From the NCBI GenBank assembly GCA_005116815.1, contig SWDR01000022.1, positions 10,023 to 56,819 on the forward strand: a stretch of DNA of 46,797 nucleotides, given 5' to 3'. Shown piece after piece: positions 1 through 46,797 of this stretch. The notes under the pieces were generated by a model, which saw only the letters and a program-made list of their open reading frames with translations, made no database searches and was not told the DNA's origin. Each line of letters begins with the position of its first letter. Position 1 is the stretch's first letter. The position numbers were made by a program, and so were the translations under genes. Source of the stretch: Nitrospira sp. GTDB taxonomy: Bacteria > Nitrospirota > Nitrospiria > Nitrospirales > Nitrospiraceae.

Positions 1-95
1 GAAGACGCGAACAATGGAGCGGCTTGGGTCGAACTTCCGATCAGATTCTCGGCAACAACAATATCGGTGATGGGCCGTTCTATTTGCTGTTTCAT
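1..95 (-). CDS. Partial hypothetical protein running off the left edge (MKQQIERPITDIVVAENLIGSSTQAAPLFAS...)
   Basis: Open frame on minus strand from ATG at 95 to window edge with protein-like composition; not in ORF track because truncated. Confidence 0.4.
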   Translation of the reverse strand, partial: MKQQIERPITDIVVAENLIGSSTQAAPLFAS

Positions 96-118
96 GCGAG
101 GCCCGCCGCATGAAACAG
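87..118. repeat. Perfect 12-bp inverted repeat CTGTTTCATGCG-N8-CGCATGAAACAG
   Basis: Read directly: 87-98 and 107-118 are exact reverse complements. Confidence 0.9.
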
Positions 119-235
119 GAGTACCTTAACAGAGCCGAACGTGAAAAGCTATAGCCGCTCTTTCTGCAGCGCGGTGGGACCTGTGCAGTGGAGAGTGGCG
201 CGTGAGGGCCTGGTCGAGGGATTCAGCCGACGGTC

Positions 236-538
236 CTATACATCTGCGTTTCCGGTTGGGCCGGGACCAGGCCAAATGAGGTAGGGCGGCTTTTTCATCG
301 TCTCAGCAGAACGCGGGTAGAGGCGCTGGGCATGGTTGTAGGCGTCTTCTTGAGCCACGAGGCAGGTGGCTGCAGCGAGATGGTTGGAGACGACGCGGAA
401 GGCCCCTCGATCATCGGCTTCGATGGTCGCCATGTAGAGGGCACAGGAGAAACTGCCCTCTTTTGAACAGGCTGTGCTGATCAATAGGTGCGATCCATCG
501 GGAAATGTCATGATCGGGTCTAAGTTGGTACGGCCCAT
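236..538 (-). CDS. Hypothetical protein, 100 aa
   Basis: ORF with plausible composition in a non-overlapped slot; no family recognised. Confidence 0.55.
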   Translation of the reverse strand: MGRTNLDPIMTFPDGSHLLISTACSKEGSFSCALYMATIEADDRGAFRVVSNHLAAATCLVAQEDAYNHAQRLYPRSAETMKKPPYLIWPGPGPTGNADV

Positions 539-568
539 AGTGATTCCTTCTCCAAGACGTGTGCGAGG

Positions 569-832
569 TTAGGCTGGTTGGTTTGCGTAGGGAGTCACGT
601 AAAGCCTAAGGAGGTGTCCCTCCCATTCGGTGCCTTCAAGGGCCACCACGGCGCTCAAGGCCTGTTCGCCGGACCCCATTTCGACGAATCCGTATCCGGC
701 GGATTTTCCTGTATGTTTAAACCGGACCACATAGGCTCTGGCGACCAGTCCATAGGAGGAGAACAGGCCGCGTAGCTCGCAGTCCGAGACCTTGTCCGGG
801 AGCCCTCCCACATACAGGACTCGTTTCCCCAT
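569..832 (-). CDS. RNA-binding protein with single RRM domain
   Basis: MGKRVLYVGGLPDKVSDCELRGLFSSYG... and KSAGYGFVEM match RNP2/RNP1 patterns. Confidence 0.9.
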   Translation of the reverse strand: MGKRVLYVGGLPDKVSDCELRGLFSSYGLVARAYVVRFKHTGKSAGYGFVEMGSGEQALSAVVALEGTEWEGHLLRLYVTPYANQPA

Positions 833-853
833 CGAGATTCCCTTCGTGACGTA

Positions 854-1783
854 TTACGTCGTTCGAGTGAGCGAGTCTTCGACGTACGAGCCAGTCCGCA
901 GCGATGTCGCAAGTCCTAGTGAATAGAGCCCGAGGATGAGCCATTTCGAGGGATCAAAGTGATACCAGCGATGGCCGTTTCGGTAGTCGGTCGGATACAT
1001 ATGATGGTAGTTATGGTACCCCTCGCCAAACGTCACGAGAGACACGAGCCAGCTGTCTCGACTGGAATCTGACGTGCCGTGTGGTTGCTGTCCCCACAGA
1101 TGGCAGACGGAGTTGATGCAAAACGTCGAATTGAGCACGGCGAACGTGCGTCCCACACCGGCGAGGAGAAAGCAGCCGATGCCGCCCATGATGCCGTTGT
1201 GGAGAAAGCCGATGAGAAACGTGCCGGCTAGACCTGTGAGAACCAGGAGGGGGTAATGTTGGTGTTGCCAGATCGCAACGGGATCGTTCGCGACGCGCGT
1301 CGCATATTTTGGATCGGCATATTGATCAGGGGTAAAGAGCCATCCGCAGTGGCTATGCCAGAATCCCAGTTGCGCGTTGTACGGATCTTTGACCTCGTCG
1401 CAATGTGCGTGATGTCGCAGATGATCGGATGCCCATTTGATGGCGGAGTTTTGCAGCGCCCAAGCCCCCGCGATTAAGAGTGCGCCCTTGACCCAGTTCG
1501 GGCAGTCGAAGCTTCGGTGGGCCATCAGTCGATGGTAGCCGACTGTGATACCCAGTCCACTGGCGACATAGAGGAGTCCAAAGAGGGACCAGTCCAGCCA
1601 GCTGTAGTGATAGACGTATCCATAGAGCGGAACTCCGATCATGGCGCCTACGGCAATGGCGCAAAACAATATGATCGTCCAGACTTTGTTGTAGCGTCGG
1701 CTAATCGCAATCGGAAGTCCTGTCGATGTTATGGCGATCGTGGGTGATCGTGGAGTCGCGCGTTGTGGGGCTGTCTGGCTCAT
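854..1783 (-). CDS. Acyl-CoA / fatty acid delta-9-type desaturase
   Basis: Histidine boxes HRLMAH, HLRHH, EGYHNYHH; hydrophobic segments. Confidence 0.92.
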   Translation of the reverse strand: MSQTAPQRATPRSPTIAITSTGLPIAISRRYNKVWTIILFCAIAVGAMIGVPLYGYVYHYSWLDWSLFGLLYVASGLGITVGYHRLMAHRSFDCPNWVKGALLIAGAWALQNSAIKWASDHLRHHAHCDEVKDPYNAQLGFWHSHCGWLFTPDQYADPKYATRVANDPVAIWQHQHYPLLVLTGLAGTFLIGFLHNGIMGGIGCFLLAGVGRTFAVLNSTFCINSVCHLWGQQPHGTSDSSRDSWLVSLVTFGEGYHNYHHMYPTDYRNGHRWYHFDPSKWLILGLYSLGLATSLRTGSYVEDSLTRTT

Positions 1784-2183
1784 CGGGCCTCTTCGTTCAT
1801 CGGAATGCGTACACGGCCTTAGGCCGACATTATACGCGGCATTGTTATTCGTTCAAGGACCCTTCGGTCCTGGTCGTTTGCCGATCGTACGGCTGGAACA
1901 GAGATGAGTGCGGCACGGACTGGTTCTGTTGTTCGATCTCTTTGATGAGATCTGTATGCAGAGTAGGGCGGAAACTAGAGCATCGATCGCGCAGGATCTA
2001 GAGGGAGGGAGTTATGGCGCGAGGGATAGAGTAGTGACCGAGCTTGAACCTCTTTCACCATATCACAGTTCATTGAGGATAGCGACCGAGCTGGTCATTC
2101 CAACATGAACAGCAGTTCTATGTATTGGAAGTGCGGGCTATTTACCCCGTGATATTTTCGAGCCTCTTGATTTTTCGAGAGAG

Positions 2184-2226
2184 TTGACGCCTGTAGGGGC
2201 GTACTGTACGATGATTGTACATCGTA
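2184..2226 (+). promoter_or_regulatory. Candidate sigma-70-type promoter with overlapping operator-like dyad
   Basis: TTGACG (2184-2189), 17-nt spacer, TACGAT (2207-2212); perfect dyad TACGATG-N6-CATCGTA at 2207-2226. Confidence 0.4.
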
Positions 2227-2377
2227 GCCGCAGTGTCCGGCGGTACGACTGTATACACCATAACGGACTTCGCGATCGCATCGCGACCAGGTCCTATTGG
2301 AGTGGATGCCTTCCTGGTTTCTCTCCCCTCGGCTCTCTGATCCCGTCTTAATGCGATCACACTGAAAGGATAGTGCA

Positions 2378-3631
2378 GTGCATACCTCTGTTCACACGAG
2401 TTTTCACACCCTTGGTTTGTCCGAACCGCTTTTGCGGGATTTAACGGCAGCGGGCTTATTGGTTCCTACTCCTATTCAAGCCCAAGCCATTCCCCCAGCC
2501 CTTGAGGGCCGGGACGTGATCGGGTGCGCGCAGACCGGCACCGGGAAGACCGCGGCGTTTGTGGTGCCGATGATTGAGCGGCTTGCCGCCTTGCCCAAAG
2601 GGCATCCGCAGGCGTTGATTCTTGCGCCGACCCGCGAATTAGCGTTGCAGATTTTCGATTCGATCGAGAAGCTGGGGCGGAGCCACAATATCTCTGCCAC
2701 GGTTATTGTCGGGGGAAGCGATATGCAGGCGCAGATTAGAGGTCTGCGGCAGCGGCCCGACATTCTGGTTGCCACACCGGGGCGGTTACTGGACCATATG
2801 TGGAACGGGACGGTCAATATGCTTCCCATCAAGATTCTGGTGCTGGACGAAGCCGACCGTATGCTCGATATGGGCTTCGCTCCGCAGATCAATCAGATTC
2901 TTGACGCGCTCCCGTTGGAGCGGCAGACGTTACTGTTTTCCGCCACGCTTCCGACGGATGTGACCCGCCTGGTTCAAGCGAGCCTGAAGGATGCCGTTCG
3001 TGTGATGGTGACGCCGCACTCGACGACGGCTGAAGGTGTGACGCAGGCGGTGCACTACACGACGTTCCATGAAAAGACGAATCTCTTGGTGTCGTTGCTG
3101 GGTGTAGAGCGGGGGACTGTTCTCGTCTTCGCTCGGACGAAGAGCCGGGTCGATCGGCTGGGTCAGACGCTGGAGCAGGCCGGTCACCGTGTTGCGGTCA
3201 TCCACGGAGATCGAACGTTGCCGCAGCGCCTCCGTGCACTTGACGGATTTAAGCGCGGGCAAGTGAGGATTCTCGTCGCGACGGACGTTGCCGCCCGCGG
3301 AATCGACGTGGCGAATATCGGCCATGTGGTGAATTACGACTTGCCAAACTCTCCGGAGGACTATATCCATCGTATTGGGCGGACAGCCAGGATGAAGATG
3401 ACTGGGCGAGCCACCAGTTTCGTGACGGCTGAGGATCATGACCAGCTGCGAGCAATCGAGACTCTGTTGGGGCACGCTGTGCCATTGGCAGAGGGAAGTC
3501 CTGGCCCCGGTGATCGTTCCCCTTCGAGGGGAGGGGCTGATCGCTCCAGGGGCGATCGTCAGCGGTGGGGCCGTCCAGGCGAGGATAGACGTCAACAGCA
3601 GTCAGGTCCCGTTGTGCCTGAGGGGGTCTAG
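2378..3631 (+). CDS. DEAD-box ATP-dependent RNA helicase (RhlE-like)
   Basis: AQTGTGKT, PTRELALQ, VLDEADRML, SAT, ARGIDV, HRIGRTAR motifs; GTG start at 2378. Confidence 0.95.
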   Translation: MHTSVHTSFHTLGLSEPLLRDLTAAGLLVPTPIQAQAIPPALEGRDVIGCAQTGTGKTAAFVVPMIERLAALPKGHPQALILAPTRELALQIFDSIEKLGRSHNISATVIVGGSDMQAQIRGLRQRPDILVATPGRLLDHMWNGTVNMLPIKILVLDEADRMLDMGFAPQINQILDALPLERQTLLFSATLPTDVTRLVQASLKDAVRVMVTPHSTTAEGVTQAVHYTTFHEKTNLLVSLLGVERGTVLVFARTKSRVDRLGQTLEQAGHRVAVIHGDRTLPQRLRALDGFKRGQVRILVATDVAARGIDVANIGHVVNYDLPNSPEDYIHRIGRTARMKMTGRATSFVTAEDHDQLRAIETLLGHAVPLAEGSPGPGDRSPSRGGADRSRGDRQRWGRPGEDRRQQQSGPVVPEGV

Positions 3632-3882
3632 GCTTCTCGGTCGAGCGGGGTGGCAGGACTCAGGCGTATGTCAGTGCTGGACGTATGGGACTGATGCCGA
3701 CGATTGAAAATGATTTGCCGGCCTTGGTAGATGCAAAGGACCTGGTGCTTCACGGAGGCTGATGGCTGATATAGCCGCGTGGTTGCCCTCCACGCGGCTG
3801 GGCTGGCTTTCAGTTGAACGATTTGTGAGGGCGGCATCGGTTGAGCGTGATGTGATGCGCGTGGCCTGCCCTCACATCATTC

Positions 3883-4077
3883 CTAGTAGAGCGGTTCTTG
3901 TGGGCCCCACTGAAGCCCTGCCAAATCAGGATCTTCTCCTCCCTCAGTGTTCGAGGGGCGATCTGGCTTCTCGGTCTTGCGCTGTTCCCGCTTCGCGTCT
4001 TTATCGCGCCGCTGGACCTGTTTCGCTTTCTCGCGGTCTCGTTTTGCGATGGTCGTTTTTCCTGCTCGTCCGATGAT
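3883..4077 (-). CDS. Small basic conserved-looking protein, apparent ATC start: (M)IGRAGKTTIAKRDREKAKQVQRRDKDAKREQRKTEKPDRPSNTEGGEDPDLAGLQWGPQEPLY
   Basis: Minus-strand frame read manually; strong SD (aaaggagg) just upstream of ATCATC; missing from ATG-based ORF track. Confidence 0.55.
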   Translation of the reverse strand: MIGRAGKTTIAKRDREKAKQVQRRDKDAKREQRKTEKPDRPSNTEGGEDPDLAGLQWGPQEPLY

Positions 4078-4141
4078 GCCCTCCTTTGCGTGACGACTCG
4101 TCGTGATTCGTCAATCGCTTGCCATTATGGTCTGGCTTCGT

Positions 4142-4429
4142 CTACGAGGGCGACGGTTCCGTCGCTCCTCGGCGTCTCTTGCTGGTTGAGTCAGGAGCAT
4201 GATTGGTCGATTTGGCTTCCCGCTCAGCCGTACGCGAGCGAGTGCCTTGGCCGAATCCACGGCTCGCCATGTTCGACACCTGCTGGCGGATATCCTCCAT
4301 GGAGGTCGTCAGACTTGGATCAAGAGGAATTGGAAGGCCGAGTACCTCCCACCTGATTTTTGGTTTCCTGGTCGCCCTTGCGCGGTTCTTTCTCGTTTTG
4401 TCGGCTCGCCACCCAGTGGATAGCTTCAT
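4142..4429 (-). CDS. Hypothetical basic protein, 95 aa
   Basis: ORF in an otherwise empty interval; overlapped by other frames, so weak. Confidence 0.3.
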   Translation of the reverse strand: MKLSTGWRADKTRKNRARATRKPKIRWEVLGLPIPLDPSLTTSMEDIRQQVSNMASRGFGQGTRSRTAEREAKSTNHAPDSTSKRRRGATEPSPS

Positions 4430-4817
4430 AGATGCTCCTTTATAGAACCAGGCATCTCCGGTTTGGTCCGATGCTCGATGGAGATGAGGGGATCGGATAG
4501 AAATGCTTCAATCACTTCGCCCATTGGTCTGTTTGGTATTCGCGCAGACATTCAATGGAACGTAAGAGCAGCTCGTCAGGACTGAATCAAGCGCGCTGGA
4601 ACGATCGAGTGAGATGGGGCCGCGCGAGGCAAATAGCTGGCTCGTACGAACGGGCAGAATACCATGGGGTATGGCGAGAGTCAAACGTGGCATGTTCACG
4701 AGGTCTGACCAGGGTGGAGCGCTTTGTGCCTTGTTCTGGGGTGCCACGTAGAATTCATGAAATAATTTTCTGCGTAGAACGATCTGGCGTACAGTAGCGA
4801 CAGGGGAGGGGCGCTCT

Positions 4818-5198
4818 ATGGAACAACTCGCATCTCGATCTTCTGGCTTGAATAAGTTTCGCCGGCATTCGCGTGTGCGCATTACCGCTCCGTTCGCTTG
4901 CGCGTTGTCGCGCCGTCAGGTCCGTCGTTGGGTGCGCCGGACCCCGATTGACTTGGGTGTGGTCTACGATCTTTCGGTACGCGGGGCGCGAGTCAGCACG
5001 GAGGCTGAGATCAAGCCTGGAGATGAAATTACATTGAGCCTGCGTCTTCCCAGGCAAATCAAGCCTGCCGAAATTGCCGTGGCCACGGTGCAGTGGACAA
5101 AGGATCAATTCTTCGGCCTGGCTTTTACGGAGTTGTCTCCAGCGGCACAGAGCCGTTTGGAAAAGTATGTGGCGGGCATGTCAACGGGCGCCGCATAA
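4818..5198 (+). CDS. PilZ domain protein (tandem copy 1)
   Basis: RRHSR and DLSVRG match the RxxxR and DxSxxG c-di-GMP motifs. Confidence 0.88.
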   Translation: MEQLASRSSGLNKFRRHSRVRITAPFACALSRRQVRRWVRRTPIDLGVVYDLSVRGARVSTEAEIKPGDEITLSLRLPRQIKPAEIAVATVQWTKDQFFGLAFTELSPAAQSRLEKYVAGMSTGAA

Positions 5199-5245
5199 GT
5201 ATCCCCTGTCCAGGATGTATGGAAGGGTGCGGATGAGAGGTTGGA

Positions 5246-5596
5246 ATGGGGACTGAGTCAAGACGGTATCCGCGTCTTCGCATTCCGGCACCCTTCGCCT
5301 GTTCGTTTGCACGCATCGGCTTACAGCGATGGGCAGCGGCTGAGCGAGCAGGATTGGGCGTCGTGCTTGATGTGTCGTTGAACGGTGCAAAAGTGATGAG
5401 CCCCGCCGTCATGAGCCAGGGAGATCAGCTCGCGGTCAGTCTGCGATTGCCGGATCAGACGACGACGATGAATGTCGATGCGACCGTGCGATGGGGTACT
5501 CGTCATACATTTGGATTGGAATTTAGTGCGCTCTCTCAACGCGCTGAAACGCGCCTGCGGAAGTTTCTCTCCCGTGTTCCCTCGCCACAGACATAG
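5246..5596 (+). CDS. PilZ domain protein (tandem copy 2)
   Basis: RRYPR and DVSLNG motifs; clearly similar to the 4818-5198 product. Confidence 0.88.
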   Translation: MGTESRRYPRLRIPAPFACSFARIGLQRWAAAERAGLGVVLDVSLNGAKVMSPAVMSQGDQLAVSLRLPDQTTTMNVDATVRWGTRHTFGLEFSALSQRAETRLRKFLSRVPSPQT

Positions 5597-5808
5597 GATC
5601 ATTTGGTTCGGTCATCTTCTTCGGGGCTTCCGTTACTCCGCAGCTATGTTGATAGCCAGCGGCAGCCTCCCCCGGGTGAATGCTTGGCATTCGACCATGC
5701 TGAGTCGGCGAGGCATGCATGGTCTCGCCGCTATAGCGGGTGGATCTGAGAGGGCTGAGGTTGCTCGGGGAGAAAGCGGGCGCTGTGACGGCGGCCCGTC
5801 ATCTGTGA

Positions 5809-8130
5809 CTACTTGATCGCCACGGCCTTCACTTCTTTGAACGTGGTGTGGCCCTGAAGCGTCTTCTGCACTCCGTCCTGCATGAGGGTCGTCATGCCAT
5901 CCTCGATGGCAGCATTCACCATCTCTTCAGTTTTGGCTTTCGACTGAATCATACGTTTGATGCGATCCGATCCCAGGAGCAACTCGTGCAGGGCCACGCG
6001 TCCCTTAAAGCCTGTGCGATTGCAAGTCTCACATCCCTTTCCGCGGGCTAAGCGGAATGTGTTGTCCTGCGGGATGCCCAGCTTGTCCCAGTTCGCAGGC
6101 CCGTACCCCTGGCGAATTTCCTCATACTCAACTGCGGTTCCGACGTATTGCTCCTTGCAGTCTTTGCAGATCCGGCGAGTGAGGCGCTGGGCAAGGACTC
6201 CTAACATAGCATCGGCAAAACTGAAGGAGTCGCAGCCCATATCCAGAAGTCTGGTGACCGTTTCCACCGCACTGTTGGTGTGGAGTGTGCTCATGACGAG
6301 GTGTCCGGTCAATGAGGCTTCAATGCCGATTTCAGCCGTTTCTTTATCTCGCATTTCTCCGACCATAATCACGTCTGGATCGGCTCGAAGAAATGCGCGC
6401 ATAGCTTTGGCAAAGGTGAAATCGATCTTGGGTTGAACCTGCACTTGCCGAAGCCCGTACTGCGTGATTTCGACGGGGTCTTCTGCCGTCCAGATCTTGA
6501 TGTCCGGTGTATTGATGAAACCGAGAACGGAGTGGAGGGTCGTGGTTTTACCTGATCCGGTCGGTCCGACGCAGAGAATGATGCCATAGGGTTTGGCCGC
6601 GATCTCTTTAATCGCCGCCAGATTTCGGTCTGAAAATCCCATCTTGTCGAGAGGCAAGGGCTCGCTGGCCGCGAGCAGACGCATGACGACGTCTTCATTA
6701 TATCCAGCAGTCGGAATCGTTGCGACGCGCAACTCGATTTCTTTGTTTTCCGATAGCTTGAACTTGATCTTGCCGTCCTGGGGTTTGCGCCGTTCTGCAA
6801 TGTCGAGGCTGGCCATAATTTTCAGACGCGACACGATCGCACGACGATAACTCTGTGGAATCTTCATGTACTCGAAACAATCGCCGTCGACCCTGAAACG
6901 GACAAGCGTTTCACGCTTCTCTCCATAGGGTTCGACGTGAATGTCTGAGGCGCCTTGTCGATAGGCATCGGCAATGATCTGGTTGGCCAGTCGTACGATG
7001 GCGTTGTCGTTTTCGTCGAGCCCACCTCCGGAATCCTCCGCTGCGGCTTCTTGGGCTTCGTTGACGAGTTCTCCGAGAATGTCGGAGACGTTTTCATCCA
7101 GCTTTCTGCTGCTGCCGGAATCGCCCTGTCCCTGTCCTGTGGCAGAGCTGAGGAATTGTGCAATATCACGGCGGAGGCTGATGGCAAAACGAATGTTGAG
7201 ACCTGGAAACGTGCGCTTGATATCCGCCACACGGTCGAGATCGCCCGGATCGTCCGTTAAAATTTCGATGGCGGTCCTGTCCCGCTTGAGGGGCATCCAA
7301 TGGTTTTTCCTGAGGTAGTCGACGTTGAGATTTTTCAGGAGCTCGATATCGACGATCGTTCGATCGCTGTATTCGATATAGGGGCATTTGTGAAACTGCG
7401 CGAGCGATTTGCCGATCTCAAGCTTCGGCACCTTGTATTTTTCGATCAAGATGCTCTCGAAGTCCGATATGCCTTTCTTGGACTCGGCGATGGCATTGTC
7501 TAGGTCGTTTTGAGATATGCGGTTATTCGTCACCAACAGGTCGAACTTGGTCGGGTTCTTTTTTGAGACCTTGCGAAGATTGAAGAAGGCGATGCCGAGG
7601 GCCTTGGCGATTTCCGCGACAGATTCTTCATCTTTTCTGGTAAAACGGGCGCCGCTTTTCTTATTGAGCAGTTGGAGCACGCCCATTAAATACTTGTTCT
7701 CTGCCACGATCGGATAGGTCAAAACCTGCTTGGTTTTGAATCCGGTTCGCTTGTCGTAGGAGTTGTCGTGCAGGAGTGAAGGATGAACGCCCTGCAGCTC
7801 CGCGATGTTGTAGGCGTCGGCGATATTTACCGGGCGGAGATACTTCGCGCAGAATCCGGGCAGACTTTGTTCCGTGATGGGGATGCGGATTTCCTCGACT
7901 CTATCGATGTGCGGGACTTTCGAGAAAATTTCTTTTTTGTCGGAATCAAAGGCATAGATGGTGAGGTCTTCAGCGTCGAAGAGACTGAGAATGTCTTTAT
8001 GTAAGTCCAGGAGAATATGGTCGAGATCGCTGGCGGCATTGATTTGGTCGGCGATGCGTTTGATGTTTTCGGCAAAGGCGACCTTTTGCTGAAGCTCCTG
8101 GAGGTTTTGCGGGACGGGATTGGCTTGCAT
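5809..8130 (-). CDS. GAF domain-containing GspE/PilB-family secretion/pilus ATPase
   Basis: N-terminal GAF-like region, MshEN/T2SSE-N-like middle, Walker A GPTGSGKTTT, Asp/His boxes, CxxC zinc motifs near C-terminus. Confidence 0.92.
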   Translation of the reverse strand: MQANPVPQNLQELQQKVAFAENIKRIADQINAASDLDHILLDLHKDILSLFDAEDLTIYAFDSDKKEIFSKVPHIDRVEEIRIPITEQSLPGFCAKYLRPVNIADAYNIAELQGVHPSLLHDNSYDKRTGFKTKQVLTYPIVAENKYLMGVLQLLNKKSGARFTRKDEESVAEIAKALGIAFFNLRKVSKKNPTKFDLLVTNNRISQNDLDNAIAESKKGISDFESILIEKYKVPKLEIGKSLAQFHKCPYIEYSDRTIVDIELLKNLNVDYLRKNHWMPLKRDRTAIEILTDDPGDLDRVADIKRTFPGLNIRFAISLRRDIAQFLSSATGQGQGDSGSSRKLDENVSDILGELVNEAQEAAAEDSGGGLDENDNAIVRLANQIIADAYRQGASDIHVEPYGEKRETLVRFRVDGDCFEYMKIPQSYRRAIVSRLKIMASLDIAERRKPQDGKIKFKLSENKEIELRVATIPTAGYNEDVVMRLLAASEPLPLDKMGFSDRNLAAIKEIAAKPYGIILCVGPTGSGKTTTLHSVLGFINTPDIKIWTAEDPVEITQYGLRQVQVQPKIDFTFAKAMRAFLRADPDVIMVGEMRDKETAEIGIEASLTGHLVMSTLHTNSAVETVTRLLDMGCDSFSFADAMLGVLAQRLTRRICKDCKEQYVGTAVEYEEIRQGYGPANWDKLGIPQDNTFRLARGKGCETCNRTGFKGRVALHELLLGSDRIKRMIQSKAKTEEMVNAAIEDGMTTLMQDGVQKTLQGHTTFKEVKAVAIK

Positions 8131-8337
8131 TAGATAAATTCCTGCAGGTCACACAAGGTGGTCATTGCCGGATTGAAGTGCATATGTGGGCCTGGCGTTC
8201 GCGAGCACAATTGCTCTGAAGTGGCGGTCGAATGTCAGTCTAGCTGATCGCGAGTGGAAGGCAAGGAAAAGGCGGTTTCAGTCTGGCAAGCTTCCGTGCT
8301 CCACAAGAGGAGCGACGTGACGGGAGACGATGAGGTG

Positions 8338-10038
8338 TTAACGTGTTTGTGTACGAGTCAGATGAGCGGCAACTTGAGCGGGAGGCATCTTGAGTTTCAC
8401 TCCGTCCTTCCGAGTCTTGACCTCCACAACTCCTTCGGCGAGGCCCTTGTCGCCGATGACGACTTGGAACGGCGCTCCCATCAGGTCTGCATCATTGAAC
8501 TTCACACCCGCTCGTTCGTCCCGGTCATCCCAGAGTACTTCTAGTCCTGCCGCCTGCAGTTCATTGTAGAGTTGCTCTGTGACTTGAGCGGTTTGGTCTG
8601 ATTTGGTGAGCGGGAGGAGATGCACATGGAATGGAGCAATGGGGAAGGGCCAAATAATGCCTTTGTCGTCATGGTTCTGTTCGATCGCCGATGCGGCAGT
8701 CCGTCCGACTCCGATGCCATAACATCCCATCACCGCGAGGCATTCCTTGCCTTGTGCATCCAGGAAGGAGGCCTTCATGAGTTCACTGTATTTGGTGCCG
8801 AGCATAAAGACGTGCCCGACCTCAATCCCCCGCGTCGCTTTCAACGTCCCATCTTTTCTTGGTGACGGATCTCCATCACGGGCGCTGCGGAGATCGGCAA
8901 ACTGCTCGACCTGGAAATCGCGATCCCAATTCGCATCGACATAGTGCGTATCGAGTTGATTGCCGCCGACGACCACGTTGCGCAAGGCTTTGACCGCATG
9001 GTCGGCGATAATCCGAACATCTTTCAACCCGACTGGTCCGGCAAATCCGACCGGCGAGCCCGTGACTTGCTCGACAACGGCAGGCGTCGCGAGTTCAAGC
9101 TCGGTGACGCGCAGGAGCCGCTGAATTTTGATCTCATTGGCCTCATGGTCGCCCCGCACCAGCACGGCAATCGTCTCTTTTCCTGTCGAGTAGAGAAGCG
9201 TTTTGACAAGGTGCGTCGGGGAAATGTTCAAGAATTTCGTGACCTCGTCGACGGTCCGGCAGCGAGGTGTCTGGACGGTGCGCAGGGGACGGGGTGCGTC
9301 GGTATCCGTCTCCGTAGGAGGAAGCACTTCGGCCTGTTCGACGTTGGCGGCGTAGGTGCCGGTATCGCTATAGACGATGGTGTTCTCGCCCGTATCGGCG
9401 AGCACCATGAACTCGTGAGATGAGCTCCCGCCAATCAGCCCGGTGTCGGCTTCTACGGCACGAAAGGTGAGGCCGCAGCGTGTGAAGATACGCTGATAGG
9501 CGTCGTACATCTTCTGATAGCTGACCCTGGCGCTCGCTTCGTCCTGGTCGAAACTGTAGGCGTCCTTCATGATGAACTCGCGTCCACGCATGAGTCCGAA
9601 GCGGGGGCGGATTTCGTCGCGAAACTTCGTTTGGATCTGATAGAAATTCAGCGGCATCTGCCGATAGGAGCGGACTTCGCGCCTGAATAAATCGGTGATC
9701 ACTTCCTCATGGGTCGGTCCCAAACAGAACTCGCGCTCGTGGCGATCCTTAAAGCGGATCAACTCCTTGCCGTAGAAGTTCCATCGGCCTGTTTCCTGCC
9801 AGAGCTCTGCGGGGGAGGCAATGGGCATCAGAAGTTCTTGTGCCCCAGCCCGGTTCATTTCCTCGCGAATGATCTGTTCGACCTTTCGAATGACCCTGAG
9901 GCCAAGCGGAAGATAGGTGTAGATGCCGGCTGCCACTTTGCGGATCAGCCCCGCTCTGAGCATGAGCTTATGGCTGACGGTTTCCGCTTCGACCGGTTCT
10001 TCGCGCAATGTCGGGATTAAGACTTGAGAGGTACGCAT
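8338..10038 (-). CDS. proS: Prolyl-tRNA synthetase
   Basis: [46 protein letters not shown], class II motifs, YbaK-like insertion. Confidence 0.97.
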
Positions 10039-10165
10039 AATTCTATGAGAAGGGTCAATAAATAAGGGATTACGGCTGTAGGTTACTCAGTTCGACGTGC
10101 CGGTGATCGAGGGGTTGTTTCACCAAGATGAAGACGTTCAACGTCGGGATTTTCCGCCTCAGGTC

Positions 10166-11557
10166 TTACCGTAAAAATATCCGCTCAAGGTCATTCCAGA
10201 ACGCAAAAATCATGACGCCCACTAATAACACGAGGCCTGCCTGTTGTGCTACTTCTCTTTGGCGTTCACCGAGGGGTTTCCTGAGGATGGCTTCAATCAG
10301 GAAAAACAACAGATGGCCGCCGTCGAGAATGGGAATCGGGAGCAAGTTGAGCACGCCAAGATTGATGCTGAGAATGGCGATGAGAAAGACCACACTCGAG
10401 GCCCCTTGCGCAGCCGCTTCTCCGGAAATATTCGCGATCGTCAGCGGTCCGCCGATATTTTTACTGGAGATATCCCCCACGATCATCTTGTAGAGACCGA
10501 TGGCCGTCAGCTCGGTCCAGCCCCATGTGGCTCCCAAGCCGTCATAGAGCGACAACAGCGGGGTGCTCGAGCGCATGATCGAACGGCCTGGTCCTGAAAT
10601 GCCGATCTTGCCGACCTCGACCGATTGGCCGCTGACCATGGTTTTCTCGGCAGAGGGCGTCACGGTTAGCGGAATCCGCTGTCCTTCCCGCAGGACCTCG
10701 ATCTTGAGTGGGTGGCTGGGGTTTTCTTTCACCATGCCGGTCATCTGCGACCAGGTATGGATCGTGTGGCCCTCGATGTTGGCGACATAGTCGCCTGCCT
10801 GCAGTCCGGCTTTGGCTGCTGGAGAGCCTTGCATGACGGAGGTGACGAGGGGAGGTGTTTCCTCGACGCCCAGGTAATAGGCGGGCTCTTGTGTTGAGGC
10901 CTGTGGTCCTGGGGCAATGGTGGGCGTCACGGTCAGTGTTTTGACCTGGCTGTTTCGTTTGATCTCAAGCGTCAGCGCCTGGCCCTTGCTTTTCGCCACA
11001 GCGTCGAACAGTTCCGTCCTGGTCGAGATCTCCTGTCCGTTGACTCGGCTGATATGATCGCCGATCTGGATGCCGGCCGTATCGGCTGGAGAGCCGGGGA
11101 CCATCGCTTCGACATCGGGATTCAAGTCCTGGAAGGTGGGGACGAATAGTGGCGCTCCGGTGGCGAGCCATCCCGCAAAAATAAAATAGGCCAGAATAAA
11201 GTTAAACCCAGGCCCTGCGGCGACGATTAGAACTTTCCCCCAGAGGCCTTGGTGCGCAAAGGATCGGGTCCGATCCTCTGGCGTGGTGGCCTCGGTTTCA
11301 TCTTCGCCGAACAGCTTGACGTAGCCACCCAGTGGAATGGCTGAGAGGAGATATTCGGTTTCGCCCATTTGGCGGCCGAAAATCTTCGGTCCGAATCCCA
11401 GAGAAAACTTGAGAACCTTGACGCCGACCCAGCGAGCGGCCAGGAAATGCCCGAGTTCATGGAACGCGACGAGCACGCCGAGGACGACCAGGAACCACCA
11501 GGCCTTTTGCAAGAGCAGCCAGAGGGTATCGGGGGACCAGGTGAATGCCATGAACAC
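10166..11557 (-). CDS. rseP: RIP zinc metalloprotease (site-2 protease) with two PDZ domains
   Basis: HELGH, duplicated PDZ segments, LPIPILDGGH. Confidence 0.95.
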   Translation of the reverse strand: MFMAFTWSPDTLWLLLQKAWWFLVVLGVLVAFHELGHFLAARWVGVKVLKFSLGFGPKIFGRQMGETEYLLSAIPLGGYVKLFGEDETEATTPEDRTRSFAHQGLWGKVLIVAAGPGFNFILAYFIFAGWLATGAPLFVPTFQDLNPDVEAMVPGSPADTAGIQIGDHISRVNGQEISTRTELFDAVAKSKGQALTLEIKRNSQVKTLTVTPTIAPGPQASTQEPAYYLGVEETPPLVTSVMQGSPAAKAGLQAGDYVANIEGHTIHTWSQMTGMVKENPSHPLKIEVLREGQRIPLTVTPSAEKTMVSGQSVEVGKIGISGPGRSIMRSSTPLLSLYDGLGATWGWTELTAIGLYKMIVGDISSKNIGGPLTIANISGEAAAQGASSVVFLIAILSINLGVLNLLPIPILDGGHLLFFLIEAILRKPLGERQREVAQQAGLVLLVGVMIFAFWNDLERIFLR

Positions 11558-11580
11558 GGTGTATGCTCCTTCGTGTAAAA

Positions 11581-12741
11581 CTAGCGTGCCAATGCGACGA
11601 CCAACGACTCTGCCTTCTCGCGGGCCCAGCGATCCGCCTCCAGCGCCTCTTCCAGCGTATCGACCTCTTTGGGGCTGTGGGCGTTCATCGTGCTGCGAAT
11701 AATGTCCACAATATCGGTGAACCGGACGCCCCCCTTCAGGAACGCCTCAACCGCCACTTCGTTGGCGGCATTCATCGTGGCCGGCATCGTGCCGCCGATC
11801 CGCAACGATTCAAATCCAAGGCCTAAACAGGGAAACCGGTCGTGATCCGGTTTGCAGAACGTCAACTTTCCTATCTCCGTCAGATCCAGCGACGGGAGGT
11901 CCAGCGGCAAGCGCCCTGGGTATCGCATCGCATAGGAAATAGGCGTTCGCATATCCGGCAATCCCAACTGCGCAATCATCGAACGATCTTCATACTCTAC
12001 CAGAGAATGGATGATGCTTTCCCGATGGATCATCACTTCGATCTGGGACTCCGGGATGTCGAAGAGCCAGCGGGCTTCCACGACTTCAAGGCCCTTGTTC
12101 ATGAGGGTGGCAGAATCGATGGTGATTTTGGCGCCCATTTTCCAATTGGGATGCTGGAGCGCCCGTTCGGGGGTGACATCGCGCAGCTCGTCTTTCGTCA
12201 GAGTCCAGAGGGCTCCGCCGGACGCCGTTAAGATGAGGCGGCGGACATCTTCTTTGCGATGGCCTTCTAACGACTGAAAGATGGCGCTATGTTCGCTGTC
12301 GACCGGGAAAATGCGGACGCCATGCCGCCGCGCCTCGTCCTGCATCAGTTTTCCCGCCATGACCATCGGTTCTTTATTGGCCAAGGCAATTTGTTTTCCG
12401 CTCCGGATCGCGGCCAGGGTGGGGACAAGTCCGGCGCCACCGACGATGGCTGAGATGACGAGTTCAGCTTCTGGCGCAGAGGCGACCTGAATTAAACCTT
12501 CTTGACCGTCCAGGATTTCAACCGGCAGTCCCGCGCAGCGCTGCCGGAGCCTGGTGGCCGCGGCGGCATTCGAGAGGGCCACGACGCGTGGCTTGTAGCG
12601 GCGGATCTGCTCTTCGAGTTTTTCGTCATTGCTTCCCGCAGTCAGCCCTGCCACACGGAACTCTTCAGGGAACCGGTCCACGATATCTAAGGTGCTGGTG
12701 CCGATCGACCCAGTCGATCCGAGAATGACGATTGTTTTCAT
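11581..12741 (-). CDS. dxr: 1-deoxy-D-xylulose 5-phosphate reductoisomerase
   Basis: ILGSTGSIGTSTLDI, ANKEPMVMAG, SATLMNKGLE. Confidence 0.97.
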   Translation of the reverse strand: MKTIVILGSTGSIGTSTLDIVDRFPEEFRVAGLTAGSNDEKLEEQIRRYKPRVVALSNAAAATRLRQRCAGLPVEILDGQEGLIQVASAPEAELVISAIVGGAGLVPTLAAIRSGKQIALANKEPMVMAGKLMQDEARRHGVRIFPVDSEHSAIFQSLEGHRKEDVRRLILTASGGALWTLTKDELRDVTPERALQHPNWKMGAKITIDSATLMNKGLEVVEARWLFDIPESQIEVMIHRESIIHSLVEYEDRSMIAQLGLPDMRTPISYAMRYPGRLPLDLPSLDLTEIGKLTFCKPDHDRFPCLGLGFESLRIGGTMPATMNAANEVAVEAFLKGGVRFTDIVDIIRSTMNAHSPKEVDTLEEALEADRWAREKAESLVVALAR

Positions 12742-12751
12742 AGCTGATTCC

Positions 12752-13648
12752 TCACTCGATGACTCGTAGGCGGCTGACCATCGTTATATAGTAGTAGAAG
12801 GCAGGGGCGGTGAACAAGAGACTATCCAGCCGGTCGAGCATGCCGCCATGTCCTGGCAGAATTCCTCCGGAGTCTTTGATGCCGACGCTTCGTTTCATGG
12901 CCGACTCAGTCAGATCGCCCCACAGACCTGTGATGGTCAGCAGGGTAGCCAAGACGAGACAGTCGAGGCCCGACAACTCCGGAAGAAACCACCAACGAAT
13001 CGCATACGCGGCGAGTATCGCACCAATCAAGCCGCCGACCAAGCCTTCGTAGGTTTTTTTCGGACTGATCGTCGGCGCCAAGCGATGACGTCCGTAGAGG
13101 GTGCCGACATAGTAGGCGCCGGTATCGGACGCCCAGGTGACTAAGAGAAGAAAGAAGATCAGCCATTCGCCAAGAGGCAGCAGTCTCGTCATCGAGAGTG
13201 GGCCAAGCGTGAGGCCCAGGTAGAGTACGCCGAACAGGGTCATGGCGCCGTTCTTCAGGCTCTCTTCGAGTGGCGCGCGGCTGAATAGCGGAACGGAAAT
13301 AATGCCGATCAATGTCGCGAGGAGGCTCGGTACGACAATGCCTGGCTGGTGTGCGCCGAGAATCACCGCGGCGAATCCTGTCAGGCCGATGCCTATCAGC
13401 CAGGAGTGACTGTGGCCACTGAAACATAATCGATAGAACTCGAAGAGCGCGAGTGCGCCGGCCAGTACCACGACGCTTGAAAATACGAGGGGTGGGAGGT
13501 AGCGAATGACGGCGTACAAGAGTGGTGCGAGGACCAGGACTGTGTAGATCCGACGGGGATCGAACCGAGGCGCTGCAGCCGGCGTTGGGCTTGCCGGCTG
13601 TTGGCCGGCGGTGTTGGCGTGCTGCATGTGGGCCTGTCGATCGACCAC
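12752..13648 (-). CDS. cdsA: Phosphatidate cytidylyltransferase
   Basis: SMKRSVGIKDSGGILPGHGGMLDRLDS signature. Confidence 0.95.
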   Translation of the reverse strand: MVDRQAHMQHANTAGQQPASPTPAAAPRFDPRRIYTVLVLAPLLYAVIRYLPPLVFSSVVVLAGALALFEFYRLCFSGHSHSWLIGIGLTGFAAVILGAHQPGIVVPSLLATLIGIISVPLFSRAPLEESLKNGAMTLFGVLYLGLTLGPLSMTRLLPLGEWLIFFLLLVTWASDTGAYYVGTLYGRHRLAPTISPKKTYEGLVGGLIGAILAAYAIRWWFLPELSGLDCLVLATLLTITGLWGDLTESAMKRSVGIKDSGGILPGHGGMLDRLDSLLFTAPAFYYYITMVSRLRVIE

Positions 13649-14490
13649 TATGAAGAAATGGTGCTGAGTACGCGACCGAATCGCCGCTCGCGGCGCTGGT
13701 ATTCCAGCAAGGCCAGCAAGAGTTCGCGGCGACGGAAGTCGGGCCAGAGGGTTGGCGTGAAATAAAGCTCGGTGTAGGCCAGCTGCCAGAGGAGAAAATT
13801 GCTGATTCGCGTTTCGCCGCTGGTGCGAATTAACAGGTCCGGATCGGGCAGGTCATGGGTGTAGAGGTGTTGTTGGATTCGTGCCTCATCGACCTCGTTC
13901 GGTTGCAGCTTTCCGTCTTGTGCCTCACGAAGAAGCTCTCGCACCGCGTCGACAATCTCGGTCCGGCCACCATAACTGAGGGCGACGGTCAGATGCAGTT
14001 TGTCGAGATGGGCCGTTTCTTGTTCGGCGGCCCGGACCCATTGGAGGGCGGAGGCCGGAAGTGCGTCGAGTCGGCCGATCGTCCGAAACCGGACGCCCTG
14101 TTCAATGAGTTTCGTGCGCTCGGTCGACAGATAATATTCGAGCAAGCCCATGAGCGAGGAGATTTCCTGCGCAGGACGATTCCAGTTTTCCTGTGAAAAC
14201 GCGTAAATGGTCAGGGCATGGATGCCAAGCTCCAGGCAGACGGTGATCATGTCCCGAACGGACTGAATCCCTTCCCGATGACCGGCGATGCGAGGAAGGG
14301 TGCGGAGTTCTGCCCAGCGGCCGTTGCCATCCATGATAATGGCCACGTGCTTGGGTAAGAGGTCTGAATCGAGTTTTGTGGCCAGCTCTTCGTTGGATAA
14401 CTGGTCCATAGCCGATGATTCGTTCGTGCTCATGCGATGTAGCTCGTCACGATCCTTAATCTTGGGTGAAAACGTATGGCAGGCGAGCAA
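13648..14490 (-). CDS. uppS: Isoprenyl transferase (undecaprenyl diphosphate synthase)
   Basis: HVAIIMDGNGRWA, LTIYAFSQENWNRP, DLLIRTSGETRISNFLLWQ. Confidence 0.97.
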   Translation of the reverse strand: MLACHTFSPKIKDRDELHRMSTNESSAMDQLSNEELATKLDSDLLPKHVAIIMDGNGRWAELRTLPRIAGHREGIQSVRDMITVCLELGIHALTIYAFSQENWNRPAQEISSLMGLLEYYLSTERTKLIEQGVRFRTIGRLDALPASALQWVRAAEQETAHLDKLHLTVALSYGGRTEIVDAVRELLREAQDGKLQPNEVDEARIQQHLYTHDLPDPDLLIRTSGETRISNFLLWQLAYTELYFTPTLWPDFRRRELLLALLEYQRRERRFGRVLSTISS

Positions 14491-14643
14491 AGTCTACTGG
14501 CGAGGGGGAGCAAAGTCAAACGAATTTTCGTAAAAGTCCTGTAAAAGCGACAAGTTGGACGATCTTGCATTGCGCCTGCAGAAATGATTCGGCTATACTC
14601 CAGCGTCCATTCGTATGCCAACCGTCGTGGGGATTCTCAAACC

Positions 14644-15561
14644 ATGGGTGAACTTGTTCAGTTGGCCTCCTTTGGCCTGACCGAAAGTGAAGTGTTCTCG
14701 GCGCTCGGACGGGTCAAAGTCCGTGAAGTCGACTATGCCGATCTGTATTTTGAGTCTTGTGTCTCCGAGTCCGTTTGGATGGAAGAGTCCTTCGTCAAAC
14801 GCGCCACGAAGAATGTGTCGCAGGGTGTGGGGGTACGAGCGACGGCGGGGGAGAAAACCGGCTTTGCCTATTCCGATGAACTGACGAAGAAGGATCTTGA
14901 GCTGGCGGCCGATACGGCGCGCTACATTGCCAATTCGCCAAGCGGGGCCCAGGCCGTTTCAGTGCCTGTCCGCCAACGACCAACACGCGACCTCTACCCG
15001 GTTGAACGGGCCCAGGCCGAAGTCTTATTACTGGTCGGGGCGGTCGTATTGGTGTTTCGCCTGCCGATTCCTGAACCTGTCGCCGAAGCGGCCGAGTTCG
15101 GCGTCGGTGCGATGCTCGTGCTGCTCGGCGGCATGCTCGGGATGCGATTGGTTCGAGAGCGCTGGCATGTGCATACACACGACCATGACGGTGCGCCGCA
15201 TGTCCATTTACATAGTCATGCGTTGGTCGAGGATCACGGCCATGGACATTGGTGGCGCGACTCCGTTCGGCCATTTTGTATCGGTATGGCCCATGGTCTG
15301 GCCGGGTCGGCCGCTCTCTTGCTGGTCGTGTTGTCGTCCGCCCGGTCGGTGTCGGAAGGGCTCATCTATATCGCCGTATTCGGGGTTGGTTCGATCCTGG
15401 GGATGATGTTGGTCGGACTCGTCGTGAGCCTTCCACTGTTGTGGTCGATGAACCTCGGACGTCCCGTCTTTCTCGCGGTGCAGGGACTGGCGAGTCTTGG
15501 GAGTGTGGCTGTTGGACTCGCTCTGATGTTCCAGATTGCCTTCGGCGGTCAACGCTTCTAA
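14644..15561 (+). pseudogene. In-frame chimera: N-terminal TldD fragment joined to C-terminal part of a UreH/NicO-like membrane transporter
   Basis: TldD-like residues up to RDLYPVERAQAEV, then abrupt His-rich polytopic membrane protein; join near 15010-15030. Confidence 0.8.
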
Positions 15562-15717
15562 CTCCTGCACCAGCACTGTCTCGATGGGAAATCTACGTGC
15601 GTGATATGGGCGGCTATGGTATTCTGCCCATCTCACATTCCGGTGAGGAGTGGCGAGAGTCCGCTGCTGCCTCACGTGGCAGGAGTTGGTTCGGCGTCGG
15701 ACTACAAGGAGCCTACG

Positions 15718-16554
15718 ATGGCCTGGTTTAAAAAACAAAAAACGACTGAAGCGGAAGCCCCGAAGCGATCCAAGCTTTCGGAAGGCATGTGGCTCAAGTG
15801 TAACCATTGCCGGGAGATCGTCTATCGTAAAGAGGTCGAACGGAACAATAAGGTCTGCCCGAAGTGCGACTACCATTTCCCCATCTCCGTCTTGGAGCGC
15901 ATTGCGCTCTTGGTCGATTTCGGCACGTTCAAAGAATGGGATGCGGAACTCGGCCCCCTGGATCCCCTGAGCTTTCATGACACGAAGTCGTACAAGGATC
16001 GGGTCAAAGCGCACCAGGAGAAGACTGGCCGCAAAGACGCCATGGTGATCGGCGAGGGGATGATGAACGGCCGCCGGGTGGTGCTCTGCGTATTCGACTT
16101 CAGTTTTATGGGCGGCAGCATGGGGTCGGTGGTCGGTGAAAAAATTTGCCGGGCGATCGATCGCGCGCTGGAAACCAGGCTGCCGGTGATCTTGGTTACC
16201 ACTTCCGGAGGCGCCAGGATGCAGGAGGGGATTCTTTCCCTGATGCAGATGGCCAAGACCTCTGCTGCGGTTGCCAAGCTGGGCGAGGCGAAGCTGCCAT
16301 TTATTTGTTTGTTAGCGGATCCCACGTTCGGAGGCGTCACTGCGAGCGTCGCCATGTTGGGCGATGTGATTCTCGCCGAGCCGAAAGCGCTGATCGGCTT
16401 TGCCGGGCCCCGCGTCATCGAGCAGACCATCAAGCAGCAGCTGCCGGATCAGTTTCAGCGCGCAGAGTTTCTGCTCGAACATGGCATGATCGATATGATC
16501 GTGGAGCGCAAGCAATTGAAAGAAACCTTAAGCACGCTCGTGGCCCACTTTTAA
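15718..16554 (+). CDS. accD: Acetyl-CoA carboxylase carboxyltransferase subunit beta
   Basis: MAWFKKQK...; four-Cys zinc motif; GARMQEG. Confidence 0.97.
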
Positions 16555-16610
16555 GCCTGGGCCCCCCTATGACGCATCCGGGCTAACCTTCCAACCTGCC
16601 TGATCACACC

Positions 16611-17906
16611 ATGACCTATTTGTCTGCCGTGACCTTTCTCTTTCGCCTGCAAAAGCATGGCATCAAACTGGGTCTCGAGACGATGACGGCCTTGATGGAG
16701 CGTCTCGGGATGCCGCAGGCCAAGTACCGCACGCTGCATATCGCCGGGACGAACGGAAAGGGCTCCACTGCGGCCATGACCGCCGCGATATTGCAGGCGG
16801 CAGGGTATCGAGTGGGGCTCTATACCTCGCCCCATCTCGTGGAGTTTCGAGAGAGGATTCGCGTGAACGGCGAGATGATTGCGGAGTCGCAGGTGGCACA
16901 ATTGACCGAACAGCTTCAGTCGGTCTGTCAACCGGACCTGTCGCCGACCTTCTTCGAATATACGACGGCGATGGCATTTCAGCACTTCGCCGACTCAGGG
17001 GTGGATGTGGCGGTGTTGGAAGTCGGGCTTGGCGGGCGCTTCGATGCCACCAATGTCGTGACACCCTTGGCTTGTGCGGTGACGACGATTGCCCTCGATC
17101 ATCAGGAATATCTGGGGACGACCGTCTCGGCGATCGCGTTCGAGAAGGCCGGCATTATTAAGCAGGGGGTGCCGGTGGTGCTGGGGCGGCTCGATGATGA
17201 GGCCAGGCGCACGATCGAGCAGGTGGCCAAGGAACGGCAGGCCCCGGTCTTTCGCCTGCAAGAGGATTTTCGTACAGAGGGGGAGGGGCCCGAGGACTTT
17301 TCCTATCGCGGCATGGGTCTGCACTATGACGGATTGGCCTGTGTCTTGGAGGGGCGGCATCAACTGGATAACGCGGCCTGTGCGCTGGCGCTCTTGGACG
17401 CGGCAGCCCCTCAGGGGATCGCGGTCACGGCTGAAGCGGTGCGAGCTGGCTTGCGCGCGGTCGACTGGGCCGGGCGATTGGAAGTGGTCGATCACGATCC
17501 GACGATCCTGCTGGATGGCGCACATAATCCCGCTGCCGCCAGGGTCTTGGCTCACTACCTCACCCAGTCTGCCCGATCTCATCCGTCCCGCCCAGTCGTC
17601 CTAGTCCTTGCCATGATGCGCGATAAGGACCATCGAGGGTTTGTCGAGCCGCTCAAGGGCCTGGTGGATGAAGTCGTGTTGACACAGGCGGATCTTCCTC
17701 GTTCATTCACCGCGCAGGAACTCAGCGCTGCGCTCGACGGTGTGCTGCCGCATTCTCATGTCATGTCCTCGCTCGGTGATGCGATGGTCTTGGCCAGACA
17801 GCTGGCCACACCGGAGGGGCTGGTCTGCGTCACGGGCTCGCTCATGCTGGTGGGCGAGTGCAAGGCCTGGCTCCGTGGCTGTGGGCTGTCGCCGCTTCGG
17901 GGCTGA
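16611..17906 (+). CDS. folC: Folylpolyglutamate synthase / dihydrofolate synthase
   Basis: IAGTNGKGST, YTSPHL, LDGAHNP. Confidence 0.96.
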   Translation: MTYLSAVTFLFRLQKHGIKLGLETMTALMERLGMPQAKYRTLHIAGTNGKGSTAAMTAAILQAAGYRVGLYTSPHLVEFRERIRVNGEMIAESQVAQLTEQLQSVCQPDLSPTFFEYTTAMAFQHFADSGVDVAVLEVGLGGRFDATNVVTPLACAVTTIALDHQEYLGTTVSAIAFEKAGIIKQGVPVVLGRLDDEARRTIEQVAKERQAPVFRLQEDFRTEGEGPEDFSYRGMGLHYDGLACVLEGRHQLDNAACALALLDAAAPQGIAVTAEAVRAGLRAVDWAGRLEVVDHDPTILLDGAHNPAAARVLAHYLTQSARSHPSRPVVLVLAMMRDKDHRGFVEPLKGLVDEVVLTQADLPRSFTAQELSAALDGVLPHSHVMSSLGDAMVLARQLATPEGLVCVTGSLMLVGECKAWLRGCGLSPLRG

Positions 17907-17907
17907 T

Positions 17908-20373
17908 ATGACAGGTATGGTGATGCGGTTATCCAGGTGTCTGGCCGGTTGGTTGTTGGTGGGGCTGTTGTTTCCGCTCGGCGGGCATGCCGTGGGGAAC
18001 CAGGCTGGGTCTGTGCCGGCGGCGACATCGTCCGGTGCGCTCCCGCTCGATATCACTGCCGAACGCATCGATTATCTCCAAGAACAAGAGACGTACGAAG
18101 CCAATGGTTCGGTGGTGGTCAATCAGGGCGCCATGCGTCTCACGGCCGATCACATGACCATTCATGCCTTGCCTGGCGTCGTGATTGCCACGGGCCATGT
18201 CCGACTCGTCGATCCCAAAGCCGATCTCGCGACCGAACGGTTGGAACTCAACGTGAATACCGAGGCGGGGGTGATCACGCATGGACGGGTGTATCTGAAA
18301 GCCTCGAATACCTCGGTCGAGGGTCGACTCATGCAGCGGTTTTCAGAGGACCATTATCGGGTGAAAGAGGGCCGGTTTACGAACTGCGATGCGCAGGAAG
18401 GGGAGACGCCGGCCTGGCGGTTTGAGTTTAAAGATCTTGATTTGAATGCCGGCGATCACGTGGGATTTGCCGGCGGGTGGCTCTGTGTGAACGATGTCCC
18501 GGTGATTCCGATTCCCACGATGACGTATCCGCTCTCCAGTCGACGGAGCGGGTTTCTTATTCCGAATGTCGGGTACGACAATCGATTCGGGACGCACCTC
18601 CAGGAAAGCTTTTATTGGGCCATCAGTCCTAGCCAGGATCTCACGATCTCTCCTTCGTATTACAGCAGTCTCGGCTACGGCAGCGATTTCGAGTATCGGT
18701 ATGCCCTGGATCAGAAATCGAAGGGGCAATGGTTTGTCAGTTTTCTGCAGCAGACGAAATTGCCGAATGTGTCAGGCGTCACCGATAACGGGGGCAGTGC
18801 GTCACAGTCCCGCGCGCTCATCGCCGGGACCCATACCCAGCAGTTCACGCCGGACTTGTTGCTGCGCGCCCAGATCAGCTTTGTGACCGATCCAAACTAT
18901 CTGCAGCAACTCAGTAACTCAGGCGCCCAGCGGGCGCTCCCGAGCAGTGAAAATAATATCTTAGCCACGCAGCGGCTGCCCTATGGGAATCTCTATTTCC
19001 TCGGGCAATACCTGCAGCCGCTCCAGGCGGGAGGTAAGGATACGTTCCAGCGGTTGCCGGAAACCGGCTATAGCCTTCCCAATCTGTCGCTCTTCAATTC
19101 GCCGCTGCTCCTTGGGTTGGACAGCAATTATGTGAATTTCTATCGTGAGCAGGGCTTTACGCTTAACCGGGTGGATGTGATGCCCGGTCTCACCACCGAT
19201 GTCATCGATTTGGGGCACATTATCGGTTTGACGCCGCAAGCGAAGGTCCGGGAGGTGTATTACACCCGAGGCGTTGAATCGAGCAATAGTCAGCATCGGG
19301 AGACGTTGTGGGCGAGCCTTGACGCGACCTCAAAGCTCAGTCGACGATTCGGTATGGGAGACGGTGGCTCGTTCTTGCATACGCTCGAGCCGAGCGTGGT
19401 CTATGAGTATGTGCCTCCCACGGATCAGTCGAAGATTACGCAGATCGATCAGGTGGACGATCTGCCGAAGAAAAACTTGCTGACCTATGCCATCCGTAGC
19501 CGGCTGTTGGAGCAAGAGGGCGGCAGCAGTTTCAACTGGCTGGATTTTACGATGGCGCAGAGTTATCACGTGGGTGCGACGCAAACGAGAGCGCGTGATT
19601 TTACTCCGGGGGCCTCGCCGCAACTCGGATCGATTACGCAACCGCTGCAGCCTGCAACGGTGGCCATTGACGGCAAGAAACTGTCCGACCTCTGGATGCG
19701 CGCCGTGATCGGCAATACGACGCCTCAGTTCACGCAGGCCCAGTTGGCGTCCGCGGCGTTCGGTCGTGGCGCCGGGGTTGTCCCCGGCCAGCAGCCGGCC
19801 ATCAATCAGTATCTGACCATCGATGCCTTTTTCGATCCCTACCGATCCACGATGAGTCAATTCAATACCGACCTCCGGGTGCAACAGTCCAACCACTGGT
19901 ACATGGAGGTCGGACAGCGATTTTCTCGCGATGGGAACCGCGTCCGCCGCGGCGATGTCTGGAACCCTGTTTCGTTCAATGAGGTCTATGCACCGACCGA
20001 AGAAATTCAGTTTGTCACAGCAGGCGGAGGGTTTCGGACACCCTGGGGTTGGACGATCGGCGCCAAAGGGTACTACGACGTGAAGAACGGCAAGAGCCCT
20101 GAGTACGATGTGGTGGCGCTCTATCAGAATCCCTGCAAGTGCTGGTCGCTGGGGCTCTACTATCTACAGTTCCCGGACCGTGCTCAGTACAACTTCATGT
20201 TGAGCCTGACGGGTATTGGTTGGACGGAAAACTTCGGTACGGCTGTGCTCCGGAGTATTCTCAGTCCCCTGCTGATCGGGGAGAAGGGTCTGCCCTGGGC
20301 CGCGCCTGGCGGGCCCTATGGAAGGGCACAGTCGCTTCTGCCCCAGACAGGAATGGGAGGGGTAGCCCGGTGA
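17908..20373 (+). CDS. lptD: LPS assembly outer membrane protein LptD (start reassigned from 17740 to 17908)
   Basis: Signal peptide, OstA-like N-domain, beta-barrel; ATG at 17908 just after folC stop. Confidence 0.92.
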   Translation: MTGMVMRLSRCLAGWLLVGLLFPLGGHAVGNQAGSVPAATSSGALPLDITAERIDYLQEQETYEANGSVVVNQGAMRLTADHMTIHALPGVVIATGHVRLVDPKADLATERLELNVNTEAGVITHGRVYLKASNTSVEGRLMQRFSEDHYRVKEGRFTNCDAQEGETPAWRFEFKDLDLNAGDHVGFAGGWLCVNDVPVIPIPTMTYPLSSRRSGFLIPNVGYDNRFGTHLQESFYWAISPSQDLTISPSYYSSLGYGSDFEYRYALDQKSKGQWFVSFLQQTKLPNVSGVTDNGGSASQSRALIAGTHTQQFTPDLLLRAQISFVTDPNYLQQLSNSGAQRALPSSENNILATQRLPYGNLYFLGQYLQPLQAGGKDTFQRLPETGYSLPNLSLFNSPLLLGLDSNYVNFYREQGFTLNRVDVMPGLTTDVIDLGHIIGLTPQAKVREVYYTRGVESSNSQHRETLWASLDATSKLSRRFGMGDGGSFLHTLEPSVVYEYVPPTDQSKITQIDQVDDLPKKNLLTYAIRSRLLEQEGGSSFNWLDFTMAQSYHVGATQTRARDFTPGASPQLGSITQPLQPATVAIDGKKLSDLWMRAVIGNTTPQFTQAQLASAAFGRGAGVVPGQQPAINQYLTIDAFFDPYRSTMSQFNTDLRVQQSNHWYMEVGQRFSRDGNRVRRGDVWNPVSFNEVYAPTEEIQFVTAGGGFRTPWGWTIGAKGYYDVKNGKSPEYDVVALYQNPCKCWSLGLYYLQFPDRAQYNFMLSLTGIGWTENFGTAVLRSILSPLLIGEKGLPWAAPGGPYGRAQSLLPQTGMGGVAR

Positions 20374-20506
20374 GTCGATCATGCCGTGGAACGGCGCGGG
20401 GCACGTCGCGCAGGGGCTCGATGGATTTGACTCCCCGAAGAGGGCTGGTATACGATGCCTCATCGATTTGAAATTATTTCCGTGCTCAGCGAAGGAGGAA
20501 TACGAC

Positions 20507-20854
20507 GTGGCTGGTGATGCACTGAAAGTTGAAGATGGTACGTGGGACGCCGATGTCATGAAGTCCGCTGAATTGGTGATGGTCGATTTCTGGGCGGTGT
20601 GGTGTGGCCCGTGCCAAATGGTCGCTCCGATCATTGAGGAATTGGCCAAAGAATATGCCGGGAAAATGAAGGTGCGGAAGCTCAATACCGATGAGAATCC
20701 TGAAGTGGCAGGCCGCTATCAGGTCATGAGTATCCCGACGATTCTGTTTTTCAAGAACGGCCAGGTCGTGGAAAAACTCGTTGGCGCACGACCCAAGCGG
20801 CAGTTTAAGGAAATGATCGATTCCCTGCTGGCCCAACCAGCCGGCTCAGCCTAG
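20507..20854 (+). CDS. trxA: Thioredoxin (GTG start with SD gaaggagg)
   Basis: VDFWAVWCGPCQMVAP active site. Confidence 0.95.
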   Translation: MAGDALKVEDGTWDADVMKSAELVMVDFWAVWCGPCQMVAPIIEELAKEYAGKMKVRKLNTDENPEVAGRYQVMSIPTILFFKNGQVVEKLVGARPKRQFKEMIDSLLAQPAGSA

Positions 20855-20874
20855 GAATGTAGCCACCTGCCGCA

Positions 20875-22566
20875 ATGCTCTTCGAGTTGCGCATCGTCAA
20901 TTTCGCGCTCATTGAGCAGCTCAGTCTCCAATTCCAGTCGGGGTTTATTGTCCTGACCGGGGAGACTGGGGCTGGCAAATCTCTCCTCATCGATGCGATT
21001 GCGTTGCTGGTCGGTGGACGGGCTTCCACCGACCAGATTCGTACTGGCGAAGACGAGGCTCAGCTGGAAGCATCGTTCCATCTCCCAGATACCCATCCAC
21101 TCCTCCAACGATTGCGGTCGCTAGACCTCATCGGTCAGCACGAGTCCGAATTGATTCTTCGGCGTGTCCTCTCGCGATCCGGCCGCCATCGGGTGTACCT
21201 CAACGGCAGCCTCTGCCCCCTCCGTGTGCTCGAAGAGCTCGGGGGCACCCTCGTCGATATCCATGGTCAGCATGAGCAGCAATCGCTGCTGGCCCCGGCC
21301 AAACAGCTCGATGCCCTCGATGCGTTCGGTCGGCTCCATGAGTTACGTGGGCGGTATGAGCAGACCTACCAGGCATGGAAGGATCTTCGCACGCAGTTGG
21401 ATGCCTTGGAGCATGAAGGTGTCGATCGTGCACGAATTGAAGACATGTTGCGGTTTCAGTCGCAGGAGATCGAGCAAGCCGGCTTGCTGCCCGATGAAGA
21501 AGAGCGGGTGCGTCATGAGCGGCAGCGACTAGTCCATGCGCATCGACTCAGGGAATTGGCCCATGAGGTCTATGTGGAATTGCAGGAGGATGAGCAGGCG
21601 GTCCTCACCAGGCTTGGACGGATTGAACGGACCCTTGCAGAGTTGGCTCAAACTGACACAGCGATGGGTGATTGTGAGCAGGCGGCGAAGGACTCCGCGA
21701 TCCAGCTCAAGGAGCTGGCAGGACGACTGCGTGATTATGCAGAACGGCTAGAAGCCGATCCTGACCGATTGGCTGTCGTGGAGGACCGAGTCGATCTCAT
21801 CCAGCAACTGAAGAAAAAGTATGGAGGGTCGGTCGAGGCAGTACTTGCGACGGGAAGACGGGTGCAGGAGGAGCTGCAACTTTTGGATAATCGTGAAGAG
21901 CGTACTGCTGAATTGACCGCACGGTTGGACGAGTCGGCTCGACACCTTCGCACGCTCTCCCAGCAGCTGTCGAAGAAGCGAATGGACGCAGCCAAGCGAA
22001 TGACGTCGCTCGTGGGGGCAGAGCTGGTCGCGTTGAAAATGGAGCAGGCCATCTTTCAAGTCACGGTCTTGAGTGATGAGTCGGATGAGGGGCTTGGACC
22101 GGCTGGGCGTGATCGAGTAGAGTTTCTGCTCTCAAGCAATCCTGGCGAACCAGCGAGGCCGTTGGGCCGTGTAGCCTCGGGCGGTGAGCTGTCGAGGATT
22201 ATGTTGGCGCTCAAAACAGTATTGGCCGAGATGGACCAGGTACCGGTGTTGGTATTCGACGAAATCGATACGGGTGTGGGCGGGGCGGTCGCTGCCGCCA
22301 TGGGAACGAGATTGCGCAAGCTCGGGTCGTTCCATCAAGTGTTCTGTATCACCCATCTTCCTCAGGTTGCGGCTCAAGCGGAGCATCATCTGCTGGTAGA
22401 AAAGGGACTGGAGAGTCAGCGCACATCCACATCGGTCAGAGCGCTCAAGGGGATAGGGCGAGAAGAGGAAATCGCCAGAATGTTGGGCGGTCTGACCATT
22501 ACGAAAAAAGTGCGTGAAACGGCAGCGGAGCTCATTGCGGGGGCGAAGGGGAAACGGTCTGAGTGA
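20875..22566 (+). CDS. recN: DNA repair protein RecN
   Basis: MLFELRIVNFALIEQL, GETGAGKS, SGGELSRIMLALK, VFDEIDTGVGG. Confidence 0.97.
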   Translation: MLFELRIVNFALIEQLSLQFQSGFIVLTGETGAGKSLLIDAIALLVGGRASTDQIRTGEDEAQLEASFHLPDTHPLLQRLRSLDLIGQHESELILRRVLSRSGRHRVYLNGSLCPLRVLEELGGTLVDIHGQHEQQSLLAPAKQLDALDAFGRLHELRGRYEQTYQAWKDLRTQLDALEHEGVDRARIEDMLRFQSQEIEQAGLLPDEEERVRHERQRLVHAHRLRELAHEVYVELQEDEQAVLTRLGRIERTLAELAQTDTAMGDCEQAAKDSAIQLKELAGRLRDYAERLEADPDRLAVVEDRVDLIQQLKKKYGGSVEAVLATGRRVQEELQLLDNREERTAELTARLDESARHLRTLSQQLSKKRMDAAKRMTSLVGAELVALKMEQAIFQVTVLSDESDEGLGPAGRDRVEFLLSSNPGEPARPLGRVASGGELSRIMLALKTVLAEMDQVPVLVFDEIDTGVGGAVAAAMGTRLRKLGSFHQVFCITHLPQVAAQAEHHLLVEKGLESQRTSTSVRALKGIGREEEIARMLGGLTITKKVRETAAELIAGAKGKRSE

Positions 22567-22583
22567 GCGGGGGAGACGTCAGA

Positions 22584-24041
22584 TCAGTCGGCAGGGGTTG
22601 TTGCTGTCGCCATTGCAGGAAGGCATGCTTTGCATTCCTGGATCACGCGCGTAAAGAGTTCTGTTAATTTTGGTTCGAAGTGAGTGCCTGCATGCGCACG
22701 CATGTGTTGGCAGGCGTCATCAATCGAGAGAGGCGATCGGCCTGGAAGCTCTGCAGTCAGGTGGTCGAACGCTTGGGCCAGACTGACAATGCGGGCTAGT
22801 TGAGGAATGCCGTCTTCCTGAAGTCCATAGGGATAGCCTGAGCCATCCCATCGAGTATCGTTCTTCAGGATGGTCGGGAGATGTTCGGGGGTGATGATGT
22901 CCGATCCCTTGGACCAAATGAATGCCTGCTCGATGATGTTCTCCATTTCTCGCACATTGCCAGGCCAGGGATAGCGGGAGAGAAGATCGATGGCATCTTT
23001 GGAAAACTCTTGAGGCGGCCGGTTTTCTTCCTCGATGCGCTTTGCCAGAAAATGTTTGGCGAGGAGGGGGACGTCTTCACCGCGTTCCCGAAGCGGAGGC
23101 AAATACAGCGCAATGACGTTGATGCGGTAGTAGAGGTCTTCGCGGAATTGTCCTTTGCGAACGAGTTCTTCAAGATTTTTGTTCGTCGCGGTGACGATGC
23201 GCACATCTACCTTGATGGATTGCACCCCACCGACTCTGGTGAATTCTCGTTCCTGCAAGACGCGCAGCAGCTTGGCTTGTGTCATGGCGCTGAGATCGCC
23301 GATCTCGTCGAGGAAGAGCGTACCGGTATTCGCGAGTTCAAACTGTCCGACTCGACGAGCCGTGGCATCCGTGAAGGAGCCTTTCTCATGGCCGAATAAC
23401 TCACTCTCGATGAGCGTTTCAGGAAGGGCGGCACAATTGAGTGCGATGAAGGGCCGTTCGCGCCTGCTGCTATTGTAATGGAGGGCCTTCGCGACCAGCT
23501 CCTTTCCCGTTCCGCTCTCTCCTGAGATAAACACGGTGGTGCGGCTGTCGGCGACTTGTTCGATCTTGGTGTAGATGTCTTGCATCGACGGGCTCTTGCC
23601 GATCAGATTGTGAAAGGCATAGCGTCGAACGACTTGCGCACGGAGCTGTTTGACCTCCCGCTGGAGTTCCTGATCTTTGAGTGCGCGATCGACGATGATG
23701 CGGAGTTCTTCCACATCGAAAGGTTTCGAGAGATAGTCGGCCGCACCGAACTTCATGGCGTCGACGGCGGTTTTGACCGATTTTGTTCCTGTCAGCATGA
23801 TGACCGGCGCCGTCCGGTCCTCGGCGCGTATGGTTTGGAGTACCGACAGCCCGTCCGTGCCAGGCAGGATGACGTCGAGGAGCACCAGATGGGGAGCTTC
23901 CTTGCGAAATAGCTCGAGGCCCTCTTGGGCGTCTGCGGCTTGGATCGTTTCGTAGGCTGGCTCGAGCACCGCTTTCAATGAAGCCCGAACCCGGGCCTCA
24001 TCATCGATCAACAGGATTCGCTTTTTCATGCTGGTGTCCAT
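22584..24041 (-). CDS. NtrC-type response regulator (REC + AAA+), C-terminus is an HD-GYP C-terminal half instead of HTH
   Basis: REC (LLIDDE, DVILPG); GESGTGKE; GSFTDA loop; then RWDGSGYPYGL...PQLARIVSLAQAFDHLTAE...GTHFEPKLTELF. Confidence 0.88.
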   Translation of the reverse strand: MDTSMKKRILLIDDEARVRASLKAVLEPAYETIQAADAQEGLELFRKEAPHLVLLDVILPGTDGLSVLQTIRAEDRTAPVIMLTGTKSVKTAVDAMKFGAADYLSKPFDVEELRIIVDRALKDQELQREVKQLRAQVVRRYAFHNLIGKSPSMQDIYTKIEQVADSRTTVFISGESGTGKELVAKALHYNSSRRERPFIALNCAALPETLIESELFGHEKGSFTDATARRVGQFELANTGTLFLDEIGDLSAMTQAKLLRVLQEREFTRVGGVQSIKVDVRIVTATNKNLEELVRKGQFREDLYYRINVIALYLPPLRERGEDVPLLAKHFLAKRIEEENRPPQEFSKDAIDLLSRYPWPGNVREMENIIEQAFIWSKGSDIITPEHLPTILKNDTRWDGSGYPYGLQEDGIPQLARIVSLAQAFDHLTAELPGRSPLSIDDACQHMRAHAGTHFEPKLTELFTRVIQECKACLPAMATATTPAD

Positions 24042-24054
24042 AGGGTGTTGGCGA

Positions 24055-25332
24055 TTATGCGGGCAAGGCCGGCAGGCTCACGAAAAACGTGGTGCCGATA
24101 CCGACTGTACTCTTCACCCGGATTTCGCCGTGATGTTCTTGAATAATTTGATGGACAATCGTCAAGCCGAGTCCTGTTCCTTCGTGTTCTCCGCTCTCGT
24201 GTTTGGTCGTGAAAAATGGGTCGAAAATGTGTTCAAGATTGGCCTCTTGAATTCCCTCACCGGTATCCTCAATTTCGATGTGGGCCCAGACTTTTCCTCC
24301 CGGCTTCACCACTGTGCGGGTTTGAACACGTAACCGCCCACCCGCTCCTGCCATGGAGTCTATGGCATTGAGGAGGAGATTGAGCAGGACCTGTTTAATC
24401 TGTTGTCGATCCAGCATGACACGAGGCAGGTCAGGCGCCAACTCTTTTTCAATCTTGATCCCACGGCTATCCGCCTTCACGTCGATGAAATAGAGACAGG
24501 AGGCGACAATATCGTTGAAATCCTCGTCCGTTAGTTTGGGCTCCATGTATCGGGCGTAGTCGAGAATTTCCTGGATCAATCGCTCGATTCGATACACATC
24601 GTCGAGCACGACTTTACTGAACTCCTGGATGAATTGCGGGTCATCTTTTCGTTCAGGAGCCAACTGGATAAAGGTTTTAATCGAGGTGAGCGGATTTCTG
24701 ATTTCATGAGCGAAGCCGCCGGCGATCGTCTCAAGGGATTTCAGCCGATCCGTTCGCTTCATCAGTGTGTGTGAGCGATGCAGATCCTCGTACAACACAA
24801 TCGTGTCGAGTGCATTGGTCGCGGTTTGTGCCAGCGCGGCCAGCATGGCCTTGCTCAGTGCCTGTTCTGTCGTGAGAGGGACTGCTGCGCCGAGGACGGT
24901 GAAGGCAATGAGACGGCTTTTGTTGAGATGCGGCACGATGCGGGAGGCCTGCATCGATTCCATCGCTCTGCGTGCGTCGGCTCCGAAGTCAGTATCTTGA
25001 AGGTCAGTCGCCGAGTCGGTCTGTGCCATGATCCAGTTGGTGGCGAGCAGGTGTTGAGGCAAGGGATGGCTCACGGCCAACGTTGATGGAATAGAGGCGG
25101 GGGCATCCGAACCAACCATGTTGGCGCGGCGATAACATTCATGTTCGCGATCCAGGACGAAGAGCGCCCCATGGGTCGTCGCCCCTGCTCGGCAGAGTTC
25201 GTGGACAATGCGATTGCCGATGGTCGGCAGGTCGGTCATGGTGCCCAGGTCTGACGCAAACTGTGTGACGATAGTTAACAGCTCACTAGAAGACGACGTT
25301 GAGAAGTCGGTATTCGGTGGGCGTGAGGTCAT
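24055..25332 (-). CDS. GAF domain sensor histidine kinase
   Basis: GGFAHEIRNPLTSIKTF H-box, N-box LLLNAIDSM, EDTGEGI, GTGLGLTI. Confidence 0.93.
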   Translation of the reverse strand: MTSRPPNTDFSTSSSSELLTIVTQFASDLGTMTDLPTIGNRIVHELCRAGATTHGALFVLDREHECYRRANMVGSDAPASIPSTLAVSHPLPQHLLATNWIMAQTDSATDLQDTDFGADARRAMESMQASRIVPHLNKSRLIAFTVLGAAVPLTTEQALSKAMLAALAQTATNALDTIVLYEDLHRSHTLMKRTDRLKSLETIAGGFAHEIRNPLTSIKTFIQLAPERKDDPQFIQEFSKVVLDDVYRIERLIQEILDYARYMEPKLTDEDFNDIVASCLYFIDVKADSRGIKIEKELAPDLPRVMLDRQQIKQVLLNLLLNAIDSMAGAGGRLRVQTRTVVKPGGKVWAHIEIEDTGEGIQEANLEHIFDPFFTTKHESGEHEGTGLGLTIVHQIIQEHHGEIRVKSTVGIGTTFFVSLPALPA

Positions 25333-25447
25333 AACGAAGAGGGAGCACAGCGGTGCCTGGTGAGAACCATAAGGACGTGCCTATTGCGCATGAATGGTCT
25401 ACGTGTTCAAAGATGTACAGGCGGGAGTATACACGGCACGGGTACGT

Positions 25448-28400
25448 TCAGCTAGCGGATTTACCTTTTTCGATGACGGCGAAGAGGCCCTGCCCATCGA
25501 ACGCAGAAATGATGCGGGGTGTAAGGATGCCGGCTTGCTGGAGAAATGAGGTGAGCGATGAGCGGTCGAAGGTGTGCAGCAATCCATGCCGGATGGCCTC
25601 ACGGAGTCGGCCCAGGTAATGAAGCAGGATCTGGGCTTGCGGACTAAATTCATCCTGATTCGCGCTGTGCAGGTGCCGGCGATAGAGCACCGAGAGGTCG
25701 GTCTCAGGCTGGAAAACTGTGAGGACGAGGCGCCCCTTGGGGTGAAGCACGCGGTACAGCTCACGCATGGTGACCAGCGGAGAGGGAACGAATAACAGTG
25801 ACAGATTGCAGACGATGCGATGGAGCGAGTCATTTTTGAAGGGCAGGCCCTGCGACCAATCCGTATGGACCCATTCAGCTGTCAGGGGCGGGTGGATGGT
25901 GAGCGTGCCTGCGAAGTCACTGTCGAGTTCCCGATGCAAGGCACGAAGACTCTGTCGTGCCTGTGTCAGCGACTCGTGAGAATGCCCCAAGCCAATGACA
26001 TGGACGGGACGTTCCGGACTCCATCCGCGCTGGCGTGAGCGATAGGCTTGGTTCACCATTGTGGCTCGGACCAAATCGCCGTGGCCGACTCCCACGTCCA
26101 TGAGCATGGAGCCCGGTTCGAGCGGGCTGAGCAGCCGGTAGAGATCGTCTAAGAGTTTCCAATATTCGTGCAGATTCCCCAGTTGGGTCAGCTGCTGCAG
26201 ATGTGCCACCCTCAGGGCTTCGCGCGTAATCTGCGAAAGGTTGTGGCGAAGACGGGTACGCTCCAATTCGATGCGCTGTTGACGGGCCAGCATGTCTCGG
26301 GCCTGTAGGCTGAATTCAGCCGGAACGGCTGGCAGCGAGACGGCGATCGCGATCTGTTCCAGGATCTGTCGGAAGGCCAGCGGGTGTGGCTCATTGAGTG
26401 GGAGCTCCTGGCCGGTCAGCGGAGTGGGAACCGTTGCGAGGCGGGTATGGGCTCCCAACGCCGTGAGGAATGCCTGCGGGAGATCCGCTGGAGGCAGCGG
26501 CCCGAAGGGAGGGCCTGGAGTCGTGAGAATGGCCGATGGCGAACGTAGGAGGCGCAGATCCGCAAGGGTGGAGGCGAGGTCTGTAAAGTGGCCTGCCACA
26601 ATATCGCCGACAAAGCGATCGATATTGACGTTGAGCCCGAGCAGATTGGCAATGCCACGCCGGAGTCCGTACCGGTGGTCGGCCACGAGGTCATGACCAT
26701 GGACCGACATCAGCATGGCCTGAATATCGACAACCGGATTGATCAGGAGAAGCAGATCGAGGGGTCGTGATTGTATCGCCGTCTTGAGCGCGACTCGCGC
26801 AGACAGATCGCTGGCCATCACGATCAGAGGCGCAGTGGGCCAGGTATGTTGCACAAATTCCACGACTTTCAAGAGATCGGCTTGCATGCTCCGTAAGGTC
26901 GTCTGCTGTAACTCGCCGTCGCTGAGCCCGACATGGTTGGTGTGGTCGTACCGTAAGACCCGGAGCCGGTGGTGCGCGAGGTAGTAGGACAAGGTGCTGG
27001 CATCCAACGAGGTCTGGCCGTAGCCGGGAGCGATGATGACGACCGGTGTGTTCGGTGCGAGTGACGGGCGCAGATGATCGTCGGTGATCATGATCGCCTG
27101 GCCTCGTGGATTCCGGCATTCCCGCGGAATACTGATGACCGTCGGTTGTTGCGAGGGGGACTTCGACTCGCCCGGGGACGTCAGATGTTGCCGGACGACA
27201 CGGTTCACTTCCCGCTCTGCATAGGGGGTGAGCCCGTGAAAGCGGAGCCCGACCAGCAGGGCGGGGTTGGCGTCCTGGGCCGGAAACTCTTGTGGCGCAG
27301 TGGGATCCGGGGCTGACCAGATGATCTTTGCGGGAAGCGCAGAATCCGGAGCTCCCGGTTCATGGGCGCCAGGATGATGCGGGGTCTGTGCCGAGGCGAA
27401 GTGCAGCGTGGCGAGGCCCTGTAAGAGTTCAGGGGCTGCAGTGAGATGGAGACAGACCCCGTCGCGGCTGAGATTTGTCGTGAGCGCTCCAAGGCGGTGC
27501 GTCTTGCCGGTCTGATCTGTGACATCCAGCCGGACAGGGAGCTGCAAGGCGACCCGGACGGCTTCGCGGGGGTTGTAGTCGCCCTGTTCGGTCGCGATCG
27601 GCTGATTCGTGAGATTTAGCGTGGACGATGGTTCTGCCGCAAGGAGCACTTCAAGGGAGAAGGACAACGCCTGCTCCTGAGCAGCTTGGATAAGTGAGCC
27701 CAAGACGGCCGCCTCTTCTCGTTTGGGTGCATCGAACTCGATGACAAGATGGGAGACCGGGGTTCCAGAAGAGAGCGAGATGGGTCGCTCTTCCGCCATC
27801 CCTTGCAGTTCGAGGATTCCCACCGAAGTTTTCAATACGACATAGGCATCTTGTGGCGCCACGCTGGGGAAGTCCTTGGGGAGCGTGATGCAGGTGCCGC
27901 CGAGGCTCAGATTCGTAATGGTGCCATCCCACGTCGTTGAACCGACGGTAATCGTGGCCGGCAGGGCCGCTGTCGTTCGAGCGCTGTGCCGCCGTTCCTG
28001 TTGAGGCCTTTCTGTGCCGGCTATCGGAGCAGGTGCCGTCGTGCCTCGCGTCGTATCAGGAACGCGTGGGGCTGAGGCGGCCGCGACGGTATCCGGTAGC
28101 GGGAAGCTCTCGAACGGTGGGCATGAGGCTGCCGGCAGGCGGAGGATGATACGAAGTGGGCCCTGCATTGGCGCCGACACATCCAAGATTCCACCGAGTT
28201 CGCGGACGAGTTGATACGACTTGAGGAGATCACTCGTCGGAGAGGATGGAGCCGGGGATTCTGCCGACCAGATCATATCCGATTCGAGCAGTTCCATTTC
28301 GACCTCGGTCGGTGGTGCGAGAGCAAAGAGGGCGGGGGCCTCTGCCGAGACGGAGGTCGACCCGACTGCGCGCGTGATGAGGAGGATCCGATGCAGCCGT

Positions 28401-29638
28401 CCGACGGTCAAGAGGTAGGTCTGCGCATAGTGCAACAGGTGATGCGCGAGTGTCGAGAGCTGCGTGCGATCGCCGGCGAGGGGAGGGAGGTGCGGTGAAC
28501 GTTGCCGCATGATCCCTGCGCCATCCACGATCGAGGGGTCGGTGGACGTGAGCGCATCGTCAAGGACGTCGTCGATCGTATGTCCTAATTCGGCGGCGTC
28601 TCGCTCGTGCAAAGCCTGTGTCAATTGTGCGCCGAGTTTCGAGGCTTCTGCGGCATGGCTGACGAGTGTTTCGGCTTGGTCGTCCAGACGTGCGTCGCGA
28701 ATGGAGGCAAGAATTCGTTGGGAGTCGATCAAGAGGGCGGCCAGTGGTTCGTCCAGTTGTTGCGACAGCAATGTGGCTCGTTGGGCCAGCGCAAGCAGCT
28801 CATCGGTACGCCGGAGTTCTTGGCGAAGTTGATGAATGGTGTCGTCTTGTTGTTTGGGTTGGGAGAGGTCTCGGATCAGTCCCACCGTGCCGAGAAATCG
28901 GCGAAGGGGGTCGTAGAGTCCTCTGGCGTTCACTTCCGCCGTGAGGGTCAGTGTCCTGTTATCCTGCGTGGGCTTTCCTTGAAAGATCAGCTCGGCATGG
29001 CTGGTGCCTCGCGCGCCGGAACGGCGTTCGTTGAGGCGATACCGGGCTACCGACTCCTGGTCCGGGGGCACGAGGGTGGTGTAGGGCAATCCGATGAGCT
29101 CATCGGGCGAGTAGCCCAAGAGTGTGACGATGCCAGGACTGACGGTCACAAAACAGCCGCTGGCATCCAATTCGTAGACGATGTCGCTGAGTGACTCAAT
29201 GAGTCGACGATAGCGCTCTTGCGCATGGTCCAGTGCGATACGCAGGTCGCTTTTCTCGATGGCTTCTTTGGCACAGAAGAGCAGTTCCGTGAGAAAGGCA
29301 GGAGAGGTCTTTGCGAGGAAAAAGTCGACGTCGGCCTTGAGCGCTTGAATCGCCGAGGTTGAATCGGTGCGGTCGCTCATTAACATAATGGCGGTGTACG
29401 GCGCGCGGCGCTTCATGTCTGCAGAAAGGGAAGTGCGGTCCCCGGCGAGGCATTGTTCGTCGATCAGGATGAGGGTCCATTCCTGGGGTGACGTCCAGGC
29501 ACGGGCTTCTTCGGCAGAATAGGCGACATCTACGCGGCAGCCGGGAAAGAATCCGCGCAGACTGATGGTGACGAGTTTAATGGATTCAGCATGTTCGCTG
29601 ACAATCAAGATGGTGATCGGCTCGCTCTGCGGCATCAA
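25448..29638 (-). CDS. 1396-aa protein: REC-PAS-degenerate histidine kinase-PilZ-PilZ-LuxD-like alpha/beta hydrolase-SAM methyltransferase
   Basis: One continuous ORF; PAS SLSDIVYELDASGCFVTVSPG; PilZ motifs RHSAR/NLSLGG and REAVR/NLSRDG; LuxD-like PGYGQTS...RYDHTNHVGLSDGE...ASDLSARVA; methyltransferase DVGVGHGD. Confidence 0.85.
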   Translation of the reverse strand: MMPQSEPITILIVSEHAESIKLVTISLRGFFPGCRVDVAYSAEEARAWTSPQEWTLILIDEQCLAGDRTSLSADMKRRAPYTAIMLMSDRTDSTSAIQALKADVDFFLAKTSPAFLTELLFCAKEAIEKSDLRIALDHAQERYRRLIESLSDIVYELDASGCFVTVSPGIVTLLGYSPDELIGLPYTTLVPPDQESVARYRLNERRSGARGTSHAELIFQGKPTQDNRTLTLTAEVNARGLYDPLRRFLGTVGLIRDLSQPKQQDDTIHQLRQELRRTDELLALAQRATLLSQQLDEPLAALLIDSQRILASIRDARLDDQAETLVSHAAEASKLGAQLTQALHERDAAELGHTIDDVLDDALTSTDPSIVDGAGIMRQRSPHLPPLAGDRTQLSTLAHHLLHYAQTYLLTVGRLHRILLITRAVGSTSVSAEAPALFALAPPTEVEMELLESDMIWSAESPAPSSPTSDLLKSYQLVRELGGILDVSAPMQGPLRIILRLPAASCPPFESFPLPDTVAAASAPRVPDTTRGTTAPAPIAGTERPQQERRHSARTTAALPATITVGSTTWDGTITNLSLGGTCITLPKDFPSVAPQDAYVVLKTSVGILELQGMAEERPISLSSGTPVSHLVIEFDAPKREEAAVLGSLIQAAQEQALSFSLEVLLAAEPSSTLNLTNQPIATEQGDYNPREAVRVALQLPVRLDVTDQTGKTHRLGALTTNLSRDGVCLHLTAAPELLQGLATLHFASAQTPHHPGAHEPGAPDSALPAKIIWSAPDPTAPQEFPAQDANPALLVGLRFHGLTPYAEREVNRVVRQHLTSPGESKSPSQQPTVISIPRECRNPRGQAIMITDDHLRPSLAPNTPVVIIAPGYGQTSLDASTLSYYLAHHRLRVLRYDHTNHVGLSDGELQQTTLRSMQADLLKVVEFVQHTWPTAPLIVMASDLSARVALKTAIQSRPLDLLLLINPVVDIQAMLMSVHGHDLVADHRYGLRRGIANLLGLNVNIDRFVGDIVAGHFTDLASTLADLRLLRSPSAILTTPGPPFGPLPPADLPQAFLTALGAHTRLATVPTPLTGQELPLNEPHPLAFRQILEQIAIAVSLPAVPAEFSLQARDMLARQQRIELERTRLRHNLSQITREALRVAHLQQLTQLGNLHEYWKLLDDLYRLLSPLEPGSMLMDVGVGHGDLVRATMVNQAYRSRQRGWSPERPVHVIGLGHSHESLTQARQSLRALHRELDSDFAGTLTIHPPLTAEWVHTDWSQGLPFKNDSLHRIVCNLSLLFVPSPLVTMRELYRVLHPKGRLVLTVFQPETDLSVLYRRHLHSANQDEFSPQAQILLHYLGRLREAIRHGLLHTFDRSSLTSFLQQAGILTPRIISAFDGQGLFAVIEKGKSAS

Positions 29639-29935
29639 GCTATCCCTATGCGTCTGAGAAACTCGAACAAGTCCCGCCCCAGTGCGATCTCACCACGTCT
29701 GTTCATCTCCTGAATCTGAGACAAACCTGCCCTCTACGTTCCGTCCTGCAATGCATTCGGGGCACACCTCTGGGAGTGACGATGTGAATAACATAGGCGG
29801 AGGTAGGAAACCCAGTCTTCATGCGATGAAATGGGCTGTTTCTTTGGTAGGGGGGGCGTTTCAGGGCCTTCTTGAGCGAACAAAATTGAACGGGATTCGA
29901 GGGGGCCGGTGTGCGTGACGGAAGAGAACGTCTCG

Positions 29936-29964
29936 GTACCCGCCACAGGTTATGCGGCGGGTAC
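29936..29964 (-). terminator. Hairpin downstream of the galT-chimera stop
   Basis: Perfect 9-bp arms GTACCCGCC-N11-GGCGGGTAC; no clear T-tract. Confidence 0.45.
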
Positions 29965-29981
29965 TGGGAGGTGCATCGTTG

Positions 29982-31163
29982 TTATTTGGTGAGAGAAGTG
30001 TGGACTGTTGCGGGGCAGGCGCCAGGGGTCATGTAGAGCAAATAGTTTCCCATCCCATGTTGAGCTGTGTCTTTCTGCAAGGGATGGTGATGGACCATGA
30101 CCATTTCATAGTCGTCAGCCTTTGTGACGGGAAAGCCCTGAGGATCTTTATAGACTTGATGCGGTTGAAATTCGAGAAACGTCCCGTCCTGGGTCACGTC
30201 GGGCACTGTCCGTAGCAGGGTCTGTTTCTTCGTGATGTTATCCAGTCCGATCATGAGGAGTTCGTCATGTCCATGCGGGTAGGCGAATTTCACACAGCCA
30301 TCCATCCTGAACTTGAGCGGCGCCTTGTGGACCTGGACTCCGGTCGTAATCTCAATCCCTTCATCCGTCTGGTCCGGACCTCGCTGGGAGAATTTGCTGA
30401 AACAGACAATATTGACACCCACCTGGTACACGTCCATGTCTTTGATGGGGGCGCCTTGGGGCGCCATATACATGGTGAAGCTGGCCATCACATCCTTGGT
30501 GATCGGCGCGCCATGATAAAAGGCGACAATCGACATGAGGTGATCGTCCTTGGCAAGCTTCACCCCGTAGCCGTCAGGGAAACGCGTCTCGGTCATTTCC
30601 AGCCCTGCGCCCGCGAAGAACAAGGGCTCGCCTTCGCAGGAGACGCTCGGCTTGCTGTTGTTGAGCATCAGGACGTGATGGAGAAAGTTCTTGGGGAGTG
30701 GCTTTCCCTCTTTGGTGAAGACGGCCGTTTTGAAGTCCTTCTTCAGGTCGATCATGCGATCGCGATAGGCCCACAGGCCATCCTCGATGCGCTTCGTCGG
30801 CATGTCGGCCAGGCTATCGGTATGGCTCGGGGTCTCGATGATCACTTCATGAGCGCCGATCCCGTTCATCCGGTCATAGAGGCCGAGGCCCTCGCGGTCG
30901 AGGCCGCCTTCGACTTGGAGTGCGGGAAACTTGTTCGGCACGACGCGCACGGTCCAGTTCGGGCCGTTGGGTTCCAGCGGTTGCGGACGGTAGGCCATGA
31001 TTTCTTTCGGCGTCAATCGTTCTTGCCCTGGACAAAATGGGCAGAGGGACGCCGCCAAGGGGCGTGCGGCATGCACGGGAACGAAGTCGTGTGGCCGGGC
31101 ATTCCGTTCCGTTGAAATAATCACCCACCGGCCGACAATCGGATCACGTCGTAAATCAGGCAT
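29982..31163 (-). pseudogene. In-frame chimera: N-terminal galactose-1-phosphate uridylyltransferase joined to C-terminal part of a Nod19-like protein
   Basis: GalT-like through AYRDRMIDLKKD; then HHVLMLNNSKPSVSC...RFPDGYGVK...; join near 30730-30745; the GalT HxH active-site region is absent. Confidence 0.75.
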
Positions 31164-31186
31164 GGTTGCTCCGCCCTTGCATGAAA

Positions 31187-31276
31187 AGTCCTGAGAGTTG
31201 AGTCCTGAGTGCTGAGTGTCTCAGACAGAATAGAATTTCACAACTCATAACGCAGCACCCAGCACTCAGCACTTTG
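31187..31276. repeat. Intergenic quasi-periodic inverted repeat, GAGTGCTG family
   Basis: Perfect 11-bp arms AGTGCTGAGTG (31208-31218) / CACTCAGCACT (31263-31273) inside longer arms of the same word. Confidence 0.8.
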
Positions 31277-31281
31277 TCGCG

Positions 31282-33483
31282 TCATACGCGCCACAGATTC
31301 GCTTCAAACTCCGGACCTGGCACGAGAAAGGTCGCAGGCTTGTACTGCGGGTACCGTGCCACTTCCAGTCGATGTTCCAGGATCAAAATGGTCATGCGAA
31401 GTTCCTGCCCGGGCGTGAGTTGTAAGTCCTTGAACGGCACAGCCAGTTCGAGAATCTGCCGATGACAGATCGATGAGTAAGGGCCGATCTCCTGCCACGA
31501 TCCGCTGGCCAGTTTTTGCGAGAGAATAAATTGGTTTGTGGATGAGGGCGCGAGTGCACAGGACAGCCGATAGAGGTGCTCGGGTGTGTGCAGCTGCAGC
31601 TCGACCGTGAGTCCTGCCTGCCGAGGCTGCGACTGCTCGTCCGGATCGAGCCGGAGATAGAGGTGGTCCAGGCTCCATCCAAACTGGATGTCGGTGAGCA
31701 CCCCTTCGGCTTTCCACATCGCACCGAGCGGCGGCTGTGTCGTGATCTTTCCTGCTCCACGCCACTCGAAAAAGTCGGTCACGCGCCCGTCGATGGAGGG
31801 ATTCAGCAACGCAAGCGGCGCGGTCACCAGATCTGTCTCCGGCATGCCGCTGGGACGACAGATCGGTTGATTCAAGAGGTCAGGCGGCGTCAGTCCTGCG
31901 ATCGTCCAGACGTTGCGAAGGTGGGTACGAAAGAGCCGGTCGAACTCGTCGTTGTAGCCGCAATCGAAATCGTCCCCATACCACCAGAACCAATCGCTGC
32001 CTTCGGCGGCGTAGAGCTCATCCCAGGCGGCCTGGGCTCGATCTGCTGGGAGCGTCGCAGAAATCTCGGTGAGGCGGGATCGCGTGTGGCTCACCAGATC
32101 CCATCCCCGATTGTCTTCCTGATGGCCGATCCAGATTTTATAGTCCTGATTGATCCAGGAGCCCGAATGGAGGTGGCTGACCCGTCGGGTGGCCGGCGCG
32201 GCATCGAGCGCGGCAGAAATCGTGGCGGTGGTCGTGCGGATCTCGTGGCCATCGAGCGCGCCGGTCGAGCAAGCCTTGTAGAGGAGCGAGAGAAACTGCT
32301 CGCCTCCCTCGTGGTAATGCTCCCAGGGATTTTCTCCGTCGAGCACGATCCCGATGGTGACCTGTTCCTGTGGCGCCTCGTGAATGATCTGGCGTAGCCG
32401 GCGCAGGACATCCTCAGCCGCCATCTCAGGCGTGGTTTTGTGGTAGATGAATCCAAAGGCGTCGGAGATCTCCCGATCCCGAAACAGCATCGTGACGTCC
32501 TGGCCGTCCGTCCCCACCTGGTAGGGCTGATAGAGATCCCTGTGGCGTTCCCAGGGTTGCTGGGCCGCGTTGAGCGAACGCACGAGGATGCCTTCGTCCG
32601 TCGCGAGCCAGCGCAGCCCGACCTTCGGCAACATGGGGATCAGCTCCGGACAGACGGAGCCTTCCGACGGCCAGAGGCCTACCGGAGCGCGGCCGAATGT
32701 GGCCGTATGAAACTCGACGGCACGCCGTAGCTGCGTCTCCGCATCTTCCGGCGCATGGAATCGCGAAGGGAGCGGCAGGTCCGGTCTGGCGCGTCTGGTA
32801 AAGTCGGTATCGATGACGAGCGGCAGGATCGGATGAAAGAACGGCGTCGTCGTGAGTTCGATTTGTTCGCGCTCCATCAGTCGTCGATAGAGCGGCACGA
32901 TCTCCCGGACTGCGACGAGCTGGAGGGCCAAGACCTCCTGTTTGTCCTCTTCCGTAAAGCCCCGGTTTTTCGCGCGCAGGGCGGCCAGGCGCGGATAGCG
33001 ACTGACGGTGCCGTAGCCGAACCAGGCGAGGTTGTGCCAGGTCTGCAAGTCCAGCAGATCTTGCGTGGAAAACTGCCGCGCCACCCGCTCCAGTTCGCGG
33101 CCTGCGACGTCTGTTCCGCGCTTCACGAGCAATTCATGATAGCGCGGGTAGGGGCGCACCATCGTGGCCCAATTGGCGGAGAAAAAATGGCGGATGAGAA
33201 AGGCTTTTTCTTCCGGACGAAGATCCGACGCCGGGCGTTGCGCATGTTCCAGGAAAAGATCGCGTACGGCTCCTGATCCGACTTCTTGCAGTTGTCGTAG
33301 GAGAGAGGGGGTAAAGTTGAACGTGGCATTGATCGAGGGGAACTTCTCCAGCACATAGGCCATGTCGTAGTAGGCCTTGGTGGCATGGAGCCGCACCCAA
33401 GGCATGCTGGCAGACCCCGCGACCGGGTCCGTGTAATAGGGCTGATGCATGTGCCAGAGAAAACAGATGTGGGCAGTTTTCAT
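31282..33483 (-). CDS. Glycoside hydrolase family 57 protein
   Basis: FLWHMHQPYY N-terminus, GLWPSEGSV, LDGENPWEHY. Confidence 0.93.
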   Translation of the reverse strand: MKTAHICFLWHMHQPYYTDPVAGSASMPWVRLHATKAYYDMAYVLEKFPSINATFNFTPSLLRQLQEVGSGAVRDLFLEHAQRPASDLRPEEKAFLIRHFFSANWATMVRPYPRYHELLVKRGTDVAGRELERVARQFSTQDLLDLQTWHNLAWFGYGTVSRYPRLAALRAKNRGFTEEDKQEVLALQLVAVREIVPLYRRLMEREQIELTTTPFFHPILPLVIDTDFTRRARPDLPLPSRFHAPEDAETQLRRAVEFHTATFGRAPVGLWPSEGSVCPELIPMLPKVGLRWLATDEGILVRSLNAAQQPWERHRDLYQPYQVGTDGQDVTMLFRDREISDAFGFIYHKTTPEMAAEDVLRRLRQIIHEAPQEQVTIGIVLDGENPWEHYHEGGEQFLSLLYKACSTGALDGHEIRTTTATISAALDAAPATRRVSHLHSGSWINQDYKIWIGHQEDNRGWDLVSHTRSRLTEISATLPADRAQAAWDELYAAEGSDWFWWYGDDFDCGYNDEFDRLFRTHLRNVWTIAGLTPPDLLNQPICRPSGMPETDLVTAPLALLNPSIDGRVTDFFEWRGAGKITTQPPLGAMWKAEGVLTDIQFGWSLDHLYLRLDPDEQSQPRQAGLTVELQLHTPEHLYRLSCALAPSSTNQFILSQKLASGSWQEIGPYSSICHRQILELAVPFKDLQLTPGQELRMTILILEHRLEVARYPQYKPATFLVPGPEFEANLWRV

Positions 33484-33498
33484 GGTTGAATGCTAGTA

Positions 33499-33625
33499 GC
33501 AGGAGTCTGAAACAGTCCGCCAGCTTCGTTCTCGGCTCTTCGAAATCCTCAACGTACCCCTGAGGGTACGCCTCCGGTTTCGATTCGCCTGCGGCCTTGC
33601 TGGACGGCCATTTTGAGCATCCTGC
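33499..33625. mobile_element. MITE-like element with about 26-bp imperfect terminal inverted repeats and a central hairpin
   Basis: GCAGGAGTCTGAAACAGTCCGCCAGC at the left end; reverse complement of the right end is GCAGGATGCTCAAAATGGCCGTCCAGC; internal CGTACCC-CTGA-GGGTACG. Confidence 0.7.
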
Positions 33626-33728
33626 AGCGAAGGAAGCCGCTGTGTTATACAGAATAAGTTCGGCGTATTTTGCGCGTAGGACGAGTCTTTCGCGGTCTGC
33701 TAGAGCACATCATGTGGGAAGGACTGAG

Positions 33729-34757
33729 ATGAATCGTTTCGGAATCAGGCTGGCTTTGTTTCTACTGTGTATAGGTACCGCGATGTTGGGTGTTGCAGAG
33801 CCTGGCCTGTCGCAGATCCAGCAGCCCGTTCAAGAGCTGACCAGTATTCAGGCCCTCACGTCTGTCGGGAACGATCTGGTCTATGCCGGTTCGTTCGGCC
33901 ATGGCCTGTTCCGCAGCGAGGACCGCGGTGCGACCTGGACGAGATCGGGCCAGGGTGTGACCGATCCGTTCATTCTGACCTTGACCACGGGGAAAGATGG
34001 CGCAATCTATGCGGGCACCTTCCGTGGCGGGGTCTTTCGCTCACGCGACCATGGCAAGAGTTGGCAGACGGTCAATACCGGGCTCAAGCATCTCGAGATC
34101 AAATCGCTCTTGTCGGCGGGGGACACATTGTACGCCGGAACGAGTGGCGGGGCCTATCGGCTGAGCGCAAAAGGCGACCGTTGGTCGGCGGTGACGACGG
34201 GCTTGGACGACATCCTGGTGCATACGTTGGCCCTCTCGTCCGATGGGACGCTGTTCGCAGGTACCTCAGGAAAAGGGGTCCTGCGATTTAAGGCGCAATC
34301 GAGCGGCTGGGTGCGTCAGCAACAGGGGCTCAAAGACCATGAAGGCATGACCGAAAACTTCATTCGCGTGCTGACGGTCGATTCCGAGGGGAATATCTAT
34401 GCAGGCACGTTCGATGGCGGGGTCTTTCGCAGTGGCGATGGAGGCCTGACCTGGCAGCCCATTAGTCGGGCTTTGCCGAACGATTCCATCCGCGGAATTC
34501 TCTTCAATAGTCGTGGGCTTTTTGTGGCCACGGGCCATGGTATTTTCAAAACGGTCGACAAGGGGAAGCAGTGGGTGCCGCTCAATAAGGGACTGACGAG
34601 CATGTCGGTCCAGGTGTTGATCGAGTCCGGCGCCGGAGTCCTCTATGCCGGGACGAGCGAGGGCGCCTTCCGGAGCGACGACGACGGGCGGACATGGAGT
34701 TCCATCAATCAGGGCCTTGAGGGAGGGGAGTCTCCGGCCCCCTTCAGTTTTCGCTAA
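33729..34757 (+). CDS. Exported YCF48/BNR-like beta-propeller protein
   Basis: Signal peptide then repeated YAGTxxGGVFRSxDxGxTW motifs. Confidence 0.88.
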   Translation: MNRFGIRLALFLLCIGTAMLGVAEPGLSQIQQPVQELTSIQALTSVGNDLVYAGSFGHGLFRSEDRGATWTRSGQGVTDPFILTLTTGKDGAIYAGTFRGGVFRSRDHGKSWQTVNTGLKHLEIKSLLSAGDTLYAGTSGGAYRLSAKGDRWSAVTTGLDDILVHTLALSSDGTLFAGTSGKGVLRFKAQSSGWVRQQQGLKDHEGMTENFIRVLTVDSEGNIYAGTFDGGVFRSGDGGLTWQPISRALPNDSIRGILFNSRGLFVATGHGIFKTVDKGKQWVPLNKGLTSMSVQVLIESGAGVLYAGTSEGAFRSDDDGRTWSSINQGLEGGESPAPFSFR

Positions 34758-34776
34758 CCAAGAAAGGATAGAGACG

Positions 34777-35286
34777 ATGTCAGAGCCGACCGAGAAGACA
34801 CGAGCCACCATTACCGTCAGCAGCAAGGGAGTCCAGCTGGGCGAGATCGTCCTGAAGTTTTTCCACGATGTGGCGCCAGGTCACGTGAAGAACTTTACGA
34901 AGTTGGCCCAAGAAGGCTTCTATAACAACACGACCTTTCATCGAGTCATTCCCGGCTTCATGATCCAGGGCGGCGATCCCAACAGCAAGAATCCCGACCG
35001 TGCCTCGCACGGCATGGGGGGACCTGGGTATCAGATCAAGGCCGAGTTCAACAGCAAGCCGCACAAGCGCGGAATCCTCTCCATGGCGCGTTCGAACGAG
35101 CCGGACAGCGCCGGTTCTCAGTTTTTCATCTGCGTGGCGGATGCGAACTTCCTCGATTGGCAGTACACCGCATTCGGCGAAGTGGTCAGCGGATTGGACG
35201 TTGTGGACAAGGTAGTTGCCATGAAGCGCGACGGGCGGGACAATCCGCTGGAGCGTGTCGAGATGACGGTTTTGATTAGCGAATAG
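34777..35286 (+). CDS. Cyclophilin-type peptidylprolyl isomerase
   Basis: FHRVIPGFMIQGGDP, GSQFFI; ATG with SD at 34777. Confidence 0.96.
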   Translation: MSEPTEKTRATITVSSKGVQLGEIVLKFFHDVAPGHVKNFTKLAQEGFYNNTTFHRVIPGFMIQGGDPNSKNPDRASHGMGGPGYQIKAEFNSKPHKRGILSMARSNEPDSAGSQFFICVADANFLDWQYTAFGEVVSGLDVVDKVVAMKRDGRDNPLERVEMTVLISE

Positions 35287-35400
35287 CGATGAACGACGAA
35301 CGATGAGCGATGAACTGAAGATGTTGGGTCGGAGAGCATGATATATCGAGTAGGACCAACGGTTCTGTATTCAGCGCTCATCGTTCTGACTTCATCGTTG
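35285..35400. repeat. Inverted repeat, GCGATGAAC family, right arm inside the lipoprotein reading frame
   Basis: Perfect 12-bp arms GAACGATGAGCG (35298-35309) / CGCTCATCGTTC (35375-35386). Confidence 0.75.
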
Positions 35401-36288
35401 TTGGCGAGCTGCGCCATTCCCCTTGTGCCTTATCGTGCGGTCTATGAAGACCCGGTCAATTACGTCCGACTGGAGCACGACGATTTGGTCCTGCCTGAAT
35501 GGCCTCCCAGCGCGCACGATCATCCGAAGTCGATGCAATACGAAGATCTGTCTCGCATCCTCAGCGGCATTTCCGTCAAAGAACATCGGATCTGGTTACA
35601 GAAATGGACGCAGGGCGAGGCGCCGCTGATGCCGGCGTTTCGCCCCGACGAGGTCACACTGTTATCGCGGCAGATCGCCGAGGCCCTGGCCGTCGCTCAG
35701 CCGGACGAACGTGTGACGTTTTATCTCAGCCAGCCGCAAACCTCCGCGAAGCGCATCGTCACCTCTGGCGGCCTCTATCTCCACGGGACGGAGTTACATT
35801 TTATCCTGGGAAATTGGCAGGTCGTCTACGGCATTCCAACCTATGGGATGATTTACGATCGGCGCTACCCCATGCGTCCGACCGCCGCGAAGGGATTCGA
35901 GCTCTTCTTCGATCCGAGTGAGGCCACAGTCGTCCAGCGGCACAGCTTTATCGATACGCTGTTGGCCAACACGAACGGGACCATCTTCATCCGGAGTTCA
36001 ACAATGTCGATGCCTGTATCATGTGTGGCGCCTGCGTCGCGGCCTGTACCGTGTATGAAGTGTCGAAAGGATTTGCCGGTCCCGCAGCCCTGGCGAAGGC
36101 CGATCGCTTTCTCTCTGACCCACGCGAAGCCCCGTCGGCGACGCGCGCCAGGCTGTCGGCTCTTCAACGTGAAGATGGAATCTGGGACTGTACGCGCTGC
36201 AACTTCTGCGTCGAAGTTTGTCCGAAAGATGTCAAGCCGATGGAGGCAATCATCCGGCTGCGGCGGGCTTCGCTTGAACGAGGCCTGA
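35338..36288 (+). pseudogene. Lipoprotein whose 3' end is replaced by out-of-frame sdhB-like sequence (authentic part about 35338-35975)
   Basis: Lipobox LLASC; coherent to about ...DTLLANT, then a low-quality frame overlapping SdhB-like coding. Confidence 0.7.
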
Positions 36289-36539
36289 CCACGACCGGCG
36301 GTGCCCGTCATATCCTCGGTTTTGCCGATCTGGTCGAACAGCAAGGGCGTTTGAACGAAGCCATCATGCCGCTGAAAGTGGTCGGGTTCGCACCGCGTGC
36401 GGTATGGCGCATCCTGCCTCTGGGCCTCAAGATGTTCTTCAAAGGGAAAGTGCCCAATCCTCTCGGACATGCGATCCCCGGACTCAGCCACCTCCAGGCG
36501 CTCATTCGGCGAGTGCGACGTGCCACACCTTCAGTCTAA
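35985..36539 (+). pseudogene. C-terminal remnant of a succinate dehydrogenase/fumarate reductase iron-sulfur subunit
   Basis: LHPEFNNVDACIMCGACVAACTVYEV...CTRCNFCVEVCPKDVKP; N-terminal half absent. Confidence 0.8.
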
Positions 36540-36544
36540 CCTCG

Positions 36545-36979
36545 ATGGCCTGGACCATTCGCTGGCCTGAACACATTGCCATGGCCGATGCAGCCTTTGA
36601 AGTCGACGCGTCGTCGGCCGAGGAAGTTGTTCGCGGTGCAACAGAGGCGCTCCTTCAAAGCCTGGCAAACCCTGTTACCGTGTCGGGCGGATGGGAGCGG
36701 TCTATTGAACGGACCGATGTGGACCTCTCGGCCCTGTTGTTTGATTGGTTGTCGGAGATTGTCTATTGGAAAGATGCCGCAGGGGTGGTCTTCCGGGAGG
36801 CACCGCTCACCTTGGTGCATGAGGGCGACGTCTGGTTGCTGCGAGCACGGTTGATCGGCGCGCCAGTGGATTACCAGACACAAGAGCTTCATGCCGATGT
36901 GAAGGGGGTCACGAAACATCTGTACCATGTGAGTCAGGACGCGGGGCAGTGGAAGGCATTGGTGGTGTTGGATGTATGA
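36545..36979 (+). CDS. Archease (RtcB cofactor)
   Basis: HIAMADAAFEV..., VDLSALLFDWLSEIVYW, KGVTKHLYHV; next to rtcB. Confidence 0.9.
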   Translation: MAWTIRWPEHIAMADAAFEVDASSAEEVVRGATEALLQSLANPVTVSGGWERSIERTDVDLSALLFDWLSEIVYWKDAAGVVFREAPLTLVHEGDVWLLRARLIGAPVDYQTQELHADVKGVTKHLYHVSQDAGQWKALVVLDV

Positions 36980-36984
36980 AAAAG

Positions 36985-37025
36985 TGATGGGTGAGCGGTG
37001 ATGAGTGATGAGTTGAGAGTGAATA
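36985..37025 (+). repeat. Single-arm quasi-periodic repeat (GTGATGGGTGAGCGGTGATGAGTGATGAG)
   Basis: Simple iterated word between archease and rtcB; no opposite arm seen. Confidence 0.5.
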
Positions 37026-37030
37026 CGGAC

Positions 37031-38140
37031 ATGAACGTGAATCGGATTTCCGATGAGATCTGGGAAATCCCCATGTCTGAAAAGTCCGGCATGTTGGTGC
37101 CTGCCAGGATTTACGCCACCAGGAACATTCTGCAATCCATGGATAGCGGGGTGTTCGATCAGGTGACCAATGTCGCCTGCCTGCCCGGCATCAGACGGTA
37201 TGCGCTCTGTATGCCGGATGGGCATTGGGGATATGGATTCCCGATCGGGGGTGTCGCAGCGTTCGATGCGCAGGATGGCATCATCTCTCCCGGCGGCGTC
37301 GGCTACGATATCAACTGCGGTATGCGGCTGATTCGAACAGACTTAACGCTGGCGGATGTGCAGCCGCATCTCGAGAGGCTTATGACCGAACTCTTTCGAA
37401 AAGTCCCGGCCGGGGTCGGCGCGAGCGGATTCGTTCGGCTTTCGCGGGAGGAGTTCGGTCGCGTGATGACTCATGGGGCCAAGTGGTGTGTGGAGCGGGG
37501 ATACGGGTGGCATCGGGATCTCATCCGCATGGAAGAAGGCGGCTGCATCGAGGGGGTCGATGCGTCGGTCGTGACCGACCATGCCATTCAACGAGGCATC
37601 AATCAGCTGGGGACCCTGGGATCGGGCAATCATTACCTCGAAGTTCAGGTGGTCTCGAACGATCGGATATTCGATCTCGCCACGGCTGCGGCGCTCGGCA
37701 TCACCGGCCACGAGCAGATCGTGGTGATGGTGCATTGTGGGTCACGCGGGTTCGGACATCAGGTGGCGAGCGACTATCTGAAGGTATTTGAGAAGTCCAT
37801 GCGCCGGTATGGCATCACGGTGAAGGATCAACAGCTGGCCTGCGCGCCGTTTCGGTCTCCCGAGGGGCAGGAGTATTTTTCCGCGATGAACTGTGCCGCG
37901 AATACGGCCTTTGCCAACCGTCAGGTCATCACGCATCAGATTCGCGAAGCCTTTGCGACGGTCTTTGGCCAGTCCGCCGAGGCCCTGGGCATGGAGCTGG
38001 TGTATGACGTGGCGCATAACATTGCCAAGGTCGAACGGTATCCGGAAGGGGAGCTCGTGGTGCATCGCAAAGGCGCGACCAGAGCCTTCGGGCGACGAAG
38101 AGGATCAACGGCAGTCGCCCGAGGAAGGCATCGTGCTTGA
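37031..38140 (+). pseudogene. rtcB: RtcB RNA ligase truncated at its 3' end
   Basis: Canonical RtcB through KGATRAFG, then RRRGSTAVARGRHRA and stop; SHGAGR-type active-site region missing. Confidence 0.85.
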
Positions 38141-38357
38141 GGTTTCGCGTGAGTGTTTCCGCCGAATGGCCCCCGGCTCCTTCTGTCGCCAGGATGAGAC
38201 AGGGCGGATCATGGACGAGTTCGTGCAGCGCGAGATCCGGGAGGTTGCCTTCCACGACTTGGAAACCGGCTTTCTCCAAGGCCGAGGTCAAGGTGACGAT
38301 CGGGGCGAGTTCGTTGTGCAGGAGGAGAATGCGCCGTCCTGGTAGGGAGGGGTTCAT
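37929..38357 (-). pseudogene. Response-regulator receiver-like protein truncated at its 3' end and read into antisense rtcB
   Basis: MNPSLPGRRILLLHNELAPIVTLTSALEKAGFQVVEG... coherent to about FVARR (about 38087). Confidence 0.65.
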
Positions 38358-39193
38358 AGGTAATCGTCGATGGTGGCAAACTCGCTCGAAGCCTTGGCGA
38401 TATAGTCCGCCAACGTCTGTTCGTCGAGGCCCACCATGTCCCAGGCTGCTTTCGAGAGCGGCGGAATAATATCGTCCCCTGCGTTTCCACAGGCCAAGCC
38501 TTTGACTAGGATGTCGGCGACATGGACGATGGCCGTTTGCACCGTGGCCTCTTTGGCAAGCGTCGGCGCATGGTGGTAGAGGATCGGCTCGCGGAGCGTG
38601 ACCGGTAAATGCCAGGCATTGGCCAGGTAGCCGCCGATCTCTGCATGTGAGAGGCCCGTGAGTTCCTGTTCTACGTCGAAGAGTGACCGGTCGCCTCCTG
38701 CTTTGTAGGCCTCTTTGATCTGGTCTCCGACATCGGCCCATTTGACGTAGAGGACGACTTTCCCGATGTCGTGTAGCAGGCCCGCGACGAACAGTTCTTC
38801 GGGGTTCTTGATCTCCAGTCTTGCTGCCAGGAGGTTGGCCGTGATGGCGACGCCCAGGGAATGTCGCCACAACTGATCCATGCCGGCATCTTTCATGATA
38901 TTGAGCGCCGAGGCGCAGAGGGTGAGGCCTTTTACGACGTTGAATCCCAATACGATGACCGCATGGGCCACCGAACTGATGCGGGAGGGGAATCCATAAA
39001 ACGGTGAATTGGCAAGCCGGAGGACTTTAGCCGCGAGGACCTGATCTTTTTCGATGATCGAGCCGATCTCCTCGGTCGAAACCGTCGGGCTGCCGATCAT
39101 GGCGGCGAGCCGCTGCACGACATGGGGGAGCGTCGGCAGGTCTCCGAGTTTCTCGATTCGGTTGCGCAGGTCTGTCGGATTGAATGTGGTCAT
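38354..39193 (-). CDS. HDOD domain signalling protein
   Basis: LGDLPTLPHVVQRL...; ALLHDIGKVVL; ATGA overlap with the downstream gene. Confidence 0.92.
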   Translation of the reverse strand: MTTFNPTDLRNRIEKLGDLPTLPHVVQRLAAMIGSPTVSTEEIGSIIEKDQVLAAKVLRLANSPFYGFPSRISSVAHAVIVLGFNVVKGLTLCASALNIMKDAGMDQLWRHSLGVAITANLLAARLEIKNPEELFVAGLLHDIGKVVLYVKWADVGDQIKEAYKAGGDRSLFDVEQELTGLSHAEIGGYLANAWHLPVTLREPILYHHAPTLAKEATVQTAIVHVADILVKGLACGNAGDDIIPPLSKAAWDMVGLDEQTLADYIAKASSEFATIDDYL

Positions 39194-39525
39194 GCTGTCG
39201 CAGGCCCCTCTGTCGCCGACGCGGTGCTATGCGTGGCATGCAAATGTGTCCGGAGAGTCTTGAGGATGAGCTGTTGGACAGGGTCCTGCGTGACATGCCG
39301 GAACCGATGATCGAGTTCAGCCTCCAGCTCCGTCAGCGTTTTTCCGCCGGCGCCCCCTGCATCGCCCTCCACATAGACCGAGGTCGTTCCCATCCGTTGG
39401 AGGCGCTCGATCATGGGCGCGTCGAGTATGGTCCCGACTGCCACGATGGGAAGTCCGTTGGCATTGGTCACTGGTTTGACCAGGATCATATCCGGCAAGA
39501 GTTCCTCGATGACCACTCGTTTCAT
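39190..39525 (-). CDS. Hypothetical protein resembling the N-terminal region of some HD-GYP proteins
   Basis: ELLPDMILVKPVTNANGLPIVAVGTILDAPMIERLQRMG; overlaps the HDOD gene start. Confidence 0.7.
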   Translation of the reverse strand: MKRVVIEELLPDMILVKPVTNANGLPIVAVGTILDAPMIERLQRMGTTSVYVEGDAGGAGGKTLTELEAELDHRFRHVTQDPVQQLILKTLRTHLHATHSTASATEGPATA

Positions 39526-39740
39526 CTATGTGAATTCCTGAGGTGTATCTGTCTGTGCGCCAACTGCCGAGTCATCTGAATGGATGCATTGGGCAGAGGG
39601 AGTCTGTCGCTCGTCCTTCTCTTATCGGACGACCGGCATCATTTCTAAAGGTTTCGTTCCCTTCTTCTCCGTTGATGTAGGCGCAGGGGGGGCAGCAGGG
39701 TAGGCCCCACGGTGAACCAGGTAGGCTGAGTAAGGCAGCC

Positions 39741-40214
39741 CTACTTTGGCTGAGGTTGCGTGACGGGAGGTGATTCTTGTCCAGCGAGGTTCGTGGCGGT
39801 CACGCAGATTCTGACTTGAGGCGCCGATGGAACGATATTTCGTACGGTGACGATGCCTCCGCCCCGGGGGTCTTTCGCCCAGACCCGAATGACCTGGGTC
39901 TGGCCCTTCGGGACGTTGAGATAGATGGAGGTCAGCAAGAGGTTGGTCAGCGGAGCGCCGGTCACATTGCTGGAGGGCTCGCGATAGGTGACGGTGAACC
40001 CCTTTGGGCTAACCGGAACGGGGACTGAGGCTGTGGTGCACGCGGCGGGGACTTCTGCAGCGATGGTCGTCTTGGTTTGAAGATTCTCGCCTGTCCCATT
40101 TGTCGCCAGGTATGTTGCTCCAGGACCGATGCTCCCACAGGCCGCTAGCGAGAGTGCCATCGTGAGAAGCGGCCATTTGATGAGATGTACGATTGTCGGT
40201 GAGGCCTGCATCAT
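39741..40214 (-). CDS. Putative lipoprotein, hypothetical
   Basis: Signal peptide with lipobox-like SLAACGS; fibronectin-like beta-rich sequence. Confidence 0.65.
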   Translation of the reverse strand: MMQASPTIVHLIKWPLLTMALSLAACGSIGPGATYLATNGTGENLQTKTTIAAEVPAACTTASVPVPVSPKGFTVTYREPSSNVTGAPLTNLLLTSIYLNVPKGQTQVIRVWAKDPRGGGIVTVRNIVPSAPQVRICVTATNLAGQESPPVTQPQPK

Positions 40215-40292
40215 TGTTCCAATGCTGTGAACCTCTGCATCAACGCTCTTGTCGCAATCGAAAGCTATTGTACTCGCGAGTGTGAATAAGCG

Positions 40293-40724
40293 CTATGGCC
40301 TTCGTGGTATGGCTCGACCTTCTTCCAAGTCTTGCAAGTCGGACCAGGCGGTGAGGTCGGTGCGGGAAGGATCAACGGCGTCTCTGAGCTGGTTGAAATA
40401 CTGTTGTTTCTCCGGGCTACTGGGCCCGCGGGTCAGCATCAAGTCGTTCCAGAGCTCGAGCTCAGAGGCTTTGTGTGGTTTCGCAGTTTTCCTGAACCAC
40501 TGGGCCACACCTTCATCGGTAGGGTTGGCTGTGACGGTTGCGGTGAACTGATCGGCCGTGATCCCGGCGAATTCCATCAGTCGATCATCCATCGGGCAGG
40601 GATAGATGTATTCGCCTTCCGTGCCGGCTAGCACGGCGCGGCATTTATCGATCATGCGCGCCAGATGGACGTAGCCCACCAGCTTGAATTTCATGCTCCG
40701 GGGAAATGATGTTCGTAGATCCAT
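40293..40724 (-). CDS. DUF5069-like protein
   Basis: MDLRTSFPRSMKFKLVGYVHLARMIDKCRA. Confidence 0.8.
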   Translation of the reverse strand: MDLRTSFPRSMKFKLVGYVHLARMIDKCRAVLAGTEGEYIYPCPMDDRLMEFAGITADQFTATVTANPTDEGVAQWFRKTAKPHKASELELWNDLMLTRGPSSPEKQQYFNQLRDAVDPSRTDLTAWSDLQDLEEGRAIPRRP

Positions 40725-40726
40725 GA

Positions 40727-40747
40727 CAGGATGTTGAAAAGCCCGCC
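40727..40747. repeat. Solo terminal-repeat fragment of the 33499-33625 element
   Basis: CAGGATGTTGAAAAGCCCGCC resembles the terminal repeat GCAGGATGCTCAAAATGGCCG / GCAGGAGTCTGAAACAGTCCGCC. Confidence 0.5.
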
Positions 40748-40753
40748 TCTTAA

Positions 40754-40841
40754 GAAGCGATGAACGGTGAGCGATGAACGATGATTAAGAGAACGCATGT
40801 ATTACTGCATTCTGCGTTCATCGTTCAACACTCATCGCTCG
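40754..40841. repeat. Inverted quasi-periodic repeat, GCGATGAAC family
   Basis: Left AGCGATGAACGGTGAGCGATGAACGATGA; right reverse complement GAGCGATGAGTGTTGAACGATGAACGCA; GAACGCA (40791-40797)/TGCGTTC (40813-40819). Confidence 0.8.
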
Positions 40842-40860
40842 GGCTCTTGCCGCTCCTTTG

Positions 40861-41541
40861 TTAGACCAGTTTGTGATTCGTGAACGTGAGGCTCTTTACG
40901 ACGACCGCCCCGTTTTCATAGGTAATGATGCGGCGAGTGGCCGGCAGATCCGATGATCCGACACGTACGTGGCTATCGGTGAAGCTTTCCACGTTGTTCA
41001 GCTTTCCGTCGGTCGGGGAGTAGTAGTAGACGCAATACTTCGTCGTGAGGTTCTTCTGATCCTGGGTGAGGGAGCTTTCCTCGACATTGATCGTGAAGGC
41101 GAAGGGGGCCATGCCCGGGTGCGCCATCTTGCGATTGATCTGGGTGATGCGATTGTCTTTAAGGCGATAGAAGGAGTTCGAGCCGTGAATGTTCAGCTTC
41201 GTGCCGAAGGGATGCCCGTCTTCTTCCATGGTTAAGGAGTATTTGCCGTCCGACTCTTCGAAGCTTCTCGGGCCACGGTGCACGGCGATCGAGCCGAGCT
41301 GCTCCTGTGCCCACTTCTGGACCTCGGGATCTCCCAGTTGGACCGAGACTTCACGCGGGCCTTTGACCATGACCGGTCCCTTAGTCTCTTTTCCGTTCAC
41401 GTTGACGGTCAAGTCGGCTGTGAATCCCTTGAAGTCCTTGGGCCAGCGTGCGGTCTTCTCGAAGGCTTGCCGAAGCATTTCGCGAGCTTTTGGATCGTCG
41501 ACGACCGGGGTTTCTTCTTGTTTTGGCTTCTGTTGTTCCAT
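40861..41541 (-). CDS. DUF3386-like protein (start reassigned to 41541, MEQQKPKQ...)
   Basis: Resembles DUF3386 proteins from memory; upstream ORF extension overlaps a repeat. Confidence 0.65.
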   Translation of the reverse strand: MEQQKPKQEETPVVDDPKAREMLRQAFEKTARWPKDFKGFTADLTVNVNGKETKGPVMVKGPREVSVQLGDPEVQKWAQEQLGSIAVHRGPRSFEESDGKYSLTMEEDGHPFGTKLNIHGSNSFYRLKDNRITQINRKMAHPGMAPFAFTINVEESSLTQDQKNLTTKYCVYYYSPTDGKLNNVESFTDSHVRVGSSDLPATRRIITYENGAVVVKSLTFTNHKLV

Positions 41542-41568
41542 GGGGCGATCTCCTTGTTGGGTCGAATA

Positions 41569-41623
41569 GGCAGGATGCGTTCGAGACGTCGGCCTTGCTG
41601 ACGGCCATTTTGAGCATCCTGCC
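41569..41623. repeat. Short derivative of the MITE-like element, perfect 9-bp ends
   Basis: GGCAGGATG (41569-41577)/CATCCTGCC (41615-41623); shares GGCCATTTTGAGCATCCTGC with 33499-33625. Confidence 0.75.
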
Positions 41624-41703
41624 AGATTTAGACCGCAGTATACGCTTGGGGCGAAAGCTGCCACAAGCGCTCGCAGGCGTGAGAGGTGGCTGGTTGTTCT
41701 AGT

Positions 41704-41773
41704 GTATTTGGTTAATCTCGTTTGTTGGTTGAACCAGAATAACCAGAGAAACCAGATGAACGAGATAGACCGG
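41704..41773. repeat. Inverted quasi-periodic repeat, AACCAGA family, copy 1
   Basis: ATCTCGTT (41715-41722)/AACGAGAT (41759-41766); iterated AACCAGAATAACCAGAGAAACCAGATGAAC. Confidence 0.75.
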
Positions 41774-41883
41774 GCTGATCTCGCCAGTCTCGCTCAGTGT
41801 TCCCACTTAGGCGCTAGAAGAAATTGAGCATTTCGGGTATACTCGCGCCGCGCGGGGGCTATCTCTCCACGTAGAACGAAAGG

Positions 41884-42264
41884 ATGGACATGGAACGACG
41901 GGCTGCTTCCCATACCGAAGAAGAAGAGATGAATCATCGCCGTAAATTGCTGAATGCCGCGAAGAAGGGCGATCAGAAGGCCATTGGCAAGCTCTTAGAG
42001 CTGTATCAAGTGCGGATTCATAGTGGAGACATGGTTCAGAAACTGAATAAGACCTCCGCTACGCATAAACTCCAGGCCCAGCTCGCCGAAGGGAAGCCTG
42101 TGAAGGGTGGCGGTGGAAGCCATGGTAAGAAGACTGCGCCGACGAAGCCCGCTCCAGCAAAGACCGCACCGGCGAAAGTTGCTGTAAAGCCTGCTGTCTC
42201 GAAGGTCAAGCCAAAGGCAAAGGCGCTACCGGTCAAAGCCGCACAGCCGAAACGCAAGAAATAG
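41884..42264 (+). CDS. Small basic protein with Lys/Ala/Pro-rich histone H1-like tail
   Basis: KKTAPTKPAPAKTAPAKVAVKPAVSKVKPKAKA...; clean intergenic slot. Confidence 0.7.
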   Translation: MDMERRAASHTEEEEMNHRRKLLNAAKKGDQKAIGKLLELYQVRIHSGDMVQKLNKTSATHKLQAQLAEGKPVKGGGGSHGKKTAPTKPAPAKTAPAKVAVKPAVSKVKPKAKALPVKAAQPKRKK

Positions 42265-42275
42265 CCAACGGGCGA

Positions 42276-42602
42276 TTATTGCACTGCCACTCGTAGTCCG
42301 CCGCCTGCCAGCTTTGCTGCGATCTCTTCCGCTTGTGTCAGCCCTCCGGCAAACACGATGGCTTCTCCATCATGATCGATTTTCCATGCCAGCTCGAAGG
42401 CTTTCGAGCTGGTCATGCCTGGAATGTATTGGCAGAAGAGCCCCACCACTTGCTCGTAGGTGTGACATTCGCAATTGAATACGATCACGCGCGCATCGAG
42501 TCCACTCCCGGTGCCGGTACTGGTCGTCTCGATCGGGACGGGTGGTGCAAAGGGTGTTTTTATGCCGGCCATAGGGGCGAATATTAGCAGAGTTTGGAAC
42601 AA
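42276..42602 (-). CDS. ClpS-like adaptor protein
   Basis: ARVIVFNCECHTYEQVVGLFCQYIPGMTSSKAFELAWKIDHDGEAIVFAGG aligns by eye with the ClpS core; true start may be MAGIKTPF. Confidence 0.75.
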   Translation of the reverse strand: MFQTLLIFAPMAGIKTPFAPPVPIETTSTGTGSGLDARVIVFNCECHTYEQVVGLFCQYIPGMTSSKAFELAWKIDHDGEAIVFAGGLTQAEEIAAKLAGGGLRVAVQ

Positions 42603-42710
42603 CTTTTAACCTGGATTATTCCGGCAGGCCGTCGCGAAGTGTTCGGGGACGAGCGCGCCGGTGCGTTTTCCTGTATTGCTTACGGAGCAGATCGGTACGA
42701 AGAGTTGAGG

Positions 42711-43397
42711 TTAATAGCCGACTCGCGTGAGCAGGTGGTTGGTTCTCACCCAATTCTCCCTGGCGCAGGATTGCGTATAGAGCGTGAAATGCGCGGGGGA
42801 ATCTGTAGCCGGCTGGAGTTGATGGGCCAATGCGAGCATTTGCGTATAGACGAGTGAGGCGGATGTCTTGACGAGGGCCAGCCCATATTCAAAGAGATAC
42901 CCCTCTTCAAGAGTCGGGTTCCTCTTCGAGAGTGTCCGTACCCGCGCGAGGTCGAATGGTTCCTCTCTGAACGAAATGTCCATGAGATGGAGGAGCGCCG
43001 CCGGGCCTGGCACGACGGTCTCGCCGATGCGAACCGCATGGGAGGGTTCAAAGAGTCCACGCTGAAGACGGCGGTCCCGGCAGAGGGCTGCGTGAAATTG
43101 TGCGCGCCAGTCGGGGTCTCGGAGATCTCGGTCGATGGCCTCTGCCACCAGTGAGGTGAGCGGTCCGCTCACGTCATACCCTTGTATGAGGCGCCCCGAC
43201 TCGATGAGCTCAGGAAAACTCATGCCCATCCGGTCTTGAAAAGCCGTGACGCCTGTCATGGGCGTCAGTTGCATCGCCATGAAGTCGCGAAAATGCACGG
43301 TGGCAAAGCGAGTCAGGAGCCTGGTCAGGGTCTCCGGGTGGCAGAGATGGAAGGGGTAGAACAACGCGTGGGGTGGTTGTCGGTGATTCATCGACAA
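42711..43397 (-). CDS. Hypothetical protein, 228 aa
   Basis: Uninterrupted ORF in its own slot; family not recognised. Confidence 0.65.
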   Translation of the reverse strand: MSMNHRQPPHALFYPFHLCHPETLTRLLTRFATVHFRDFMAMQLTPMTGVTAFQDRMGMSFPELIESGRLIQGYDVSGPLTSLVAEAIDRDLRDPDWRAQFHAALCRDRRLQRGLFEPSHAVRIGETVVPGPAALLHLMDISFREEPFDLARVRTLSKRNPTLEEGYLFEYGLALVKTSASLVYTQMLALAHQLQPATDSPAHFTLYTQSCARENWVRTNHLLTRVGY

Positions 43398-43425
43398 AGT
43401 CTCACAGTCATGTTAATTTTCGCGC

Positions 43426-44499
43426 GTGAAATATCTCTTTACGTCGTGGCTTGATGCTCTGCTCATCTTCGTCCCTGTGACGATTGCGCTCGAGGTCCTT
43501 CGAGCCGACCCGCTGCTGGTTTTCATCTCGGCCTGCTTTGCTATTATTCCGCTCGCCGGCCTGCTCGGGCGAGCCACCGAACATTTAACGGCCCATGTCG
43601 GTGCCGGGATTGGCGCACTCCTCAATGCGTCGCTGGGCAATGCGGCAGAATTGATTATCGCACTGGTAGCGCTGCGCGAAGGCCTTCACGACGTCGTCAA
43701 AGCGTCGCTGACCGGTTCAATCCTGGGAAATATCTTACTCGTTCTTGGCGTCTCAATGTTTGCCGGTGGTATGAAGTATGAGCGGCAGACGTTTAACCAA
43801 ACTGCTGCCGGAACGGGTGCCAGTCTTCTGCTCCTGGCCGCTGTCGGCCTCATCATTCCAGCAGTCTTCCATTTCACCGCAGCCGACCGTGGTGTGGCGA
43901 TCGAACGAGAGTTGAGTCTGCTTATTGCGCTTGTATTATTCAGCATTTATATCGCAAGTCTATTGTTTTCCTTAAAGACCCATCGCCATCTCTTTGCCGG
44001 AGAGTCGCATGATGCCTCAGACCTTGGAGAGCAACCCTGGACGAAGAGTGCATCGATTGCCGTGCTCACCGTAGCGACTTGTTTCGTGGCCCTCATGAGC
44101 GAAATGTTGGTAGGGGCGCTGGAGCCTGCTGCGCACAAACTCGGGCTTACGCAGGTATTTGTCGGCGTCATTCTTGTGGCCTTGGTGGGCAATGCGGCTG
44201 AACATTCTACGGCGGTGATGGTAGCGCTCAAAAACAAGATGGATCTGGCTTATGGGATTGCAGTGGGGTCCAGCCTGCAGATTGCCTTGCTTGTAGCGCC
44301 ATTGCTGGTGTTTGCCAGTTATCTCTTCGGGACGCCGCTGGACCTGATATTTACACCCTTCGAGGTCGCTGCTGTGACCATCTCGGTCCTCATCGTCGGA
44401 TTCGTCGCGATGGACGGGGAATCGCACTGGATGGAAGGGGTGATGTTGGTCGGGGTCTATGTGATGCTGGCCATCGCCTTCTTCTTCCTCCCGGCTTAG
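43426..44499 (+). CDS. Calcium/proton exchanger, Cax family
   Basis: [16 protein letters not shown] and [21 protein letters not shown] repeats; about 11 hydrophobic segments. Confidence 0.94.
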
Positions 44500-44514
44500 C
44501 AGCTGGGTGAGTGG

Positions 44515-44606
44515 AGCTGATAGCGAATGGCTTATAGCTCGGACAGAGACAGTCCGATTCGCTCGCTTCCCACGACTATCAGCCATAAGCTATAAGCCAT
44601 CTGCTC
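44515..44606. repeat. Inverted repeat between convergent genes, GGCTTATAGCT family; possible bidirectional terminator
   Basis: Perfect 13-bp arms ATGGCTTATAGCT (44527-44539)/AGCTATAAGCCAT (44588-44600), followed by T-rich tract. Confidence 0.8.
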
Positions 44607-44613
44607 TTTTCTT

Positions 44614-44826
44614 CTAGACCTTATCCATGTCGATAACTTCGGTGGCTTCCCAGAGATTTTTCAGCTCCGCATCCGCCAGATCCTTCACTCGATCCTCTTC
44701 CGTCTCTTGGCCGAACTGAACCGCTTGAATCGGTGGGGCGGTCTCTTTCTCGGTTGGAGCGGCAACCGCTTCCGGCGGCATAGGCTCTCTTCGTCGTTTC
44801 TTGGCTGGATCCATATTAACGGGCAT
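44614..44826 (-). CDS. Hypothetical protein, 70 aa
   Basis: Short ORF in a clean slot. Confidence 0.5.
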   Translation of the reverse strand: MPVNMDPAKKRRREPMPPEAVAAPTEKETAPPIQAVQFGQETEEDRVKDLADAELKNLWEATEVIDMDKV

Positions 44827-44917
44827 GTTACCTCCGGCGTGATCTGCATTCAGTTTCCACTCTGACTGACAGAAAAGTCAATGCACGCGGTTGCCGATGG
44901 CCAGAGAGGTTTGTCTT

Positions 44918-44978
44918 GTTTATTTGGGTTAATCCGACTAACTAAATAAACCAGAGCAACCAGATGAACCAAATAAAC
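44918..44978. repeat. Inverted quasi-periodic repeat, AACCAGA family, copy 2
   Basis: Perfect 10-bp arms GTTTATTTGG (44918-44927)/CCAAATAAAC (44969-44978); shares AACCAGAG-AACCAGATGAAC with copy 1. Confidence 0.8.
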
Positions 44979-44988
44979 TGGAGCTTTT

Positions 44989-46128
44989 CTAATACAGCTT
45001 CTCGGCGATGGTGTCGGCCTGTAGTCGGCCTTTCGCCGATAGTTTGCTGTGTTCCCCGTCCTGTTCGATCAATTCTTGCGCGAGCAATTGAGCGGTGAGT
45101 GCACTGTGTCCATAGTTCAATGCATGTTGATGCAGGTTGTGAGAGGGAATGCCTTGGATCAGTCGTAATCCGAAAATCACGGCATCGCGGAGTTGTTCTT
45201 CCTTCGAGAGTGTGATGCGCTCCTCGATGGGAAGGAGGCCTTCTGTCAGCAAGCGGTTGTAGGCATCGAGGTCGGCGACGTTGCCGAATCTCGTTCCGCC
45301 AAGGTAGGACTGGGCACTGGGGCCGAATCCCAGATATTCCCCATTGGTCCAATAGAGCAGATTGTGGCGGCAGGCATGTCCTGGCTTGGCATAGTTCGAG
45401 ACTTCGTACCGCTCATATCCTGCGTCCGAAAGTATCCTCTGCGCAGCCTCGTCCATCTCAATCTGAAGCCCTTCGTCCGGTGCGGGGCTCCGTTCGAGTC
45501 GGATATTCGACTCGAGTCTTGTCTCTTGTTCCACTGTGAGTGCATAGCAAGAGAGGTGCGTCGGCTGCAGTGCAAGACAATGGGTCAGAGTGTTCTCCCA
45601 ACTTGCCAAGCTTTGTCCGGGCAATCCATACATCAAGTCAAGGTTGATGTTTGTGAAGCCGGAGGATCGAGCCTTCGCCATGGCTGTGATGGTCTCACTG
45701 ACAGCGCCGGGCCGACCGATTCTGAGGAGATCGCCATCCTCCATCGATTCGGCTCCGAAGCTCAGGCGGGTCACACCGGCCTGAAGGAGTTGAACAAGGT
45801 CTTGTTCGGAGATCGTCGAGGGGTGGCCCTCCACGGTGACTTCACAGTCTGGGGTGAGGTTGAATCGGTTCCGAATCTCGGACAGGATGGCGATGAGTTG
45901 AGCCACGGTCAGAACCGTCGGTGTACCACCCCCAAGATAGACGGATTGGATAGGGCGCCCAACTGTGACCTGTTGCTGCGCCGATAGCCCGATCTCATGC
46001 AAGAGGGATTGGACAAAGGCGTCAGCCCGTTCCTCGCGATGGATTTCCAGATAGAAAGCGCAGAAATCGCAACGCTGGCGGCAGAAGGGGATGTGGAGGT
46101 ACAGGCCCAGAGGCGGGAACGTGGTCAC
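44989..46128 (-). CDS. hemW: Radical SAM heme chaperone / coproporphyrinogen III oxidase-like protein
   Basis: LYLHIPFCRQRCDFCAFY, YLGGGTPT, GYERYEVSNYA. Confidence 0.94.
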   Translation of the reverse strand: MTTFPPLGLYLHIPFCRQRCDFCAFYLEIHREERADAFVQSLLHEIGLSAQQQVTVGRPIQSVYLGGGTPTVLTVAQLIAILSEIRNRFNLTPDCEVTVEGHPSTISEQDLVQLLQAGVTRLSFGAESMEDGDLLRIGRPGAVSETITAMAKARSSGFTNINLDLMYGLPGQSLASWENTLTHCLALQPTHLSCYALTVEQETRLESNIRLERSPAPDEGLQIEMDEAAQRILSDAGYERYEVSNYAKPGHACRHNLLYWTNGEYLGFGPSAQSYLGGTRFGNVADLDAYNRLLTEGLLPIEERITLSKEEQLRDAVIFGLRLIQGIPSHNLHQHALNYGHSALTAQLLAQELIEQDGEHSKLSAKGRLQADTIAEKLY

Positions 46129-46394
46129 GACAGGCTGAATCCTTGGGGTTTGGAAAAGTCCCGCGACAGGACGATTTCTATTTCATCGGCCGGGGATTTT
46201 CCGCGATTGCGCACATGGGGCTGCCAGGCCTTATGTTGGCGCAACGAGTCGAAGAGCACCTTGAGCAGATCCGGCTTGATGCGCGCTTCCCACTCCCGCA
46301 CCCAGGCGTGAGCCTCTTCGTCGCCCTCATAGTCGTCGGGAAAGGAGGCCTCCAGGCTGAATCGAAAGGTAAAGGTTTTTTCTTCTTGATACAT
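46125..46394 (-). CDS. Hypothetical protein (likely start MYQEEKTF at 46394)
   Basis: Coherent from MYQEEK; short overlap with hemW start. Confidence 0.6.
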   Translation of the reverse strand: MYQEEKTFTFRFSLEASFPDDYEGDEEAHAWVREWEARIKPDLLKVLFDSLRQHKAWQPHVRNRGKSPADEIEIVLSRDFSKPQGFSLS

Positions 46395-46464
46395 ACAAGT
46401 CCTCGCTGATTGCGAACTGGCCTGGTCGATCTTATAATACCCCTCAGATAAAGGAGTACGACCC

Positions 46465-46692
46465 ATGCCTATCTTCGAATATGTCTGCGGCGAATGCAAT
46501 CATCGGTTCGAGCTGTTGGTCTATGGTTCCACGCCGGCTGCCTGCCCCAAGTGCAAGACGACGAAGCTGGAGAAGCAAATTTCTTCGTTCGGAGTCGGGG
46601 GCACGGATGGCTGGGTATTGCCGGGTAATGGGGGCGGTTCCTGTGGAAGTTGCGGTGACCCGCGTGGCCCAGGTTCCTGTTCCACCAATTGA
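46465..46692 (+). CDS. FmdB-family zinc ribbon protein
   Basis: MPIFEYVCGECNHRFELLV...CPKCKTTKLEKQISSF. Confidence 0.92.
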   Translation: MPIFEYVCGECNHRFELLVYGSTPAACPKCKTTKLEKQISSFGVGGTDGWVLPGNGGGSCGSCGDPRGPGSCSTN

Positions 46693-46694
46693 TC

Positions 46695-46797
46695 ATGGAA
46701 TCAGGCGAGCCGAATCTGCAGCGCGCGATTGCCATCATCTCTCAGTCCGATCCGCTCACCAAATTGCTCGAAGAGGTGAAGCTGGGCCGGATGAAAC
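46695..46797 (+). CDS. Partial hypothetical protein running off the right edge (MESGEPNLQRAIAIISQSDPLTKLLEEVKLGRMK...)
   Basis: ATG at 46695 directly after the FmdB gene, open to window end. Confidence 0.5.
   Translation, partial: MESGEPNLQRAIAIISQSDPLTKLLEEVKLGRMK

Follow-up and report, generated by a model that had tools for sequence, protein, structure and literature searches.

The window that we analysed is a stretch of 46,797 nucleotides from Nitrospira sp. (contig SWDR01000022.1). Positions 25448-29638 form a single open frame of 1396 codons on the minus strand, in agreement with the preliminary description, which had reported one uninterrupted reading frame and left the strand unstated. 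The frame opens with TTG directly followed by ATG at 29635, and this ATG is the likely start codon. Full-length orthologues occur in more than 25 Nitrospira-family genomes, at 42-95% identity across many independent assemblies; the reading frame is therefore not an assembly chimera. Pfam, AlphaFold2 and Foldseek together confirmed the domain series first read from the sequence, namely REC, PAS, kinase-like, tandem PilZ, LuxD-like and class I methyltransferase parts. The features of the gene and its downstream neighbours are as follows.

25451..29635, minus strand: whole protein, 1395 amino acids counted from the ATG (frame analysis and orthologues)
29264..29617, minus strand: REC domain, strand-3 phospho-Asp retained, acidic pair now Ser-Glu
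28868..29218, minus strand: PAS domain (Pfam)
28124..28846, minus strand: pseudo-histidine-kinase, H-box His replaced by Gln (LSQQLDEPL)
27623..28003, minus strand: PilZ 1, with RRHSAR and NLSLGG (Pfam and fold match)
27185..27577, minus strand: PilZ 2, with REAVR and NLSRDG (Pfam and fold match)
26354..27145, minus strand: alpha/beta hydrolase fold of LuxD-like type, without its catalytic triad (Pfam, AlphaFold2 and LuxD alignment)
26807..26809, minus strand: Asp944, replacing the nucleophile Ser (LuxD Ser114; alignment)
26501..26503, minus strand: site aligned with LuxD Asp211, the catalytic Asp that is lost here; a gap makes the placement approximate
26411..26413, minus strand: aligned site of the lost catalytic His (LuxD His241; alignment)
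25451..26158, minus strand: class I SAM methyltransferase fold, with motif I (DVGVGHGD) present and Gly1218 in place of the motif II acid
24055..25332, minus strand: partner histidine kinase (HisKA-HATPase), soluble, equivalent to the C-terminal half of the relatives' 7TM kinase
22584..24041, minus strand: sigma54 response regulator fused to an HD-GYP tail through a 1332-bp deletion; two genes in relatives

Pfam placed the REC domain at residues 10-111 with 30.0 bits, slightly below its cut-off of 30.2, and the PAS domain at residues 141-257 (2e-11). The REC pocket retains its Asp and Lys, and its DD acid pair reads S-E; judged by these residues, the pocket is degraded. Pfam finds no match in the kinase-like region. 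Residues 265-824, modelled with AlphaFold2 (mean pLDDT 71), gave a match to the histidine kinases ZraS, LvrB and NtrB, and this match, along with the Gln at the HisKA His position, bears out the pseudo-kinase assignment. The H-box His is retained in three relatives (L036, L118 and L140). With the REC acid pair and the HisKA His altered in this way, the proposal that the protein is phosphorylation-gated finds no support.

The following part of the same model matched the tandem-PilZ proteins MrkH and PlzA, which share the fold of the two PilZ domains and have no enzyme, REC or kinase parts. Pfam likewise recovered two PilZ stretches (3e-12), so both domains hold up by profile and by structure. 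Each carries the receptor motifs RxxxR and [DN]xSxxG. Both arginines of each R-x3-R motif are invariant in 30 long members of the family, down to 24% identity, as are the Ser and Gly of NxSxxG in PilZ 2; the corresponding serine of PilZ 1 is missing in several members. The window's genome, of 72% estimated completeness, carries GGDEF proteins. On these motifs, the PilZ pair is predicted to bind c-di-GMP and to act as a sensor.

The hydrolase was assigned by Pfam to Acyl_transf_2/LuxD (residues 866-1034, 1.9e-14), whereas the NCBIfam LuxD equivalog scored the protein at 52 bits against a cut-off of 420. Its top PDB match, by sequence and by fold, was the LuxD myristoyl-ACP thioesterase of Vibrio harveyi (1tht; PF02273; 20% identity, TM 0.73), which upholds the proposed LuxD relationship. 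The AlphaFold2 model of residues 832-1396 reached a pLDDT of 89.3 and a pTM of 0.89, and the hydrolase fold is intact in this prediction. In 60 relatives, a Ser-Asp-His set occupies the positions of LuxD Ser114, Asp211 and His241. In contrast to LuxD, the window protein is fused to PilZ and methyltransferase domains and has lost all three triad residues, reading D/G/G at these positions. In its clade (37 of 37 members), Ser is replaced by Asp, and the Asp and His sites hold unrelated residues. The triad-intact (60) and triad-lost (37) groups were defined by these very residues, so that this contrast arises by construction; the joint loss of all three residues on one clade (SH-aLRT 98), nested among triad-intact lineages, does not. 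On its residues, we reject an active thioesterase for the window protein.

The methyltransferase was matched by Pfam Methyltransf_11 at residues 1214-1306 (1e-6), and this half of the AlphaFold2 model matched Coq5, RebM and MitM. The GxGxG motif I is present, and the acidic residue that ends strand 2 (motif II) is absent; on its residues, we reject an active methyltransferase for the window protein as well. The SAM motifs, which were not used to define the groups, are intact in 60 of 60 triad-intact relatives versus 14 of 37 members of the window's clade; those 14 may, by their motifs, still bind SAM.

These losses bear on the earlier proposal of an active c-di-GMP-gated enzyme that makes or modifies an acyl signal similar to a methyl ester. 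Both enzyme folds are real and, in the model, intact, motif I is kept, and triad-intact homologues pair with a 7TM kinase, but the triad is missing in every clade member and the motif II acid is missing in the window. We consider this reading very unlikely, and the claim that the window protein makes a lipid signal is unsupported; as an idea about the triad-intact relatives and their 7TM histidine kinases, the enzyme proposal still fits. A new active site could be envisaged, with Asp944, invariant in the clade, as nucleophile and a new His such as that at position 982, which is His in about 70% of the clade. Haloalkane dehalogenases and epoxide hydrolases use an Asp nucleophile. However, Asp-nucleophile hydrolases still require a His, position 982 is not His in other sub-lineages, and the canonical His is gone in all clade members, making such a site highly improbable.

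Despite triad loss, few parts of the protein are as constrained as the hydrolase, which is under purifying selection. Its dN/dS is mostly 0.07-0.2 among closer orthologues, lower than that of the pseudo-kinase, compared with mostly 0.5-1.1 for the inter-domain linker. Selection preserves the fold together with the sites predicted to bind c-di-GMP, and has not preserved the catalytic residues. Motifs have been lost from the kinase, REC and hydrolase parts and, to some extent, from the methyltransferase, as would be expected of a decaying relic without function; given the strong purifying selection on these same domains, the uninterrupted reading frame and the synteny fixed across the family, we find this hardly credible.

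Acyl-ligand binding without catalysis is possible for the window protein. In a more specific form of the non-catalytic reading that we favour below, the hydrolase would be a receptor whose pocket binds an acyl ligand made elsewhere, with the PilZ domains integrating c-di-GMP. The gibberellin receptor GID1 arose from an active hydrolase that lost its His (PMC3531792); receptors of this type keep the alpha/beta hydrolase fold and have lost catalysis, as the window protein has, but they are plant proteins of a single domain with a known ligand. Near the active site, the segments PGYG and RYDHTNHVG hardly vary, which speaks for this reading, but such conservation may be structural and the ligand is hypothetical. 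We regard a receptor of this kind as possible, if rather doubtful.

We then placed the protein within its family. Long proteins of about 1400 amino acids were found across the window's genus and neighbouring genera. Shorter members, mostly 570-1000 amino acids, consist of hydrolase and methyltransferase, usually with one or two PilZ domains, and come from other Nitrospirota and from single MAGs labelled Omnitrophota, Proteobacteria and Deltaproteobacteria. Two relatives (L084 and L086) are fused REC-PAS-PilZ-PilZ-hydrolase-methyltransferase proteins with an intact triad, as is L085, with a shortened PAS; in the genome of L038, REC-PAS-PilZ is a separate gene immediately upstream. These arrangements indicate that fusion came first and that catalysis was lost later.

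Several divergent members deserve mention. L118 (3349-7656, 1435 amino acids) has intact methyltransferase motifs, the H-box His and a Gly at the nucleophile position, and its locus has no separate kinase gene. In two distant relatives, L117 (5548-7686) and L119 (5095-7662), a Polyketide_cyc/START-like lipid-binding domain precedes the hydrolase-methyltransferase part, and L117 lies after plsX-fabH-fabD type genes. L143 (6204-9164) and L144 (5911-9051) are highly divergent PilZ-methyltransferase proteins adjoining hybrid kinases and acyl-CoA dehydrogenase or FadL genes; Pfam recognises no hydrolase in L143. The lipid-related genes near these distant relatives, too few to count, hint at a lipid link.

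Nearly all of the long-clade genomes examined share the order galT, window gene, histidine kinase, sigma54 regulator and REC-HD-GYP, followed by convergent recN. The HD-GYP domain is a phosphodiesterase that acts on c-di-GMP. In triad-intact relatives, the next same-strand gene encodes a 7TM-GAF-HisKA-HATPase kinase of 716-1009 amino acids, and this neighbour also occurs in Omnitrophota and Proteobacteria MAGs, which by their labels makes three phyla. In the window, the partner kinase is 51% identical to the relatives' 7TM kinase over residues 557-962. Close relatives of the 7TM part were absent from the long-clade genomes tested; N. defluvii-type genomes hold the dead form together with an intact paralogue that has its own 7TM kinase beside it. 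Overall, the kinase encoded next is of the membrane type in 46 relatives that have the catalytic Ser and of the soluble type in 33 of the 34 that lack it, with transmembrane segments counted by scripted hydropathy and supported by Pfam HisKA_7TM matches. The exception, L114, has Asn in place of the Ser and retains a 7TM kinase. A PilZ-KAS III (FabH-like) fusion gene (L114, 4243-5841) lies between this family member and its kinase. The tree places the loss of the triad in what is essentially a single event and that of the 7TM part in one or two, and an independent-contrast test of the two found a single independent pair and had no power; the association is therefore a coherent history and not a statistical one.

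The partner kinase and sigma54 regulator resemble PrsK and PrsR (TIGR02916 and TIGR02915), but all scores lie under the curated cut-offs, and the PEP-CTERM PrsK/PrsR system was dismissed. At junction 22852/22853, the regulator is joined in frame to the final part of the REC-HD-GYP protein. Compared with the 96%-identical G017 (L151), 1332 bp are missing there, either a real deletion or an assembly error, which takes away the DNA-binding end of the regulator.

Ralstonia offers a comparable layout: there, the methyltransferase PhcB produces a hydroxy fatty acid methyl ester, which the histidine kinase PhcS senses (PMC11960443). In the triad-intact relatives, as in this operon, a SAM methyltransferase gene is followed by one for a membrane histidine kinase, an arrangement of these relatives and not of the window; the likeness drawn here is one of layout. 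The family differs by its added hydrolase and PilZ domains, and a fatty acid methyl ester product would be hypothetical; the window protein moreover has no catalytic residues and its partner kinase no membrane receptor part. No published account of a protein of this type was found in the open literature searched, in keeping with the initial view that the full architecture is undescribed. Searches of the same literature on Nitrospira PilZ proteins, PilZ-methyltransferase-hydrolase fusions and HisKA_7TM with quorum sensing found nothing relevant.

Taken together, we favour, with confidence evenly balanced, a non-catalytic c-di-GMP-responsive hub derived from an ancestral acyl-signal synthase and its receptor kinase. 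The hydrolase and methyltransferase would descend from active enzymes, would no longer form a working active site, and would be retained as a ligand-sensing or protein-docking module. Binding of c-di-GMP to the tandem PilZ domains would change the conformation of the protein, with output probably passing to the products of the neighbouring genes, the soluble histidine kinase, the sigma54 regulator and the REC-HD-GYP phosphodiesterase; a link to this kinase is suggested by gene order. Ancestrally, the protein was probably an enzyme producing an acyl-derived molecule that the adjoining 7TM histidine kinase may have sensed. In such an intact form, a c-di-GMP-gated enzyme would free an acyl chain and methylate the product, and the membrane kinase would sense it; the Nitrospira clade would have lost both the synthase activity and the receptor domain. 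We infer function for the intact and dead forms alike.

Nitrospira comprise the main nitrite oxidisers as well as the comammox bacteria. Their reported signalling is based on acyl-homoserine lactones (PMC8553950), and a locus fixed beside recN throughout the family suggests a further route of signalling. It documents a series from an intact enzyme with a receptor kinase to a dead enzyme with a soluble kinase, and in the N. defluvii group a single genome carries both states. Tentatively, and well short of an even case, Nitrospirota and a few other bacteria may possess a c-di-GMP-gated acyl-signal system, so far undescribed, in which a synthase with PilZ, LuxD hydrolase and methyltransferase parts lies beside a 7TM-GAF receptor kinase; in many Nitrospira, this system would now be a pseudoenzyme hub with a soluble kinase.
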